DNA from: Gemmatimonadota bacterium
GTDB lineage: Bacteria; Gemmatimonadota; Gemmatimonadetes; Gemmatimonadales; Gemmatimonadaceae
NCBI GenBank assembly: GCA_028287305.1
Contig: JAQBPX010000021.1
Location: forward strand, 1 to 64,000
DNA: 64,000 bases
Direction of reading: 5' to 3'
Below are positions 1 to 64,000 of the stretch, in pieces. The notes below the pieces were generated by a model that searched no databases, was not told the origin of the DNA, and worked only from the letters and a program-made list of their open reading frames with translations. A program made the position numbers and the translations under genes. Every line of letters starts with the position of its first letter. Position 1 is the first letter of the stretch.

Positions 1-1412
1 TACGGATGCGCGAACTTCTCGCGATACCCGTTGATCTTGGCGTCCGTCAACGTCTGCGGGTCGTCGCTCTCGGCGATCTCTTTTCGGAAGAGGATCTCCA
101 CGGCGCCCTTCGGTCCCATCACCGCAATCTCCGCCGTCGGATACGCATAATTCATATCCGCGCGGATGTGCTTCGAGTTCATCACGCAATACGCACCGCC
201 GTATGCCTTGCGCGTGATCACCGTGATCTTCGGCACCGTCGCCTCGGCCAGCGCGTAGAGCAGCTTCGCGCCATGAATGATGATGCCGCCGTACTCCTGG
301 TCGGTGCCGGGCAGAAATCCCGGGACGTCTTCCAGCACGAGCAGCGGAACGTTGAAGGCATCGCAGAACCGGACGAAGCGCGCGCCTTTGCGCGATGCAT
401 TGATGTCGAGCACCCCCGCCAGAAACGCGGGCTGATTCGCGACCACGCCGACCGGATTGCCGTTGAGGCGGATGAAGCCGACTACGAGGTTGCGCGCGAA
501 ATGCTGGTGCACTTCGAGGAAGTGATCTTCGTCAGCGATCGTGCGGATCAGATCGCGGATCTCGTACGGCTGATTCGGCGAATCGGGGATGAACGTGTCG
601 AGCTGTTCGTCGACGCGGTTCACGTCGTCGGTCGTCGCCATGTGCGGCGGCTCTTCCATGTTGTTCGACGGCAGGTACGACAGCAGCTCGCGAATCGTGG
701 CGATGCAGTCTTCATCCGAATCGGCTGCGAAGTGCGCGACGCCGGAGATCTGGTTGTGCGTGTCGGCGCCGCCGAGTTTTTCCTTCGTCACCTCTTCGTG
801 CGTCACCGTGCGGATGACGTCCGGCCCGGTCACGAACATGTAGCTGGTCTTCTTCACCATCAGGATGAAGTCGGTGATGGCGGGCGAGTAAACCGCGCCG
901 CCGGCGCACGGCCCCATGATCGCGGAAATCTGCGGGACGACGCCTGACGCCAGCGTGTTGCGGAGAAAAATGTCCGCGTAGCCGCCGAGGGAGACGACGC
1001 CTTCCTGGATGCGCGCGCCGCCGGAGTCGTTGAGGCCAATGACGGGCGCCCCATTTCGCACGGCGAGATCCATGACCTTGCAGATCTTCTCGGCGAACGA
1101 CTCACTCAGCGATCCGCCGAACACGGTGAAGTCCTGCGAGAACACGTAGACCAGGCGGCCCTCGATGCGCCCGTAGCCGGTGACCACGCCATCCCCGTAG
1201 ACGAGCTGCTCTTCCAGCCCGAAGTCGTGCGAGCGATGCACCACGAAGCGATCGAGCTCCACGAAGCTGCCTTCGTCGAGCAGCAGGTCGAGCCGCTCGC
1301 GAGCCGACAGTTTTCCCTTGCCGTGCTGGGTCTTGAGTCGCTCGGCGCCTCCACCGAGCTCGGCCTCCGCGGCGCGGCGTTCGAGCAGTCCGAGTTTGTC
1401 TCGCATCGTCAT
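1..1412 (-). CDS. pccB: Acyl-CoA carboxylase carboxyltransferase (beta) subunit, propionyl-CoA carboxylase type, 3' end cut off
   Basis: Biotin-dependent carboxyltransferase subunit that moves CO2 from carboxybiotin to an acyl-CoA, probably propionyl-CoA. Translating the minus strand from ATG 1412 gives 470 uninterrupted residues before the window ends. The crotonase-like signatures GGARIQEG (about 131-138) and [11 protein letters not shown] (about 168-178) form the N-terminal acyl-CoA/biotin site. The C-terminal half contains a [19 protein letters not shown]-like stretch and [16 protein letters not shown], typical of PccB/MmdA. The family is about 510-520 residues, so only some 45 C-terminal residues are missing. 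A second in-frame ATG lies at 1406. The hexamer TAGGTT 9 bases upstream suggests a nearly leaderless mRNA. A methylmalonyl-CoA decarboxylase alpha subunit is the alternative; the family is certain, the substrate is not. Confidence 0.93.
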
Positions 1413-1421
1413 AGGGAACAG

Positions 1422-1427
1422 AACCTA
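1422..1427 (-). promoter_or_regulatory. Putative -10 box of pccB (TAGGTT)
   Basis: TAGGTT on the minus strand lies 9 bases from the pccB ATG. It fits the TANNNT-to-start pattern seen at several other operon heads in this window. No good -35 hexamer is visible 16-18 bases further upstream. Confidence 0.4.
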
Positions 1428-1558
1428 GTCGCTCCGCAGGGCCGGAACCAGCGCGCGCCTCGCTACGGAGCCCTGGTGGCGGGCGGGCGCCGATGCTTTA
1501 CGTGCCCACGCGACGACGCCAGATTCGAGGCAACCTGCATCTGCCGGGAGGCACACAC

Positions 1559-2230
1559 ATGACGCATGAGCTGAACCCCTCACCGAGTCGGCGCACGTTT
1601 GTCGGGTCTCTCACGACCGCTCTTGGTCTTGCGGCATTCGGCCTGAGCGCGAAAGCCAACGCCTTGCCGACGGAATCGCCGTCCTCGCCGTGGGATCTCT
1701 CCTGGATCGACGCGCTCCGCGGCAAGCATAAGCAGGTCTTTTCGGCGGGACTGCTCCAGGATGGCGTGGTCCTCGACATCGCGACGAACTGGCTCGACGC
1801 GCACGAGGAGGTATTTGGCCTCAAGCATCCGGACGTGAACGCCGTCATCGGCGTGGCGAACAAGAGCATCGCGATCAATTCATCCGACGCCATCTGGAAG
1901 AAATATGAGATGGGACGGCGCTATGCGCTGGTGGATCCCGAGACCGGCGCGCCGGCCGTGCGAAACCTCTTTCTGCACGGGCGAACGAACGGCTTGGGCA
2001 AGATCGCGGGCGTGGAGCCATTGCAAGCACGAGGCGTGGTGTTCTGGCAGTGCAACAACGCGTTGACCGGAGTCGCGCGCGCGTTCGCCCGAGAGACGTC
2101 GCAGTCGCCGGAATCCGTGCGCGATGAGATGATCGCCGGGCTGAATCCGGGTGTGCGCCTCGTCCCTGCCCACACGATGGTACTCGGCCTCGTCCAGGAG
2201 AAAGGCTTCACCTACGAGCAGGTCGGCTAG
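1559..2230 (+). CDS. Tat-exported DsrE/DsrF-like protein
   Basis: Predicted 223-residue exported protein of unproven function. The start at ATG 1559 is chosen because GGGAGG sits at 1546-1551, about 7 bases before it; an in-frame upstream start at 1493 has no such site. Residues 11-16 (RRTFVG) followed by a hydrophobic stretch and AKANA (about 31-35) form a twin-arginine signal peptide. The mature part ends with a segment like GVRLVPAHTMVLGLVQEKGF, and an earlier VVFWQCNNAL resembles the Cys-containing strand of DsrE-fold sulfur-relay proteins. I infer a DsrE-like fold from these two segments only. It stands alone between convergent and divergent minus-strand genes. Confidence 0.6.
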   Translation: MTHELNPSPSRRTFVGSLTTALGLAAFGLSAKANALPTESPSSPWDLSWIDALRGKHKQVFSAGLLQDGVVLDIATNWLDAHEEVFGLKHPDVNAVIGVANKSIAINSSDAIWKKYEMGRRYALVDPETGAPAVRNLFLHGRTNGLGKIAGVEPLQARGVVFWQCNNALTGVARAFARETSQSPESVRDEMIAGLNPGVRLVPAHTMVLGLVQEKGFTYEQVG

Positions 2231-2250
2231 CGGAGCCTTCCGAAGGCACG

Positions 2251-2289
2251 CACAAAGCCCCCGAGCGCATGACGCTCGGGGGCTTTGTG
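2251..2289. terminator. Bidirectional terminator between the DsrE-like gene and rpsA
   Basis: A perfect 17-bp inverted repeat (2251-2267 with 2273-2289) encloses a 5-base loop (CATGA). Each arm ends in an AAAG/CTTT edge, so transcripts from both sides end in a GC-rich hairpin followed by T-rich sequence. It sits exactly between the converging stop codons at 2230 and 2307. Confidence 0.9.
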
Positions 2290-2306
2290 TTTGATTCGAA
2301 CAGCGA

Positions 2307-4106
2307 CTACTCGTCGATATCCAGCGGAATGTCCATCGGAATGTCGATCGCGTCGCCATCCTCGGTGTGGATCTTCGACGGCGTTTCCGGACGCGGCGGC
2401 TGCTCCTCGGGGATGTTGACCACGCTGAGCACGATGCGGCGATGGATCGGATCGACCTCGAGCACTCGCGTATCCAGCAGCATCGTCTCGTACACCACGT
2501 CCGCCGGGCTGTTGACCGGCTGGCCGTCGAGCGTGAGCTGCGAGATGGGCACGAAGCCCTCGATATCGTTGCCGATGTCCACCACGACGCCCTTGTCCAT
2601 GAGACGAACGACCGTCGAGCGCATCTCCGTACCAACCGGATAGTTCTCGCCGATGCGAAGCCACGGATCTTCCTCGGCCTGCTTCAGGCCGAGCGAGATG
2701 CGCTTGTTCTCGCTGTCGATGTTGAGGATCACGACGTCGACCGCATCGCCCTTCTTCACGACTTCCGACGGATGCTGGACGCGCTTCGTCCAGCTCATGT
2801 CGGAGATGTGAATGAGGCCGTCGATGCCCGGCTCGATCTCGACGAACGCACCGAAGCTCGTGAGGTTGCGAACCTTGCCGTTGATGCGCGTGCCCACCGG
2901 GTACTTCAGCGGCAGCACGACCCACGGATCCTGCTCCGTCTGCTTCATGCCGAGCGAGATCTTCTCCTCGTTCGGATCGACCTTGAGCACCACCGCCTCG
3001 ATCGTCTCGCCGATGCTGACGAGCTTCGACGGGTGGCGGACGTTGCGCGTCCAGCTCATCTCGGAGATGTGCACCAGGCCTTCGATGCCCGGCTCGAGCT
3101 CGATGAAGGCGCCGTAGTTCGTGATGCTCACCACCTTGCCCTGCACGCGGGTGCCGACCGGGTACTTGTCGGCGACGTCCTTCCACGGATAGCTCTGGAG
3201 CTGCTTGAGGCCGAGGGAGATGCGCTCGCGCGTCCAGTCGATATCCAGGACCTTGACCTCGAGCTCCGCGCCGATCTGCACGAGCTCGGACGGATGCGAG
3301 ATGCGGCCCCACGACATGTCGGTGATGTGGAGCAGGCCGTCGACGCCGCCGAGGTCGATGAAGGCACCGAAGTCGGTGATGTTCTTCACGACGCCCTTCC
3401 GCACCTGGTCCTTCTCCAGCTCCTTCATGAGCTTCTCGCGCTTGCCGGCGCGCTCGTTCTCGAGGATGACTCGACGCGAGACGACGATGTTCCGGCGGCG
3501 CTTGTTCAGCTTGATGATCTTGAACTCGAACTTCTGGCCGAGCAGCTCGTCGATGTTCGGCACGCGACGGAGCGCGATCTGCGACCCCGGGAGGAATGCG
3601 TCGACGCCCATCAGGTCGACGACGACGCCGCCCTTGATCTTCTTGACGAGGGTGCCCTCGACCGGCTGGTCGTTCTCGTACGCGAGGCGGATCTTCTCCC
3701 ACACGCGCATGAAGTCGGCCTTCTTCTTCGACAGCACCACGGACCCTTCCTGGTCCTCGAGGTGCTCGAGAAGGACTTCGACCGTGTCACCGGGCTTGAG
3801 GTCCGGCATGTCCTTGAACTCTTCGAGCGGGACAGTGCCTTCGGACTTGAAGCCGATGTCGAGGACAACGGTGTTGTCGCGGATCGACTGGACCGTCGCC
3901 TTGACGATCTCGCCTTCGTCGATCGACGCGAGGGTGCCGTTGTAGAGTTCCAGCATCCGGTCGTAATCTTCGGACGTGTACTCGTCTTCGTCGTAGAGCT
4001 CCGGACGGCGGTTGGCCAGGGGACGGAGCTGGGCGCGCTGCTGGTCGCGCTTCTCACGCTTGCTCAGGGCAGCGGCGGAGAGGGTTTCGAGTTCAAGCTC
4101 AGACAT
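2307..4106 (-). CDS. rpsA: 30S ribosomal protein S1
   Basis: Ribosomal protein S1 (599 residues) helps the 30S subunit bind and unfold mRNA. Six consecutive S1/OB-fold repeats are visible. The later ones carry near-identical signatures such as GLVHISEMSW, GLIHISDMSW and KRISLGLKQ, each preceded by YPVGTRVQGKV-like linkers. The last repeat is followed by an acidic tail. The start is placed at the internal ATG giving MSELELETLS, because the N-terminal extension in the longer reading frame has no S1 character. It is the last gene of the dapE-to-rpsA polycistron, 98 bases after cmk, the same cmk-rpsA order found in many bacteria. Confidence 0.97.
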   Translation of the reverse strand: MSELELETLSAAALSKREKRDQQRAQLRPLANRRPELYDEDEYTSEDYDRMLELYNGTLASIDEGEIVKATVQSIRDNTVVLDIGFKSEGTVPLEEFKDMPDLKPGDTVEVLLEHLEDQEGSVVLSKKKADFMRVWEKIRLAYENDQPVEGTLVKKIKGGVVVDLMGVDAFLPGSQIALRRVPNIDELLGQKFEFKIIKLNKRRRNIVVSRRVILENERAGKREKLMKELEKDQVRKGVVKNITDFGAFIDLGGVDGLLHITDMSWGRISHPSELVQIGAELEVKVLDIDWTRERISLGLKQLQSYPWKDVADKYPVGTRVQGKVVSITNYGAFIELEPGIEGLVHISEMSWTRNVRHPSKLVSIGETIEAVVLKVDPNEEKISLGMKQTEQDPWVVLPLKYPVGTRINGKVRNLTSFGAFVEIEPGIDGLIHISDMSWTKRVQHPSEVVKKGDAVDVVILNIDSENKRISLGLKQAEEDPWLRIGENYPVGTEMRSTVVRLMDKGVVVDIGNDIEGFVPISQLTLDGQPVNSPADVVYETMLLDTRVLEVDPIHRRIVLSVVNIPEEQPPRPETPSKIHTEDGDAIDIPMDIPLDIDE

Positions 4107-4204
4107 GCGGAGGACGATCTCCAGATCGCGGGTTTTTAGGCTCGCCGCGGCGAGGTTTGGGGTGACGGAAACGCCCCCCAACGGAGATGCCGGGAGGGTA
4201 GCCT

Positions 4205-4951
4205 TTAAAAGTAGCGCTTCCAGCCGCCACCGTCAACTTCGGAACTCCCGTCCGTATTGCGACTTACGGCCCGCGCCAGCGACTCGATCCGGTCCACCTG
4301 CTCCGCCTGCGTCAGGTACGTCGAGTCGATCAGCACCGCATCAGCTGCCTGCACGGTCTGCTGGGAGTCCTTCGCGTCTCGCTGGACCAGCCGTTCCGTC
4401 TCCTCGGCCACCTCGCCGTCCGAGGGCAGTCGCTCCAGCCGCTGGACCAGCCGCCGCTTGGCCCGCTCCCAGGGGTCGGCCACCAGGAAGATCTTGAGCG
4501 CGGCATCCGGAAAGACCGCCGTCCCGATGTCCCGGCCGTCCACCACCACGGCGTGCTCCCGGGCGGCTTCCCGCACGCGGGCGTTCACCCACTCGCGCAC
4601 CGGCTGCATCCGCGCCACCCGCGACACCTGGGAGGTGACCGCGGTGCTGCGCAGTTCCTCGTCGCAGTCCTGGCCATCGAGCAGGGCTGCAAAGGTCCGA
4701 TCGGTCGGCACCAGCTGAATCGACGACGCGGCCGCCAGAACGCCCTCCGGGGTCCAGCGGTCGGCATCGGGCTCCACCCTGAGCGCCGCCGCGGTGGCCG
4801 CGCGGTAGAGCGCCCCGGAATCCACATGGCGAATGCCGAGCCGCTGCGCCACCCACTGCGAGGTGCTCGACTTGCCCGAGGCCGCCGGGCCGTCGATGGC
4901 AATCACGAATTGCGAAGGACCGGTCTCGGGCATCTGGTCAGGCGGTGACAC
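4205..4951 (-). CDS. cmk: (d)CMP kinase
   Basis: Cytidylate kinase (248 residues) phosphorylates CMP and dCMP using ATP. The P-loop GPAASGKSS is at about 21-29, followed by RHVDSGALYRA, the conserved Cmk DSG(A/S)-Y-R motif that contacts the nucleotide. VVVDGRDIGTAVFPDAALKIFL follows later in two conserved segments, and RDAKDSQQ lies near the C-terminus. The start is GTG 4951: GGGAGGAG lies about 7 bases before it, inside the end of aroA, giving a 14-base overlap. An ATG at 4933 has no ribosome-binding site. It lies between aroA and rpsA. Confidence 0.97.
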   Translation of the reverse strand: MSPPDQMPETGPSQFVIAIDGPAASGKSSTSQWVAQRLGIRHVDSGALYRAATAAALRVEPDADRWTPEGVLAAASSIQLVPTDRTFAALLDGQDCDEELRSTAVTSQVSRVARMQPVREWVNARVREAAREHAVVVDGRDIGTAVFPDAALKIFLVADPWERAKRRLVQRLERLPSDGEVAEETERLVQRDAKDSQQTVQAADAVLIDSTYLTQAEQVDRIESLARAVSRNTDGSSEVDGGGWKRYF

Positions 4952-6206
4952 GGCGCAGCTCCTCCCAGAATCCCGGGAACGACACGGCCACGCAGTCGGG
5001 GTCGTCGATTTCGATCTCGTTGCCCTGCAGGGCGCCGAGCACGCCGAACGCCATCGCGATGCGATGGTCGCCGTGCGTGATCACGCGGCCCTTCAACGGG
5101 GCATCGCTGCCGCGCACGATCAGTCCGTCCGGCTGTTCCTCGGCGTCGGCACCGACAGCGCGCAGGTTCTGCACCATCGCCGCAATGCGATCGCTCTCCT
5201 TCACGCGCAACTCCGCCGCCCCGCCGATCACGGTCTCGCCCTCGGCGCGCGCGGCGAGAATTGCGACGAGTGGCAGCTCGTCGATCATGGCCGGCACCTG
5301 CGCCGCGTCGATGCGGGTGGCCCGCAGCGACGCGGGCGTCACGCGCACGTCACCGATCGGTTCGCCGCCCTCGACACGCGAGTTCTCGATGTGCACGTGT
5401 CCGCCCATCGCGCGCAGCGTCTCGAGGAATCCGGTGCGCGTGGGGTTCATGCAGGCATCACGAACCACGAGCTCGCCTGACTGCGCCAGTGCCGCCAGCG
5501 CCGCGAAGAACGCCGCCGAGCTCGGATCGCCGGGCACGTTCACGTCGATCGACGCGAGCGACTCGACCGGGTCGAGTGACACGGACCGTCCCGCGACGCG
5601 CACGTCCACGCCGCGCGCCTGCAGCATGCGCTCGGTGTGATCGCGGCTGGGCTCGGGCTCGTGCACCGTGGCGCTCACGCGCGCGACGAGCGCGGCGAGC
5701 AACAGCGCACTCTTCACCTGCGCGCTGGCGACCTCGCTGGTGAACTCGATGTCGTGAAGCTGCCCGCCATGCACGGTCATCGGCAGCCGCTCGCCCTCGC
5801 TCGACTCCACGCGCGCGCCCATGGCGCGCAAGGGCACGGTGACGCGGCCCATCGGTCGCCGGCTGAGGCTCTGGTCCCCCGTGAAGCGGACGCTGACGGG
5901 CAGGCCCGCCACGACACCCGCCATGAGGCGCGCCGTGGTGCCGCTGTTGCCGCAGTCCACGTCGCCCTCCGGTGCGCGCAGCCCGCGCATGCCGCGACCG
6001 GCCACGTTCATGTCGCCGGCGAGCGCCGGCACGTTCACGCCGAGCGCGCGCAGCACGCCGGCGGTGGATTCCACGTCATGCGAGCGCAGGATGCCGCGAA
6101 TGCGCGTGCGCGTCGCCCCGAGCGCGCCGAGGATCAGCGCGCGGTGCGAGATGGACTTGTCGCCGGGGACCGCGACCTCGCCCGCCACGTGCGTCAGCGG
6201 AGCCAC
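4938..6206 (-). CDS. aroA: 3-phosphoshikimate 1-carboxyvinyltransferase (EPSP synthase)
   Basis: EPSP synthase joins shikimate-3-phosphate and phosphoenolpyruvate in the shikimate pathway. Visible motifs are VPGDKSISHRA near the N-terminus, DCGNSGTTARL, the FTGDQSLSRRPM segment, and C-terminal VKESDRI and THGDHRIAM, all family hallmarks. There is no ATG near the N-terminus. I use GTG 6206 (422 residues), which overlaps the end of dapD by 13 bases. A CTG at 6197, overlapping the dapD stop as CTGA and about 10 bases after GAGG, and a GTG at 6188 are alternatives. Position in the dap operon suggests co-regulation of two amino-acid branches. Confidence 0.96.
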   Translation of the reverse strand: MAPLTHVAGEVAVPGDKSISHRALILGALGATRTRIRGILRSHDVESTAGVLRALGVNVPALAGDMNVAGRGMRGLRAPEGDVDCGNSGTTARLMAGVVAGLPVSVRFTGDQSLSRRPMGRVTVPLRAMGARVESSEGERLPMTVHGGQLHDIEFTSEVASAQVKSALLLAALVARVSATVHEPEPSRDHTERMLQARGVDVRVAGRSVSLDPVESLASIDVNVPGDPSSAAFFAALAALAQSGELVVRDACMNPTRTGFLETLRAMGGHVHIENSRVEGGEPIGDVRVTPASLRATRIDAAQVPAMIDELPLVAILAARAEGETVIGGAAELRVKESDRIAAMVQNLRAVGADAEEQPDGLIVRGSDAPLKGRVITHGDHRIAMAFGVLGALQGNEIEIDDPDCVAVSFPGFWEELRRVTA

Positions 6207-7042
6207 GCCTCGAGCGCCGTCGCAAGGTCGGTCTGCGCATCGCGATACTTCACGATCACCGGCGTCTGCAGCGACAGGCCCTGCGCCGCGCCCCATCCGT
6301 CCTTCACGAGGCGCGCGCCAGGCACGACCACCGCATCGGCCGGGATCTCAAGCGGAGCCGAAGCGCTGCCCTTGTACACCTGCTCCTTCACGAGATCGAA
6401 CACGGGCGTGCCGCGCGTGAGCACCACGCCCGCGGCGAGCACTGCGCGCGCGCGCACGATGGTCCCCTCGTACACGCCGCAGTTGCCGCCCACGAGCACG
6501 TCGTCCTCGATGACCACCGGCGCGGCATTCACTGGTTCAAGCACTCCCCCAATCTGCGCCGCAGCGGAGACATGGCAGCGCTCGCCCACCTGCGCGCACG
6601 AGCCCACGAGCGCGTGCGAGTCGATCATGGTGCCCTTGCCGATCCAGGCGCCGACGTTGACGTACATGGGCGGCATGCACACCACGCCCGGCGCGAGGTA
6701 CGCCCCGCGGCGCACGGTGGACCCACCGGGCACGATGCGGATCTCGTCGGTGGGCGAGAAGGTGCGGGGCGGATAGGTGCTCTTGTCCACGAAGGAGAAC
6801 GGCTTGCTGTGCTCCGTGCTCATCGCCACCAGGCGCCCCGCGCGGAACCCCGCAAGGATGCCGCGCTTCACCCACTCCACCGCGCGCCAGGTGCCCTCGG
6901 CATCCCGCTCGGCCGCCCGCAGCTCGCCGCGCTCGAGTGCGGTGAGCAACAGGTCCACCGTCATCGCCGCGTCGCCGGGCAGTGCCTCGCCCACCGGGGT
7001 GGACGCGAGATGCTCGACGCGCTCGCGCAGGTCCGTCGCCAT
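6194..7042 (-). CDS. dapD: 2,3,4,5-tetrahydropyridine-2,6-dicarboxylate N-succinyltransferase
   Basis: DapD (282 residues) succinylates tetrahydrodipicolinate in the succinylase branch of lysine/diaminopimelate synthesis. The C-terminal half shows hexapeptide repeats of a left-handed beta helix (for example VNVGAWIGKGTMIDSHALVG and IEDDVLVGGNCGVYEG), and VRRGAYLAPGVVCMPP precedes them as in known DapD. The ATG shares one base with the dapA stop (TGATG). With dapE in the same operon this fixes the pathway variant as the succinylase route. Confidence 0.96.
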   Translation of the reverse strand: MATDLRERVEHLASTPVGEALPGDAAMTVDLLLTALERGELRAAERDAEGTWRAVEWVKRGILAGFRAGRLVAMSTEHSKPFSFVDKSTYPPRTFSPTDEIRIVPGGSTVRRGAYLAPGVVCMPPMYVNVGAWIGKGTMIDSHALVGSCAQVGERCHVSAAAQIGGVLEPVNAAPVVIEDDVLVGGNCGVYEGTIVRARAVLAAGVVLTRGTPVFDLVKEQVYKGSASAPLEIPADAVVVPGARLVKDGWGAAQGLSLQTPVIVKYRDAQTDLATALEAWLR

Positions 7043-7926
7043 CAGAGCGCGCCCGCGGCGGAGAGTGCTTCACGCACGGCCTGCTCGTTCGACTCGAGCA
7101 GCGGCACGAGGGGAAGGCGAAGCCGGTTCTGCATCTTGCCGAGCATGTGCATCGCCGCCTTCACGGGGAGCGGGTTGGATTCCACGAACGCGGCGCGCAT
7201 CCAGGCGAGCAGCTCGAAGTGCAGCTCGCGCGCACGGTCCCACTTCCCTTCGCGCGCCGCGTCGCAGAGTGCGGCCATCTTCTTCGGCGTCGCGTTGGAG
7301 ATCACCGAGATCACGCCATCGCCACCGAGCGCCAGCATGGCGAGCGTGATCTCGTCGTCGCCGGAAAGCACGGAGAAGGACTTCGGCGCGTCGCGAATGA
7401 TGTCGGTGATCTGCGCCAATGAGCCAGACGCCTCCTTCACCGCCGCGATGCCATCCACCTTCGCCAGCTCGAGCGTGGTCTTCGCCTCGATGTTGCTCCC
7501 GGTGCGGCCGGGCACGTTGTAGACGACGATCGGCAATCCCGCCTGCTCCGCAATCGCCTTGAAGTGCGCCACGATGCCGCGCTGCGGCGGCTTGTTGTAC
7601 ATGGGCGAGACGTGCAGCAGGTGCGTGGCGCCGAGCTCCTTCATCTCGCGGGAGAGGTCGATGGCCTTCTGCGTGTCGTTGGAGCCGGCGCCGGCACACA
7701 CCGGCACGCGACCCTTCACCTGCTCCACGGTGATCTCCACCACGCGGCGATGCTCGGCGAGCGTCATGGTGGCAGCCTCGCCGGTGGAGCCGCAGGGGAC
7801 CAGGAAGTGAATGCCCTCCTCCACCTGCCAGTCCACGAACGCGCGCAGCGCCCCCTCGTCCACCGTGCCGTCCTTCTGGAAGGGGGTGACGATCGCCGTG
7901 CCGCAGCCGGTGAGCTTCGTGGTCAT
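7042..7926 (-). CDS. dapA: 4-hydroxy-tetrahydrodipicolinate synthase
   Basis: DapA (294 residues) condenses pyruvate with aspartate semialdehyde. The TIM-barrel sequence has VPCGSTGEA (Thr about 48), VSPMYNKPPQ (Tyr about 110), VVYNVPGRTG (Tyr about 136) and VKEASG with the Schiff-base Lys at about 164. The ATG overlaps the dapB stop by four bases (ATGA). The reading frame stays open upstream into dapB, but that extension is only an overlapping frame and not a fusion protein. Lysine feedback residues were not assessed. Confidence 0.97.
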   Translation of the reverse strand: MTTKLTGCGTAIVTPFQKDGTVDEGALRAFVDWQVEEGIHFLVPCGSTGEAATMTLAEHRRVVEITVEQVKGRVPVCAGAGSNDTQKAIDLSREMKELGATHLLHVSPMYNKPPQRGIVAHFKAIAEQAGLPIVVYNVPGRTGSNIEAKTTLELAKVDGIAAVKEASGSLAQITDIIRDAPKSFSVLSGDDEITLAMLALGGDGVISVISNATPKKMAALCDAAREGKWDRARELHFELLAWMRAAFVESNPLPVKAAMHMLGKMQNRLRLPLVPLLESNEQAVREALSAAGAL

Positions 7927-8612
7927 GTCTCGGTTCCCGGAAGCGCGATCACGTCGCGCATGGTGAAGATGCCCTTCCTGCCAACCAGCCAGCGCGCGGC
8001 AACCAGCGCGCCCTCGGCGAACACCTTGCGGTCGCGCGCATCGTGCGTGATGCGAACGGTCTCGAAGGGCGCGTCGAAGACGAGCTCGTGAATGCCCGGC
8101 ACGCTGCCCACGCGCACGCTGCTGATCGGCACGCTGTGCCCGATGCCGCGCGCCACCGCGCGCTCGAGCGTGATGGCGGTGCCGGAGGGCGCGTCCTTCT
8201 TGGCCGTGTGGTGCGTCTCGACGATGTGCGCGTCGAAGCCGGGCGCATTGGCGAACAGGCGCCCCGCCTGCTCCACCAACTGCTCGAGCAGGTTGACGCC
8301 CACGGAGAAGTTCGACGCAACCAGCAGCGCGCCTCCTTGCTCTTTCACATACTGCTCGACCGCCGGCCGCGCGTCGTACCACCCGGTGGTGCCGCAGACC
8401 ACGGCGCATCCTGCCCCCACGAGCGCCTTGACGTTCTCCGCCGCGGCACTCGGAACCGTGAACTCCACCGCGACCTCGGCGCCATTCAGGATGTCGCGCG
8501 AGAAGTCCCAGCCGGTGTCGACCTGCGCGACGACCTGGAAGCCCTTCGACACCGCGAGGGTGCGAATGGCCTCGCCCATCTTGCCCATTCCGACGATTGC
8601 AAGCCTGGTCAC
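7923..8612 (-). CDS. dapB: 4-hydroxy-tetrahydrodipicolinate reductase
   Basis: DapB (229 residues) reduces the DapA product with NAD(P)H. The Rossmann motif GMGKMG (8-13), VVCGTTGW and the substrate-binding HHTAKKDAPSGTA (134-146) are present. It is somewhat shorter than the roughly 250-270 residues common in the family. The missing length is mostly in the N-terminal domain between the Rossmann motif and the CGTTGW segment. It overlaps lysC and dapA by four bases each. Confidence 0.95.
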   Translation of the reverse strand: MTRLAIVGMGKMGEAIRTLAVSKGFQVVAQVDTGWDFSRDILNGAEVAVEFTVPSAAAENVKALVGAGCAVVCGTTGWYDARPAVEQYVKEQGGALLVASNFSVGVNLLEQLVEQAGRLFANAPGFDAHIVETHHTAKKDAPSGTAITLERAVARGIGHSVPISSVRVGSVPGIHELVFDAPFETVRITHDARDRKVFAEGALVAARWLVGRKGIFTMRDVIALPGTET

Positions 8613-9967
8613 GGCGCGGCCTCCCCGGGAAAGAATGCGTCGTGCAGCCGCTGCATGGCGGGCTGCACGTGCTCGGCGTCCACCACCACGGTGAGGTTGA
8701 TCCCGGTGGCGCTGAGCGACACCATGTGCAGCCGGATGTCGCCGAGCGCATCGAGCGCGCGCGCCATGGTGGAGCCGCCATCCGCGAGCGCGGCTCCCAC
8801 GATCGAGACCACGCCGCGATTCCGGTCAATGGACACGTCCCCGAGCGCGCGCAGGTCGGTGACCAGCGCCTCCAGGTGCGTGGTCTCGTCCACGGTGACG
8901 CTCACAGAGATCTCGCTGGTCGCCACCACGTCCACGCTCGTGTGGTGCCGCGCGAAGGCCTGGAAGAGCGTGAGCATGAAGCCCTCGGTGAGCAGCATGC
9001 GCGGGTTGCGCACCTTCACCAGCGTGACGTCGCCCTTTCCCGCCAGCGCGGTGACCTTGCGGCGCGGCGGGTCGAAGGTGATCAGCGTGCCCGTGCCCTC
9101 GGGACGGCGCGAGTTGAGCACGTACACCGGGATTCCCTTCCGCACGGCGGGCGCGATCGTCATCGGATGCAGCACCTTGGCGCCGAACGCCGCAAGCTCC
9201 GCCGCCTCCTCGAATCCGACCACGTCGATCAATCGCGCCTGCTTCACCACGCGCGGGTCCGCGGTGAGCATGCCGTCCACGTCGGTCCAGATCTCGATGG
9301 ACTCGGCCTGCAGGGCGGCTCCCACCAGCGAGGCACTGTAGTCCGAGCCGCCGCGCCCGAGCGTGGTGGTGATGCCGCTGCCCTTGGCGCTGCCGATGAA
9401 CCCGCCGAGCACCGGAATGCGCCCCTCGCGCACATGCGGCAGCAGCAGGCGATGGCCGGCTTCCGCAATCGCGTCGGGGTCGGGCTCAGCCAGGCCGTAG
9501 GTCGCGTCGGTGATCATCACCTGCCGCGCGTCCACATGCTCCACCGGCAGCCCGTGCGCCTTGAACGCGGCCACGCAGAGCAGTGACGACAGCTGCTCGC
9601 CGAACGCCGAGATGGTGTCGAGCGAGCGGGGCGTGAGGTCGCCGAGCACCGAGAGTGCCTCGGCGAGCGCGGCGAGCTCGTCGAACATGGCGCTCATCTC
9701 CTCGCACACCTCATCGCAATCCGCGCCGAGCAGCGACTCCGCCTGCTCCATGTGGCGATCGCGGCTGTTCTCCACCGCGCGCAACGCGCCGATGAGCTGC
9801 CCGCGACTTGCCTGCTCTGCGAGGCCGATGAGCGCGTTGGTGGTGCCGGCGAGCGCCGACACGAACACGATCGGCGAACGGTCCTGGCGCGAGGCGACGA
9901 TGCCCGCGGTGCGCCGGATCGCCTCGGCATCCGCGACCGACGTGCCGCCGAACTTGAGGACGATCAC
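8609..9967 (-). CDS. lysC: Aspartate kinase
   Basis: Aspartokinase (452 residues) phosphorylates aspartate, the first step towards lysine, diaminopimelate, threonine and methionine. The N-terminal KFGGTS (5-10) and a mid-protein TTTLGRGGSDYSA nucleotide/aspartate site are clear, followed by EAAELAAFGAKVLHP. The C-terminal about 150 residues look like two ACT domains (VTLVKVRNPRM and GVVSIVGAAL segments), which usually bind lysine or threonine. It is monofunctional, with no fused homoserine dehydrogenase. Four-base overlaps with asd and dapB imply translational coupling. Confidence 0.96.
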   Translation of the reverse strand: MIVLKFGGTSVADAEAIRRTAGIVASRQDRSPIVFVSALAGTTNALIGLAEQASRGQLIGALRAVENSRDRHMEQAESLLGADCDEVCEEMSAMFDELAALAEALSVLGDLTPRSLDTISAFGEQLSSLLCVAAFKAHGLPVEHVDARQVMITDATYGLAEPDPDAIAEAGHRLLLPHVREGRIPVLGGFIGSAKGSGITTTLGRGGSDYSASLVGAALQAESIEIWTDVDGMLTADPRVVKQARLIDVVGFEEAAELAAFGAKVLHPMTIAPAVRKGIPVYVLNSRRPEGTGTLITFDPPRRKVTALAGKGDVTLVKVRNPRMLLTEGFMLTLFQAFARHHTSVDVVATSEISVSVTVDETTHLEALVTDLRALGDVSIDRNRGVVSIVGAALADGGSTMARALDALGDIRLHMVSLSATGINLTVVVDAEHVQPAMQRLHDAFFPGEAAP

Positions 9968-11034
9968 AGGCCGTTCATCATGCCGCGGGCGACCAGCAGC
10001 TCCGCGTTGAGCAGCGCCGCGCCCGCGGCGCCTCGCACCACGTTGTGGCCCATCGCCACCATCTTGAGACCGAAGAGCGCGTCCTTCCTCACGCGTCCGA
10101 CCACCACCGAATGGCCACCACCGGCGTTCACGTCGCGGCGTGGCTGTGGGCGATCTTCATCGAGCGTGACGATCACCGGATGCGCCGGCGAGCTCGGGAG
10201 CGTGCGCGCGTCCTCGGCACCGCGCCATGCGCCGAGTGCGGCGATCGCGTCTTCCGGTGACGGCTGCGTCTCGAACTCCGCGGAGATGCAGATCGTGTGG
10301 CCGTTCTCGACCGCCACGCGATTGCAGTGCGCGCTCACGCCGAAGGATGCGTCGCTGACGGCACCGTTGGAGAGCACGCCGAGCATCTTGCGCGATTCCG
10401 TCTCGAGCTTCTCCTCCTCCTCGCGAATGAAGGGAACCACGTTGCCGAGGATGTCGAGCGAGGGCACGCCGGGGTAGCCCGCGCCGGACACCGCCTGCAG
10501 CGTGGTGACGAACAGCCGCTTGAGGCGATAGCGCTCGTGCAGCGGCGCGAGGGCCAGCACGGCGACGATGGTGGAGCAGTTGCCGTTCGTGACGATCGCG
10601 CCCTTCCAGCCGCGGTTCTTCCGCTGCACCTCGATGAGGTCCAGGTGCGTGGGATTCACCTCGGCAACGACGAGGGGGACGTCGCGCTCCATTCGATAGT
10701 TCTTCGCGTTGCTCACCACGAAGCGACCGGCGCGGGCGAAGGCTGCCTCCGCTTCGCCGGCCACGGAGGAGTCGAGCGCCGAGAACACGATGGGCGCGCT
10801 CACCGCGGCGGGGTCGCATGCGAGCACCATGCGGCTCGCGATGGACTCCGGCGCGTTGCCCTCGCCGATCCAGCGCGCGGCGTCGCGATAGCGCTTGCCC
10901 GCCGAGCGTTCGGAGGCGGCGACCTCGACCAGGTCGAACCAGGGATGGTCCTGCAGCAGCCGGATGAATGCCTGGCCCACGGCACCGGTGGCACCGAGCA
11001 CTGCGACGGGGATGCGATCGCGCGGTGCGCTCAT
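9964..11034 (-). CDS. asd: Aspartate-semialdehyde dehydrogenase
   Basis: Converts aspartyl phosphate to aspartate semialdehyde (356 residues). The N-terminal GATGAVG (14-20) binds NADP. The catalytic Cys is in TNGNCST (Cys about 153), and a catalytic His is in SAHCNRV (about 236). The NGNCS and SAHCNRV forms are those of the archaeal/fungal-type enzyme rather than the E. coli type. The start is the ATG at 11034, 7 bases after dapE; the longer frame upstream overlaps dapE without similarity. It feeds DapA directly. Confidence 0.96.
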   Translation of the reverse strand: MSAPRDRIPVAVLGATGAVGQAFIRLLQDHPWFDLVEVAASERSAGKRYRDAARWIGEGNAPESIASRMVLACDPAAVSAPIVFSALDSSVAGEAEAAFARAGRFVVSNAKNYRMERDVPLVVAEVNPTHLDLIEVQRKNRGWKGAIVTNGNCSTIVAVLALAPLHERYRLKRLFVTTLQAVSGAGYPGVPSLDILGNVVPFIREEEEKLETESRKMLGVLSNGAVSDASFGVSAHCNRVAVENGHTICISAEFETQPSPEDAIAALGAWRGAEDARTLPSSPAHPVIVTLDEDRPQPRRDVNAGGGHSVVVGRVRKDALFGLKMVAMGHNVVRGAAGAALLNAELLVARGMMNGL

Positions 11035-11041
11035 TCGCGGC

Positions 11042-12037
11042 TCAGGACGCGAGGAGCGCGTGCACGATGCGCTCGTACGCGTCCACCGCGCTCCGCAGCT
11101 CGGCAACCGACACGAACTCGTCGGGCGTGTGCGCCACGTGAATCGAGCCGGGCCCGAAGAGCAATGGCGTGCCCCACTTGGAGAGCAGCGGGATGTCGGT
11201 GGTGTACGAGACCGCCTGTTCCTCGAAGCCGTCGATCGTCTTGAAGCGCTGTGCGGGGATGAAGGAACCCCACTCGAGCTCGGCGCGTCCCTTCGCCCAC
11301 TGCTCGAGCATCTTGCGCAGCGGCTTGGGATCGCCGACCAGGCGGAACATCACCTCGGCCTCACAGAGGTCGGGGACGATGTTGCCCTCGGTCCCGCCGC
11401 GAATGGTGCCGATGTTGAAGCTGGTGCTGCCGAGCACCTCGTCGCTGGGCAGGTCGAGTCCGTAGAGCGTGGGCAGCAGCGCGAGCATGGGCTCGATGGC
11501 GCTCTGGCCGAGGTGGGCATAGGCGGAGTGCGCAGAGCGCCCGCGAATGCGGACGATCACGCGCTGCGAACCCTTGGCGCCGCTGGCCAGCTTGCTCTCC
11601 GTGGGCTCGCCGTTGATGAGGAAGCGGCTGGTGGCGGGCAGGTGGTTCGCCGCGCGAGCGCCGTCGGAGCCCTTCTCCTCGCCGACCACGAAGAGCAGGT
11701 CGATGCGCTGCTCGCCGGCGGCGACCAGTCGCTCGGCGGCGACCATCATCGCGGCGGCGATTCCCTTCGCGTCGCAGGAGCCGCGGCCGAACAGGCGGTC
11801 GCGCTCGAGTCGCGGGGGGAACCAGGGCGGCACCGTGTCGAGGTGCGTGGAAAGCGTCACGCCGCCGCCGGCGCGCGAGGCCCAGACGTTGGCGCGGCCC
11901 GAGGTGACCTCCTGGAGGTGCACGTTCCAGCCGCGTGCGACGAGCCAGCGCGAAACGAAGTCGACCGCGGCGCTTTCGGCGCCGGTGGAGGACTGGAGGG
12001 CGAGGAGCTCGGCGGCGAGGGCGACGACGTCGGTCAT
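11042..12037 (-). CDS. dapE: M20 family amidohydrolase, probable succinyl-diaminopimelate desuccinylase
   Basis: Metal-dependent deacylase of the M20 family (331 residues). The metal and catalytic residues HLD (65-67), GRGSCDAKG (Asp about 89) and GEEKGSD (Glu 120-121) are in order, and GRSAHSA marks the dimerisation/lid domain. M20 enzymes include DapE, ArgE and LysK, which motifs alone do not separate. Its place at the head of an operon with dapD, dapA, dapB, lysC and asd makes DapE the best call. The ATG is 6 bases from a TATCTT hexamer, so the operon mRNA may be leaderless. Confidence 0.85.
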   Translation of the reverse strand: MTDVVALAAELLALQSSTGAESAAVDFVSRWLVARGWNVHLQEVTSGRANVWASRAGGGVTLSTHLDTVPPWFPPRLERDRLFGRGSCDAKGIAAAMMVAAERLVAAGEQRIDLLFVVGEEKGSDGARAANHLPATSRFLINGEPTESKLASGAKGSQRVIVRIRGRSAHSAYAHLGQSAIEPMLALLPTLYGLDLPSDEVLGSTSFNIGTIRGGTEGNIVPDLCEAEVMFRLVGDPKPLRKMLEQWAKGRAELEWGSFIPAQRFKTIDGFEEQAVSYTTDIPLLSKWGTPLLFGPGSIHVAHTPDEFVSVAELRSAVDAYERIVHALLAS

Positions 12038-12043
12038 GCGCAG

Positions 12044-12049
12044 AAGATA
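12044..12049 (-). promoter_or_regulatory. Putative -10 box (TATCTT) for the dapE-rpsA operon
   Basis: Minus-strand TATCTT ends 6 bases before the dapE ATG, so transcription would begin at or next to the start codon. The -35 region is weak (around 12066-12072). The same hexamer at the same distance precedes arcA. Confidence 0.5.
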
Positions 12050-12093
12050 GGCGTTTCCAGCGCGGGGTTACAGTCGCTAGTGCCATGAAGTGC

Positions 12094-12122
12094 GTTGACT
12101 TGCAGGAACAAAAACGCTAATT
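12094..12122 (+). promoter_or_regulatory. Sigma70-type promoter for the lysine-rich/Rad52-like operon
   Basis: TTGACT (12094-12099), a 17-base spacer and TAATTT (12117-12122) predict a start near 12129 and a leader of about 50 bases to the GTG at 12179. The promoter overlaps the in-frame ATG at 12095, which rules that ATG out as the start of the downstream gene. Confidence 0.75.
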
Positions 12123-12178
12123 TGCTGTACCCGAATAGACGCCGAATCCGGCACCGGGAAACACGTTCAGGAGCGGTG

Positions 12179-12526
12179 GTGGCTTCCGCGAAGAAGAAGG
12201 GACGGGCGGCCGTGCGGGGAAAGGCGAAGCCGAAGCCCCGGGCCAGGGCGAAGAAGCGGGTGAAGGTGAAGGCGAAGAAGCAGGCGAAGGTGAAGGTGAA
12301 GGCGAAAGCGCCGGCGGTCGCGATGCGGATGATCGATCTCGACCCCGTGCGGAAGTGCGGACCAGCCACCTCGGTGGAGCGGCTGATCCGGGTGGTGGAA
12401 AAGAAGGATGCGGAGGTGGTGAACCACCTCGTGTTCCTCGACCGCCACGGGTGGTACTGCGAGCACGGCCGGGGCTGTCCGGCGGTCGCGCCCGCACGCA
12501 AGCACGCCGGACGCGCTTATCGATAG
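12179..12526 (+). CDS. Lysine-rich histone-H1-like protein with a C-terminal Cys/His module
   Basis: Small basic protein (about 115 residues) that I do not assign to a named family. The start is the second of two tandem GTG codons (12176, 12179); AGGAG at 12169-12173 is 5 bases from the second. The N-terminal half is nearly all Lys, Ala, Arg, Val and Pro in KAK/KVK repeats, like histone H1 or AlgP-type tails that coat DNA. The C-terminal 60 residues are ordered and contain RKCGP, HLVFLDRHGWYCEHG and RGCPAV, giving three Cys and several His that could bind a metal or mediate contacts. The Rad52-like gene follows 23 bases later. Confidence 0.7.
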   Translation: MASAKKKGRAAVRGKAKPKPRARAKKRVKVKAKKQAKVKVKAKAPAVAMRMIDLDPVRKCGPATSVERLIRVVEKKDAEVVNHLVFLDRHGWYCEHGRGCPAVAPARKHAGRAYR

Positions 12527-12549
12527 CGCCGCCGCAGGCGGCAAGTGGA

Positions 12550-13353
12550 ATGGACACAAACGCAAAGGATGAGAGCATCATGATCGCACGACACGAACCG
12601 GCGCTCGAGCGCGCGGACCTCTGGGCGCGGCTGGCCGCGCCGGTGAATACGGACACTATTTCCTGGCGGCAGGACGGGCGCGTGATCCAGCGCGACGGCC
12701 GCTTCTACAGCCGCTTCGTCTGCTACATCGAGGCGAACACCGTTCGAGAGCGCCTCGACAGCGTGGTCCCGGGTGAGTGGGACCTCACGCTCGACCTGCT
12801 CCCCCCGTCGCCAGGCGTAGCCGATGCGGAGCAGGCCGTCTCATTCAAGGCGCGGCTGCAGGTGCTTGGTGTCACCCGTGAGGACGTCGGCACGGGCAAG
12901 GACTACAAGCAGGCCGCGACCGATGCGTTCAAGCGCGCGGGCGTGCGATTCGGCATCGGCCACGAGCTCTACGCGTACGAGCAGAACTGGGTGCCGATGG
13001 ACGGCGACGGCAAGTACGCCAAGCCACTCGAGGATCCCGCCGACGCGTACGCGCGCCGCACGGGAACTGCGGTGCGGGGCGAGTCGCGAGACGAGTCGCG
13101 TGGTGAACTGCCGAGCGCGGACGCGACGCAGTCGCTCGCCGCGGCAGATGAACCGAGCTGCCCGGAGTGTGGCGGTCGCATGTGGGATAATCGCGCTACC
13201 AAGCGGAACCCGCGCGCGCCGGACTTCAAGTGCCGGCAGCGCTCGTGCGACGGAGTGGTGTGGCCGTCGAAGGGCGCCACTACTGCATCGGCTGCAGGGC
13301 CGACTCCGGCCGAGGAGATGGACGCGGCGCTGGCGGGGGAGATTCCGTTCTGA
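12550..13353 (+). CDS. Rad52/Rad22-like single-strand annealing protein
   Basis: Predicted annealing protein of 267 residues. The segment GTGKDYKQAATDAFKRAGVR (about 114-133) followed by FGIGHELYAY matches the Rad52_Rad22 core, where lysines and the KRA helix contact single-stranded DNA. A disordered linker (about 165-200) leads to a four-cysteine zinc ribbon with Cys at about 204, 207, 228 and 233, then an acidic tail ending GEIPF. That resembles the acidic tip of SSB but is not proof of the same role. ATG 12550 is used; ATG 12580, after GGATGAGAG, is an alternative. It is likely co-transcribed with the lysine-rich gene upstream. Such proteins are often phage-derived, but no phage genes are nearby. 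Confidence 0.8.
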   Translation: MDTNAKDESIMIARHEPALERADLWARLAAPVNTDTISWRQDGRVIQRDGRFYSRFVCYIEANTVRERLDSVVPGEWDLTLDLLPPSPGVADAEQAVSFKARLQVLGVTREDVGTGKDYKQAATDAFKRAGVRFGIGHELYAYEQNWVPMDGDGKYAKPLEDPADAYARRTGTAVRGESRDESRGELPSADATQSLAAADEPSCPECGGRMWDNRATKRNPRAPDFKCRQRSCDGVVWPSKGATTASAAGPTPAEEMDAALAGEIPF

Positions 13354-13370
13354 GGCGGGCCGGCTTCGTT

Positions 13371-13680
13371 GCGCTCCACACGTAGGAGTCCGTGGGGCGT
13401 AACGAGGGTCGCTGGGGAACTACGCACGCGAATGGCCGCTGAACTGCAACGGCAGATGGCCGCGGTACTGCGACGACCACCGATCTTTTGAAACAGCACA
13501 TCAATTGCGCTCGTGCCCGACTGGTGTGCAGTTACAAAAGGGTGTTGCAGTTCTCTGCTACAAAAGGGTGTTGCAGTTCTCTGCCGTTGCAGTTTCTGCA
13601 GTCGCAGTGCAGCGGCCATTCGCGTGCGTAGTTCCCCACCAGGCCCCATTACGCCACACAACGCCCTACGTGTGGAGCGC
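13371..13680. repeat. 310-bp element with 71-bp imperfect terminal inverted repeats (MITE-like)
   Basis: Arms 13371-13441 and 13610-13680 are inverted and equal in length. The outer 16 bp and the inner 28 bp are perfect; the 27 bp between them have drifted. No transposase gene is inside. The interior holds a tandem 26-bp repeat. The element fills the gap between the Rad52-like stop (13353) and tRNA-Leu (13694). No clear target-site duplication is visible. It could be a non-autonomous mobile element or a large hairpin. Confidence 0.7.
13533..13584 (+). repeat. Two perfect tandem copies of a 26-bp unit
   Basis: 13533-13558 and 13559-13584 are identical (unit begins TACAAAAGGGTG and ends GTTCTCTGC). 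A degraded third copy of the TTGCAGTT part follows. They lie in the loop of the 310-bp inverted-repeat element. Confidence 0.9.
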
Positions 13681-13693
13681 GCATGGGCCAGAG

Positions 13694-13777
13694 TGCCGGG
13701 ACCGGGGATCGAACCCGGATGGGGTTACCCCCAAGGGATTTTAAGTCCCTCGCGTCTGCCAGTTTCGCCATCCCGGC
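13694..13777 (-). tRNA. tRNA-Leu (UAA)
   Basis: The minus strand folds as a class II tRNA of 84 nt. Acceptor arms GCCGGGA and TCCCGGC pair, the D-arm contains GCAGACGC, the anticodon loop reads ACTTAAAAT (anticodon TAA), a long variable arm is present, and the T-arm contains GGGTTCGATCCC. The discriminator is A. CCA is not encoded. Confidence 0.97.
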
Positions 13778-13813
13778 GGCAGTGCGTTGCTGTGCAGGGC
13801 GAACGTACGCAAA

Positions 13814-13849
13814 CACGAAGGGGAGCGGCAATGGCCGCTCCCCTTCGTG
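13814..13849. terminator. Strong hairpin between the two tRNA genes
   Basis: Perfect 16-bp inverted repeat (13814-13829 and 13834-13849) with a 4-base loop. It could end or process the transcript from tRNA-Gly. T-runs next to it are short on both strands, so intrinsic termination is uncertain. Confidence 0.55.
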
Positions 13850-13869
13850 CTTGCATTTTCTATCGCCAG

Positions 13870-13942
13870 AGCGGGAAACGGGACTCGAACCCGCGACCCC
13901 AACCTTGGCAAGGTTGTGCTCTACCAACTGAGCTATTCCCGC
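13870..13942 (-). tRNA. tRNA-Gly (GCC)
   Basis: A 73-nt cloverleaf on the minus strand: acceptor arms GCGGGAA and TTCCCGC, D-arm AGCTCAGTTGGTAGAGCA, anticodon stem-loop CCTTGCCAAGG (anticodon GCC) and T-arm GCGGGTTCGAGTCCCG. The discriminator is T, as usual for tRNA-Gly. CCA is not encoded. Confidence 0.97.
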
Positions 13943-13963
13943 GTGGGGCGAAATGTAGCGGGC

Positions 13964-15739
13964 CTACGGCCTCTCTCCAAGCGCATGCACGGCATACCAT
14001 GCGCTCCACGCCAGCAGCGCGGACAGCGAGGCGTCTCCCCCATTCGCAATTCCCTTCCCCTCGGCGTCCACGACCTCGGCCGCGAAGCCGCCATCGAGCG
14101 GTGCGCGGCGGAGCCACTGCAACACGTCCTGCGCTTCCGGCCCCACCAGCCGTGCGCACTGCAGCACCAGCTCGCGCGGCTCGGCGCCCAGTCCCTTCAC
14201 GGTACGGCGATAGAGCGAGTCCTGGCGGTCCACGGCGTCGTACAGCGGCAGCCACAGTGCCGACGCGTGCGGGTCATCCGGACCCGATGACGCGCCCGCC
14301 AGGTCCACCGTCGCGTTGAACGCACTGCGCCCCCCGCGCTCGGCGGCGAAGTGCCGTCGCAGCGCGGCGCGCACCGCGGCCGGATCCTCGACACCCGCCG
14401 CGGTCTCCTCGTCCAGCGTGCGGCGGAACACGTCGAGCGCCAGCGCGACCACTGCGTTGCCGTGCAGCGGATACGGTTGCGGCAGCGGCTCCCCCGCCGC
14501 ATTCACCTCAGCGGCGTAGAGCGGAACCTGCCGGTCCCGCCGCTCGACGAGGTCCTCGTGCGACAGGTAGAGCGTATCGGCCAGCGCGGGCTCCTCCACG
14601 ATCTGGTCGTCACCGGTCTCGCGGATGTAGCGGTCCGCGGCGAGCGCGAAGCTCGCGGCGCCCTCGAGGGAGAAGCCGGGCTCGAACAGCGTGCCGTCCA
14701 TGTAGTGCACGCCGCGGCCGGGGGCGTAGCCGTGCAGCTCGCAGGCGCGCAGGATCAGCTCGCGCGCGAGCGGCGCATCGGCCAGCTGCACGGCAGGCAC
14801 CACCCACGCGAGCGCCTCCCAGTCGCGCACGGTGACGCCGCGCGCGTGCCACGGCACCCGGGTGCGCACCAGGTAATAGTGCGCGTCGTCGAGCGCGCGA
14901 CCCACCGCGAAGAAGTAGGCGAAAAGCAGGTTGCGATTGATCAGGCGGTCCATCTGCTCGTTGCCGGTGACCTGCTCGAGCGACTGCAGCGCGTCGCGCG
15001 TGCCGGCGAGCAGCTCGCGCCAGCCGCGACGGCGCAGCACGGCCACCGCCGCATCAGCGCCGTCGCGCTCGGGACCCGCCGCCAGGTAGAACGCCACCTG
15101 CACCCGCTGGTTGGGCTCGATCACTACCTCACGCGTCACGGCGTAGCGCGGCGCCTCGCCCTCGGTGACCTCCAGCGTAGCCGGACCGTCGGCGCCCACC
15201 GCCAGGGACACGAGGCCCGGCAGCGCGGTGCCCTCGAGCACCACCACGTCGTTCGTGACCGAGGCGCGATGCGGGTCCTCGAACGCGCGCGGCGTGCGCA
15301 CCCGCAGCTGGCGATGGCCGAGCGTCCCCTCGAGCCCCACCTGCACGTGCAGGGCGCGATCGCCGCGCGTCTCGAGCGAGAGCGCGTACACCACGCCCGC
15401 CGAGTCCGTGTCCCGGCCGAAGGGGGCGAACACCGTCCCTCGCAGGACCACCGGGCCCACCGTGCTCGTGAAGGTCGGCAGCCACTGCAGCGCGCGCTCC
15501 CACGCCATGGGGGCCGAGGAGAGCTCGTGCTTCACGCCATCGATCACGAGCGTGGGTCGCGCGAGGGGTGCGGCCGAGCCGTGGATGAAGTCCGGCCCGC
15601 CGGCGAACTCGATCGCGGCCCGGGCGCCCCGGTGCAGCACGCCCAGCGCGTGGATGGAGCCATCCACTGGATGCACGCACGGCAGGGCAATCCAGTGATT
15701 GCCGGTGATCTGCCAGGGAACGCCGGGGAGCGGATTCAC
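13964..15739 (-). CDS. Six-hairpin glycosidase-like protein
   Basis: About 591 residues, likely cytoplasmic because no signal peptide is seen. The N-terminal third is beta-rich. From about residue 240 on there are alternating helix pairs with short Gly/Trp/Asp loops (DWEALAWVVPA, HYMDGTLFEPGF, LHGNAVVALALDVF, SALWLPLYDAVDRQD), the pattern of an (alpha/alpha)6 toroid as in glycosidase families that cut or debranch glucans. I cannot name the substrate or the catalytic acids. The GTG 15739 start is chosen because a promoter (15753-15780) lies just upstream; longer in-frame starts would overlap the divergent gene at 15838. Confidence 0.6.
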   Translation of the reverse strand: MNPLPGVPWQITGNHWIALPCVHPVDGSIHALGVLHRGARAAIEFAGGPDFIHGSAAPLARPTLVIDGVKHELSSAPMAWERALQWLPTFTSTVGPVVLRGTVFAPFGRDTDSAGVVYALSLETRGDRALHVQVGLEGTLGHRQLRVRTPRAFEDPHRASVTNDVVVLEGTALPGLVSLAVGADGPATLEVTEGEAPRYAVTREVVIEPNQRVQVAFYLAAGPERDGADAAVAVLRRRGWRELLAGTRDALQSLEQVTGNEQMDRLINRNLLFAYFFAVGRALDDAHYYLVRTRVPWHARGVTVRDWEALAWVVPAVQLADAPLARELILRACELHGYAPGRGVHYMDGTLFEPGFSLEGAASFALAADRYIRETGDDQIVEEPALADTLYLSHEDLVERRDRQVPLYAAEVNAAGEPLPQPYPLHGNAVVALALDVFRRTLDEETAAGVEDPAAVRAALRRHFAAERGGRSAFNATVDLAGASSGPDDPHASALWLPLYDAVDRQDSLYRRTVKGLGAEPRELVLQCARLVGPEAQDVLQWLRRAPLDGGFAAEVVDAEGKGIANGGDASLSALLAWSAWYAVHALGERP

Positions 15740-15752
15740 GCGTGAGGGATCG

Positions 15753-15780
15753 GAATTAGCTTTGCAGGGGGCGAGGTCAA
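15753..15780 (-). promoter_or_regulatory. Sigma70-type promoter for the glycosidase-like gene
   Basis: On the minus strand TTGACC (15775-15780), a 16-base spacer and TAATTC (15753-15758) predict transcription from about 15746. That is only about 7 bases before the GTG at 15739, leaving no room for a ribosome-binding site. Confidence 0.6.
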
Positions 15781-15837
15781 GATAACCCCGCCCGGCCGCA
15801 CTCGTCTCCACCGACACTCCAGGCTCCGCAGCCGCGC

Positions 15838-17490
15838 ATGCGAGTTCGCCCCTCAAGATCACTGGCCCTCGTCGCGCTCGTCGCGGCCGTCTCGCTGCCC
15901 GCGACTCGCCTCGGCGCGCAGGCAGGGCTCACGCACGTGGACGACGCGCAGCCGCTCGCGCCAGGCGTGCTGCGCTTCCGGCTGCTCAATGCGTGGGCGC
16001 GCTTCGACCAGCGAGTGGGCGCGAACGGCACCACCCAGCCGCTCGGCGCCGCGTTCACCTCCGATTCGCTGGGACCGCGCCAGCTCGGCTTTCTTTCCAG
16101 CCTCGAAGGGACACTCAGCACGGTCACCGGCTCGCCCTTCCGGCTGTCGCTCGGCGGCATTCACACCGACGCGAACGCCCGCGTGGTGACCACGCCACTC
16201 GTGTTCGACTATGGAGTGTCGCGCCGCCTGAGCGTCGGCTTCGTGCTGCCCGTGGTGGAGACGCGCGTCACCGTGAGCGCCCACCCGCTGGGCGGTGGCA
16301 ACGTGGGGCTCAATCCCGCCACCACCGGCTCGGCCTCGGCTTCGGTAAATGCTGCGCTGCTGACACAGTTCTCCACCGCGAGCACGCAACTCGCGCAGGC
16401 GCTCGCATCGTGCGCGAATTCCACCACGCCATCGTGCATCGCGCTCAATGCGCGCCGCAGTGCGGCCCAGGCATTCCTGGCCGACGCAGCCACGTACCAG
16501 TCGGCGCTGGGGGCGATCTACTCCAGCACGTCACCCGCGCTTCTCGTTCCGCGCGCCGGCAGCGCGGCGCAGACGCTGATCAACAACCGCATCGGCTCGT
16601 ACAGCACCAGCTTCCGTGATTACCTGGTGTCGGCCAGCGAGCCGATCACGGCACGGCCGGCGGCCGCCGCGCGAGACGTGGGCCTCGCCGACCTGCAGGC
16701 GGTACTGGGCGCCTCGGCGCTCGACACGCTCCGCTCGTCGGACCGCATCGGCATCGGCGACCTCGAGTTCAGCGCGCGATACCTGCTCGTGGACGGTTTC
16801 GTCGCGCGCCGCGACTCGAATCCCAGCTCGAGCGCGCTCCAGTACCGCGTGATGCTGACCGGAGTCGCGCGGCTCGGCACCGGTGTCCATCCATCGGACA
16901 GCAGCCTCTTCGACCTCGGCGTCGCCACGGGACAGGGCGCGGTCGAGGGGCGCGTCGCAGCGGACGTCCGCTTTGCGGGCAGGCTGGCCGCCACGGTGGC
17001 TGCGCAGTACGCGCATCCAGTGGGCTCGCAATCACTGTCGCGCATTCCGAGCTTCGGCGGTCTTCCCTTCGCAGTGAGCCGGCCGGGAGCAATCGCGGCC
17101 ACACTGGGCGACGTGCTCGCGTTGCAGGTGACCCCGCGCTGGTTCTTCAGTGACTACCTGTCGATCAATGGCGCGTATGGGCTGCAGCGGATCGCGGGCA
17201 CGCGCTACGAACCGGTGGTGACCAACAACCCACTCGCCGACCCTGCGCTCTGTCCGCAGTTCACCATTTGCGGTCCGCTCGCGGCGGCCACCGCCCCGAG
17301 CATGGTGAGCCAGCAGGCGGGCATCGGCCTCAGCTACACGACGCTCGGCCGCCGCTCGCTGTTCACCGGCCTGCCCATGGAGCTGACGTTCCTGCACCTC
17401 GAGACACTCTCGGCCAGCGGCGCGGGCACGCCGCGCGGCACGCGCGACCAGGTGGAGCTGCGGATCTTCTACCGGGTGCGCGGGCGCTGA
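15838..17490 (+). CDS. Exported, probably outer-membrane barrel-like protein of unknown function
   Basis: 550 residues starting with a Sec signal peptide (basic MRVRPSR, hydrophobic core, ATRLGAQA cleavage region near 28). After it, alternating polar and hydrophobic strands end in a C-terminal aromatic-rich segment (LRIFYRVRGR), which suggests an outer-membrane beta barrel. A helical Ala/Ser/Thr-rich insertion lies around residues 160-280. No enzymatic motif is seen. The last 22 bases overlap the end of recN on the other strand. The family is not recognised. Confidence 0.6.
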   Translation: MRVRPSRSLALVALVAAVSLPATRLGAQAGLTHVDDAQPLAPGVLRFRLLNAWARFDQRVGANGTTQPLGAAFTSDSLGPRQLGFLSSLEGTLSTVTGSPFRLSLGGIHTDANARVVTTPLVFDYGVSRRLSVGFVLPVVETRVTVSAHPLGGGNVGLNPATTGSASASVNAALLTQFSTASTQLAQALASCANSTTPSCIALNARRSAAQAFLADAATYQSALGAIYSSTSPALLVPRAGSAAQTLINNRIGSYSTSFRDYLVSASEPITARPAAAARDVGLADLQAVLGASALDTLRSSDRIGIGDLEFSARYLLVDGFVARRDSNPSSSALQYRVMLTGVARLGTGVHPSDSSLFDLGVATGQGAVEGRVAADVRFAGRLAATVAAQYAHPVGSQSLSRIPSFGGLPFAVSRPGAIAATLGDVLALQVTPRWFFSDYLSINGAYGLQRIAGTRYEPVVTNNPLADPALCPQFTICGPLAAATAPSMVSQQAGIGLSYTTLGRRSLFTGLPMELTFLHLETLSASGAGTPRGTRDQVELRIFYRVRGR

Positions 17491-19205
17491 CGTCGCGGCG
17501 CGGTGCCCGCCTCGGCGGGCACCTCCTTGACCGCGGGCTCCGCCGATGAGCGAAGCAACTCCGATGCGTGCGCGCGACTGACCTCGCTCTCCGGGTCCCC
17601 GCCCAGCATGCGGGCGATCTCGTGCACGCGGGCGTCGCCATCGAGGATCGCGACGTCGGCGGTGGTCACGCCACCGCGCGCGCCCTTGCTCACCAGGATG
17701 TGATGGTGCGCGCGCGCCGCGATCTGCGGCAGGTGGGTGATGGCGAACACCTGGTGCGATCCGGCGACGCGTCGCATCGTCTCGCCCACCTGCAGCCCCA
17801 CGCGGCCGCCGATGCCGGCGTCCACCTCGTCGAAGATGAGCGTGGGGACGTGATCCACGCGCGCGAGGATGGTCTTGAGCGCGAGCATCACGCGTGACAG
17901 CTCGCCCCCCGAAGCCACGCGAGCGAGGGGGCGGTCGTCGTGCCCCACGTTCAGCGACACGCGGAACTCGACGTCCTCCGCGCCGCAAGCGCCGATCTCG
18001 GGGAGGTGCGTGAGCCGCACCACCAGGTGGCCGTCGGGCATGCCCAGCTCCGGGAGCACTTCGTCCACCGACTTCGCGAGTCGCTCGGCCGCGGCCGTTC
18101 GCAGTGACGTCAACTCCGCGGCGCGCGCGCCGAGCCGGGTGAGGGCGTCGCGCTCGCGCGCGTCGAGCTGCTGCACGTCGAGCGCAGCGGAATCGACCAG
18201 GTCGAGCTCTACGCGCGCCTGTCGCCCCGCCTCGATCACCTCGGCGAGTGAGGGCCCGTACTTCTTGCCGAGCCGATAGAGCAGGTCGCGGCGGCGGCGA
18301 ACCTCATCGAGCCGCTCGGGGTCGAGCTCCACCGTGCCCTCGTAGTCCTCGAGCTCGCGCGCGAGCGCCTCGACAGCGTAGTACGCGCTGTCGTAGAGCT
18401 CCTGCAGGCGCCCGAGCGTGGGATCCACCCGCTGGATGGTGGAGAGGTGGCGATGAATGGACGCGAGCTGCTGAAGCACCGTGCCGTCATCGCCCTCGAG
18501 CCCGGCGGTGATGGCCGCGGCCAGCGTGCGCAGCTCCTCGGCATTCTCGAGCCGGCGTGCCTCATCCTCGAGGCGCACGTCCTCGCCGTCCACCACATGC
18601 GCCTCGTCCACTTCCTTCGCTACGTGCCGCAGGTAGTCGGCGCGCTTCTCGGCGTCGGCGCGCCGGCGCAGCAGGTCGTTGCGCTCGCGGCGAATGCCCG
18701 CCACCCCGGAATGACCCTCGCTCACCGCGCGCACGAGCTCCGTGGCGCCGGCGAAGGCATCGAGGATGGCGCGCTGCGAGTCGGGATCGAGCAGCGTCTG
18801 CGCCTCGTGCTGCCCGTGCAGGCTCACGAGCAGGCGCCCGACCTCGGCGAGCACGCCGGCGTTCACCGTGCTGCCATTGATCCACGCGCGGCCCCGCCCG
18901 CTCGCCGCCACCTCGCGCTTGAGCACCACCAGCTGCTCGTCCTCCACCTCGATGCCACGCTCGTCGAGCAGCGCCGCGATGTCCGCCTGGCCGCTCACGT
19001 CGAACACGCCCTCCACGCTCGCGCGCTCGGCGCCGGTGCGAATGAGGTCAGCACTGGCGCGCTCGCCGATCAGCAGCGAGAGCGCGCCGACGATGATGGA
19101 CTTGCCCGCCCCCGTCTCGCCGGACAGCACGTTGAAGCCCGGGGCGAAGGGCAGCGTGAGCTGTTCGATGATGGCGAAGTTGCGGATGCGCAGCTCGGTC
19201 AGCAT
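17469..19205 (-). CDS. recN: DNA repair protein RecN
   Basis: RecN (578 residues) is an SMC-like ATPase in double-strand break repair. Walker A GETGAGKS is at 29-36. Two long coiled-coil segments flank the middle, and the C-terminal half has the ABC signature LASGGELSRVMLAL-like segment, Walker B TLIFDEVDAGIGG and the VFAITHLPQIAA switch. The start is ATG 19205, giving MLTELRIRNFAII, the canonical RecN N-terminus; upstream residues in the open frame are not conserved. It is the last gene of the rny-recN operon, 28 bases after nadK. Confidence 0.97.
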   Translation of the reverse strand: MLTELRIRNFAIIEQLTLPFAPGFNVLSGETGAGKSIIVGALSLLIGERASADLIRTGAERASVEGVFDVSGQADIAALLDERGIEVEDEQLVVLKREVAASGRGRAWINGSTVNAGVLAEVGRLLVSLHGQHEAQTLLDPDSQRAILDAFAGATELVRAVSEGHSGVAGIRRERNDLLRRRADAEKRADYLRHVAKEVDEAHVVDGEDVRLEDEARRLENAEELRTLAAAITAGLEGDDGTVLQQLASIHRHLSTIQRVDPTLGRLQELYDSAYYAVEALARELEDYEGTVELDPERLDEVRRRRDLLYRLGKKYGPSLAEVIEAGRQARVELDLVDSAALDVQQLDARERDALTRLGARAAELTSLRTAAAERLAKSVDEVLPELGMPDGHLVVRLTHLPEIGACGAEDVEFRVSLNVGHDDRPLARVASGGELSRVMLALKTILARVDHVPTLIFDEVDAGIGGRVGLQVGETMRRVAGSHQVFAITHLPQIAARAHHHILVSKGARGGVTTADVAILDGDARVHEIARMLGGDPESEVSRAHASELLRSSAEPAVKEVPAEAGTAPRRQRPRTR

Positions 19206-19233
19206 GTGCGGCGATGGCGAACGTGGTACGAAG

Positions 19234-20109
19234 TCAGTGGCCGGCGGGCTGGTTGCGCTCGAGCAACCCGCCCCATCCAAGCTTCTGGCGCAGGGTGGCG
19301 AAGAAGGTGGTGCCGGGAAAGCGCACGATGCGAACACCGTGCGCCGCGCGCCGGATCCGCACGCGCTCTCCAGCCCGGAAGTTGGTGCCCACCTGCCCAT
19401 CGACCGTTACCAGAAGCTCCTCCGGCCCATCATCCGCACGCACCGTGACGGTGCTCGTGGCGGGCAGGATCACCGGGCGAATCGCCAGCGTGTGCGCAGA
19501 CACCGGGGTCACGAGGATCGTCTCGAGGGTCGGGTACACCACCGGCCCTCCCGCAGACAGGCTGTAGGCCGTGGATCCTGTCGGCGTCGAGAGCACGATG
19601 CCATCCGCGCCGTAGGTGCCGATCTCCTCCCCATCCACCGCAACGTGCAGCGCGACCACCCGCGCGAACCCGCCCTTGTGCACCACCACGTCGTTCAGTG
19701 CGAACCAGCGCTCGCGCTCGTGGCCGTGGTCGTCCTCCACGCACGCCTCGAGCATCATGCGCGTCTCCACCTCGTAGTCACCGCGCGCGAAGCGCATCAG
19801 CGAGGTGGACATCTGCTCCGCATTGCAGCAGGTGAGGAAGCCGAGCCGCCCGAGGTTGATGCCGAGGATCGGCACCTGTGCGGAATGGAGGATGCGCGCG
19901 CCGCGCAGGAGCGTGCCGTCGCCGCCGAGGGTCACGAGAGCATCGAGGGACTCAGGATCCTCGAGCAACCCGACGTCCTGCAGCGATGCATGCAGCTCCG
20001 GCTCGGCGAAGAGCTGCAGCCCGAGTCCGGGCGCAAGCTCCCGCAGCGTGCGCAGCACGCCCGACACGGATTCGTAGCCGAGATGGCCCACGACGCCCAG
20101 GCGAATCAT
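19234..20109 (-). CDS. nadK: NAD kinase
   Basis: Makes NADP from NAD and ATP (291 residues). The GGDGT motif (VTLGGDGTLLRGAR), the ILGINLGRLGFL segment and the C-terminal DGIVLSTPTGSTAYSLSAGG are the conserved NadK elements. ATG 20109 gives a start at MIRLGVVGHLG, as in homologues. It sits between dxs (19-base gap) and recN; the nadK-recN pairing is common in bacteria. Confidence 0.96.
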   Translation of the reverse strand: MIRLGVVGHLGYESVSGVLRTLRELAPGLGLQLFAEPELHASLQDVGLLEDPESLDALVTLGGDGTLLRGARILHSAQVPILGINLGRLGFLTCCNAEQMSTSLMRFARGDYEVETRMMLEACVEDDHGHERERWFALNDVVVHKGGFARVVALHVAVDGEEIGTYGADGIVLSTPTGSTAYSLSAGGPVVYPTLETILVTPVSAHTLAIRPVILPATSTVTVRADDGPEELLVTVDGQVGTNFRAGERVRIRRAAHGVRIVRFPGTTFFATLRQKLGWGGLLERNQPAGH

Positions 20110-20128
20110 TGGCGTCGCCGGCGCGCAC

Positions 20129-22027
20129 TCATCCAGCCAGCGCCTCGCTCTCGTGCAGCGCCCGCACGCGCTCGGCGATGCCGGCGGCATCGAGGCCGCA
20201 GGAAGCGAGCTGTCGCGCCCGCGAGGCCGCGTAGATGATGCGGTCCGGCACGCCATGGGCCTGCACGCGAACGCCGGGCTCGTGACGCTCAACGATGCTC
20301 GCGAGGTACGCGCCGAATCCGTTCACCACCGTGCCCTCTTCCACCACGAGCAGCTGCTTGTGCTCCGCGAGGATCGCCGCGAGCGTCACCTCATCGTGCG
20401 GCTTGAGGTAGCGGCAGTTGACCACGGTGACATCGAGCCCTTCCGCCGCGAGCGTTTCCGCCGCGGCGAGCGACTGGCCGACCATGGTGCCGACCGCGAG
20501 GATCGCGACCTCCTTGCCGTGGCGCACCACCTCCCACGTGCCGTAGGGAGTGGGCTCGATATCGGCGATGTTCGGCACGAGGTCGGGCGACGCGTCACGC
20601 GGGTAGCGCAGCGAGAACGGGCCAGCGTCGTGGTTCACGCCGGCACGCAGCAGGCCAAGCATCTCGCGACCGTCCTTCGGGGCCGTGACCGTCATCCCCG
20701 GCACCGCGAGCATGTAGGCGATGTCGTACAGTCCCATGTGCGTCTCGCCGTCCTCGCCCACCAGGCCGGCGCGATCCATCGCGAAGACCACCGGCAGGTG
20801 CTGGAGCGCGACGTCATGAATGACGTTGTCGTACGCGCGCTGCAGGAAGGTCGAGTAGATCGCGACCACGGGATGCAGCCCGCGCGTGGCCATGCCCGCG
20901 GCGAAGGTCACTGCGTGCCCCTCGGCGATGCCGACGTCGAAGAAGCGGTCGGGCACCGCCTTCGCCACCGCCCCGGTGCCCGTGCCACTGGGCATGGCAG
21001 CGGTGACGGTGACCACGTCCTTCCGTTCGAGCGAGAGCTGCGCGAGGCCGGTGCCGAAGACCGACGTGTAATTCGGGTTCGCCGTGGAGGCCTTGAGCTG
21101 CTTGCCGGTGGAGGGATCGTGTCCCGGCGGCAGCGCGTGCCACTTCTCTCCCGCTGCGTGCTCTCCCGCGGGAAAGCCCTTTCCCTTCTGCGTGATCACG
21201 TGCACCAGGCGCGGTCCCTTGAACGCGCGCACGGCAGTGAACGTCTCCACGAGCGCATCGGTGTCGTGCCCGTCGATGGGGCCGAAGTAGCGGAAGCCGA
21301 GCTCCTCGAAGAGCACGCCGGGCGTGAGGAAGGCCTTCACGCTTTCCTCCCACTTCCGCATGAGCGGACCGACCGCCGAGAGCGGACCGGGCATGCTGCC
21401 GGCCAGGTCGCCGAGGGTGGAGCGCAGCCGGTTGTAGAGCGGATTGCGCTGCACGGAATTCAGGTACTTCGACATCGCCCCCACGTTCGGCGCGATCGAC
21501 ATCTCGTTGTCGTTGAGCACCACGATGAAGTCACGATCGGTGTGCCCGGCGTTGTTCAGTCCCTCGTACGCCAGCCCGCAAGTGAGTGCGCCATCGCCGA
21601 GGATCGAGACGACCTTGAAGTCCTCTCCCTTCACGTCGCGGCCCACCGCCATGCCGAAGCCCGCGGAGATCGCGGTGGCGGCGTGACCTGCGCCGAAGGT
21701 GTCGTACTCGCTCTCGGTGCGCTTGAGGAAGCCGGAAATGCCATCCTCCTGGCGCAGCGACTCGAGCCCGGCGTTGCGGCCGGTGAGGAGCTTGTGTGGA
21801 TAGCCCTGGTGACCCACGTCCCACACGAGCTGGTCGCGCGGGGTGTCGAAGGCGTAGTGCAGCGCGATCGTGAGCTCCACGACCCCCAGCCCGGCGCCGA
21901 TGTGGCCTCCGGTGCGCGAGCAGACGTCCACCAGCCGCGCGCGCATCTCCTCGGCGAGGGGGCGCAGCTCCTCGCGCGACAGTGCGCGAAGGTCGGCGGG
22001 CGAGTGGATACGGTCGAGAAGCGGCAT
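20129..22027 (-). CDS. dxs: 1-deoxy-D-xylulose-5-phosphate synthase
   Basis: First enzyme of the MEP isoprenoid pathway, joining pyruvate and glyceraldehyde-3-phosphate with thiamine diphosphate (632 residues). Visible are the [13 protein letters not shown] segment, [18 protein letters not shown] (thiamine-diphosphate GDG...N motif), [14 protein letters not shown], and C-terminal [10 protein letters not shown] and PRDASPD regions. It lies 19 bases after ispA, so isoprenoid precursor supply and chain elongation are encoded together. Confidence 0.97.
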
Positions 22028-22046
22028 TCGATTATGTCTGAGGCGG

Positions 22047-22952
22047 TCAGGAGCGCCGGGCGACCGTGAAACGAGCCAGCTCGTCGAGCGCGGGGGTGAG
22101 CAAGCCGGCGCCTGCCAGCGCCGAACACCCCTCGCGTATCAACGCGTCAGCGCGCGCGATTGCTCCATCCACTCCCAACAACGCGGGATACGTGCTCTTC
22201 TGCAAGGCCAGGTCGCGGCCGGCGGTCTTTCCCAGCTCGTCCGTGGTCGCGGTGACGTCCAGCACGTCGTCCGCAATCTGGAACGCCAGCCCGATCGCCT
22301 GTCCGTATGTGGCGAGCGCACGCTGGCCCTCGAGGCTGACCCCGGCCGCGAGACCCCCTAAAGATACCGATGCGGCGATGAGGGCGCCCGTTTTGGAGCG
22401 GTGAATTCGCTCGAGATCGGGCAGTCCGAGCGGCCTGCCCTCTCCCTGCAGGTCCAGCAGCTGGCCGCCGATCATCCCGCTGGCGCCGGAGGCCTCCATC
22501 AGCAGTGCGACCAGGGCTCCCGCCTCCGTCTCGCCGAGGCCGAGCGCGCGACCCGCGCGCCAGGCGCAGCGGGCGGCGAGCGGCACCATCGCCAGGCCGG
22601 CCGCGGTCGCGGCGGCCACGCCATACACCCGGTGCACGGTGGGGCGGCCGCGACGCATGTCGTCGTCGTCCATGCACGGCAGGTCGTCGTGGACCAGCGA
22701 GTAGGCGTGCACGATCTCGATCGCGGCGGCGAGGTGATGTCCCTCACCGCGGCCACCGGATGCCTGGTAGGACGCGAGGAAGAGGATTCCGCGCAGGCGC
22801 TTGCCCTCACTGAGCAGGCTGTAGCGAATGGCGTCACCGACCACGCCGGGCACGGCCTCGAGCTCCTCGTCGCACACGCGAAACAGCGCCGCGTCGATCG
22901 CGCGCCGCTCGGTTGCGGCATCGAGCGGCGGGATGGACTGCTCAGCGATCAA
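22047..22952 (-). CDS. ispA: Farnesyl/geranylgeranyl diphosphate synthase
   Basis: Trans-prenyl diphosphate synthase (301 residues). The first aspartate-rich motif reads DDLPCMDDDDMRRG and the second is AFQIADDVLDV, with GKRLRGIL, GGQLLDL and HRSKTGAL also present. The insertion and spacing in the first motif are those of bacterial FPP synthases. Exact chain length cannot be told from sequence. The ATG overlaps the end of xseB by 11 bases. Confidence 0.94.
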   Translation of the reverse strand: MIAEQSIPPLDAATERRAIDAALFRVCDEELEAVPGVVGDAIRYSLLSEGKRLRGILFLASYQASGGRGEGHHLAAAIEIVHAYSLVHDDLPCMDDDDMRRGRPTVHRVYGVAAATAAGLAMVPLAARCAWRAGRALGLGETEAGALVALLMEASGASGMIGGQLLDLQGEGRPLGLPDLERIHRSKTGALIAASVSLGGLAAGVSLEGQRALATYGQAIGLAFQIADDVLDVTATTDELGKTAGRDLALQKSTYPALLGVDGAIARADALIREGCSALAGAGLLTPALDELARFTVARRS

Positions 22953-23154
22953 GGTCCACCAGGGAGAACTCGCCGTCGTCGCCTTCCACCAGGCGCTGCA
23001 CCTTCGCCTCCGCGCTGCGCAACTCGGCGTCGGCGGCGCGCAGGATGGTGACGCCCTCCTCGAACAGCTCGAGCGAGCGCGCGAGCGGCAACTCGTCGCC
23101 CTCGAGCTCCTCGACGATGCCCTCGAGGCGAGCCAGTCGTTCCTCGAACTTCAT
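22942..23154 (-). CDS. xseB: Exodeoxyribonuclease VII small subunit
   Basis: 70-residue partner of XseA that forms a helical hairpin. [23 protein letters not shown] and the LARSLELFEEGV segment match the family closely. The ATG overlaps the xseA stop by four bases. It is followed directly by ispA, the same xseB-ispA-dxs order seen in many proteobacteria. Confidence 0.95.
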   Translation of the reverse strand: MKFEERLARLEGIVEELEGDELPLARSLELFEEGVTILRAADAELRSAEAKVQRLVEGDDGEFSLVDLDR

Positions 23155-24338
23155 TCGGCCTCCTGCAGGGTGACGGCGCGGGCGAGCGCATCCACTCGCC
23201 CATCGCGGAGCAGCAGCTCGAAGGGCGCGCCCTCCACGAATCGCGTGGCGCTCCCGAGCGTGCTGCCGTCGGCACCCCGCGCCACGGCGAAGCCGCGTGA
23301 CATCGTCGCCAGTGGACTGAGGGCCTGCAACGTTCCGGCCGCATTGTTGAGGCGCGCGCGGGCGCGCTCGACGCGAAGCTCGCTGCTGCCACGCATGCTC
23401 GCGGCGTGATTCGACAGCTGGATGCGCGCGTCGTGCAGTCGCCCCTGCCCCGCGCCCAGCAGGCGGCCGTTGAGCGAGCGCAGGTGCGCCGACGTCTCTG
23501 CTGCATCGCGCACCGCAGCTTCGGCGGCCGCCGACGGCGTTGGCGCACGCAGGTCGGCGACCAGGTCGCAGATGCTGATGTCGATCTCGTGGCCCACGGC
23601 GGAGATGCTGGGGATGGGCGACGCAGCCAGCGCGCGCGCGACACGCTCCTCGTTGAACGCCCAGAGGTCGTCGCGCCCACCACCACCACGGCCGATGATG
23701 AGGAGGTCAGCCGAATGCCAGCGCGCCGCGCGGTCGAGTGCGGCGCACAGCTCATCCGGTGCAGTCTCGCCCTGCACCGCGGCCGGGATCACGACCACCC
23801 GGACGCCGGGCGCGCGCTTCTTCAGCACGGCGACGATGTCGTGCAGCGCCGCGCCGTCAGGGCTGGTGATGACGGCGATGGTGCGCGGGTGGCGCGGAAG
23901 CGCGCGCTTGCGCTCGGGCGCCAGCAGCCCGTCTGCCTCGAGGCGCGAGCGCGTGAGCTCGAGCGCCTTGCGCCGAAGGCCGTCGCCCTCGGCCTCCATG
24001 CGCTTCACCACGAACTGCATGTCGCCGCGGGCCGCGTACACGGTGAGCTGGCCGAACGCGGTGACCTGCATGCCGTCGTCGGGCGAGGCGGGGATGCGCA
24101 TCTTGTCGCGACTCCACACCACGCACTTGATCTGCGCCTGCGCGTCCCGCAGGCAGAAGTACCAGTGCCCGTTGCGGTGCGCCTTGAAGTCCGTCACCTC
24201 GCCCCGCACCCACACCGGGACGAACGCGCCTTCCAGGATCTCCTTCGCCGCGTAGGTCAGCGTGCCCACCGGCAGCGCGCTCGCGGGCGTGGCGCCTGGA
24301 AAGCTGTCGCCCAGCTCCTCGAACAGGTCCATGCTCAT
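23151..24338 (-). CDS. xseA: Exodeoxyribonuclease VII large subunit
   Basis: Single-strand exonuclease subunit (395 residues). An N-terminal OB-fold ([20 protein letters not shown]) is followed by the catalytic domain with [37 protein letters not shown] (read as two segments) and [28 protein letters not shown]. These are the conserved XseA signatures. Four-base overlaps link it to folD and xseB. Confidence 0.97.
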
Positions 24339-25228
24339 GCGCCGGCCGCCTGGCGCTCGAGCGTACGCTCGGCAGCACGCACCGTGTTGCGCAGGAGCAT
24401 CGCGATGGTCATGGGCCCCACCCCGCCGGGAACCGGCGTGATGTGCGAGGCCACCTGCGACACGCCTGCGAAGTCCACGTCGCCCTCCAGGTGATAGCCC
24501 TTCGCGGAGGCGTCGTTCACGCGATTGATCCCCACGTCGATCACCACCGCGCCCGGCTTCACCATGTCGGCGGTGATCATCGAGGGCCGACCGACCGCCG
24601 CGATGAGGATGTCCGCCTGCCGGGTGTGCGATGCGAGGTCGCGCGTGCGGCTGTGGCAGATGGTGACCGTGGCGTCGGCACCCTGCTGGATGAGCAGCGA
24701 GGCCATCGGCTTGCCGACGATGTTGCTCCGCCCCACGATCACGCAGTGCGCGCCGCGCGTGTCGATCCCGGCCACGCGCAGCAGCTCCTGCACGCCGGCC
24801 GGCGTGCAGGGCGCGAAGGCGTCCGGCTCGCCGATGAGCGTCTTGCCCACGTTCACCGGGTGGAAGCCATCCACGTCCTTCTCGGGACGGATGCGTCGCA
24901 CCACCGCGTTCTCGTCCATGTGCTTCGGCAGCGGGCTCTGGACCAGGATCCCGTGCACTGCAGGGTCGGCGTTGAGCCGGTCGATGAGGGCCTCCAGCAC
25001 CTCCTGCGCGCTGTCGGCCGCCAGGCGAATGGTCTCGCCGTTCATCCCTGCCTCGCGGCAGGCCTTTTCCTTGGAGCGGACGTACACCGTGCTCGCCGGG
25101 TCCTCGCCCACCAGCACCACCGTGAGTCCCGGCGTGACGCCGCGCGCGATCACCGCTGCCGCATCCCGCGCGACTTCCTCGCGCACGCGCGCGGCCACCG
25201 CGGTGCCGCTGATCAGCTCAGCGGGCAT
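24335..25228 (-). CDS. folD: Methylenetetrahydrofolate dehydrogenase / methenyltetrahydrofolate cyclohydrolase
   Basis: Bifunctional one-carbon enzyme (297 residues). Conserved parts: [14 protein letters not shown] (active-site Tyr and Lys), [32 protein letters not shown] (NADP site) and [16 protein letters not shown] at the C-terminus. The N-terminus overlaps the end of rny by 11 bases. Confidence 0.97.
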
Positions 25229-26858
25229 ACTCCACGGTGCGCGTCTCGCGGATCATCACGACCTTGATCTGGCCGGGATACTGGAGCTCGGCCTCGATGC
25301 GCCGCGCGATCTCCTCGGTGAGCTGCGACATGCGCGCGTCGTCCACCTGGTCGGGGACCACCACGATGCGCACCTCGCGCCCCGCCTGGATGGCGAAGAC
25401 CTTCTCCACGCCGCGGTAGCCGCTCGCAATCTTCTCGAGTCCCTCGAGGCGCTTCACGTAGGTCTCGAAGGCCTCGCGTCGTGCGCCCGGGCGCGAGCCG
25501 CTGATGGCATCGGCGGCCTGGACCAGCACCGAGACCTCGCTCTCGTGCGGCACGTCGTCGTGATGCGCGGCGATGCAGTTCACCACGAGCGGGTTCTCGC
25601 CGTACTTGGTGGCCTGCTCCACGCCGAGCTGCACGTGCGTGCCCTCGTGCTCGTGCGTGAGCACCTTGCCGATGTCGTGGAGCAGTGCGCCGCGCTTCGC
25701 CATCGCCACGTCCAGGCCCAGCTCGGCGGCCATTATGCCGGCGAGCCACGCGACCTCCTTGGAGTGCTGGAGGATGTTCTGCCCGTAACTCGTGCGCCAA
25801 TGCATGCGGCCGATCAGGCGCACGATCTCGGCGTGCAGGCCGTGCACGCCGACCTCATAGGCGGCCTGCTCGCCACGCTCGATGATCTGCGCGTCGACTT
25901 CCTTCTTCGACTTGTTGACGACTTCCTCGATGCGCCCCGGATGGATGCGCCCGTCGGTCACGAGCTTCTCGAGCGCGAGCCGTGCGACCTCGCGCCGGAT
26001 GGGATCGAAGCAGGAGACGACCACGGTGTCGGGCGTGTCGTCGATGATGACGTCCACGCCGGTCGCGAGCTCGAACGCGCGGATGTTGCGCCCCTCGCGG
26101 CCGATGATGCGGCCCTTCATCTCGTCGTTCGGCAGGCTCACCGCGCTCACGGTGGACTCGGCCGTGTGGTCGGCGGCGATGCGCTGGATGGCGAGCGCGA
26201 CGATCTTCTTGGCCTCGCGCTCGGCGTTCCGCTTGGCGCTCTCGCGAATCTCGCGCACGCGGTTGGCGGCGTCGGCCATGGCCTCCTCCTCCATCCGCTT
26301 GATGAGCTCGAGCTTGGCGTCCTGGGCGCTCATGCCGGCCATCTGCTCGAGGCGGCGGCGTTCCTCGCCTACCAGCTTCTCGAGCTCCTCCTCGCGCGCG
26401 ATGACCGTCTTCTCGCGGCGGCCGAACTCGCTGGCGCGACGTCCGAGGTCACGGTCACGCGCCTCCACGGATTCGCTGCGGCGATCGAGTGCCGCTTCGC
26501 GCTCACCCACGCGGCGCTCCTGCGTCTCGATCTCCTCGCGGCGGTCGCGGGTGTCCCTCTCGAAGGTCTCCCGGAGCTTGATCAGCTCCTCCTTTCCGGA
26601 GACGACGGCGCTCTTGCGGAGCGTCTCGGCCTCGCGCTCGGCGTCGGCGACGATGCGCCTGGCGCTGTCAGCGGCCTGCTTCTCGGTATCCTCGGCGGTG
26701 GCCTTCGCCGACAGTTGTTTCTGGCGCTCGGCGGCGGCGCCAGCGGCGGTGCCCGCGGCCGTGCCAGCGCTCGTTCCGGACTTCCTGCCCAAAAAGAAAA
26801 ACGCCGGCGAGGCGATGACGAGCACGCCCAGCGCAGCGAAGATCGCAGTCGCTTCCAT
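25218..26858 (-). CDS. rny: Ribonuclease Y
   Basis: Membrane-anchored endoribonuclease that starts bulk mRNA decay (546 residues). Order: N-terminal membrane helix (about 5-23), a long Glu/Arg-rich coiled coil (about 45-215), a KH domain with IIGREGRNI (about 251-259), and an HD domain with the metal pair HD at about 394-395 in [10 protein letters not shown] and later [14 protein letters not shown] 26858 is chosen because it places the membrane helix at the N-terminus. A promoter 174 bases upstream gives a long structured leader. Confidence 0.97.
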
Positions 26859-27031
26859 ATGGAATCTATGCTCCACCGCGGCAGCGCCACGGAGACGAGA
26901 GAGAACCACTCATTGGCCGGCGCTCGAGTTCGACCGGGACCGTACCGGCGTAGGGTACGGAGGGGCCTTGCTCGCGGGCGTGGACGCCCTAACTGCTTTT
27001 CGCGCGCGGACCTACGGTTCAGCTTGGAGAG
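26859..27031 (-). other. Long structured 5' leader of rny
   Basis: About 165 bases are expected between the promoter-derived start (near 27025) and the rny ATG. They hold a GGGCG/CGCCC hairpin and a 7-bp stem CCGTACC/GGTACGG (around 26940-26962), with other GC-rich pairings possible. No reading frame of note is inside. It could carry autoregulation of RNase Y or contain a separate small RNA; no Rfam family is recognised by eye. Confidence 0.4.
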
Positions 27032-27060
27032 AAATTAGAGATGGCTGGGGGTGAAAGCAA
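27032..27060 (-). promoter_or_regulatory. Sigma70-type promoter upstream of rny
   Basis: Minus-strand TTGCTT (27055-27060), a 17-base spacer and TAATTT (27032-27037). The -10 is identical to that of the promoter at 12094-12122. It lies in the zapA-rny gap, so rny begins a new transcription unit. Confidence 0.65.
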
Positions 27061-27174
27061 GGAACGGGGGCGCCGGAGGCCTGCGCGCCGGGGCCCTTCT
27101 CCTCGGACTTGCGCGGACCAACTGAAGCGGACTTCCGCGGATACTGCCACAGCAACGCTTTTGAAACTGCCGTT

Positions 27175-27294
27175 CAACTCACCCACTTCTCATGGACGAC
27201 GTGATCGTTGAGGAAAGCAGTTCCCAGAGCAGTGAGTTGTAGTCTCCGCGCCCTTTTCCGCCCTTCAGTCCGCGCCGTTTTCCGAGGAAACGGC
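27175..27294. repeat. Hairpin-rich intergenic stretch between zapA and the rny promoter
   Basis: The 255 bases between the rny promoter and the zapA stop contain no credible gene. They contain the inverted repeats CAACTCAC (27175-27182) with GTGAGTTG (27231-27238), and GCCGTTT (27274-27280) with AAACGGC (27288-27294). Neighbouring GCGGAC and AACTGCC-like words resemble those in the gaps at 13371-13680, 33798-33889 and 57179-57265. Confidence 0.45.
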
Positions 27295-27315
27295 CCCGGC
27301 GCGCCGAGCCCGGAC

Positions 27316-27609
27316 CTAAGAGCGCTTCGCCGGGGGCAGAAGGCGGCGGACATCGGAAGCCAGCACCGCCATCGACCCGCTCAGCTCCTCGGAGGCGGCA
27401 CGCGCCTCGAACAGCTCGCTGGTCACCTGCAGCGCGGCCAGGACGATGGCGCGATTGGTCTCGACCACCAGGCCATTCATCTGCACCTGGCGGATGAGCT
27501 GGTCAAGGTGCTGGGCGACCGCGCGCGTGAAGTCGGGCGACGCCTCGCTCCGGATCGTGTAATCCTCGTTGAGGATCGTCACCTTCACCGAGTGCTTCTT
27601 GCCGCTCAT
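27316..27609 (-). CDS. zapA: Cell division protein ZapA
   Basis: 97-residue FtsZ-ring stabiliser. The N-terminal KKHSVKVTILNEDYTIRSEAS is the conserved ZapA beta-strand region, followed by FTRAVAQHLDQLI and a helical tail with VLAALQVTSELFEA that forms the tetrameric coiled coil. The ATG overlaps the preceding small gene by four bases. It is the last gene of the infC-zapA cluster, and the next 457 bases to rny hold no gene. Confidence 0.92.
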   Translation of the reverse strand: MSGKKHSVKVTILNEDYTIRSEASPDFTRAVAQHLDQLIRQVQMNGLVVETNRAIVLAALQVTSELFEARAASEELSGSMAVLASDVRRLLPPAKRS

Positions 27610-27908
27610 CGCTCACCGTCGCGTTCCGCCTGCTGGCGGAGAAAGTGGACCCGGTCGAGCATGTTCTTTGTGCGCTCGGTGGCCGCCTCGAGGCGGGAGC
27701 GGAGCGCCGCGTTCTCGTGCTCCAGCTCCGTGACGCGCTCCCGCGAGTCCGCGCCCGTGGTCACCTCTGCCCCGCCCTCCAGCTCCTTGAGCCGAGCCTC
27801 GGCCAGGAGCGCGCGGCGGCGGAAGCCCGCGAGCTCATCGCCCAGGTGACGGACGAGGGTCTCGAGCTCCCGGTAGGCGCGCAGTTCAGGTCGATCGCTG
27901 TCTGACAT
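27606..27908 (-). CDS. Small coiled-coil protein upstream of zapA, ZapB-like
   Basis: 100 residues with no recognised domain. Heptad-patterned Leu/Ala/Glu/Arg from about 25 to 95 (ELEHENAALRSRLEAA, MLDRVHFLRQQAE) predict one long coiled coil. It overlaps zapA by four bases and the end of pheT by 23 bases. Size, coiled coil and tight linkage to zapA suggest a division-ring partner in the style of ZapB; this is inference from context. Confidence 0.7.
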   Translation of the reverse strand: MSDSDRPELRAYRELETLVRHLGDELAGFRRRALLAEARLKELEGGAEVTTGADSRERVTELEHENAALRSRLEAATERTKNMLDRVHFLRQQAERDGER

Positions 27909-30333
27909 TCAGCTCGCTTTCGAGGACCCCGAGAATCCTGGACCTTCTGCCATCGATTTCCTTGTCGCGTAGAGTGCGCTCCGGATGACGGAAGGTCAAC
28001 CGCCACGCCACACTCCGCGCGCCAGCCTCGACTCCCTCGCCGGTGTATTCGTCGAACAACTCCAGCCGCTCGAGCATCTCGCCAGCGGTCCGGCGGATCA
28101 CGGCCTCGACCTCGGACGCGAGGCGCCCCGCGGGCAACAGCAGCGCCAGGTCGAACTCGGCCGCCGGCGTGGATGGCTGTGGCGTGAAGGTGAAGGGCGC
28201 GCGAGTAATGGCTGCCGGCGCGACGCCGTGCACATTCGCGCCAGGCGCGGCGACCGGCGCGGCGCTCAGCGTCGCCAGTCGCAACTCCACGCCGAACGCA
28301 GGCGCCGCCCACACCGGCGCGTCGAGCGACACGCGTGAGACGTGACCCACCTCGTCGCCATCCACGGAAATCGTCCAGAGCGCGTGCTCACTGCCCGCCA
28401 GGCTCGCGTCGCGACCGGCGAAGGCCACCTCGACCAGGCGCTCGGCGATCGCCTTCGCATCCCACTCGTCATAGCGCGCGGCCTGCGTGTCGGTGAAGTG
28501 CCGCGGCGCGCGACGTCCCATCACGAGCGCAGCGACGCGGAGCTCCTCGACGGGAAGCGATCCCTCGCCCGGCGCGAACGTGCTCCCGATCTCGAACAAC
28601 CGCACGTCGCCCTGCATCTGCGCCAGGTTGTACTCGGCGCGGCGCGCGAGCGTGTCGAGCACGTCGCGGCGCAGGTATGCTTCCGTCTCAGAAAGAGGGT
28701 TGGACACGCGGGCGAAGCCCTCCGGCGCGCCCTTCACGAACGGCATCGCGCGCGTCTCGAGCAGGCCGAGCGAGACGAGCGCATCACGCACGCGATGGCC
28801 CAGCGTCCACATCGGGTCATCGGGCACGGTGCCCGGCCGGAACGGCCGCAGCTCGTTCGGGAACGCATCGTAGCCGCGCAGTCGCGCCACTTCCTCGACC
28901 AGGTCGATCTCGCCGCTGATGTCCTCGCGCCAGCTCGGCGCGATCACCGACAGCGACGCGCCATCGGTGCCCGCTTCCACCCTGAATCCGATCGACGTGA
29001 GGTATCGCGCCGAATCCTCCGCGCTCACCGCATCGCCCAGCACGCGCGCGATGCGCGAGATGCGCAGCACGATCGGCGCCCGCGCAGGCTCGGGCAGGTA
29101 GACGTCGGCGGGCGTCGAGATGCTGGTGCCACCGGCGACGGCGACGATGAGCTGCACCAGTCGCTCGAGGGCAACCGGTGCGAGCTCGGGGTCGACCGCG
29201 CGCTCGAAGCGATAGCTCGCGTCGGTGGAGAGGCTGAGCGCGCGACGGGCGGTGCGCGTGTGGCCGGCGTGAAAGTTCGCGACCTCGAGGAACAGGTCGG
29301 TGGTGCCCTCGGTGACCTCGCTCTCCTTGCCGCCCATGACGCCCGCGACCGCGTGCGGCCGCTCGGCGTCCGCAATTACGGGGATGCGCGCATCGAGCGT
29401 GCGCTCGACGCCGTCCAGCGTGTGGAGGACCTCCCCCGCCTTCGCCTTTCGCACGACGACGCTCGTGGTGCCCTTGTCGTCGACGCCGAGCTTCGCGAGG
29501 TCGAACGCATGCACCGGCTGCCCGAGCTCATGCAGGATGTAGTTCGTGGCATCCACCACGTTGTTGATCGAGCGAACGCCCACCGACGTGACGCGCGCCA
29601 CGAGCCACTCGGGGCTGGGGCCGACCGTCACTCCGCGCACCACCACGCCCATGTAGCGACGCGCGAGCTCCCTGTCCTCCACGTGGATCACGGCGGAACC
29701 GGTGCGCGCGGCGCGAGCCTTCCGCTCGGGCGCGGGGCAGGCGACGTCTCCACCGGGAATCGGCGGCAGCGCAAGCGGCACACCGGTGAGCGCGGAGATC
29801 TCGCGCGCGATGCCCAGGTGCGAGAGCAGGTCCGGGCGATTGGCGCCGACGTCGATCACCACCTGGGTGTCCCCGACGGGCATCGCCTGCAGGAGCGGCG
29901 TGCCGAGCGGCACGTCCACGTCGAGGCGCATGATGCCCTCGTGATCCTGGCCGAGCCCCAGCTCGCGCGCCGAGCAGAGCATGCCATTCGAGAGGGCGCC
30001 GCGAATCTTCCGTCGCTCGAGCTTGAGGCCGTTCGGCATGGTGGTGCCGGTGGGCGCGAACGGGTACAGCGCGCCGGCCTGCACGTTGGGCGCGCCGCAG
30101 ACGACGTCGAGCAGCTCCCCGGTGCCCATGTCCACCTTGTTCACCGACAGGTGGTCGGAGTCCGGGTGCGGCGCGGTGGTGACCACGCGCGCGACGACTA
30201 TGGCGGCGAGGTCCTGGCGCAGCGGGATGAGCTCATCCACCGTGGCGGTGTGCGCGGTGAGGAGGTCACGCAGCTGCGCGGGCGTCTGGTGAAATGGCAC
30301 CAGCGCGCGCAGCCATTCATACGACGCGTTCAT
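27886..30333 (-). CDS. pheT: Phenylalanine--tRNA ligase beta subunit
   Basis: 815 residues. From the N-terminus there is an EMAP/OB tRNA-binding domain (VVARVVTTAPHPDSDHLSV), the B3/B4 editing domain (GNRP-like VGANRPDLLSHLGIAREI), B5 (RLRGYDAFP and preceding segment), the catalytic-like core and a C-terminal ferredoxin-like anticodon-binding domain ending near LRDKEIDGRRSRILGVLES. The ATG 30333 overlaps the pheS stop by four bases, the usual coupling for this heterotetramer. Confidence 0.97.
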   Translation of the reverse strand: MNASYEWLRALVPFHQTPAQLRDLLTAHTATVDELIPLRQDLAAIVVARVVTTAPHPDSDHLSVNKVDMGTGELLDVVCGAPNVQAGALYPFAPTGTTMPNGLKLERRKIRGALSNGMLCSARELGLGQDHEGIMRLDVDVPLGTPLLQAMPVGDTQVVIDVGANRPDLLSHLGIAREISALTGVPLALPPIPGGDVACPAPERKARAARTGSAVIHVEDRELARRYMGVVVRGVTVGPSPEWLVARVTSVGVRSINNVVDATNYILHELGQPVHAFDLAKLGVDDKGTTSVVVRKAKAGEVLHTLDGVERTLDARIPVIADAERPHAVAGVMGGKESEVTEGTTDLFLEVANFHAGHTRTARRALSLSTDASYRFERAVDPELAPVALERLVQLIVAVAGGTSISTPADVYLPEPARAPIVLRISRIARVLGDAVSAEDSARYLTSIGFRVEAGTDGASLSVIAPSWREDISGEIDLVEEVARLRGYDAFPNELRPFRPGTVPDDPMWTLGHRVRDALVSLGLLETRAMPFVKGAPEGFARVSNPLSETEAYLRRDVLDTLARRAEYNLAQMQGDVRLFEIGSTFAPGEGSLPVEELRVAALVMGRRAPRHFTDTQAARYDEWDAKAIAERLVEVAFAGRDASLAGSEHALWTISVDGDEVGHVSRVSLDAPVWAAPAFGVELRLATLSAAPVAAPGANVHGVAPAAITRAPFTFTPQPSTPAAEFDLALLLPAGRLASEVEAVIRRTAGEMLERLELFDEYTGEGVEAGARSVAWRLTFRHPERTLRDKEIDGRRSRILGVLESELNVRQRST

Positions 30334-31379
30334 TGCGGGACCTGCTCCAGGAAGCGGACGTCGGAGTCGTACATCACGCGGATGTTCGGCAGGCCGTAGC
30401 GCTGCATCGCGATGCGCGCCGGGCCCATGCCGAACGCCCACCCGGTGTAACGCTCGCTGTCGATGCCCGCGGCCTCGAGGAGCGACGGATGCACCATGCC
30501 GCTGCCGAGGATCTCGGTCCAGCCCGTGCCCTTGCACACCGGACAGCCGGCGCCCCGGCAGAGCTGGCATTCCACGTCCATCTCGGCGGAGGGCTCGGTG
30601 AAGGGGAAATAGCTCGGGCGGAAGCGGGTCTTCGCGGTGCCGAAGAGGCGCTTCGCGAAGAGCGAGAGGGTCGCCTTGAGGTCCACGAACGAGATGCCCT
30701 CGTCCACGGACAGGCCCTCTATCTGGGAGAACATCGGCGCGTGCGAGGCGTCGAAGAAGTCGCGGCGATAGACGTTGCCCGGCACGAGGATGCGGATCGG
30801 CGGCGCGTAGCTCTGGAGGGTGCGCATCTGCACGGGCGACGTGTGCGTGCGCAGCAGCACGTCATCACCGAGGTAGAGCGTGTCGTGCGCGTCCAGCGCC
30901 GGATGGTCGGGCGGAAAGTTGAGCGCGGTGAAGTTGTACCAGTCCGTCTCCGCCTCCGGTCCGAGCGCGATGGTGAAGCCGATCTCGCGAAAGATCTCCG
31001 CGATCTCGTCGATCACGAGCGACACCGGGTGCTTCGCCCCCTTCCACGGATGGCGCGCGGGCATGCTCGGGTCGGCGAGCGCCGAGCGGTTGTCGGCGGC
31101 GGACAGCGCGAGCTTCCGCTCGGCGTGCAGCGACTCGAGGCGCACCTTCACCTCGTTGAAGCGCTTGCCGGCGGCGGGCTTCTCGGGGGCGGGAATGGCG
31201 CGCAATCCCTGCTGCAGTGCCTTGAGGGCGCCGCGGGCGTCGCCGAGGAAGGCGATGCGTGCGTCCTCGAGGGCGCCGGCGTCGGCTGCGCCGGAGAGCG
31301 CTGCCACGCCTTCACCCTCGATGCGCTGCGCCTCGGAGAGAAATTCGGAAATGGACACGAGTCTGGTAGTTGGCTGCAT
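30330..31379 (-). CDS. pheS: Phenylalanine--tRNA ligase alpha subunit
   Basis: Catalytic alpha subunit (349 residues from ATG 31379). Class II motifs are present: HPVSLVIDEIAEIFREIGF, THTSPVQMRTL, PGNVYRRDFFDASH and the C-terminal GMGPARIAMQRYGLPNIRV. A Cys-rich insertion (CQLCRGAGCPVCKGTGW) resembles a zinc site seen in some PheS. The start lies inside three copies of an octamer (31374-31401); a GTG at 31382 is in frame just before. No ribosome-binding site is visible. Confidence 0.96.
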   Translation of the reverse strand: MQPTTRLVSISEFLSEAQRIEGEGVAALSGAADAGALEDARIAFLGDARGALKALQQGLRAIPAPEKPAAGKRFNEVKVRLESLHAERKLALSAADNRSALADPSMPARHPWKGAKHPVSLVIDEIAEIFREIGFTIALGPEAETDWYNFTALNFPPDHPALDAHDTLYLGDDVLLRTHTSPVQMRTLQSYAPPIRILVPGNVYRRDFFDASHAPMFSQIEGLSVDEGISFVDLKATLSLFAKRLFGTAKTRFRPSYFPFTEPSAEMDVECQLCRGAGCPVCKGTGWTEILGSGMVHPSLLEAAGIDSERYTGWAFGMGPARIAMQRYGLPNIRVMYDSDVRFLEQVPQ

Positions 31380-31401
31380 CACTGCATCACTGCATCACTG
31401 C
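31374..31401 (-). repeat. Octamer tandem repeat (TGATGCAG, 3.5 copies) at the pheS start
   Basis: On the minus strand each copy contains ATG-CAG-TGA, and the next ATG overlaps that TGA. Two minimal Met-Gln-stop frames therefore precede the pheS ATG, which is in the last copy. The array occupies the position where a ribosome-binding site would be. Confidence 0.9.
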
Positions 31402-31408
31402 CCACTGG

Positions 31409-31455
31409 AAAATACAACACGGCGGCAGAACGACTGTCGTCGCGCTGCCGCCGTG
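31409..31455 (-). terminator. Intrinsic terminator/attenuator between rplT and pheS
   Basis: Minus strand: an 11-bp perfect stem (31445-31455 with 31418-31428), then TTGTATTTT. It lies 18 bases after the rplT stop and 30 bases before the pheS start codon, so it could end the ribosomal-protein transcript or attenuate pheST. Confidence 0.75.
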
Positions 31456-31473
31456 AGAACGAGCGAGGACTGC

Positions 31474-31839
31474 TTACGCCGCTGCGTTCAGCGCGGTGCG
31501 CGCTGCTTCCGCGATGGCGGTAAAGGCGGCCGGATCGTGCACGGCGAGGTCGGCGAGGACCTTCCGGTCGATCTCGACGCCCGAGAGCTTGAGCCCGTGC
31601 ATGAAGACGCTGTAGCTCATGTCGTGCTGGTGAGCGGCAGCGTTGATGCGCTGGATCCAGAGGCGACGGAAGTCGCGCTTCTTGTTCTTGCGATCGCGGT
31701 ACGCGTACTTCCAGCCGCGCTCGACGTTTTCCTTCGCTGCCTTCCAGAGCTTGGACCGGGCACCGAAGCCGCCGCGAGCGGCCTTCATGATCTGCTTCTT
31801 GCGCTTGAGGCGCGGGACGTTGCTTACTGCGCGAGGCAT
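31474..31839 (-). CDS. rplT: 50S ribosomal protein L20
   Basis: 121 residues, all alpha and basic. MPRAVSNVPRLKRKKQI, FGARSKLWKAAKENVERGW, YRDRKNKKRDFRRLWIQRIN and SYSVFMHGLKLSGVEI are the conserved L20 blocks. It is the primary 23S binder and, in several bacteria, the autorepressor of the infC-rpmI-rplT operon. Here it follows rpmI by 15 bases. Confidence 0.98.
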   Translation of the reverse strand: MPRAVSNVPRLKRKKQIMKAARGGFGARSKLWKAAKENVERGWKYAYRDRKNKKRDFRRLWIQRINAAAHQHDMSYSVFMHGLKLSGVEIDRKVLADLAVHDPAAFTAIAEAARTALNAAA

Positions 31840-31854
31840 GGTCGGTTTCTCCCG

Positions 31855-32052
31855 TTATGCCTGAATGAGGCGACGAATGCGCTTCTGCTCGCCATTCGTG
31901 GCGATCAGGCCCGCCTGGCGCAGGCGGCGCTTCCGCTTGGAGGTCTTCTTGGTCAGGATGTGGCTCTTGAAGGCCTTGTAACGGCGGACCTTGCCGGTCC
32001 CCGTCATCTTGAAGCGCTTCTTGGCGCCCTTGTGCGTCTTCATCTTGGGCAT
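31855..32052 (-). CDS. rpmI: 50S ribosomal protein L35
   Basis: 65 residues: [40 protein letters not shown] and [15 protein letters not shown] match L35. It sits 11 bases after infC in the universal infC-rpmI-rplT order. Confidence 0.97.
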
Positions 32053-32063
32053 AACACGCTCGC

Positions 32064-32579
32064 TTATTTGGGCGTCAGGATCATCGTCATGGACTTGCCT
32101 TCCAGCCGACCCGCGCTCTCGATCTTCGCGACGTCGGCCAGTGCTGCTGCAACGCGCTCGAGTACCGCCTGTCCGAGCTCGGGATGCGCGACCTGTCGAC
32201 CACGGAACATCATGGTCACCTTCACCTTGTTCTTCTCGTCGAGGAAGCGCCGGGCATGGCGCGTCTTCGTCTCGAAGTCGTGATCATCGATGCCGGGACG
32301 GTACTTCACTTCCTTGAGCTCGATGACGTGCTGCTTCTTCTTGGCGACCCGGGCCTGCTTCGCCATCTCGAACTTGTACTTGCCGTAGTCCATGATGCGG
32401 ACGACGGGGGGTCTCGCGGTGGCCGCGACCTCCACGAGGTCGAGTCCCAGTTCCTCGGCCATTCTCAGGGCATCCTCGACGGCGAGGATGCCAAGCTGTG
32501 AGCCGTCGGCGCCGATGACGCGAAGTGGGCTGATGCGGATCTGGCGATTGACCCGCACGCGCTTCGTGGTGTCCTGGAT
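32064..32579 (-). CDS. infC: Translation initiation factor IF-3 (AUC start proposed)
   Basis: IF-3 (171 residues) keeps the 30S subunit free and checks start codons. The N-domain [17 protein letters not shown] with [16 protein letters not shown] and [16 protein letters not shown], and the C-domain [16 protein letters not shown] and [12 protein letters not shown], are canonical. No ATG, GTG or TTG fits the expected N-terminus. ATC at 32579, 9 bases after GAGG, gives the right length and matches the known habit of infC to start at AUU/AUC/AUA so that IF-3 represses itself. A GTG 24 bases further in is a weaker alternative. Confidence 0.93.
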
Positions 32580-32600
32580 ACCCGTATTCCTCGTTGGGAG

Positions 32601-32637
32601 AAAACCAAAACGGACTCCCCAGGAGTGCGGGAGTCCG
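32601..32637 (-). terminator. Terminator hairpin in the infC leader (attenuator)
   Basis: Minus strand: 9-bp stem CGGACTCCC/GGGAGTCCG with a 9-base loop, followed at once by TTTTGGTTTT. It ends about 20 bases before the infC start codon and lies within the leader, so it most likely acts as an attenuator for infC-rpmI-rplT. Confidence 0.75.
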
Positions 32638-32772
32638 TAACGAGACGATGCGCCGCGTGTGCACACGGGGGCATCGATCCGAGTTCGACTCCTGCAGCAC
32701 GCCTCGCCGAGGCGAGGGCCGGAGGGTGGAGGCGGCATCGTGTCCGCCCCGCTTGTCCTTGTTGTATGGGTA

Positions 32773-32801
32773 AACCTAAGTGCCAGTTCGAGTTGATACA
32801 A
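32773..32801 (-). promoter_or_regulatory. Putative promoter of the infC operon
   Basis: Minus-strand TTGTAT (32796-32801), a 17-base spacer and TAGGTT (32773-32778) predict a start near 32766 and a leader of about 187 bases. That leader contains a hairpin around the CGTGTGCACACG palindrome (flanks CGATGC/GCATCG, near 32646-32676) and then the terminator at 32601-32637. Confidence 0.55.
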
Positions 32802-32818
32802 GGGGGCGAAGGGGCACA

Positions 32819-32851
32819 GGGGCTGGGGAATTAGGGCACTGCCCCAGCCCC
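32819..32851. terminator. GC-only hairpin after the MBL-fold gene
   Basis: A 10-bp stem GGGGCTGGGG/CCCCAGCCCC (32819-32828 with 32842-32851) lies just after the stop codon of the MBL gene and before the infC promoter. No T-run follows. The same stretch contains imperfect CCCCAGC heptamers. Confidence 0.45.
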
Positions 32852-32859
32852 CCAGCCCC

Positions 32860-33732
32860 TCAGCCCCCGAGCTCCTGCAGTACGACGGCTTTACCGTCGG
32901 ACTGCAATCGCCCCCAGCAGTTCACCGCGTCGTGCTCGAAGACCACCAGCCACTCCTCATCCACGGCCCGGGCCACCAGGCGGCGCTTGGACTCGAGCGT
33001 CACGAGCGGCTCCACGTCGTAGCCCATGATCCAGGGGAGCGGCAGGTGTGAACTGGTCGGGATGAGGTCGGCTGGAAAGAATGCGACCTCCCCGCCCGAC
33101 CGAACGATCACGCCCTGATGGTTGGGGGTGTGTCCCGGCGCCATCACGAGCTCGATGCCCGGCGCTACTTCGCGGTCGCCCTGCGTGAAGTCGACCAACC
33201 CCGCCTCCATCAGGGGCATGTAGTTGTGCGGGAAGTAGCTGGCCGAGGTGCGCTCGTTCGCGCGCTGGGCGTACTCGAGCTCCCCGGAGTTGATCACGTA
33301 CCGTGCATTGGGGAAGCTCGGCACCGTGATCCCCTCGTCATTTCGCCGGGTGTTGCCCCCGGCGTGGTCGAAGTGGAGGTGCGTGTCGATCACCATGGTG
33401 ACGTCGGCCGGCGAGAAGCCCAGTGCACGAATGCCGTCCTCGAGGTGCGTGTCGCCGTGCGCGCCCTGGTTCACGATCCCATAAATCGACTCGAACTTCT
33501 CGGACTCCTTGTTGCCCGATCCCGTGTCGATGAGCACCAGGCCACGATCGTGCTCGATGAGCAGCGTGCGCATCGAGAGCGGGATGCGATTCTTCTCGTC
33601 GGGCGCGATGCGCCGCTCCCATAGCGTCTTCGGCACCACGCCGAACATCGCACCGCCATCCAGCATCTGGAGGCCGGCCTCGATCGCGTGGATCCTGATC
33701 GTGCCGAGAGTCCTGCTTCGAGTGAGTGGCAT
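32860..33732 (-). CDS. MBL-fold metallohydrolase
   Basis: 290-residue metallo-beta-lactamase-fold hydrolase of unknown substrate. The metal ligands THLHFDHAGG (118-123 core), GHTPN and a later FEHD are present, with a preceding LVLIDTGSG. The fold covers lactonases, glyoxalase-type and N-acyl homoserine lactonase-like enzymes. The spacing HLHFDH ... PGHTPNHQG ... FEHD suits a lactonase-like group, but I would not assign a substrate. The ATG is 6 bases from a TATCCT hexamer. Confidence 0.85.
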   Translation of the reverse strand: MPLTRSRTLGTIRIHAIEAGLQMLDGGAMFGVVPKTLWERRIAPDEKNRIPLSMRTLLIEHDRGLVLIDTGSGNKESEKFESIYGIVNQGAHGDTHLEDGIRALGFSPADVTMVIDTHLHFDHAGGNTRRNDEGITVPSFPNARYVINSGELEYAQRANERTSASYFPHNYMPLMEAGLVDFTQGDREVAPGIELVMAPGHTPNHQGVIVRSGGEVAFFPADLIPTSSHLPLPWIMGYDVEPLVTLESKRRLVARAVDEEWLVVFEHDAVNCWGRLQSDGKAVVLQELGG

Positions 33733-33738
33733 TCGAGA

Positions 33739-33744
33739 AGGATA
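33739..33744 (-). promoter_or_regulatory. Putative -10 box (TATCCT) of the MBL gene
   Basis: Minus-strand TATCCT lies 6 bases before the ATG at 33732, predicting a leaderless message. A small inverted repeat (CTCCGG/CCGGAG, 33745-33760) lies directly upstream. Confidence 0.5.
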
Positions 33745-33797
33745 CTCCGGTGCGCCGGAGGCGAAAAGCGTCGCGGGGACCAGGGCGGATCACTGCT

Positions 33798-33889
33798 GGA
33801 CAACGACTGGAAAACGGCAACGACCTGAGAAATGGCAGCGGCTGTCTGCGAATTATCCGTCGTTCTCCCTTTTTCCTCCGCCGTTGTCC
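33798..33889. repeat. Imperfect long inverted repeat between the DnaQ-like and MBL genes
   Basis: Arms 33798-33824 and 33859-33889 both start with GGACAACG when read inward and share AAAA and AACGAC words. The right arm contains TCCGCCGTTGTCC, identical to a 13-mer in the element at 57179-57265. The 195-base gap contains no gene. Confidence 0.6.
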
Positions 33890-33927
33890 CCCCCAGGCAG
33901 TTACGCCCAGGCGCTGGAAACTCGAAG

Positions 33928-34836
33928 CTAGGCGGTGGTATCCCTCGACACCGGCTGCGGCATGGCGGGCGGACGGCGGCGCTTCGGCTTCGTGCTGCGC
34001 GTGCCCAGCAGCTGCTCGATGTGCTCCCAGCTCGTATGCCCGCGATCGCGCGCGTCGGCCAGCAGCCGCAGCAGCACGTGCGCCGTGGCCACCGCATCGC
34101 CGCCCGCGCGATGGCGCGCGCCGATGTCGATGCCATAGTGCGCAGTGACTCCGTCCAGCGAGCGGCTGCGCAGCTGCGGCAGGAGCTTCCGCGCCAGCCG
34201 CACCGTGCACAGCCGCCGTCCCTCCAGCTGGCGTCCCGTGGCGCGCTGCACTTCGGAGTCCACGAACTTCCAGTCGAACAGCGCGTTGTGCGCCACGAAG
34301 ACATGGCCCTCGAGCACCGAGAGCAGCTTGTCGCAGATGTCCGCGAACCGCGGCTGGTCCTTCACCATGTCCCACGAGATGTTCGTGAGCCGCGAGATAT
34401 ACGACGGAATGGCGCGCCCCGGATTGACGAGCGTCTCGTAGACAGCGGTCACCTGGCCGTCGCGCACCACCACTGCCGCTATCTCGGTGATGCGATCGTC
34501 CATGTGCGCGCGCGTGCCGGTCGTCTCCACGTCCACCACCACGTAGCTGAGCGCGCGCAGCTCCTCGGCGATCACCGTGGGCTCGAACTCCTCCGGGCGC
34601 CTGAGGCGCCAGCGACCGTCGGCGTCCCGCAGGATGGTCTCGTGGCCCGCGAAGAGCGTGCGCGCCAGGTGCTCCGCCACCATCTGCGGCGCATTCGGGA
34701 GCTGGCAGACGTACGACACGAGCGACTGCGCGTCGGCGGGACCCGTCGAGAGGAAGTTGAGCGCGCGGTCGCCGAGTATCGTGCGCGCCTCGCGCGTGGC
34801 GACGCCGCCGCTGGATGTGGGTGCGACCTGCTGCAT
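33928..34836 (-). CDS. DnaQ-like 3'-5' exonuclease (DNA polymerase III epsilon family)
   Basis: 302-residue DEDDh exonuclease. Residues about 98-107 read YVVVDVETTG (Asp 102, Glu 104). ITEIAAVVVRDG, FVAHNALFDWKFV and a C-terminal HRAGGDAVATAHVL supply the remaining acidic and His residues. The N-terminal about 80 residues form a small helical/winged-helix-like domain, and the C-terminus is basic and Pro-rich. The replicative epsilon subunit is usually shorter, so this may be a repair nuclease. It starts 10 bases after arcA ends and is probably co-transcribed with it. Confidence 0.88.
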   Translation of the reverse strand: MQQVAPTSSGGVATREARTILGDRALNFLSTGPADAQSLVSYVCQLPNAPQMVAEHLARTLFAGHETILRDADGRWRLRRPEEFEPTVIAEELRALSYVVVDVETTGTRAHMDDRITEIAAVVVRDGQVTAVYETLVNPGRAIPSYISRLTNISWDMVKDQPRFADICDKLLSVLEGHVFVAHNALFDWKFVDSEVQRATGRQLEGRRLCTVRLARKLLPQLRSRSLDGVTAHYGIDIGARHRAGGDAVATAHVLLRLLADARDRGHTSWEHIEQLLGTRSTKPKRRRPPAMPQPVSRDTTA

Positions 34837-34846
34837 CAGTCGCCGC

Positions 34847-36079
34847 TCACCACGGGTCGTCGCGCTGCACGGGGCACGTCATGCACCGCGGCCCGCCGCC
34901 GGCACGCACGAGCTCCGTTCCTTCCACCGCGATCACCGCGCGCTCGTCCTCGGCCACGCGCACGTCGCCGGTGAGGAAGTCCACGCCGCTGATCACGCGA
35001 AAGCCGGCCTTCTCCACCTCGCGAAGCGTGCCCTCGTTGCGCGCATACGACAGCACCACGCCGGGGCGCACCGCGGTGAAGTTGCAGCCGGACGCCCACT
35101 GCTCGCGCTCCTGCACCGTGCGCGATTCCCCGCCGCAGAAGATGGGATCCATCTTCATCCCGACCTCGGCCAGCGCGGCGAAGATGTTCGGGCGCTCGTG
35201 CAGCGTGACCTCGCCCTTCTTCCAGTGGAGCACCGGCAGGCGCTCGATGCCGATGAAGTGCGGCGGGAAGACCACGCACTGCTCGCGATCCACCTGCGTG
35301 AAGATCATGTCGAGGTGGATCGCCGTGGCCTCGCCCGGCATCACGACCACGATGATGTCCTTCACGCCGGTCTTCGCGAACACCAGCGACGCCAGGTTGT
35401 CGATGGCCGCGGGGCTCGAGCGCTCGCTGAAGCCGATCATCAGCAGGTCGGGGCGCAGCGGATGGACGTCCCCGCCCTCGAGCGTGTAGTTGAGGCGGCG
35501 CTCGCTGGATCCGTCGTAGAGGATGCCGGCGTTGGCCAGGAGGGGGTGATGCATGAAAATCGCCTTCATGATCAGCTCCTCCGGCCAGCGGATGCCGTAG
35601 CGCATCGAGCCGATGAGGACGTGGTCGCCCACGCCCATGCAGCTGTCGCGGGTGAAGAAGAGGTTCGGTAGCGGCGGCAGGGAGTAGCCGGATTCCTTCA
35701 GCGTGCGGGCGAGCGGTCCGGGCTCCTCTTCGCGGCCCTCGATCAGCATGCGCGCGACCTCCTCCGGAGCGAGCTCGGCGATGGCGCGAGCGAGCGGCTC
35801 GAGGGGGACGATGTCCATCGTCTCGCGCACCAGGAGGTCGCGCACCTCGGCGTTGGCCAGCACGTCCACCAGCAGGTCCCGCACCTGGTAGACCGTGGTG
35901 AATCGCTCGAGGATGGCGAGGAAGCGGCGATGCTCCCGCTGGGCCGCGTCGGCGTCGATGATGTCGTCGTAGAGGTAGTCCTCCCGCGTGCGGGGAGTGA
36001 CGGCAAGGAGCTCCGGTCCCGGGGTATGAACCACGACCCCGTGGAGGCGCCCGATCTCCGACGACACATGAAGCGACAT
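34847..36079 (-). CDS. arcA: Arginine deiminase
   Basis: Hydrolyses arginine to citrulline and ammonia (410 residues). The guanidine-group enzyme motifs are in order: FFTRDSC (142-145 core), EGGD (201-204), the His in AIHLDM (about 255), SGCNFTAVRPG (330-340) and the C-terminal RAGGGPRCMTCP, where Cys about 399 aligns with the catalytic nucleophile of arginine deiminases. Carbamate kinase and ornithine transcarbamylase genes are not in the window. ATG 36079 is 6 bases from TATCTT and faces rex across a Rex operator. Confidence 0.93.
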   Translation of the reverse strand: MSLHVSSEIGRLHGVVVHTPGPELLAVTPRTREDYLYDDIIDADAAQREHRRFLAILERFTTVYQVRDLLVDVLANAEVRDLLVRETMDIVPLEPLARAIAELAPEEVARMLIEGREEEPGPLARTLKESGYSLPPLPNLFFTRDSCMGVGDHVLIGSMRYGIRWPEELIMKAIFMHHPLLANAGILYDGSSERRLNYTLEGGDVHPLRPDLLMIGFSERSSPAAIDNLASLVFAKTGVKDIIVVVMPGEATAIHLDMIFTQVDREQCVVFPPHFIGIERLPVLHWKKGEVTLHERPNIFAALAEVGMKMDPIFCGGESRTVQEREQWASGCNFTAVRPGVVLSYARNEGTLREVEKAGFRVISGVDFLTGDVRVAEDERAVIAVEGTELVRAGGGPRCMTCPVQRDDPW

Positions 36080-36085
36080 GACCCG

Positions 36086-36091
36086 AAGATA
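36086..36091 (-). promoter_or_regulatory. Putative -10 box (TATCTT) of arcA
   Basis: Minus-strand TATCTT lies 6 bases before the arcA ATG. The Rex operator at 36135-36152 is about 45 bases upstream of it, near where upstream promoter contacts would lie. Confidence 0.5.
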
Positions 36092-36134
36092 AGCCGTTGA
36101 GGGGCGCTGGTGCAGCAGGAGTGGCTCGTTTAGC

Positions 36135-36152
36135 TTGTGAAGAAATTCACAA
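36135..36152. promoter_or_regulatory. Rex operator (NADH/NAD+-responsive)
   Basis: TTGTGAAGAAATTCACAA is a perfect TTGTGAA/TTCACAA inverted repeat around a 4-base centre and matches the established Rex-box consensus at every conserved position. It overlaps the first possible rex GTG (36137) and lies 15 bases before the preferred GTG at 36167, so bound Rex would block its own transcription. It is also 56 bases upstream of the arcA ATG on the other strand. Confidence 0.9.
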
Positions 36153-36166
36153 GATCGTCCCGACAC

Positions 36167-36787
36167 GTGAAGCGCATCGCAGATTCGACCGTCCGCCGGC
36201 TCTCGGCCTATCTCCGGTTCCTCGAGGATTTCGAGGCGCGGGGGCTCAGCACGATCTCGAGTGACGAGCTGGCGCGACAGGGTGGCACGACCTCGGCCCA
36301 GGTCCGGAAGGACCTTTCCTTCTTCGGCTCCTTCGGGAAGCGCGGGCTGGGGTACTCGGTGCCGGAGCTGTCTACGCGGCTACGCGAGATTTTGGGACTC
36401 GGGCGGGAATGGCGCGTGATCATCCTGGGCGCCGGCAAGATCGGCGCGGCGCTCGCGCACTACGAGGGCTTCCGGCAGCGCGGCTTCCAGATCCTGGCGG
36501 CCTACGACAGCAACCCCGAGAAGGTTGGGCGCAAGCTCGAGGGGATCCCGGTGCGCGGCATCGCGCACCTAGAGCGCGACGTGGCGAAGGAGAAGCCGGA
36601 CATCGCGGTGATCACGGTGCCGGCCGACGCGGCGCAGCAGACGCTCGACCTGGTGGTGCGCGCGGGGATCAAGGCCGCGCTGAACTTTGCGCCCACCCAG
36701 TTGCACGCGCCCGCCGATGTCACGGTGAAGACGGTGAACATGGCCATGGAACTCGAAGGACTCTCGTTCGCGCTGGTCAACCGGTAG
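36167..36787 (+). CDS. rex: Redox-sensing transcriptional repressor Rex
   Basis: Rex binds DNA when NADH is low and releases it when NADH rises. The protein (206 residues from GTG 36167) has an N-terminal winged helix (STVRRLSAYLRFLEDF, TTSAQVRKDLSFFGSFGKRGLGY) and a Rossmann domain with VIILGAGKIGAALAHY, AYDSNPEKVG and LNFAPTQL, then a swapped C-terminal helix. GTG 36167 matches the N-terminus of Thermus Rex. GTG 36137, ten codons earlier, is in frame but lies inside the Rex operator. No clear ribosome-binding site precedes either. Confidence 0.96.
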   Translation: MKRIADSTVRRLSAYLRFLEDFEARGLSTISSDELARQGGTTSAQVRKDLSFFGSFGKRGLGYSVPELSTRLREILGLGREWRVIILGAGKIGAALAHYEGFRQRGFQILAAYDSNPEKVGRKLEGIPVRGIAHLERDVAKEKPDIAVITVPADAAQQTLDLVVRAGIKAALNFAPTQLHAPADVTVKTVNMAMELEGLSFALVNR

Positions 36788-36790
36788 GGC

Positions 36791-36825
36791 GGGCTTTGGG
36801 CTTTGGGCCTTGGGCTTTGGGAACT
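36791..36825 (+). repeat. Heptamer tandem repeat (GGGCTTT)
   Basis: Five heptads: GGGCTTT, GGGCTTT, GGGCCTT, GGGCTTT, GGGAACT. They fill the space between the stops of rex and rsmA, and the last one covers part of the rsmA stop. The same unit recurs at 52242-52268. Confidence 0.9.
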
Positions 36826-37651
36826 AGGGAAGGGCCCTGAGGATCGCTGCGAACTGCGCGGGACTCACCACTTCCGGACGAACGTCCACCTCGACGTTCG
36901 CGCGCGCCAGTACCGCTTCCGCTTCCTCCACCTCGAGCTTCATGATCTCGCGCAGCACGCGGCGCATCTGCTTGCGGCGCATGCCGAACGCGTCGATCAC
37001 CAGGCGCTTGTAGCGCGCCTCCTCATCGGGCGTGACCAGCGGGTCGGGACGCGGCCTGATGCGCACTACCGCACTGTCCACCCTGGGCGGCGGGTTGAAC
37101 GCCCCCGGCGACACCTTGAACAGCTGCTCGACGGTCGCCAGCGCCTGCACGTTCACGCTCAGTGCGCCGTATGACTCGCTGCCGGGCTTCGCGACCAGCC
37201 GGTCCGCCACTTCCTTCTGGACCAGGTACACCGCGCGCGAGGGACGCGGCCGCTCGAGCGCGTGGAAGAGGATCGGCGTGGTGATGTAGTAGGGCACGTT
37301 GCCCACGAGCGACCACTGCTCCGGCACCTCGCCGGCGAAGACGCTCGCCAGCGGCTCGGCCAGGACGTCGCGCTCCACCATCTCGAACTTCGGCTCGTCG
37401 CTCCAGCGCACGCGCAGCAGTTCCGCCAGCTTGCGGTCGACCTCGATCGCGATCACGCGCCCCGCGCGCTCGAGCAGCTGCGCGGTGAGCCCTCCCCTGC
37501 CCGGCCCGATCTCCACCACCGTCTCGCCCGGCGTGACCTGCGCCGCGTCGGCGATTCGCGCGAGGATGCGCGGGTCGCTGAGGAAGTGCTGGCCGAGGCT
37601 CTTGCGGGTGGGCGGCGGTCGCGGGCCGCCGCGCGGCTCGCGGTCGTCCAT
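36824..37651 (-). CDS. rsmA: 16S rRNA (adenine1518/1519-N6)-dimethyltransferase
   Basis: KsgA family enzyme (275 residues) that dimethylates two adenines near the 3' end of 16S rRNA. SLGQHFLSDP, VVEIGPGRGGLT (SAM site), NVPYYITTPI (catalytic NxPY) and FNPPPRVDSAVVR are all present. The ATG shares a base with the stop of the upstream phosphatase gene (TGATG), so it is the last gene of the recJ-rsmA cluster. Confidence 0.96.
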   Translation of the reverse strand: MDDREPRGGPRPPPTRKSLGQHFLSDPRILARIADAAQVTPGETVVEIGPGRGGLTAQLLERAGRVIAIEVDRKLAELLRVRWSDEPKFEMVERDVLAEPLASVFAGEVPEQWSLVGNVPYYITTPILFHALERPRPSRAVYLVQKEVADRLVAKPGSESYGALSVNVQALATVEQLFKVSPGAFNPPPRVDSAVVRIRPRPDPLVTPDEEARYKRLVIDAFGMRRKQMRRVLREIMKLEVEEAEAVLARANVEVDVRPEVVSPAQFAAILRALP

Positions 37652-39246
37652 CAGCCGCGCATGGCGACGAAGGTGAGGTCGTCGCGCCGCGGCGCGCCCT
37701 CGATGTGCTCGTCGAGCAGCTCGAACACCGCATCGAGCACCTCGGCCGGCGTGCGCGCGGCATTCTGGCGCACCACCTCGAGCACGCGCTCCTCGCCCAG
37801 CCGCTCGCCCTCGCGATTGCGCGCGTCGCTGATGCCGTCGGTGAAGAGCACGAGCAGGTCGCGCCCCGGGCGCCACGCATGCTCGCGCGTGGTGGGCGAG
37901 TCGGTCGACATGCCGAGCGGCGGATCGGTGGCCGCCAGGCGCTCGAAGCCACCGTCATCGGCGAAGATGAAGGCGTGCGGATGTCCGGTGTTCGTGAAGC
38001 GCAGCAGCTTCCGGGGCTTGTCCACCACCGCGTAGAACGCCGAGATGAACATCTCGGTGGTTCCCAGCTCATCGTGCATGGTGGAGTGTAGCGCAGAGAG
38101 CGTCTCGCCGGGATCGGCGGTGGTCTGCGCGTGAATGGCGGTGGCGCTCATGGTGAGCGCCATGATCAGCGCGGCCTGGTAGCCGTGGCCGCTCACGTCG
38201 CCGATCATGATTCCCGTGCGGCCGGCGCCCAGCGGGAACAGGTTGTAGAAGTCACCGCCCACGTCCTCGGCGGGCACGACGCGCGCAGCCACGATCGCAT
38301 CGGGCGCGACGACCTGGGTGTCTGGGAGGAGCTTCATCTGCAGGTCGTGCGCGAGGCGCATCTCCTGCGCGAGCCGCTGCTCGTTGAGCGACGCATTCAC
38401 CAGTCGCGCGTTCTGGATCGCCGTGCCGATCTGCGTGGCGATGGCCGCGATGAGCTTCTGGTCGCCCGCCGAGAAGGGCTGTCCCGAGCGGCGGTCCGAC
38501 AGGTTCACCACGCCGAGCGGACGCATGCCGTCCGGTGCGGTCCAGAGGATGGGCACGGACAGCATGGCGCCGCGACGGAAGGGGCGCTCCAGTTCACAGG
38601 GAGCCTGGTCCGCCTCGACGATCGTCGGGTGCGTGGTGCGAAACACTCGCGCGCTCACGGCGCAGTCATCGTCGATCGAGATGCTCTCCACCGTCTCGCC
38701 TGCGGTCCCCTGCGTGGCCACGGGCTCGAGCGCGCGCGTCTCCTCGTCGTAGACCAGGATCACGGCGCGGCGCGCGCCGACCGTCTCCGAGATCTCGGTG
38801 AGGATGGTGCTCGCGGCCGTCGTGAGCGACACGGTGCGCCCGAGGATTTCGCTGATCGTGTAGAGGAGGTTGATCTCCTCGTACCGTTCGGCGAGCTCGT
38901 TGGCGGCGTGCTCGACCTCGAGCGCGGACTGGAGGAAGGTCCCGATCACGGGAACCAGGTACCGGAGGTGGGTGTGCAGCTCGAACGACGTGGCCTTGCA
39001 GGGGCCGAGGACCAGCCAGGCGCGCCGCGGGCCGGGAATGGGCGCGAGGATCACCCGCTCCTCGCCGCCGATCTCGAGGGGACCCTCGCTGGCGGCTGGC
39101 AGGTGATCCGGCGGCGACGTGGGCGGGGCCGGGCCGGCCGCCGCCTCGAGGTGGAGTGGCGCGTTGGCGCCACCCTGTGTCCAGACGGCGAGCTCGCACT
39201 GCGTGGCCTCGTGAAAAGCGTGGACGACGTCGGAGAGGTCGCTCAC
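37651..39246 (-). CDS. rsbU: PP2C-type serine phosphatase with GAF domain (RsbU-like)
   Basis: 531 residues: a variable N-terminus, a GAF domain (about 115-290, with TAASTILTEISETVGARRAV and GVVNLSDRRSGQPFS), a short helical linker and a SpoIIE/PP2C domain with VGGDFYN, GIMIGDVSGHG, NTGHPHAF and LFTDGISDARN, which supply the metal-binding aspartates. Family members dephosphorylate a STAS protein to release a sigma factor or other partner. The cognate RsbW- and RsbV-like genes lie immediately upstream in the same operon. The gene symbol reflects family, not a proven pathway. Confidence 0.9.
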   Translation of the reverse strand: MSDLSDVVHAFHEATQCELAVWTQGGANAPLHLEAAAGPAPPTSPPDHLPAASEGPLEIGGEERVILAPIPGPRRAWLVLGPCKATSFELHTHLRYLVPVIGTFLQSALEVEHAANELAERYEEINLLYTISEILGRTVSLTTAASTILTEISETVGARRAVILVYDEETRALEPVATQGTAGETVESISIDDDCAVSARVFRTTHPTIVEADQAPCELERPFRRGAMLSVPILWTAPDGMRPLGVVNLSDRRSGQPFSAGDQKLIAAIATQIGTAIQNARLVNASLNEQRLAQEMRLAHDLQMKLLPDTQVVAPDAIVAARVVPAEDVGGDFYNLFPLGAGRTGIMIGDVSGHGYQAALIMALTMSATAIHAQTTADPGETLSALHSTMHDELGTTEMFISAFYAVVDKPRKLLRFTNTGHPHAFIFADDGGFERLAATDPPLGMSTDSPTTREHAWRPGRDLLVLFTDGISDARNREGERLGEERVLEVVRQNAARTPAEVLDAVFELLDEHIEGAPRRDDLTFVAMRG

Positions 39247-39247
39247 G

Positions 39248-39706
39248 TCAGCCCCGGTGCAGCGTGAGGCGCACGACGCTGCCGCGAAGGTCAGGGGTGG
39301 GAAACGCCTCGACCAGGTCCATGAGCTTTCGCATCAGGAAGAGGCCGCGCCCGTCCTCGAGCCCGATCTTGTCCGGCGTGGTGGGGTCGGTGAGCTGGGC
39401 CTCGAGGTCGAAGCCGCCGCCTTCGTCGGTGACCTCGATGACGAGCTCGCGCTCATCGACCACCGCGGTGATGCGCACGTGCTTGCGCGGGTCCTCGCCG
39501 TTGCCGCGACAGATGGCGTTGGACAGTGCCTCGGACAGCGCCACGGGCACGTTGAGCATGACCTGGCGCGGCGCGAAGTGCATGGCCTGGCACTCGCGCT
39601 GCACCGTGTCCACGACGCCCTCGATGTAGGCGACGTCGCTGGGAATCTCGAGATCGAGCCGGCGCGGGGCCGGCCCGCTGTCGCTGCTGCCGGCTGGCGC
39701 CGTCAG
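39248..39706 (-). CDS. rsbW: Anti-sigma factor serine kinase, RsbW-like (CTG start proposed)
   Basis: GHKL-fold kinase that would phosphorylate the STAS partner. The N-box ALSEALSNAICRGN and the DEGGGFD and GRGLFLMRKLMD segments (G1/G2 boxes) are visible. The first ATG/GTG/TTG in frame is GTG 39613, which would remove the conserved LDLEIPSDVAYIEGVV strand and helix. Reading back, the only plausible initiator is CTG 39706, overlapping the rsbV stop as CTGA. I therefore extend the gene to 152 residues. A downstream GTG start stays possible. Confidence 0.75.
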   Translation of the reverse strand: MTAPAGSSDSGPAPRRLDLEIPSDVAYIEGVVDTVQRECQAMHFAPRQVMLNVPVALSEALSNAICRGNGEDPRKHVRITAVVDERELVIEVTDEGGGFDLEAQLTDPTTPDKIGLEDGRGLFLMRKLMDLVEAFPTPDLRGSVVRLTLHRG

Positions 39707-40035
39707 AAGCTCTCGAGCGCGCGCTCGCGCGTGTCGGCGATCTGGAAGAGCGTGTCGAGCTTCGTGAGCTCGAAGAGCGTCTTCAGGTCGTCATTCAGGT
39801 TCGCGAGGCGCAGCTCGCCTCCCTGCTCGCGGATCTTCTTCGAGAGCGACACGAGGACCCCGAGGCCGGAGCTGTCGATGTAGCCGGTCTGGGCGAAGTC
39901 GATCAGGAAGCGACGCTCACCCTTCTCGAGCTCGTCGAGGACCTTCTGCTTGAGCTCCTGTCGATTGCCGACGATGAGCTGCCCCTCGACGTCCACAACG
40001 ACGATCTCGCCCTGCTTCTTGATTGCAAAGCTCAT
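39703..40035 (-). CDS. rsbV: STAS-domain anti-sigma factor antagonist, RsbV-like
   Basis: 110-residue STAS protein. GQLIVGNRQELKQK, RRFLIDFAQTGYIDSSGLGV and the LRLANLNDDLKTLFELTKLD region match anti-anti-sigma factors; Ser 55/56 in DSSGLG is the expected phosphorylation site. ATG overlaps the pta stop by four bases. It forms a partner-switching set with the two downstream genes. No sigma factor gene is seen in the window, so the target is unknown. Confidence 0.92.
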   Translation of the reverse strand: MSFAIKKQGEIVVVDVEGQLIVGNRQELKQKVLDELEKGERRFLIDFAQTGYIDSSGLGVLVSLSKKIREQGGELRLANLNDDLKTLFELTKLDTLFQIADTRERALESF

Positions 40036-41057
40036 TGCGCTTTCCCCTGGGGCTTCGGTTCCTGGCCTGGCGAGCCCGCCTGAAGTGCGGTGATCGCCGC
40101 CACGTTGATAATGTCGTCAGGAACGGCGCCGCGCGACAGGTCGCTGCACGGGCGACGCAACCCCTGGATGATCGGACCCACGGCGCTGGCGCCGGCGAGC
40201 CGCTGCACCAGCTTGTACGCGATGTTCCCGGCATCCAGCGTCGGGAACACCAGGACGTTCGCCCGGCCAGCCACCGGGCTGCCGGGAGCCTTGCGGTCCC
40301 CCACGGCGCTGGCGAGCGCTGCGTCCCCTTGCAATTCTCCGTCCACGACGAGTTCAGGCATACGGCGCCGAATCTCCTCCACCGTCGACCGCATCAGCTC
40401 CACGCTCGAGCCGGTGCCCGACCCCTTCGTGCTGAAGGAGAGCAGCGCCACGCGCGGCTCGTCGCCCACGATGCGTCGCCGGTCCGCAGCCGCGGCGATG
40501 GCGATGTCCGCCAGCTGGTCGCGCCCGGGATAGGGCACCACCGCGCAGTCGGTGAAGGTGAGCACCTCGGATTCCGTTCCGCCCCGGAAGGGGGGAACCA
40601 CCATGTAGAACGCACTCGACACCGTCCGCACGCCCTCGCCACGGCCCACCATCCAGATCGCGGCGCGCAGCACGTCCGCCGTGGTGTGCACCGCGCCGGC
40701 AACGCAGCCGTCGGCCGCGCCCACGCTCACCAGCCAGTCGGCGAAGAGCAGTGGCGTGGCCGCGAGCCTGCGCGCCTCCTCGATGGTCATCCCCTTCCGT
40801 TGCCGCGCGAACGCGATCGCCTCGGCCGCCTGCTCGTGCCGGTCGTCCGCCGCAGGGTCGATGCAGGGCAGGCCGAGTGCGCGCGCGGCGGCGTGCGACG
40901 CCGGCTGCGCGGGGTCGAGCACCAGCACGGGGTCCACCACCTGCTCGGCGGCGAGCAGGCGGACCGCGTCCAGGGTGCGCTGGTCAGCGCTCTCCGGAAA
41001 GACGATCGTGCGTCGATTCGCCTGCGCGCGGGCGCGCACGGCAGCCAGGAAGCTCAC
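40032..41057 (-). CDS. pta: Phosphate acetyltransferase
   Basis: Interconverts acetyl-CoA and acetyl phosphate (341 residues, catalytic domain only, without the long N-terminal regulatory part of E. coli Pta). Conserved parts: RTIVFPESADQRTL, GAVHTTADVLRAAI, LLSFSTKGSG, VDGELQGDAALA and VFPTLDAGNIAYKLVQRL. Acetate kinase is not nearby. It is translationally coupled to rsbV. Confidence 0.95.
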   Translation of the reverse strand: MSFLAAVRARAQANRRTIVFPESADQRTLDAVRLLAAEQVVDPVLVLDPAQPASHAAARALGLPCIDPAADDRHEQAAEAIAFARQRKGMTIEEARRLAATPLLFADWLVSVGAADGCVAGAVHTTADVLRAAIWMVGRGEGVRTVSSAFYMVVPPFRGGTESEVLTFTDCAVVPYPGRDQLADIAIAAAADRRRIVGDEPRVALLSFSTKGSGTGSSVELMRSTVEEIRRRMPELVVDGELQGDAALASAVGDRKAPGSPVAGRANVLVFPTLDAGNIAYKLVQRLAGASAVGPIIQGLRRPCSDLSRGAVPDDIINVAAITALQAGSPGQEPKPQGKAQ

Positions 41058-41566
41058 GGCGTGCCGGGGTCGAGCGCGGCCGCGCGCTCGGCGAATCGCT
41101 TGCGCAATGCGGCCGCGATGGACGGGTGGACCAGCCCTTCCACGTCGCCGCCGAATCGCGCCACCTCGCGCACCATGCTCGCGCTGATGTAGGTGGTGTC
41201 GAGCGACGGCACCATGAAGACCGTCTCGAGGTCCGGCGCGAGGTGGCGGTTCATGAGCGCCATCTGGTACTCATATTCGAAGTCGCTCACGGCGCGCAGT
41301 CCGCGAATGAAGAGGCGCGCTCCCACTTCCCGCGCGAACTCCACGGCCAGGCCGGTGAATGCGCGCACCTCGATGCGTGCGTCGCCGGCGAGCGCGTCGC
41401 GGATCATGCTCACGCGCTCATCGATGTCGAAGATCGGCTGCTTCGACGCGCCGGTGGCCACGGCGACGATCAGCCGGTCCACGTACTCCAGGCTGCGGCG
41501 CACGAGGTCCTCGTGGCCGCGCGTGAGCGGGTCGAAGGTGCCGGCGTAGATGGCAGTGCGTTTCAC
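41054..41566 (-). CDS. coaD: Pantetheine-phosphate adenylyltransferase
   Basis: Penultimate step of coenzyme A synthesis (170 residues). TFDPLTRGHEDLV (T/HxGH-type nucleotidyl transferase motif, His 18), RGLRAVSDFEYEYQMALMNR and YISASMVREVA are the family signatures. Start GTG 41566 overlaps the rsmD stop (GTGA). The rsmD-coaD pairing is widespread. Confidence 0.96.
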   Translation of the reverse strand: MKRTAIYAGTFDPLTRGHEDLVRRSLEYVDRLIVAVATGASKQPIFDIDERVSMIRDALAGDARIEVRAFTGLAVEFAREVGARLFIRGLRAVSDFEYEYQMALMNRHLAPDLETVFMVPSLDTTYISASMVREVARFGGDVEGLVHPSIAAALRKRFAERAAALDPGTP

Positions 41567-42078
41567 GGGGCGCGGAAGAAGGAGACCCGAATATCGCCGT
41601 ATTTGCGCTCCTCGGCACCCTCGAGGCTGATCCGGCTCGAGTGCTCGATGCCCAGGATCGCCGCGAAGGGCGTGACGCGCCACGCTTCAGCGAGTTCCTC
41701 GGCGCCCCTGGATTCATAGGGCGGGTCGGCGAAGGCGACGTCGTAGGCGCCCTCGGCCAGCCCGCGCACGAAGGTGATCGCGTTGGCCTTGTGCACCACG
41801 GCGGCCTCACCGGCACCGAGGTGCGCGATGTTGTCGTAGAGGACCTCCAGGCTGCGGGGCGCGTTCTCCACGAAGTCGGTGGTCGCCGCGCCGCGCGACA
41901 GCGCCTCGAGCCCAAGCGCTCCCGACCCGGAGAACAGGTCGAGCACGCGCGCCTCGGGCAGGTCGCCATGCACGATGCTCATCCACGCCTCGCGCACGCG
42001 GTCGAGCGTGGGGCGCACGGCGTCACCCTTCGGCGCGTCGATGCGGCGTCCCTTCCAGCGTCCGGCGATGATGCGCAT
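41563..42078 (-). CDS. rsmD: 16S rRNA (guanine966-N2)-methyltransferase
   Basis: 171 residues with MRIIAGRWKGRRI at the N-terminus, the SAM motif LDLFSGSGALGLEALSRGA and the catalytic FADPPY. The ATG at 42078 gives the canonical N-terminus. It starts 4 bases after recJ. Confidence 0.95.
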   Translation of the reverse strand: MRIIAGRWKGRRIDAPKGDAVRPTLDRVREAWMSIVHGDLPEARVLDLFSGSGALGLEALSRGAATTDFVENAPRSLEVLYDNIAHLGAGEAAVVHKANAITFVRGLAEGAYDVAFADPPYESRGAEELAEAWRVTPFAAILGIEHSSRISLEGAEERKYGDIRVSFFRAP

Positions 42079-42082
42079 GGCG

Positions 42083-43810
42083 TTATGCGGGGCGAAAGTC
42101 TGCGAGCCGCGCCTGGAGGCGCGACTGACCATTCCACTCGTCGCGCTCGAGGCGGAAGGCGATGTCGTAGTGCCGGTCCACCGTGAGTTCGCGCGCGCGC
42201 GGCGCCATCCCCCAGGCGAGCGCCATGAGCGGGCCCTGCGACTCGCGGTGGAAGGCGAGTCGCAGTCCGTCCTTGCCGACCGCCTTCGGCGGCGCATGCA
42301 GCATGACGTTGCGCGCCATCAGCACGGGCGACGGGTTGCCGAGTCCGCACGGCTCGAGATGTCGCAGCATGGCTTCGAGGTCCTCGGTGACCTCCTCGAG
42401 GTCGACCTCGAGGTCCACGCGCAGCTCCGGCACCAGGTCGCTGGGCGTGAGCTTCGCGAGCGCGACCTCGTTGAAGCGCTGCGCGAACGCGGGCAGCTGC
42501 TCGCGCGCTACCGTGACGCCGGCGGCGGCGCGATGCCCGCCGTAGCGCAAGAGGAGGTCCTTGCACGCACCCAACCCGGAGTGCAGGTCGAATGCGCTGA
42601 TCGAGCGCCCGCTTCCCTTGCCCGTGTCTCCCTCGAGCGCGACGAGCACCGTGGGCCGGCCGAACTCCTCCACGATGCGGCTGGCGACGATGCCGATCAC
42701 GCCGGCGTGCCACCCCTCGCCGGCCAGCACCAGGCCGTACGTGTGCTCGAGGTCGAGCTCGTGCACCATGGCGCGCGCCTCCTCCAGCGTGGCGCGATCC
42801 ACGGCCTGCCGCCGCGCATTCAGCTCCTCGAGCTCGCGCGCGATCGTGTTCGCGGCGTTCTCGGTCTCGGCCATCAGCAGCTCGACGCCGCGCAACGCGT
42901 GACCCAGCCGGCCCACCGCGTTGAGCCGGGGCGCAAGGATGAACCCGACGCGACCCGCTGTGAGCGGCTTGCCTTCCAGTCCCGACGCGCGCACGAGCGC
43001 GCGGAGGCCGAGGTTGCGGGTCTCATTGAGGAGCTTGAGACCGTAGCGCGCGAGCACGCGATTCTCGCCACGCAGCGGCGCGATGTCCGCGATGGTGGCG
43101 AGCGCCACCAGGTCGAGCATCCCGAACACCGCGTTCTCGTTGCCGCCCAGGTGCCGGGTGAGCGCGAGCGCCAGCTTGAACGCGACGCCGACCGCCGCGA
43201 GGTCCTTGTCCTCCGAGGGACAGTCCGGGCGCCTGGGGTTGAGCACCGCGAACGCCGCCGGCAGCGCGCCCCCGGGCAGGTGATGGTCCGTGATGATCAC
43301 GTCGATGCCCGCGCCCTGCAGCTCGGCCACCGCCGCGTGCGCGCTGGTTCCGCAATCGGCCGTGAGCACCACCGTCGCGCCGTGTTCGCGCGCGGCGCGC
43401 ACGCCGGCGGCGCCCAGGTCGTAGCCATCCTCGAGCCGGCGCGGGATGAACGGGATGGCAGTGCCACCGAGCGCGCGGAGCGCCTTCACGCACAGCGTGG
43501 TGGAGCTCATGCCGTCGACGTCGTAATCGCCGTGGACGAGGATCGTCTCCTTCGCCGCGATGGCTCGCGCGAGTCGCTCCACCGCGCGGTCGAGATCCTT
43601 CAGCTGCGCCGGCTCATGGAGCTGGTCGAGGCGCGGGCGCAGGAACCGCCGCGCAGAGTCGGGCGCGCCATGGCCGCGCGCCGCGAGCAGGCGGCAGATC
43701 GGGAGCGGCAGGCTCAGCTCGGCGGCAAGCTGCGCGACGAGCGCTTCATCCGGCGCCTGCGGGGACAGCCATCGCGTGGGAGGACGCGAGGCGACTGCGG
43801 TAGCGATCAC
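42083..43810 (-). CDS. recJ: Single-stranded-DNA-specific exonuclease RecJ
   Basis: 575-residue 5'-3' exonuclease of the DHH family. VHGDYDVDGMSST (about 92-104), ADCGTSAHAAV, IITDHHLPGG (the DHH) and LGLRALVRASG segments, then DHHA1 with GEGWHAGVIGIVASRI and GGHRAAAGVTV are canonical, ending in an OB-like domain. The start is GTG 43810, 6 bases from TAGCTT. It heads the cluster that runs to rsmA. Confidence 0.96.
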   Translation of the reverse strand: MIATAVASRPPTRWLSPQAPDEALVAQLAAELSLPLPICRLLAARGHGAPDSARRFLRPRLDQLHEPAQLKDLDRAVERLARAIAAKETILVHGDYDVDGMSSTTLCVKALRALGGTAIPFIPRRLEDGYDLGAAGVRAAREHGATVVLTADCGTSAHAAVAELQGAGIDVIITDHHLPGGALPAAFAVLNPRRPDCPSEDKDLAAVGVAFKLALALTRHLGGNENAVFGMLDLVALATIADIAPLRGENRVLARYGLKLLNETRNLGLRALVRASGLEGKPLTAGRVGFILAPRLNAVGRLGHALRGVELLMAETENAANTIARELEELNARRQAVDRATLEEARAMVHELDLEHTYGLVLAGEGWHAGVIGIVASRIVEEFGRPTVLVALEGDTGKGSGRSISAFDLHSGLGACKDLLLRYGGHRAAAGVTVAREQLPAFAQRFNEVALAKLTPSDLVPELRVDLEVDLEEVTEDLEAMLRHLEPCGLGNPSPVLMARNVMLHAPPKAVGKDGLRLAFHRESQGPLMALAWGMAPRARELTVDRHYDIAFRLERDEWNGQSRLQARLADFRPA

Positions 43811-43816
43811 CCGAGC

Positions 43817-43822
43817 AAGCTA
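43817..43822 (-). promoter_or_regulatory. Putative -10 box (TAGCTT) of the recJ-rsmA operon
   Basis: Minus-strand TAGCTT lies 6 bases before the recJ GTG, suggesting a leaderless message. Confidence 0.45.
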
Positions 43823-43848
43823 TCGGGCGCCCGGGTGGGCTACAAGCA

Positions 43849-44553
43849 TCATTCCCCCGCGTAGAGGAGCACTCCGCACCCTTCGCAGATGTCGGTGGCG
43901 CCGCCGGTGATCATCGCGGTGCGTCGCTGCACCGGAATGGCGGTGTCGCAACGGCTGCAGCTGGTGCCGCGCAGCGGGAACAGCGCGCGCTCGCGGCGCT
44001 TGCTGCTGATGCGGTCGTAGCGCTGCAGCAGCGTGCGGGTGATCCCCTTCGCCTTCTCCTCGCGGCGGGCGCGCACCTCCTTCATCTCGAAGTCGATCGC
44101 GATGCGATCGGAGTCGAGCGCCGAGCGTGCCTCCTGCTGGCGCGCATCCACGTCGTCCACCGCGGCCTGCTTTTCATCCGCCACGCGGCGCAGCTCGCGA
44201 AGGCGGGACTGGATGGAGCCGACCTCGCGCTCGTCCTCCACCATCATCCGGGTGGCCTGGTCGAGCTGGGCCTGCGCCGCCGTCGCTTCGCGCGGTGAGG
44301 TCACGTTGTTCAGCGCCTGCTCGTTGCGTTCCTTGAGCGTGCGATGCTGCGCGACACGCGTCTCGACCTCGCGCTGCCGCTTCTCCTCGGTGAGCACGGC
44401 CTTCTGCACCTCGGCGCGCTCCCCCTCGGCGCGATCCCGCTCGCGCTGGAGGACGGCGATGCGGGGCTCGAGCGCCGCGAGGCGGTCCTCGAGGGCGTGG
44501 ATGACCACGTCTTCTTCCTGCACGGCCAACAGCGCGGAAACGTCCGGATGCAC
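43849..44553 (-). CDS. C4-type zinc-ribbon coiled-coil protein
   Basis: 234 residues: one long antiparallel coiled coil (about 10-180) and a C-terminal zinc ribbon with CSRCDTAIPVQRR and ICEGCGVLLY, giving two CxxC pairs. This is a widespread bacterial family of unknown biochemical role. Start GTG 44553 has GGAGGG about 7 bases before it. TAATTT lies just ahead of that, so it may have its own promoter at the end of dnaG (19-base gap). Confidence 0.88.
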   Translation of the reverse strand: MHPDVSALLAVQEEDVVIHALEDRLAALEPRIAVLQRERDRAEGERAEVQKAVLTEEKRQREVETRVAQHRTLKERNEQALNNVTSPREATAAQAQLDQATRMMVEDEREVGSIQSRLRELRRVADEKQAAVDDVDARQQEARSALDSDRIAIDFEMKEVRARREEKAKGITRTLLQRYDRISSKRRERALFPLRGTSCSRCDTAIPVQRRTAMITGGATDICEGCGVLLYAGE

Positions 44554-44572
44554 GATCTACCCTCCAGCAAAA

Positions 44573-46414
44573 TTAAGGTCGGGAACTGCCGAAAGCCTTC
44601 CACCGCGGCGCATCGAGCAACCGCAGCTCCTTCGCCATCGCATTCTTGCGCGTGAGCAGCGAGTCCTGCTCCGCGGGCTGGGCGGCCGCGAGTTGCTGGT
44701 CGAGCTCCTGCAACTGCTCGTCCAGCGAGCGGGCCTTGAGCGCGGCCAGGCTGCGCTCCACGCCCAGGTCGGCCACGTCCAGTCCGCCGGGCTCGTCGAG
44801 CAGCCCTTGCAGAACGATAACCGTCTCCTCGTCCAAAACGGCGGCCAGCTCGTCATTCGTGGCCTCGCCGCCGCTGGAGAGCAGCTCGGCGAAGATGGCC
44901 GCGAAGTGAGGCTCCCGGAAGGTATCGTCCCCGATGCGCTCAGCGATGCGCTCCACGTACTGCCGCAGGTGCAGGGCCACGCGCACCAGTTCGCGCTCGG
45001 CCGAGTGCGCCCGCACCGCATAGCGGGTGCGGCGGTCGCCGCCCTTTCGCGCTCGCGGCTCGTGCGGCGCCTCGCCCGGATGCGGCGCGGCCTCCGCCGC
45101 AGCGGCCTCGCGCCCACCTCGGCCCCGCTTCGGCGCCGCCAGCATTTCGCGCTCGAGAATCTCGCGACCCACGCCGACCACTTCCGCCGCTCGGGAAAGG
45201 TAGATGTCGCGCGTAAGCGCATCCTGCGTGAGCCGGATGGTGGGCAGCAGGCGGTCCAGCGCCTGCCGCTTGCGGCGCAAGTCGGAGAACCACCCGCCGC
45301 GCTCGAGGATCTGCACCTTGCGCTCGAAGACATCGATCGCGCCGGCGAGGAGCTTCTCGAGCCCCGCGGAGCCATGGCGTCGCACGAAGGAGTCGGGATC
45401 CTCTCCCTCGGGCAGCGTGGCGACCTGCACGGCGGCGCCCTGCGCCAGCAGCGCATCGCCGGCGCGAAAGGTGGCCTTCAACCCCGCCATGTCCGAGTCG
45501 TAAAGCAGGAATACGTTCTTCGTGTAGCGCAGCAGCAGCGCACCTTGCTCCTCGGTGAGCGCGGTGCCGAGCGGCGCGACCACCGTCTCCACCCCGGCGA
45601 GCGCGATGCGCACGCAGTCGAAGTAGCCCTCGACGACGAGCACGCGGTCTTCGCGGCGAATCTCGTTGCGCGCGGTGTCGAGCCCATAGAGCGTCTTCCC
45701 CTTCGAGAAGAGGGGCGTCTCGGGCGAGTTGAGGTACTTGGGCTCACCCACTCCGATCACCCTCCCGCCGAACGCAATCACGCGCCCCTGGATGTCGCGA
45801 ATCGGGAACATGAGGCGTCCCCGAAAGCGCGTGCGCGGCTCGGTCTCCCCTTCTCGCAGCACGAGCAGCCCGACTTCCAGCTGCCGCTTGTCGGTGAAGC
45901 CGAGCGTGGTGAGGTAGCCGCGCAGCGCCGCGCCGTCCCGCGGCGAGAATCCGAGCGCGAACTTGGCGGCCTCCTCCTGCGTGATGCCACGGCTCGCGAG
46001 GTACTCGCGCGCGGGCTCACCGCCCTTCTCGTCCCAGAGCTGCTTCTGGAAGTACTCGGCGGCGGCGGCGTTGACTTCCCACATCGGCTCGCGAGGATCG
46101 GGCCCCTCGCGATCGTTCCGCTTGATCTCCCGGATCTCGATGCCCACGCGCTCCGCCACCATGCGTACCGCGCTCGGCCAGTCCACGCCGAGCCGCTTCT
46201 GCAGGAAGGAGAAGACGTCACCGCCCTCGTGGCAGACGAAGCAGTAGTAGATGCCGCGCTTCGGGGAGACGGAGAAGTTGCGGTGCGTGCCCTGGTGAAA
46301 GGGACAGGGCGCCCGGTAGTCGGTGCCGGTGCGGCGCAGCTCGACGTACTCACCGATGATAACGACGATGTCCGCCGCCTCGCGCACGCGCTCGACCTGC
46401 TCGTCGGGGATCAT
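44573..46414 (-). CDS. dnaG: DNA primase
   Basis: 613 residues. The CHC2 zinc finger (Cys 37, His 40, Cys 58, Cys 61 in CPFH ... CFVC), the polymerase-domain segments FALGFSPRDG and RFRGRLMFPIRD with IAFGGRV, and the TOPRIM domain (LVVEGYFDCV and LLYDSDMAG) are all present. The C-terminal helical domain contacts DnaB. It opens a transcription unit divergent from the MBOAT gene; no -10 is apparent within 10 bases of the ATG. Confidence 0.97.
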   Translation of the reverse strand: MIPDEQVERVREAADIVVIIGEYVELRRTGTDYRAPCPFHQGTHRNFSVSPKRGIYYCFVCHEGGDVFSFLQKRLGVDWPSAVRMVAERVGIEIREIKRNDREGPDPREPMWEVNAAAAEYFQKQLWDEKGGEPAREYLASRGITQEEAAKFALGFSPRDGAALRGYLTTLGFTDKRQLEVGLLVLREGETEPRTRFRGRLMFPIRDIQGRVIAFGGRVIGVGEPKYLNSPETPLFSKGKTLYGLDTARNEIRREDRVLVVEGYFDCVRIALAGVETVVAPLGTALTEEQGALLLRYTKNVFLLYDSDMAGLKATFRAGDALLAQGAAVQVATLPEGEDPDSFVRRHGSAGLEKLLAGAIDVFERKVQILERGGWFSDLRRKRQALDRLLPTIRLTQDALTRDIYLSRAAEVVGVGREILEREMLAAPKRGRGGREAAAAEAAPHPGEAPHEPRARKGGDRRTRYAVRAHSAERELVRVALHLRQYVERIAERIGDDTFREPHFAAIFAELLSSGGEATNDELAAVLDEETVIVLQGLLDEPGGLDVADLGVERSLAALKARSLDEQLQELDQQLAAAQPAEQDSLLTRKNAMAKELRLLDAPRWKAFGSSRP

Positions 46415-46537
46415 TGCTGGAATGGACGCGAGCGAATCGACGCCCCGGTGTGACGCCCTCCTGTGGAGGGTGGCGCGAACACTGCAGTGGCGCGTGCGGC
46501 TGAGGCCGATTCGCCCAGCACATCACTTCCGTTCACG

Positions 46538-48001
46538 ATGCTCTTCAACTCGGTCAGCTTTCTCCTCTTCTTCCCGCTCGTCACGGGGATCTACTTCCTG
46601 TCGCCCCAGCGACTGCGGACGCCGGTCGTGCTGCTGGCGAGCTGTGCGTTCTACATGGCCTTCGTACCAGTCTACATCCTGATCCTTGGCTTCACCATAA
46701 TCGTAGACTTTGCCGCCGGCATCTGGATCGAGGAACGGACCGGGGCTGCACGAAAAGTAGCACTCGTGGCCAGCCTGGTCGCCAACATCGGCGTCCTGGC
46801 AGTCTTCAAGTACTACGGATTCGCCACCGGCAACGTGAGCACCCTTGCCGCGCTCCTCGGCCGGCAGGTGGCCTTCCCGCCCCTCGCGATCCTCCTCCCG
46901 ATCGGCCTTTCGTTTCACACGTTCCAGGCGATGAGCTACACCATCGAGGTGTATCGCCGTCGCCAGCGCGCGGAGCGGGATTTCCTGACGTATGCGCTCT
47001 ACGTGATGTTCTATCCGCAGCTCGTGGCGGGCCCGATCGAGCGCCCGCAGAACCTGCTGCACCAGTTCCGGGACACGCACGAGTTCAACTACGCACGCGT
47101 GGTCGCGGGACTTCGTCGCATGGCGATCGGCATGTTCAAGAAGGTGGTCGTTGCCGACACCATCGCCGTCCAGGTGGACGCCGTCTACGATCACCTGGCG
47201 GGGCAAACCGGCCTGCCACTCGTGGTGGCCACGGTGCTGTTCGCCTTCCAGATCTACTACGACTTTTCCGGCTATAGCGACATCGCGCTGGGCAGCGCCC
47301 AGGTGATGGGATTCGACCTGATGGAGAACTTTCGGACGCCGTATTTCTCCCGCTCCGTCGGCGAGTTCTGGCGACGCTGGCACATCTCGCTGTCGACCTG
47401 GTTCAAGGACTACCTCTACATCCCGCTCGGCGGAAGCCGTGGGACGTGGGCTCGCCGGGCGACGAACATCATGATCGTCTTCCTGGTGAGTGGGCTCTGG
47501 CACGGCGCGAGCTGGGCGTTCGTGGTGTGGGGCGCGCTGCACGGGACCTACCTGGTTGTCGGGAGCGCCACCGCTTCCCTCCGGGCGCGGATGCGCGACC
47601 GCTCTCCGCTCGGGCCAGCCGCGCAGCGCGTGCTCTCCACGCTCTGCACCTTCGCGCTGGTGGACCTGGCCTGGGTGTTCTTTCGCGCCCGGACGGTGAG
47701 TGACGGCTGGTACGTGCTGTCGCGCATGCCCGTCGGACTCGCGGGGGACCTGGGTCGGTTCCTGTCCGGCTCGCCCGTCTACGGGCTCGTCCGATCCTCC
47801 CTCGCCGCGGCGGTGCTGCTGCTGGTGGCCGTGACGCTCGTCGAGCGACAGGCGATCGAGAAGCGAGGCGTGCGGGAGGGAACGCTGATCGCGCGGTTTC
47901 CCGCACCGCTGCGCCTCGCAGCCTATGCGATCCTGATATACGCCTGCGTGCTGGTTGGCGCGGGAGGCGCGCGCCAGCAATTCATCTACTTCCAGTTCTA
48001 G
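46538..48001 (+). CDS. MBOAT-family membrane O-acyltransferase (AlgI/PatA type)
   Basis: 487-residue polytopic membrane protein with about 10-12 hydrophobic helices. MLFNSVSFLLFFPLVTGIYF at the N-terminus, PIGLSFHTFQAMSY, MFYPQLVAGPIERP, FSGYSDIALGSA, FWRRWHISLSTWFKDYLYIP and SGLWHGASWAFVVWG (catalytic His) are the AlgI/PatA/DltB signatures. It probably moves acetyl groups across the membrane for modification of a surface polysaccharide or peptidoglycan. The SGNH-like partner starts 1 base after its stop. The pair is isolated on the plus strand. Confidence 0.95.
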   Translation: MLFNSVSFLLFFPLVTGIYFLSPQRLRTPVVLLASCAFYMAFVPVYILILGFTIIVDFAAGIWIEERTGAARKVALVASLVANIGVLAVFKYYGFATGNVSTLAALLGRQVAFPPLAILLPIGLSFHTFQAMSYTIEVYRRRQRAERDFLTYALYVMFYPQLVAGPIERPQNLLHQFRDTHEFNYARVVAGLRRMAIGMFKKVVVADTIAVQVDAVYDHLAGQTGLPLVVATVLFAFQIYYDFSGYSDIALGSAQVMGFDLMENFRTPYFSRSVGEFWRRWHISLSTWFKDYLYIPLGGSRGTWARRATNIMIVFLVSGLWHGASWAFVVWGALHGTYLVVGSATASLRARMRDRSPLGPAAQRVLSTLCTFALVDLAWVFFRARTVSDGWYVLSRMPVGLAGDLGRFLSGSPVYGLVRSSLAAAVLLLVAVTLVERQAIEKRGVREGTLIARFPAPLRLAAYAILIYACVLVGAGGARQQFIYFQF

Positions 48002-48002
48002 C

Positions 48003-49031
48003 ATGCGCCGCGACATTCGACGGCTGCTCACGCGGTGCGCCGCACTCGCAGCGCCCCTGGTTGTCCTGCTCGGCGCCTACCTGGTCCAGGATCCCTTCCT
48101 GGTCCTGCGAGACCATGCGCCGTACGAACGCGGCTGGAGCGTTCCAGTCAATCGCGATCACGTCTCCACGGACATCTACCTCAGCGCGCCGGCGCGCGAG
48201 TACAACGCCTTCATCTTCGGCAACTCTCGCACACAGGCGATTCACGCCGCCGACTGGTCGGCGTACCTGCCGGCGGACGCCAGGCCATACCACTTCGACG
48301 CGTCGTTCGAGTCCCTGTTCGGGATCGCGAGCAAGCTGGAGAGCATCGAGGCGCGAGGCGACGTCGTACGCGACGCACTGATCCTCGTGGACTCCACGCT
48401 GCTCGCGCGCGAGGACAACGTGCAATCGCCGCTCTTCATCAAGGACTGGCGCATCTCGGGCCAGCGCTGGGTCGCCTACCAGCTGGTCTTCTTCGAAGCC
48501 TACCTCGCGAACGGCTACTTCCTGAAGTACTGGATCCACCAGGCCACCGGCCGCACCGCAGGGTGGATGGGAGGTGTCTTCGAGACCCATTCGTTCCGGC
48601 ACCTGCCGGCCAGCAATGACCTGCTGTACACCTCGCAGGAGCTGGCGATCGCGCAGGACTCCGCGCGCTACTTCGCCGATCGCAATCGCTTCCCGGCGCG
48701 CGGGCCGGCGGCAGGGCGCCCCGTACGGCCCGTGATTCACGAGTCGCAGCGCGCGCTCCTCCGCTCGATCGCGACGATGCTCGCCCGGCACTCCTCGCGC
48801 TACGTCGTCGTGGTTCCCCCGGGATACGACGAGCGACCGCTGGCGCCAGAGGACATGCAGGCATTGCGCGAGATCTTTGGACCGGCTCGCGTGCGGGACT
48901 TCGCCGGTATCAACGCCCTGACCAGCAGCGAGGGCGGCTACTACGAGGCGTCGCACTTCCGGCCGGCCATCGCCCGGCAAATGCTGCGCGAGCTCTACGC
49001 CGGAGCGAGCGTCACAGCTCCACCACCGTAA
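48003..49031 (+). CDS. SGNH-like membrane-anchored O-acetyl transfer partner
   Basis: 342 residues with an N-terminal signal anchor (about 8-28) and a periplasmic domain. IFGNSRTQAI (Ser about 75) looks like block I of an SGNH hydrolase fold and YYEASHFRPAIA near the C-terminus like the block V His. Proteins of this type (AlgJ/AlgX, DltD, PatB-like) finish the acyl transfer begun by an MBOAT protein. The acceptor is unknown. The last 20 bases overlap mutS2 on the other strand. Confidence 0.8.
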   Translation: MRRDIRRLLTRCAALAAPLVVLLGAYLVQDPFLVLRDHAPYERGWSVPVNRDHVSTDIYLSAPAREYNAFIFGNSRTQAIHAADWSAYLPADARPYHFDASFESLFGIASKLESIEARGDVVRDALILVDSTLLAREDNVQSPLFIKDWRISGQRWVAYQLVFFEAYLANGYFLKYWIHQATGRTAGWMGGVFETHSFRHLPASNDLLYTSQELAIAQDSARYFADRNRFPARGPAAGRPVRPVIHESQRALLRSIATMLARHSSRYVVVVPPGYDERPLAPEDMQALREIFGPARVRDFAGINALTSSEGGYYEASHFRPAIARQMLRELYAGASVTAPPP

Positions 49032-51411
49032 CGCCGGCGCCGCCCTCGTTCCACGCGCCGATGCGGAACGCCTTCACGCGGGACTCCTTCTGGAGCATCT
49101 CGGTGACGCGCGCGCGGAGTGCGCCGGTCCCCTTGCCATGGATGATACGCAACGACTTGAGGTCAGCGCGAATGGCGGAGTCCAGCGACTGCATCACCTC
49201 CTGCTCCACCTCGTCGGCGCGCAGCCCGCGCACGTCGATCTCGGTCTGCACGTGCACGTCGGGAATCTCACCGCTCCAGGCGACCGCGGGCTCCGGCGTG
49301 TGGTCGCGGCGGTTGAGCGACTTGAGCGGGACCGTGAGCTTGAGCGACCCCACGGTGACCACGGCCTCCTTGCCGCGCATCTCGATCACGCGACCCAGCT
49401 TGCCGCCCAGGGTGGTGACGTCCACCCAGTCGCCGAGCTCCGGGCGTCCGGGCGGGCGCGCTGCCGCGGGGCGCGAGCCCGTTGCCGCGCGCCGCTCGGC
49501 CTTCGTCTCCTCGGCGTCCAGGCGATCGAGCACCGCTCCCTGCTTCGCGGCGAGCTCCTCCACCTTCCGCCGCGCCTCGCGCGCGGCTTCGTCCACCGCG
49601 TCGCCGCTGGCCTTCTGCAGCCCGCGCACGGTGCGCTCGATCTCCTGGCGCGCGTCGAGCAGGTAGCGCCGCGCCTCCTGACGAGACTGCTTCTCCACGG
49701 TGCGCTCTCGCTCGCGCACGTTCGTCTCGCGCCGCGCGAGGGTCGCGATGCGATCGCGCGCGTCGGCAAGGATGCGCTCCGCCTCTGCCTCGCGCTCCAC
49801 GAGCTCCCCTTCCTTGCGCTCGAGCTGCTCGATGAGCGCCGCCATGTCGCGCTCCTGCTGCGGCATGCGTTCCTCGGCGCGCGCCACGATGTGCGCGGGG
49901 AGGTCGAGCCGGCGTGCGATGCTGATGCCGTACGAGCGTCCGGGAATGCCCTTGATCAGCTTGTACGTGGGGGCGAGCGCCACCGCGTCGAATTGCAGCG
50001 ACGCGTTGATCACCTCGGGCACCTGCGATGCGAGCTCCTTGAGCGTGCCGAGATGCGTGGTGGCAATGGTGGTGGTGCCGCGCGCCGAGAGCTCCTCCAG
50101 GATTGCCCAGCCGAGCGCCGCGCCTTCCTGCGGGTCCGTGCCGGACCCGAGCTCGTCGATGAGCACGAGTGAATCGGCCGTGGAAAGGCGCAGGATCTCC
50201 GCGAGGTTCTTGAGGTGCGCACTGAAGGTCGAGAGCGACGCCTCGATGGACTGTTCGTCCCCGACGTCCGCGTAGAAGTCATCGAAGATGGCGAGGCGGC
50301 TCTCCGGGCCCACGGGCGAGGGAATCCCCGCCTGCACGAGCGCCGACATCAGGCCGACCGCCTTGAGCAGCACCGTCTTGCCGCCGGTGTTCGGGCCGCT
50401 GACCAGCAGCGTGCGCTCCGCGGCGAACATCTCGAGGTCGAAGGAAACCACGTCGCGCCCCTGCGCGAGGAGCAGTGGGTGGCGGCCGCTGTCGATGCGG
50501 AAGCCGTCGCGGGCACTCGACATGGGCGGCGACGCGCAGGCGAAGTCGCGCGCGAAACGCGCGCGCGCGTACAGCGAGTCGAGCTCGGCCAACACATCGA
50601 GGGCTTCCAATAGCTGCTCACGAAGAGGCCGTAGCCTCTCCGTGAGCTCGAGCAGTATGCGCTGCACCTCCTCGTGCTCGTCGGACTCCAGCTCGCGAAT
50701 GCGGTTGCCGAACTCCACGGCTGCCGGCGGCTCGACGAAGAGCGTGGCGCCGCTCGCGGAGGAATCGTGCACGATGCCGCCCACGGAGGCGCGGCCGTCG
50801 CGACGCACGGGAATCACGTAGCGGCCGTTGCGCACGGTGACGGAGGCGTCGTTCACGCGGTGATGCGACTCGAGGCGACCGACGATGCGCTCGAGCAGCG
50901 CGATCAACTCTCCCTGCGACGAGCGCAGCTCGCGGCGGATGCGGCGCAGCGCGGAGGACGCGTCGTCCTTCACCAGCCCTTCCTCGGAGATCGCGCGCTC
51001 GATGGAGTCCTCTGCGTCCTTGGCGGCGATCAGTCGGGCGGCGAAGGGCGCGAGCACGGCGCGCACCACGAGCGGCTTCTTCTCGTCGCGCAGCGCATCG
51101 CGCGTGCGTCGCGACGAGCGAAGGAGCACGCCACCGTTGAGCAGTTCCTCGCCTGACCATGACGTGCCCGGCACCCGCAGCCGCACGAGCGGCGCCGAGA
51201 GGTCCGGCACGGGCTCGGGATGCCAGGGCGAGTCGCCGGTGATGATGGCTCGCACGGCGGCGACGCGTGCATGCTCCTGCTCGAGCCAGGGCAGCTCCGA
51301 CCGGGGCTGCAACGAGCGCACGCGCTGCGCGCCCGGTGACGACGTGGCACGCTCCGCCACGAGGGCGAGGACGCGCGGAAACTCGAGAACGGCGAGGGCG
51401 TGGCTATTCAC
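49012..51411 (-). CDS. mutS2: Endonuclease MutS2
   Basis: 799 residues. MutS core and clamp helices, Walker A GPNTGGKT (about 339-346), Walker B LVLIDELGSGTDP (about 415-427), TTHLGTLKELA, a long coiled coil (about 500-630), a KOW-like segment (LGDWVDVTTLGGKLG) and a C-terminal Smr domain (DVRGLRADEVEQEV and IIHGKGTGALR). Smr is the nicking/endonuclease part. In other bacteria MutS2 limits recombination or rescues collided ribosomes. Last gene of the hrcA-mutS2 operon. Confidence 0.96.
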   Translation of the reverse strand: MNSHALAVLEFPRVLALVAERATSSPGAQRVRSLQPRSELPWLEQEHARVAAVRAIITGDSPWHPEPVPDLSAPLVRLRVPGTSWSGEELLNGGVLLRSSRRTRDALRDEKKPLVVRAVLAPFAARLIAAKDAEDSIERAISEEGLVKDDASSALRRIRRELRSSQGELIALLERIVGRLESHHRVNDASVTVRNGRYVIPVRRDGRASVGGIVHDSSASGATLFVEPPAAVEFGNRIRELESDEHEEVQRILLELTERLRPLREQLLEALDVLAELDSLYARARFARDFACASPPMSSARDGFRIDSGRHPLLLAQGRDVVSFDLEMFAAERTLLVSGPNTGGKTVLLKAVGLMSALVQAGIPSPVGPESRLAIFDDFYADVGDEQSIEASLSTFSAHLKNLAEILRLSTADSLVLIDELGSGTDPQEGAALGWAILEELSARGTTTIATTHLGTLKELASQVPEVINASLQFDAVALAPTYKLIKGIPGRSYGISIARRLDLPAHIVARAEERMPQQERDMAALIEQLERKEGELVEREAEAERILADARDRIATLARRETNVRERERTVEKQSRQEARRYLLDARQEIERTVRGLQKASGDAVDEAAREARRKVEELAAKQGAVLDRLDAEETKAERRAATGSRPAAARPPGRPELGDWVDVTTLGGKLGRVIEMRGKEAVVTVGSLKLTVPLKSLNRRDHTPEPAVAWSGEIPDVHVQTEIDVRGLRADEVEQEVMQSLDSAIRADLKSLRIIHGKGTGALRARVTEMLQKESRVKAFRIGAWNEGGAGVTVVEL

Positions 51412-51420
51412 GGCCCACCG

Positions 51421-51864
51421 TCAGGCGTGCTTCGCCAGTTCCTCGCGTACGATGGTGCTGATGACGTTGCCGTCCGCCTTCCCCTTGAACTGCGGCATCA
51501 CCTTGCCCATCACGGCGCCCTGGTTGCCGGCGCCCCCCGCGATCGCGGCCTGCACGGCCGCGCGAATCTCGTCCGCGCCGGGAGCGGCCGGCAGGTACTT
51601 CTCGAGCAGGGCGACTTCCACGCGCTCGCGGTCCGCCAGCTCCTTGCGATCGCCCTTGTCGAACATCTCGATCGACTCGCGGCGGCGCTTGATGCCGCGA
51701 CGCAGCACCTCCACCACGTCCTCGTCGGTGAGGTCGCGCTGGAGCTCGATCTTCCTGTTCTTCGTGTCGGAGAGGATCGTGCTGACGAGCAGCGTCGCGG
51801 GCTTGTCCTGTGCCTTGCGGGCCGTCACGAGGTCGCCCTGGAGGCGATTGAGCAGTTCGGACAT
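51421..51864 (-). CDS. GatB/YqeY domain protein
   Basis: 147 residues, all helical: LLNRLQGDLVTARKAQDK, LVSTILSDTKNRKIEL, LEKYLPAAPGADEIRAAV and GKVMPQFKGKADGNVIS match YqeY. The domain equals the C-terminal tRNA-contacting part of GatB; the free-standing protein has no firmly known role. TAGCTT lies 24 bases before its ATG, in the gap after the HIT gene. Confidence 0.93.
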   Translation of the reverse strand: MSELLNRLQGDLVTARKAQDKPATLLVSTILSDTKNRKIELQRDLTDEDVVEVLRRGIKRRRESIEMFDKGDRKELADRERVEVALLEKYLPAAPGADEIRAAVQAAIAGGAGNQGAVMGKVMPQFKGKADGNVISTIVREELAKHA

Positions 51865-51902
51865 CGGTTCTTCGTTGGAGAGTCCCGAAAGCTAGGCGGC
51901 GC

Positions 51903-52241
51903 TCATCCGGGGGGCCAGTTGAGCGAGCGGCCGCCGAGCAGGTGCGCGTGGACGTGGAAGACCGTCTGGCCGGCGTCGGCGTTGGTGTTCACCACCAGCC
52001 GCCAGCCTGAGCTGTCCACGCCCTCCTGCTTCGCCACGTCACGCACGAAGCCCACCAGCCCGCCCACCATCGCCAGGTCGGTGGCCTGGTTGAGCGACTC
52101 CACGTGCGCGCGTGGAATCGCGAGGATGTGCGTGGGAGCCTTGGGGTCGATGTCGCGGAAGGCGACGAAGTCATCGGTCTCGGCCACGATGATGGCTGGG
52201 ATCTCGTGCGAGGCGATGCGGCAGAAGAGGCAGCTCGACAT
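51903..52241 (-). CDS. HIT family nucleotide hydrolase (HinT-like)
   Basis: 112 residues. CLFCRIASHEIPA at the N-terminus, HILAIPRAHVESL and the active-site triad HVHAHLLGG (His 96, 98, 100) identify a HinT/PKCI-type purine nucleoside phosphoramidase. A run of GGGCTTT heptamers abuts its start codon in place of a ribosome-binding site. It lies 36 bases after rsmE. Confidence 0.93.
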   Translation of the reverse strand: MSSCLFCRIASHEIPAIIVAETDDFVAFRDIDPKAPTHILAIPRAHVESLNQATDLAMVGGLVGFVRDVAKQEGVDSSGWRLVVNTNADAGQTVFHVHAHLLGGRSLNWPPG

Positions 52242-52268
52242 GGGCTTTGGGCTTTGGCTTTGGGCTTT
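52242..52268 (-). repeat. Heptamer tandem repeat (AAAGCCC on the coding strand) before the HIT gene
   Basis: Plus-strand GGGCTTT, GGGCTTT, GGCTTT (one base short), GGGCTTT run directly up to the HIT start codon. The same unit is found after rex (36791-36825). Confidence 0.9.
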
Positions 52269-52277
52269 GGGGACTTC

Positions 52278-53006
52278 CTAGTGCGGCTGGCTGCGGAGAA
52301 CGGCGGTGGCGGCGAGACCGGCGGTCTCGAATCTGAGAATGTTCGGCGCGAGACTCGCTGGGGTCCAACCGGCTCGCTCGAGAAGGTCGTGCTCGGCGGG
52401 ATCGATCCCGCCCTCGGGGCCGAAGATCACGGCGGCGCCAGTCGCCGACGCGCCCGGCGACAATCGAGGGGCGCTCGCGCTGAGCAGCCACCGATCCAGC
52501 TCCCCATGAAGCGCGGCAACTGCTGCCACCTCCAGGTCAGGCGCAATCTCCGGCAGCCACGCGCCGTGAGACTGCTCGAGCGCGGCTTCCATCCGCGCGC
52601 GCAGCTTCGCGGCGAAGGCCTCGCCCTCGCCACGCGGCGTCACGGAGCGCGAGCGCGTGAACATCACAGGCTGCCACGCGGTGACCGAGAGCTCCGTGGC
52701 CTTCTCCGCGAGCCAGAGCATCCGGTCGCGATCCCCGATCGGGACGCACAGCACGATCTGGCGGGGGCGCTCGACGAAAGACGCGGTGTCCACGCGCACG
52801 TCGAGCCGGGACTTGCCGAGCGACACGATCTCACCCACGCCTCGCGAGCCGCGCCCGTCCGTCACGCTCACCGGGTCGCCCACGGCGAGTCGCTTGACGC
52901 GTGCGTGATGCGCCGCGTCGTCGGGCAGCGAGAGGGCGTCGCCCGCGCTGAACGATGAGGGCGAGACGAACCCGCTCAGCGGCGCGCGATGACTCCGCTC
53001 CACCAT
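52278..53006 (-). CDS. rsmE: 16S rRNA (uracil1498-N3)-methyltransferase
   Basis: 242 residues of the SPOUT class. N-terminal PUA-like part (LPDDAAHHARVKRLAVGD) and SPOUT knot with the C-terminal segment VIFGPEGGIDPAEHDLLERAG and LRFETAGLAA. ATG 53006 is preferred because GGGAGG lies 5 bases upstream, inside prmA; this gives a 31-base overlap. A CTG overlapping the prmA stop is not needed. Confidence 0.95.
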   Translation of the reverse strand: MVERSHRAPLSGFVSPSSFSAGDALSLPDDAAHHARVKRLAVGDPVSVTDGRGSRGVGEIVSLGKSRLDVRVDTASFVERPRQIVLCVPIGDRDRMLWLAEKATELSVTAWQPVMFTRSRSVTPRGEGEAFAAKLRARMEAALEQSHGAWLPEIAPDLEVAAVAALHGELDRWLLSASAPRLSPGASATGAAVIFGPEGGIDPAEHDLLERAGWTPASLAPNILRFETAGLAATAVLRSQPH

Positions 53007-53809
53007 ATGTCCTCCCGGTCCTCGGCCTGGACGTGCCAGCCGGACCGTTCGAGCAGCGCCACGAGCTCGTCACGCTCCTCCTGCAGCACCCCACTGAGGA
53101 TCGCGTGCCCATCTACGTCGAGTGCATCGCCAATCACCGGCAGCAGCTGCACCAGCACGGACGAGATGATGTTCGCAAGGATCACGCGCACCGGTTTCAC
53201 GAGCGGAAGCAGCAGCGCGGCGTCGCCCTCGATCACCGTGACGACATCCGACACGCCGTTGCGCACGACGTTCTCCTCCGCGTTGCCGATCGCGTCCGGA
53301 TCGATCTCGATCGCCGACACGCGGGACGCGCCAAGCTTCGCCGCGGCGATGGCGAGCACCGCGCTGCCGGCTCCGAGGTCGGCGACGCGATCGCCCTTGC
53401 GCAGCACGCCCGCCAGCAGCCGCACCACGCCGCGCGTGGTCGCGTGCTCGCCCGTGCCGAACGCCATGCCGGGTTCGATCACGATCGTCGTCGCCGGATC
53501 GAATCCCCCGGCGAGCCACGGTGGCGCGACGACGAGTGGGCCGAGCTCGTGCGAGCCGATGCGATCCTTCCACGCCTCGCTCCAGTCGATCACCGGCGTG
53601 TCCGTCACACTCGTCGCCGCAGCGCCGGCGTCGCGCGCCGCCGCGGCCAGCGCATGCACGTCGAAGCCGGCGTCAACGCTCGTCATCACCGCGGAGCCCT
53701 CGTCATGGATGCCCTGCGCGCCCCCGGCGAAGAGCGCCGCGATGACCGCGTCGCGCGAGTGTGGAGCGACCTCCACGCGCAGCGTGCGCCATCCGGTCTC
53801 TGCGCTCAC
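52976..53809 (-). CDS. prmA: Ribosomal protein L11 methyltransferase
   Basis: 277 residues. The SAM motif [38 protein letters not shown] just before it and [11 protein letters not shown] after it are PrmA signatures. GTG 53809 overlaps the dnaJ stop (GTGA). The dnaJ-prmA-rsmE order is common in many phyla. Confidence 0.95.
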
Positions 53810-54939
53810 GCGCCGAGCGCCTCTTTCATCTTGGCCCAGAAGCCCTTGCCGCGATCGTGCGGCGCCGCCACCTGGATCTCGTTCAGCCGCTCGATCAGCG
53901 CCTGCTCCTCCTCGGTCAGTCGCTCCGGCGTCCAGAGCTGCACGCGCACGTGCAGGTCGCCTGTGCCGGCTGCATTCACGCGGGGCAAGCCGCGGCTGCG
54001 GAGGTGGAACACCTGGCCGCTCTGCGTGCCGGCGGGCACGCTGAGTTGCACGCTCGACGAGACCGTGGGCACGGTGGCGTCGCCGCCGAGTGCGAGCTGC
54101 GCATACGTCACGAGCACCTCGGTGTAGAGGTCCTCGCCGTCGCGCTCGAAGCGCGGATCATCCGCCACCTCGAAGATCACGTGCACGTCGCCGCGCGCCG
54201 CGCCGCGCGAGCCCGCGTTGCCCTGCCCGCGCAGCGTCATGTACTGCCCGGTGGCGACGCCGGCCGGGATCTGCACGGTGAGCTCCTTCTCGGTGCGCAT
54301 GCGTCCCTCGCCGCGACACTTGCGGCAGGGCGACGCAATGATCGTCCCCTCGCCCTTGCACGTGGGGCACGGCGCGACCGTCACGAACTGCCCGAAGAAC
54401 GAGCGCTGCGCGCGGCGCACTTCCCCCACGCCCGCGCAACTCGGGCAGGTCTGCGCGCTCGATCCCGGCTCCGCGCCACTTCCCTCGCAGCGGTCGCACG
54501 GGTCGAGCAGCTTGAGCACCACCTTCTTCTCCACGCCGGTGGAGACGTCGGCGAGCGTGAGCGGCATGGGCAGCTTGACGTCGGCGCCGGTGCGCACGCT
54601 TCCGCCGGAGCGGCCCGTGAACATGTCCTCGAAGCCGCCGAAGCCCCCGAAGTCGCGCATGAAGATGCCGAGCGCCTCGGAGAGGTCCACGTGATGGAAC
54701 CCCTGCCCACCACCACCGCCGCGCAGCCCCGCCTCGCCGTAGCGGTCGAACGCCGCGCGCTTCTGCGGATCACGGAGCACGTCGTACGCCTCGGTGATCT
54801 CCTTGAACTTTTCCTCGGCCTCCTTCGCGCCGTCGTTGCGGTCGGGGTGCCACTGCATCGCAAGGCGGCGGTAGGCCTTCTTGATCTCCTCGTCCGTCGC
54901 GCTGCGCGCCACGCCAAGGGTGGTGTAGAAATCTGCCAT
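53806..54939 (-). CDS. dnaJ: Chaperone protein DnaJ
   Basis: 377 residues: J-domain with AMQWHPDRN (HPD triad), Gly/Phe-rich linker, four CxxCxGxG zinc motifs ([32 protein letters not shown]) and the C-terminal substrate-binding domain ([10 protein letters not shown]-like [15 protein letters not shown]). It follows hrcA by 18 bases. dnaK and grpE are absent from this operon, so this may be one of several J-proteins in the genome. Confidence 0.97.
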
Positions 54940-54957
54940 GAGTACGACCGCGAACGG

Positions 54958-56001
54958 TCAGAGAAGGTCGTTGAGGAGCCGGGAAGTGTGGCTGACCAGC
55001 GCGATGACCTTGTCGTAGGGCATGCGCGTGGGGCCGATGACGCCGATCACTCCCTCGAGGGAGCCCACGTGATACTCCGCCGTCACCACAGTGAACTGTG
55101 ACAGGCGGGGATCGTCGTGCTCGGTGCCGATGCTGATCGTGATGCCGGGTGACGTGCCGCGCTTGCGAATGGCGTCGGCCAGCTGTTCCGGCGTGTCCGT
55201 GAGCGCGAGCAGGCGACGCATGCCGTCGGCCTCGGAGAACTCGGGCTGCTCGGCAAGCAGTGACGTCTGGCCCAGCACCACGCTGTCCTCCGCGCCCGCG
55301 AGCGGCTTGTTGAAGATCGCCTCGCCGCCCTGCAGGAAGATGTTCAGCAGGTCGTGCGCGCCGGGGGACGTGACGGTGTCGCGCATGCGCTGGCCGAACG
55401 AGGTGCGGATCTGCTCGAGGCTGAGCCCACCGAGCCGCTCGTTGAGCACGCCGGTGACCTCCGCCATCGCGGACTCGGCAATCTCCCCCGCGACCTCCAC
55501 GAACACCGTGCGCACCACGCCGCCCTCGAGCGAGAGCACCATCAGGATGCGCTCGGTGCTCACCCGCACCAGGTCCAGCCGCTTGAGGATGGTCTGCGAC
55601 AGCCGCGGTCCAAGTGCGACGCCCAGCTCCTGCGTGAGCACGCCGAGCGTCTGCGCGGCGCGACGGAGGATCGCCTCGATGGGCGAGTTGCCGGTGTTCG
55701 CGAGCTCCTCGGCCAGGCGGTCGCGCTCGGGCGACACGAGGTCGCGCGGCGCGATGAGGCCGTCCACGTACAGGCGATAAGCCTTGTGCGTGGGGATGCG
55801 GCCGGCGGAGGTGTGGGGATGGAAAAGGTATCCCTTCTCCTCGAGGTCGCTCATGGTGTTCCGGATGGTGGCCGGCGACACCTCGAGCCCGAAACGGCGG
55901 GACAACGTGCGGGAGCCCGCTGGCTCCGCGGTCTGCACGTATGTCTGGATGACCGCCTCGAGCACTTTGCGCTCTCGCTTCGTGAGCTGCTCTGCACTCA
56001 T
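54958..56001 (-). CDS. hrcA: Heat-inducible transcription repressor HrcA
   Basis: 347 residues. N-terminal winged helix (LTKRERKVLEAVIQTYVQTA, GLEVSPATIRNTMSDLEEKGYL, HTSAGRIPTHKAYRLYVD) and the effector domain ending with IGPTRMPYDKVIALVSHTSRLL. HrcA represses heat-shock operons by binding CIRCE. No good CIRCE palindrome is seen here. Its promoter places the transcript start at or next to the ATG. Confidence 0.97.
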   Translation of the reverse strand: MSAEQLTKRERKVLEAVIQTYVQTAEPAGSRTLSRRFGLEVSPATIRNTMSDLEEKGYLFHPHTSAGRIPTHKAYRLYVDGLIAPRDLVSPERDRLAEELANTGNSPIEAILRRAAQTLGVLTQELGVALGPRLSQTILKRLDLVRVSTERILMVLSLEGGVVRTVFVEVAGEIAESAMAEVTGVLNERLGGLSLEQIRTSFGQRMRDTVTSPGAHDLLNIFLQGGEAIFNKPLAGAEDSVVLGQTSLLAEQPEFSEADGMRRLLALTDTPEQLADAIRKRGTSPGITISIGTEHDDPRLSQFTVVTAEYHVGSLEGVIGVIGPTRMPYDKVIALVSHTSRLLNDLL

Positions 56002-56008
56002 AAGTTCA

Positions 56009-56038
56009 AATGTACTAACGACTTCGGAGCACTGTCAA
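56009..56038 (-). promoter_or_regulatory. Sigma70-type promoter of the hrcA operon
   Basis: Minus-strand TTGACA (56033-56038, perfect consensus), an 18-base spacer and TACATT (56009-56014). The -10 ends 7 bases before the ATG, so the message should be leaderless. The promoter overlaps the 3' end of hemW. Confidence 0.75.
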
Positions 56039-57133
56039 GCGCGCGGCGATCGAGTCGAGGCGCAGCCAGCCGGAAGCGGTGAGGCGCAGGACGTTTCCCG
56101 CGTCGAGCGTTCCCCATCCGGCCGAGACCCAGGATGCGGCATCCGCGCCCTCGGAATCCGTGAGTGCGAGCCCGTCGGAGGTGCGCAGTCCCAGGTACAC
56201 GCCCTCGGCGATCCGGTTGTCCGGCGTCAGTTCCTCGGATCCTTCCATGGGATCGGCACCCGAGTCGAGGGCGCGAAGCCAGTGGGCATAGGGGCCCACG
56301 TTCCAGCGACGGACGGACCCGTCGAACTCGTGCGCGGCGGGACCGAGGCCGGCGTAGGCAACGTTCGCCCAGTAGGAACTGTTGTGTCGCGACCGCCGTC
56401 CCGGCCTGCCGAAGTTCGAGACTTCATAATGGTCCAGACCTGCCCCGGTCACGCGCTCGTGCGCAAGGAGGAACTCCGACTCGTAGCGCTCCTCGGGACT
56501 CTCGACGTCGTCACCGCGCGCGGTGCGCCGGCCGAGCGGCGTGTGCGGCTCCACGGTGAGCCCGTACAGCGAGAGGTGGTCGGGTTCGAGGGCGAGCGCC
56601 TCATCGAGGTCACGTGACCAGTCGCGCTCGAGCGCCTCGGGAAGCGAGAAGATCAGGTCGAGCGAGAGGTTCGTGATCCCGCCATCACGCAGGGTGCGCA
56701 CGGCATCGCGCGTGGCCTGCGCATCGTGCACGCGGTGCATCCAGGTGAGCACGCGATCGTCGAACGACTGCGCGCCGAGTGAGATGCGATTGACGCCGGC
56801 CTCGCGCCACTGCGCAACGGATTCGGGAGACACGTCCTCCGGGTTCGCCTCGATCGTGACCTCCACCCCCTCGGCCGGTTGCATGCGCGCGCGCAGCACG
56901 TCGAGCGCCCGTGCGACGCCCTCGCCGCCGAGCCGTGACGGCGTGCCGCCGCCAAGATAGATCGTGTCCACCGGCCAGGCATCACGCCGCGGGAATCGCC
57001 GGTCGAGCTCGCGCGCCAGGTGCGACACGTACTCGTCCACCGGCACCACGCCGCGCACCGCGATGGCGAAGTCACAGTACGTGCAGCGCCGGGCGCAGAA
57101 AGGGACGTGGATGTAGGCGTGTCTCGGGTTCAT
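56015..57133 (-). CDS. hemW: Radical SAM protein HemW (coproporphyrinogen III oxidase-like)
   Basis: 372 residues. The radical SAM cluster Cys are at about 13, 17 and 20 (PFCARRCTYCDF); IYLGGGTPSRL, IEANPEDVSP and ISLGAQSFDD follow. The YIHVPFC start and the lack of the extra N-terminal Cys of HemN favour HemW, a heme-delivery protein rather than the oxidase. ATG 57133 gives the family's N-terminus. TATCTT lies 8 bases upstream. Confidence 0.93.
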   Translation of the reverse strand: MNPRHAYIHVPFCARRCTYCDFAIAVRGVVPVDEYVSHLARELDRRFPRRDAWPVDTIYLGGGTPSRLGGEGVARALDVLRARMQPAEGVEVTIEANPEDVSPESVAQWREAGVNRISLGAQSFDDRVLTWMHRVHDAQATRDAVRTLRDGGITNLSLDLIFSLPEALERDWSRDLDEALALEPDHLSLYGLTVEPHTPLGRRTARGDDVESPEERYESEFLLAHERVTGAGLDHYEVSNFGRPGRRSRHNSSYWANVAYAGLGPAAHEFDGSVRRWNVGPYAHWLRALDSGADPMEGSEELTPDNRIAEGVYLGLRTSDGLALTDSEGADAASWVSAGWGTLDAGNVLRLTASGWLRLDSIAARLTVLRSR

Positions 57134-57141
57134 CTGGCGTA

Positions 57142-57147
57142 AAGATA
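57142..57147 (-). promoter_or_regulatory. Putative -10 box (TATCTT) of hemW
   Basis: Minus-strand TATCTT lies 8 bases before the hemW ATG. It is the same hexamer as before dapE, arcA and the EamA gene. A -35 match (TTGAGC, 57161-57166) is too close (13 bases) to be convincing. Confidence 0.45.
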
Positions 57148-57178
57148 TTCGGGCGCCGGGGCTCAACTGCATTCGCAA

Positions 57179-57265
57179 GGACAACTGCGGAAAACTGCTG
57201 GACTAGTGCGGACACAACAAAACTTTTTGGGTCCGCCGTTGTCCAGTTCTTCTCCGGCGTGGTCC
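57179..57265. repeat. 35-bp imperfect inverted repeat between dprA and hemW
   Basis: Arms 57179-57213 and 57231-57265 match at 26 of 35 positions when inverted, with a 17-base loop. Each arm is itself built from GGAC...GGAC words. TCCGCCGTTGTCC (57232-57244) is shared exactly with the element at 33798-33889. The gap contains no gene. Confidence 0.65.
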
Positions 57266-57281
57266 TGTTCAGGACTTTTAG

Positions 57282-58346
57282 TCACCGTCGAGTGACTTCC
57301 CCGGTGAGACCACAGTCGATCGCCCCCGACAGCTCGAGCGTGGTCACCGCGGCCAGGCATTCGCCGGCCGGCAGCCCCGTGAGCGAGCACAGGTCGTCGA
57401 GGGATCGGCCTCCCTTCCCCAGCGCGTCCCACACCGCGCGCTCGGCGGGTGTCGAGGCGCCAGTCGGCGCATGCACCGCGGGAGTGAGCCCCGCGAGCTG
57501 CAGGACGTCGGCGACGTCGGCGATGACGATGGCTCCGTCGCGCATGTAGCGGTTGCTCCCCGCGCAGTGCGGCAGGTCGATGGGACCGGGAACGATGCCG
57601 AGGGGACGATCCAGCTCCATCGCGTGATCCGCGGTGCGCAACGCGCCGCTCTTGAATGGCGCCTCGACGACGATGATCACGCGCGCGAGCGCCGCGATGA
57701 TCCGGTTGCGCTCGGGAAAGGAGCCGCCGTGTGCGCGGTCACCGGGATGCAGCTCGGAGACCAGCAGTCCCTTCTCGGCGATCTCGCGATGCAGCCGCGC
57801 GTGCTGGCGAGGGTAGGCGATGTCGATGCCGGTGCCAAGGACGGCCACGGTGGCGCCACCGGCGTCCAGCGCGCCGCGATGCGCGGCGGCATCGATGCCG
57901 CGCGCCATTCCGCTCACCACGCATCCGCCCGCGCGCGCGACGGCGCTCGCGATGCTGCGCGCAACGCGTTCTCCATATGCGGTCGCATTGCGGGTCCCCA
58001 CGATCGCCACAGTGGGGATGTCGAGCAGGCTCGCATCCCCGGCAAGCCACACGATCACCGGGGGCCGGGCGAGGTCCAGCAGACGCGCGGGATACGACGC
58101 GCCGCCCTCGAGCAGCATCCTCGCCCCGATCGATCGGCTCGCATCGGCCAGCCTTGCGTCCGCGTCCGCGCGAGCCCGCGCCGCGTCGCCTGCAAATGTC
58201 GCATCCAACGCGTTCGTCGCGGACCCGAATGCTGCCACCTGCCTTCGCCACTCCACGGCCCCCACGTTTTCGACGAGGGCCAGCGCGAGGGCATCGCGCT
58301 CGTCAGGGGAGCTCGACGTCCTGCTTGCGCTGTTCGAGGACGACAT
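57282..58346 (-). CDS. dprA: DNA-processing protein DprA
   Basis: 354 residues. DprA protects incoming single-stranded DNA and loads RecA during natural transformation. The Rossmann-like core has VAIVGTRNATAYGERVA, VVSGMARGIDAAAHRGAL, LGTGIDIAYP, ERNRIIAALARVIIVVEAPFKSGAL (two adjoining segments) and PGPIDLPHCAGSNRYMRDGA. A C-terminal winged helix (AERAVWDALGKGGRSLDDL) follows. ATG 58346 overlaps obg by 44 bases. It is the only visible competence gene. Confidence 0.94.
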   Translation of the reverse strand: MSSSNSASRTSSSPDERDALALALVENVGAVEWRRQVAAFGSATNALDATFAGDAARARADADARLADASRSIGARMLLEGGASYPARLLDLARPPVIVWLAGDASLLDIPTVAIVGTRNATAYGERVARSIASAVARAGGCVVSGMARGIDAAAHRGALDAGGATVAVLGTGIDIAYPRQHARLHREIAEKGLLVSELHPGDRAHGGSFPERNRIIAALARVIIVVEAPFKSGALRTADHAMELDRPLGIVPGPIDLPHCAGSNRYMRDGAIVIADVADVLQLAGLTPAVHAPTGASTPAERAVWDALGKGGRSLDDLCSLTGLPAGECLAAVTTLELSGAIDCGLTGEVTRR

Positions 58347-59340
58347 GCTTGCGCATCTCGAGGAGGTGCGACCACCAGGCATTGATCAGCGACTCGAGCC
58401 CGAGCCGGCCTGGCGCGCTGATCGCGAAGATCCCGAACGCGTCGGGCGCGTCGATCGGTGGCGCTTCGTCCTCCCCGAGCAGGTCCATCTTGGAGAAGAT
58501 CACGCAGTGCGGCTTGGCCGACAGCTCGGGCGAATACTGCTCGACCTCGCGCCGCAGCCCTTCGTAGTCCGCCTGCCAGTCCATGGAATCGATGGGAATG
58601 AGCAGCGCCAGGATGCGCGTGCGCTCGATGTGCCGCAGGAACTGCAGGCCGAGCCCCTTCCCCTCACTCGCGCCCTCGATGATGCCGGGCAGGTCTGCGA
58701 CCACGAAGCTGCGGCTGTCGCTCAGCTGCACCACGCCAAGGTTGGGGGAGAGCGTGGTGAACGGGTAGTCGCCGATCTTGGGGCGCGCCGCGGAAATGAC
58801 CGAGAGCAGCGTGGACTTGCCCGCATTCGGCGCACCCACCAGCCCGACGTCCGCGATCAGCTTGAGCTCGAACTCGAGGAGGCGCTCCTCGCCGTCCTCG
58901 CCCGGCTGGAAGTTGCGGGGCGCCTGCTGCGTTGCCGTGGCAAAGTGCGCATTGCCCTTTCCGCCGCGCCCGCCCTTCGCGATGAGCAGTTCCTGGCCGT
59001 GCTCCAGCACTTCGCCCAGCAACTCCCGGGTGTCCAGGTCGCGCACGATCGTGCCGGGCGGCACGGGGAGGTAGACGTCCACGCCCGAGCGCCCGCTCTT
59101 GTTGTTGCCCGAGCCGTGGTCGCCATTCGGCGCGGACCACTGGTCGCGATAGGTGAAGTCGAGCAGGGTGCCGAGGTTGACGTCGCCGCGCAGGATGACG
59201 CTGCCGCCACGCCCACCGTCGCCGCCATCGGGGCCACCGAGGGGCGCGAACTTCTCCCGGCGAAAGGCCACGATGCCCGATCCGCCGTCGCCCGCCTTGG
59301 CCCGCACCTTCACGCGGTCGATGAAGTCGTTCGTCGCCAT
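58303..59340 (-). CDS. obg: GTPase Obg (CgtA)
   Basis: 345 residues. Glycine-rich Obg fold (GDGGSGIVAFRREKFAPLGG, GGDGGRGGSVIL) then the G domain with GAPNAGKST (about 169-177), DLPGIIEGASEGKGLG and FSKMDLL. It acts in 50S assembly and stress control. ATG is 4 bases after the upstream gene's stop and GGGGGAAG lies close by. Confidence 0.97.
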   Translation of the reverse strand: MATNDFIDRVKVRAKAGDGGSGIVAFRREKFAPLGGPDGGDGGRGGSVILRGDVNLGTLLDFTYRDQWSAPNGDHGSGNNKSGRSGVDVYLPVPPGTIVRDLDTRELLGEVLEHGQELLIAKGGRGGKGNAHFATATQQAPRNFQPGEDGEERLLEFELKLIADVGLVGAPNAGKSTLLSVISAARPKIGDYPFTTLSPNLGVVQLSDSRSFVVADLPGIIEGASEGKGLGLQFLRHIERTRILALLIPIDSMDWQADYEGLRREVEQYSPELSAKPHCVIFSKMDLLGEDEAPPIDAPDAFGIFAISAPGRLGLESLINAWWSHLLEMRKHVVLEQRKQDVELP

Positions 59341-59344
59341 CCGC

Positions 59345-59989
59345 TCACTTCCCCCGTACGCGCGCCCAGAGCAGGCGCGCCGTGATCAATCTCGATTCCA
59401 GCACCACCGGGGCAATCGCCTCGAGGGCTTCCGACACCACTGCGGGGGCCACGCCCACGTTCACCGCACCATGCAGGTGCGAGTGCAGCTGCCGATCCTG
59501 TCCTCCCGCCACGCACGCGGCGATGATGCAGAGCTCGCGACGGGGAAGGTCCAGCCCCTCGCGACTCAACACCTTGCCGTAGCCTTCCTCAACCATCCAG
59601 TCATCGAGCGCCGGATGCAAGCCGCGAATGTTCACCCGCAACGCATCATAGAAGCGCCCGTACACGGCGCCGCACGTCTCCTCGCCCTGCACGCGCCATT
59701 CGTCCCGGCCTTGCGGCCGTGACGACGCCTCATCAGGTGACACCCTCATCGGCCGCAGCTTTCGCCACTCCCGCATCGCATTCAGCGACCGCGGAAAGCC
59801 GGCGAACAGGTACGTCTGCAGCACCAGCTCCTCCACCCACGTATCCGGCACCACCCCGACCACGCGACCGAGCCAGTCGCGAATCTCCGGCTCGTCCCCC
59901 ACCGTCACGACCGCCGCGAGCTGCACCAGCAGCCGGGTGGGATCGTCGAGCGTGGAGAGGATGCTGGGCGCCCCCGGCGAAGTCATCAT
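59345..59989 (-). CDS. Carboxymuconolactone-decarboxylase/AhpD-like protein
   Basis: 214 residues made of two CMD-like halves: EELVLQTYLFAGFPRSLNAM in the first and RRELCIIAACVAGG with LHSHLHGAVNVGVAPAVVSEALEAI in the second. The CxxC peroxidase pair of AhpD is not evident, so enzymatic activity is unclear. It overlaps nothing but is 4 bases from obg and 34 bases from the asparaginase gene, so all may share a transcript. Confidence 0.75.
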   Translation of the reverse strand: MMTSPGAPSILSTLDDPTRLLVQLAAVVTVGDEPEIRDWLGRVVGVVPDTWVEELVLQTYLFAGFPRSLNAMREWRKLRPMRVSPDEASSRPQGRDEWRVQGEETCGAVYGRFYDALRVNIRGLHPALDDWMVEEGYGKVLSREGLDLPRRELCIIAACVAGGQDRQLHSHLHGAVNVGVAPAVVSEALEAIAPVVLESRLITARLLWARVRGK

Positions 59990-60023
59990 CGATCGAGTGC
60001 GCGTCGGCGCGGAATGCCGGGAG

Positions 60024-61022
60024 TCAGGCGACCGGCCGGACTTCGCCCACCGTCTCGTTGCGCGTGTTGCGCAGCGGCCGGCGCATGAACTCCTCGAGCT
60101 TTGGCGGCAGGAGCGCCGGCAATGCTCCCAGGTGCTGCAGCACGCGCAGCACCGCGGGGAACTGGGCGCGCTGCGCGCCGTCCTCCACCTTCACGGTGAT
60201 CCCCATCCCGCCGTCGAGCCACGCGACCGAGTGGATGCCCTCGGCCCCGATCTTGGCGATCACGCGACCCTGGGTCTCCTGGATGAGCAGCGTGTCGAAG
60301 CGGTCGGTGCCGCCGACCAGCATGGGCCGCGTCTTCATGGCGTGCGCGATGCGGCCCGCGGCGGACTGCGTGTCGCGCGCCGCGGCTGCGAAGCGCGCGT
60401 AGGCGCGCGCCATGGGCTCGAGCGGGAGCGTGAACACCACCACGCCGCATCCGTCCACTGCCCGGCCAACCTGCTCCTTCGGGACGCCACTCCACTTCGC
60501 CACTTCCTCGTGACAGGCGCGCTGCACGTCGTGCTCGGCGCGCTCGTAGCCGAAGGTGGGCCATCCCGCCTCGTGGGCTCGCGCGAGCATCGCCGCGTGC
60601 TTTCCGGAGCAGTTGTTGTGCAGGCGCGTGGGGCGCTCCCCGCTCTCGCGCAGCACCTTCTGCCCGCGCTGTGCGAGGGGCTCGTGCGGGCCGCAGGCCA
60701 GGTCGCCCTCTTCCATGCCGATGTCGTGCAGCATCCGCTGCGCGAGCGCCACGTGCTCCGGCTCCCCGCCGTGCGACGCGCAGGCGAGGGCGAGCTGGTC
60801 GTCGCCCCATCCCAGCCGGTCGAAGTCGCCGCTCTCGAGCAGCGGCATCACCTGGAAGGGCTTTGCGCACGACCGCCAGTGCGTCACCATCGACGTGTCG
60901 CGGGCATGCGCGACCAGGACGTCCTTCGAGTCCACGACCGCGGCATGCACGCGGTGGCGAGACTCGATCAGGTCGCCGCGCGTCGCGATGACGTCGAGGT
61001 CGAGGAGGTGCGGAGTGGACAC
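60024..61022 (-). CDS. Asparaginase II family protein
   Basis: 332 residues from GTG 61022 of the plant/Rhizobium-type asparaginase II family, unrelated to the classical AnsA/AnsB fold. SCAKPFQVMPL, LACASHGGEPEHV, LHNNCSGKHAAML and VDGCGVVVFTLPL are the conserved blocks; the Ser/Lys/Cys active-site candidates lie in SCAKP and NNCSGKH. It would release ammonia from asparagine. A TATTAT hexamer lies 24 bases upstream of the start. Confidence 0.85.
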   Translation of the reverse strand: MSTPHLLDLDVIATRGDLIESRHRVHAAVVDSKDVLVAHARDTSMVTHWRSCAKPFQVMPLLESGDFDRLGWGDDQLALACASHGGEPEHVALAQRMLHDIGMEEGDLACGPHEPLAQRGQKVLRESGERPTRLHNNCSGKHAAMLARAHEAGWPTFGYERAEHDVQRACHEEVAKWSGVPKEQVGRAVDGCGVVVFTLPLEPMARAYARFAAAARDTQSAAGRIAHAMKTRPMLVGGTDRFDTLLIQETQGRVIAKIGAEGIHSVAWLDGGMGITVKVEDGAQRAQFPAVLRVLQHLGALPALLPPKLEEFMRRPLRNTRNETVGEVRPVA

Positions 61023-61077
61023 GAAGGGATGCGGTGGCGTTCCCGAATAATAACCGGGACCGTCGCACCATCGGCGC

Positions 61078-61974
61078 CTACCCCTGGGCGACGCGCGCCT
61101 CGGTGCGCTGGGCGGTGGCCAGGATGCCGGCAAGGATCAGCGCGCCGCCCAGGAGGGTGAATGCGCCCGGAACCTCGCGGATGCCGGGGAGCAGCGCCGC
61201 GAGCAGCGTGGCGCCCACCGGCTCACCGAGGAGCGTGACGTTCACCACGTAGGCCGGGAGGTGCTTGAGCGCCCAGTTGAAGCCGGTGTGTCCCAGGAGC
61301 ATCGGCCCGAGCGCGAGCGCCGCGAAGATCGCCAGCTCGCGTGGAGGCTGCCCCCCGAGTCGCGCCCCGGTGATTCCCGCGAGCGCCAGCAACACGACGA
61401 AGCAGGCGCCGTACACCAGGCCCACGTATGGCCAGAGGTCGAGCGTGACACGCAGGCGTCGACCGATCACGAAGTAGCCGGCCACGGTCACGGCACCCAG
61501 CACGGCCAGAAGGTCGCCGAGCAGGGCGTGGCCGTGAAACGCATCCCCGCTGCCCCCCAGGTCGGGCAACGCGACCACGAGCGCGCCGGCCATCGCGATT
61601 GCGATGCCGGTCCACTGGCGGCGCGTTGGCGGTTCGTGCAACCAGAGGACGGAAGCGATGGCGACGAACACGGGATGCGTGTTCACGAGCACCACCGACG
61701 CGGCGACAGTCGTGTAGCCGATGGACGTGTTCCACGACCAGAAGTGCAGCGCGAGCAGCACCCCGGCCGCGAGGGCCAGGCGAAGGTCGGCGCGCGAGAG
61801 CCGGCGCCACTGGCGCCACGAGCCCTGCGCCAGGAGGATCCCGCCGATCACCAGCAGCGAGAATCCGAGGCGCCATGCCGCGATCGCCAGGGGGTCCGCG
61901 TGCGACATGCGCACGAGCGGACCCGAGAACGACACGCCGATCACGGCGAGGAGCAACACGAGCGCGGGCGTCAC
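61078..61974 (-). CDS. EamA (DMT superfamily) transporter
   Basis: 298 residues with about ten hydrophobic helices in two EamA repeats. SFSGPLVRMSHADPLAIAAWR is in the first and HTGFNWALKHLPAYVVNVTL with EPVGATLLAALL in the second. Substrates in this family are metabolites or amino acids and cannot be told here. Start GTG 61974 is 7 bases from TATCTT. Confidence 0.9.
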   Translation of the reverse strand: MTPALVLLLAVIGVSFSGPLVRMSHADPLAIAAWRLGFSLLVIGGILLAQGSWRQWRRLSRADLRLALAAGVLLALHFWSWNTSIGYTTVAASVVLVNTHPVFVAIASVLWLHEPPTRRQWTGIAIAMAGALVVALPDLGGSGDAFHGHALLGDLLAVLGAVTVAGYFVIGRRLRVTLDLWPYVGLVYGACFVVLLALAGITGARLGGQPPRELAIFAALALGPMLLGHTGFNWALKHLPAYVVNVTLLGEPVGATLLAALLPGIREVPGAFTLLGGALILAGILATAQRTEARVAQG

Positions 61975-61981
61975 GCGGGCA

Positions 61982-61987
61982 AAGATA
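61982..61987 (-). promoter_or_regulatory. Putative -10 box (TATCTT) of the EamA gene
   Basis: Minus-strand TATCTT is 7 bases before the GTG at 61974, in the 29-base gap after mlaD. It suggests a separate leaderless transcript. Confidence 0.45.
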
Positions 61988-62003
61988 CCCGCGTGACCCC
62001 GGG

Positions 62004-62981
62004 TCAGAAGATCTTGATGATCCCCTTCATGTAGCGCCGCGGGTCCTTGCGGATGTCCGCCAGCATGGCGCTGAGGTCCGTCACGAGCTTGTTGAGCTGG
62101 TCGTAGAGGGTCTGGTCGGTGAGCATCTTGCCCGCCATCCCCTGCCCACTCGTCAGCATCTTCATCAGCGAGTCGGCGCCGTGCGTGATGCCCACGAGGC
62201 TCGTGTAGAGCGAGTCGTCGTGCAGCAGCTTGCCCACGGTGCCCTTGTTCGAGTTCATGGCGCGCACCAGCGAGTCGGTGGAGCCGATCACGGCGACCAT
62301 GTGGTTGTACATGGTCGGGTCGTCGAGCAGCTTGCCGATGGTGCCCTGCGAATTCTGCACGCGCGCCAGCATGGAGTTGGTGCGGCCGAGCGTGCTCACG
62401 AGCTGGTCGTAGAGCGCCTTGTTGGTCACGAGCTGGCCGAGCGTGCCTTCCCCGCGCACGATGCCGCTGGTGAGCGTCTTCATGTCGTGCGTGAGCGAGA
62501 CGACGTCACCCACCGCGCCCGCGGCCTGCGCCAGCACGGCCTCATAGTCGAGCGTGGGGGCCACGGTGATCACCGAGCCATCCTTGAGCGGCTGGAACTT
62601 CGGCGTGCCGGGGCTGATGTCGATCACCTTGTCGCCGAGCAGCCCCATGGTGCGGAGCCGCGCCTTCGAATCCTGGCGCACCTGCTCGTGGAGGGCCTCG
62701 TCGAGCTGCAGCGTGAGCCGCAGGTTCTTCGTGGTGTCGTAGTCCACGGGCAGGAAGTCGATCTTCTTCACGGTGCCGGCGAGCTGGCCCGCCACCATCA
62801 CGGTGCCGCCCTCGCGCAGTCCATTGGCGTTGGGCAGGTAGGCGATCAGCGTGTAGCGGCTGGCAAAGAGGTTCGCCGCCTTGCCGAGCTTGTAGAAGGC
62901 CAGCGCCATGATGAGGGCCGCGACGATGATCATCGCGCCCACCTTGAGCTGGTCCCACGTGATGAATGAGGAGCGTTTCAT
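62004..62981 (-). CDS. mlaD: MCE-domain lipid-binding protein MlaD
   Basis: 325 residues with one N-terminal membrane helix (MIIVAALIMALAFYKLG) and a single MCE domain (LIAYLPNANGLREGGTVMVAGQLAGTV, GLLGDKVIDISPG), then a long helical tail with repeating LGQLVTNKALYDQL and TVGKLLHDDSLY segments. MCE proteins carry phospholipids between membranes of diderm cells. The repeats in the tail differ from the short E. coli MlaD and may extend a periplasmic tunnel. It starts 4 bases after the ATPase gene. Confidence 0.92.
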   Translation of the reverse strand: MKRSSFITWDQLKVGAMIIVAALIMALAFYKLGKAANLFASRYTLIAYLPNANGLREGGTVMVAGQLAGTVKKIDFLPVDYDTTKNLRLTLQLDEALHEQVRQDSKARLRTMGLLGDKVIDISPGTPKFQPLKDGSVITVAPTLDYEAVLAQAAGAVGDVVSLTHDMKTLTSGIVRGEGTLGQLVTNKALYDQLVSTLGRTNSMLARVQNSQGTIGKLLDDPTMYNHMVAVIGSTDSLVRAMNSNKGTVGKLLHDDSLYTSLVGITHGADSLMKMLTSGQGMAGKMLTDQTLYDQLNKLVTDLSAMLADIRKDPRRYMKGIIKIF

Positions 62982-62985
62982 TGGC

Positions 62986-63864
62986 TCACAGTCCGCCGAG
63001 GAAGTCCCGGATGTACTTGTCCTCGCTCGCGGTCATCTCCTCGGGCGTTCCGAAGAAGACGATGCGGCGATCGTGAAGAAGGGCGACCCGCGTGGCCATG
63101 CGGAACACGGAGCGGATGTCGTGCGCGACGACGACGCTCGTGACCTTGAGCTCCTTCTGGAGCTTCATGATCAGCCGGGTGATGGTTGCGGTCGTGAGCG
63201 GGTCGAGCCCTGACGTGGGCTCGTCGTACAGCATGATCTCGGCGTCGTTCGCCATGCCGCGCGCGATGCCCACGCGCTTGCGCATGCCCCCGGAGAGCTC
63301 GGCGGGTGACATGTCGATGACGCGGTCCACGTCGAGGTCCACGAATGCCAGCTTCTGGCGCACGCGCTCCTCGATCTCGTCCTCGGACATCTTCGTGTGC
63401 TCGCGCAGCGGGTACGCGACGTTCTCGAAGACGGTCATGGAGTCGAAGAGCGCCGCGCCCTGGAACACCATCCCCATGGTCTGGCGCACCAGCAGCGCGT
63501 CGTTGAACGACAGCTTGGTGATGTCCTTCCCCCGGATGCAGACCGTGCCGCGATCGGGGACGAGCAGGCGCAGGATGAGCTTGAGCGTGGTGCTCTTGCC
63601 CGTGCCGGATTCGCCGACCACGCAGATGGTCTCCCCCTGATGGGCCACGAGCGACACGTCGTCGAGGATGACGTTGTCGTCGAAGGCGAGGTGCACGCGA
63701 TCCACCTCGATCACCGGGGCGCCGGCGTCCTCCTTGCCGGCGTGCGCGATGAGCGCGTCGCTCGCGTCGCCGCTCAACTCCTCGCGGATGGCGCCCCGCA
63801 CCTCGGCCTCGCGCTTCTCCGCCTCGCGCCGCTGGGGCACGACCTTCTTCTCGTCGTCGCTCAC
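62986..63864 (-). CDS. mlaF: ABC transporter ATPase of the Mla type
   Basis: 292 residues. A charged N-terminal extension of about 50 residues precedes the ABC domain: Walker A GESGTGKST (84-92), Q-loop VFQGAALFDSMTVFENVAYPL, signature LSGGMRKRVGIARGM, Walker B LYDEPTSGLDPL and the H-loop VVAHDIRS. GTG 63864 overlaps the permease stop (GTGA). It powers the lipid transport made with the flanking permease and MlaD. Confidence 0.93.
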   Translation of the reverse strand: MSDDEKKVVPQRREAEKREAEVRGAIREELSGDASDALIAHAGKEDAGAPVIEVDRVHLAFDDNVILDDVSLVAHQGETICVVGESGTGKSTTLKLILRLLVPDRGTVCIRGKDITKLSFNDALLVRQTMGMVFQGAALFDSMTVFENVAYPLREHTKMSEDEIEERVRQKLAFVDLDVDRVIDMSPAELSGGMRKRVGIARGMANDAEIMLYDEPTSGLDPLTTATITRLIMKLQKELKVTSVVVAHDIRSVFRMATRVALLHDRRIVFFGTPEEMTASEDKYIRDFLGGL

Positions 63865-64000
63865 AGCAGCACCGACAGCATGAGCTGGGTGAGGAAGTAG
63901 TCCACCACGAGGATCAGGATGCTCGACGTCACCACCGTGCGCGTGGTCGCCTGCCCCACGCCCTCGGTTCCACCGGTGGTGTTGAGGCCGAAGTAGCAGC
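63861..64000 (-). CDS. mlaE: MlaE-type ABC permease, C-terminal fragment cut by the window edge
   Basis: The last 46 codons are visible on the minus strand: CYFGLNTTGGTEGVGQATTR is followed by a hydrophobic helix ending LTQLMLSVLL. The GGTEGVGQATT segment is diagnostic of the MlaE/Ttg2B permease family. The rest lies beyond the window. Confidence 0.9.
   Translation of the reverse strand, partial: CYFGLNTTGGTEGVGQATTRTVVTSSILILVVDYFLTQLMLSVLL

Follow-up and report, generated by a model that had tools for sequence, protein, structure and literature searches.

A chromosomal gene pair of Gemmatimonadaceae, bacteria that live for the most part in soil and fresh water, encodes a protein assigned by profile and modeled fold to the Rad52 superfamily (here designated Rad52A), together with a small partner protein. 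New in this system are a module that ends like single-stranded DNA-binding protein (SSB) and is common to unrelated annealing proteins, and a partner family with two predicted DNA tethers. Rad52-type proteins are known mostly from eukaryotes and phages; the best-known chromosomal case in bacteria is DdrA, the mechanism of which is unclear. With a probability of roughly one in two, the pair is a chromosomal repair or recombination unit, in which Rad52A would act as a mediator of annealing or of gap and end processing, its C-terminal tip would recruit SSB-binding proteins, and the small protein would be its DNA-tethered partner.

A conserved gene pair in one chromosomal slot

In the window (the whole 64-kb stretch of DNA analyzed here), the two genes are located codirectionally on the forward strand at positions 12179–12526 and 12580–13353, and both are conserved in relatives. 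The reading frame of Rad52A is also open from an ATG at 12550, and only from there does the gap of 23 bases hold that the sequence-only reading had given. Because the relatives share the same MIARHE beginning and the GGATGAGAGcATG start region, the conserved ATG at 12580 was chosen as the start, resulting in a protein of 257 amino acids and a gap of 53 nt. Across the loci, the spacing from the small gene to the Rad52A gene ranges from −4 to +149, and the −4 overlap (ATGA), found in six of them, suggests translational coupling.

Full-length Rad52A is encoded in 33 of 148 Gemmatimonadaceae genomes. One of these (G027) was left out of the adjacency count as its Rad52A gene is cut by the end of the contig; in all of the 32 testable genomes, the small gene is found immediately upstream on the same strand, as had been predicted for a two-gene unit. 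Nine of the 148 genomes contain the small gene without that for Rad52A, while the reverse was not seen, which suggests that the small protein also functions independently of Rad52A. Co-occurrence of both genes resulted in a Fisher P of 1e-24, a value that is overstated since the genomes were counted as independent, and is due in part to shared ancestry. In genera g5 and g17, some species possess the complete pair, and others lack both genes.

Gene calls on 20 fetched regions placed most of the pairs, including that of the window, into a single chromosomal slot. One flank is formed by the divergent genes dapE/asd/lysC/dapB/dapA, the other by tRNA genes together with recN, dxs, and two further conserved genes. 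No phage genes were seen within the 64-kb window, and no defense genes were recognized near the pair. The pair is a chromosomal, probably vertically kept unit of Gemmatimonadaceae and not a prophage, which bears out the non-phage location claimed initially. The associated statement that phage genes are missing holds for the window, but has to be qualified by a phage-type homologue on a viral contig and by a C-terminal module common in phages (see below).

It had further been proposed that the pair may be related to dprA (at 57282) and to DNA uptake. A natural transformation module, in which the pair would cooperate with DprA on single strands taken up by the cell, is, however, highly improbable: single-stranded DNA is the substrate of DprA as well as of annealing proteins, and dprA is present in the window, but nothing else was found in favor of such a link. 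The gene is 44 kb away, among housekeeping genes, and the conserved neighbors of the pair are the lysine biosynthesis, tRNA, recN, and dxs genes, with no competence genes among them.

Rad52A and its relatives

In Rad52A, the Rad52 core is followed by a C4 zinc ribbon, which a short linker connects to the terminal GEIPF. Residues 12–138 (positions 12613–12993) match the Pfam profile Rad52_Rad22 (PF04098) with an E value of about 4e-9 and 37 bits (cut-off 20.3); the PHROG profile of Erf-like SSAP is matched with 1.9e-14. The AlphaFold2 model of Rad52A, built from 21 sequences, has a mean pLDDT of 70.6, i.e., medium confidence, with values between 74 and 93 for most of the core. Its only matches in the PDB below an E value of 0.001 are Mgm101 (9yi9; 2.8e-5) and human RAD52 (8rjw; 4e-4), and in a viral structure library it matches phage Rad52-type proteins. 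Both a significant profile match of the core and its fold, a β-sheet with β-hairpin and helix, were thus found, and on these grounds Rad52A is a predicted member of the Rad52 superfamily, in agreement with the assignment made before any profile search. Yeast Mgm101 and eukaryotic RAD52 share this predicted core fold with Rad52A, but have neither the zinc ribbon nor the SSB-like tip; in eukaryotic RAD52, partners are bound at different sites of the C-terminal part.

The gene for Rad52A is the sole Rad52_Rad22 locus in its own genome. Outside of the phylum, its relatives are Rad52-family proteins of Deinococcota, also bacterial and encoded on chromosome or plasmid, with a core identity of 34–39%, and two phage proteins; among the control genomes, those of Thermus and Deinobacterium matched the family. 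The Deinococcota proteins, such as DdrA and WP_239725236 from a plasmid of Thermus sp. (L196), have the Rad52_Rad22 core, but unlike Rad52A lack the zinc ribbon, the SSB-like tip, and the CEHG partner gene. The Erf-like protein of Rhodothermus phage RM378 (NC_004735; L199) is 34.5% identical to the Rad52A core, but this phage gene product of about 164 amino acids leaves no room for ribbon and tip. Members of family f6 of the same class (L200–L206) have a Rad52-like gene on the chromosome that encodes neither ribbon nor tip, and which in several genomes is found near a gene the product of which starts with MKSEP.VYSID (EVE-domain-like).

In vitro, DdrA of Deinococcus, a member of the same Pfam family, bound and protected 3′ ends, while annealing was not detected (PMC515370); the Rad52A core may, therefore, either anneal strands or only guard 3′ ends. 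If the latter were the case, Rad52A would be an end protector of the DdrA type, which does not anneal, but caps single-stranded 3′ ends and so limits their degradation when cells have been damaged or desiccated, and the small basic protein would compact or bridge DNA near the ends. The kinship with the Deinococcus and Thermus proteins, and the fact that the control genomes with a family match are those of Thermus and Deinobacterium, are consistent with this explanation. It is nevertheless rather unlikely, as ribbon and tip, absent from the Deinococcota proteins, point to recruitment over passive capping, and as this combination otherwise occurs on annealing proteins of phages. Rad52A is near the Deinococcota proteins in sequence, but does not share the architecture of DdrA; long branches leave the tree unsure.

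A zinc ribbon combined with an SSB-like tip

The C4 zinc ribbon of Rad52A (CPECGGRMWDNR..KRNPRAPDFKCRQRSCDGVVW; positions 13159–13263) is nearly invariant in the orthologues. It is followed by a linker of 13–68 amino acids, which is unalignable among them, and by [ILV]PF, usually with an aspartate or glutamate before it, at the very C-terminus of 26 out of 30 orthologues; of the other four, one is truncated by the end of the contig. In the window, the tip EIPF-COOH (the protein ending GEIPF) is encoded at 13339–13350, and the SSB of the same genome ends ALADDDDDLPF. The tip of E. coli SSB (MDFDDDIPF) has the same arrangement, a variable linker followed by a terminal acidic-hydrophobic-Pro-Phe; that of Rad52A differs in being attached to an annealing-type protein, not to an OB-fold SSB, and, in the protein of the window, in having fewer acidic residues. 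Rad52A thus has the acidic-[ILV]-Pro-Phe end after a disordered linker by which proteins bearing an SSB C-terminus are recognized, and from its sequence this end is read as a copy of the SSB tip. The sequence-only reading had correctly listed the ribbon and an acidic tail ending GEIPF, but the ending matches the SSB tip and is not a generic acidic tail.

The SSB tip is a docking site for many proteins, and RecO was present in 16 of 16 genomes tested. In the complex of RecO with the SSB tip, only the last proline and phenylalanine were seen bound (PMC7913777), and recruitment of the annealing protein Sak4 to coated DNA requires the tip NDYPPF of a phage SSB (PMC5928155). A description of an SSB-tip copy on annealing proteins was not found in the open-access literature searched.

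Members of clade g32 have kept the ribbon and lost the tip, and one orthologue ends DLTI; thus, the tip is not essential everywhere. Such losses of the IPF-type ending in a few orthologues would be expected if it were a functionless, inherited remnant and the core alone accounted for the activity of Rad52A. This is, however, quite improbable, because the ending was retained at the very C-terminus past linkers of differing length and sequence, and because it recurs on unrelated core folds. Ribbon and tip were also found on a RecT-family protein (L213, 6971–8245, reverse strand; Pfam RecT E 2e-29) ending DDDIPF, on an AAA_24/RecA-like ATPase (L214, 4961–5923, reverse strand) ending GEIPF, and on proteins made up of two ribbons only (L208, 5661–6131; L211, 6003–6446).

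When the ribbon alone was used to search viral contigs, 77 loci were obtained, 50 of which encode proteins that are of the ERF type by their N-terminus, and all of these 50 end x-P-F or x-P-Y. Control ERF relatives were fetched by N-terminus, with a query modeled on the ERF N-terminus pattern rather than on one record and used for this purpose only; judging the presence of the ribbon by eye from the C-termini, an x-P-F/Y end was found in eight of eight with the ribbon, versus 2 of 17 without it. These phage annealing proteins have a zinc ribbon and an acidic-x-PF end like those of Rad52A, but differ from it in their ERF core and in being phage-borne, and no CEHG partner gene was seen with them. 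Both ribbon and tip are absent from the Rad52-like proteins of sister type B, of family f6, and of Deinococcota. The zinc ribbon with the [acidic][I/L/V]PF end is a portable module.

A homologue on a viral contig

When viral contigs were searched with the whole Rad52A alignment, nothing was found; only via the zinc ribbon did a close homologue of Rad52A (E 1.7e-108) emerge, encoded at 514–1281 of viral contig L223 (IMGVR_UViG_3300011102_000453). It has the ribbon, but ends AEGY. Its neighbors are a gene for a DnaB-like helicase and an initiator-like gene, and the gene upstream (151–354) encodes an unrelated Cys-rich protein of 67 amino acids. In the tree, the L223 homologue is placed inside the unresolved Rad52A clade, which indicates that the gene was exchanged between phage and host, in a direction that the tree does not fix.

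A phage-typical module and a close homologue near a DnaB-like helicase gene, grouping with Rad52A in the tree, might argue that Rad52A is a domesticated phage annealing gene, kept against phages or other elements, e.g., by acting as a decoy for, or competing with, phage recombination, and regulated by the small protein. That the pair occupies a single fixed site beside housekeeping genes in most of Gemmatimonadaceae, without recognizable defense genes nearby, renders this explanation improbable, and the position of the L223 copy fits transfer in either direction. Elsewhere, at 4535–8172 of L209 (G014:C2), three genes related to Rad52A/B are clustered, one of them ending LALPF and two missing part of the core; this cluster looks like a mobile element.

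The small partner and its paralogue

The small partner gene of the window (type A; 115 amino acids) starts with GTG at 12179, with GGAG at 12170, and stops at 12524–12526. Its N-terminal tail (12179–12316), 46 residues with 16 lysines, 5 arginines, and neither aspartate nor glutamate, is predicted to be disordered (pLDDT 53–67), and the tail differs in length and sequence between relatives, from long to nearly absent. Conserved is a domain of ~65 amino acids (12317–12523; ...HLVFFDRHGWYCEHG..CPAV..AR...), modeled by AlphaFold2 with a pLDDT of mostly 91–97 and with the consensus LDP..KCG.GTSV..L.RV.E......HLVFFDRHGWYCEHG..CPAV..AR. Cys94, His96, and Cys100, plus either His83 or the cysteine of KCG, possibly form a metal site. 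The initial reading as an H1-like nucleoid protein is not supported: a long, conserved lysine-rich tail would be the main feature of such a protein, but here the tail varies, and what remains constant is a distinct domain specific to Gemmatimonadaceae.

In a collection of 84,980 species, the domain was found at 51 loci, all but a few of which are labeled Gemmatimonadota, and within the phylum it occurs in 44 of 298 genomes, all 44 of them Gemmatimonadaceae. It was not found in viral contigs. One locus (L145; CALQGY020000010.1) belongs to a record titled Candidatus Kuenenia, which is probably a mislabeled or mixed bin. Searches of Pfam, NCBIfam, and PDB folds did not result in any match for the domain, and the best hit in a structure library had an E value of 1.7. 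The partner domain constitutes a new protein family, confined to Gemmatimonadaceae. A relationship to SWIM zinc fingers (CxCx(n)CxH) was considered and rejected, as none of 23 members matched Pfam SWIM and hhalign against a Thermus SWIM protein gave 0.2%; homology to the zinc ribbon of Rad52A was not found either. On Thermus plasmid L196, a SWIM zinc-finger gene (1787–2089) lies shortly upstream of the Rad52-family gene (2504–3094).

A paralogous branch, type B, has C-x2-H in place of C-x-H and is without the long lysine tail. Just before the domain, 30 of 32 distinct type-B proteins contain the pentapeptide Q-x-[DES]-[LFIM]-[FWYL], 13 of them exactly as QLDLF; no such clamp-type pentapeptide was found in 41 type-A proteins. 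The type-B sequences agree with the β-clamp binding motif Q-phi-x-[LM]-[FL], and QLDLF is the strongest pentameric β-clamp-binding peptide reported (PMC11139829). The partner domain, therefore, probably acts at DNA or at sites of replication. The genome of the window has a type-B gene as well (G000:C21:58112-58402; L216 6080–6343, reverse strand), which encodes a QIDLF motif followed by the partner domain, and which has no adjoining Rad52 gene. In genus g15 (L215, L099), the type-B gene follows a different, second Rad52-like gene. With type A beside Rad52A and type B beside the g15 gene, each type can adjoin a Rad52-like gene, albeit with a different tether.

Proposed role

If the pair is a repair or recombination unit, Rad52A would assemble on single-stranded DNA and then either bring about annealing of complementary strands or protect 3′ ends. 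With many SSB-like tips, as suggested by motif and conservation, such an assembly could recruit SSB-interacting proteins of the host, such as RecO, PriA, or RecQ, to the strand it coats, and thereby displace or bridge SSB. The small partner, encoded by the first gene of the operon, would tether its conserved domain to DNA via the basic tail and may serve as accessory, loader, or regulator of Rad52A, a contact to which the genetic coupling points. Of the chromosomal annealing or repair module envisaged initially, the chromosomal Rad52-type pair has stood, but not its nucleoid and dprA parts.

Beyond this pair, it is tentatively suggested, at somewhat less than even odds, that there is an undescribed general class of Rad52, ERF, RecT, and AAA/RecA-like proteins, which have a common ribbon and a built-in SSB tip and take over the SSB network of the host. 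In Gemmatimonadaceae, one of them would have become a chromosomal repair factor, served by new small proteins that are anchored either on DNA, by the basic tail, or on the sliding clamp, by QLDLF. Whereas Sak4 reads the SSB tip, Rad52A would carry the tip itself, a reversal testable with short peptides. The two branches of the partner family, with their two different DNA-tethering devices, provide a handle on how annealing proteins are placed on DNA, and Rad52A of Gemmatimonadaceae offers a testable bacterial counterpart of eukaryotic Rad52.

Promoter and surroundings of the operon

As read from the sequence, the operon is preceded on the forward strand by a −35 element, TTGACT (12095–12100), a spacer of 17 nt, and the −10-like TAATTT (12118–12123). 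A similar element, TTGAC/TTGC-17-TAnnTT, is present 5′ of the small gene in most relatives. The single strong promoter claimed before is thus there as an element, but its −10 hexamer is too weak for a stock promoter scan, which called none upstream of the small gene. In the promoters of the relatives, no clear palindrome indicative of LexA/SOS control was seen. TTGACNTACGTNAC was considered as a shared operator and rejected: with at most two copies per genome, there was no sign of a regulon at the stringency used.

Behind the operon, an inverted repeat of 86 nt (13371–13456 and 13595–13680) is found, the arms of which are 83% complementary and 138 nt apart. The repeat has 23 matching places in the genome, several of them as opposed pairs, and belongs to a dispersed palindromic repeat family. 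Between its arms, a stretch of 26 nt is perfectly duplicated in tandem (13533–13584).
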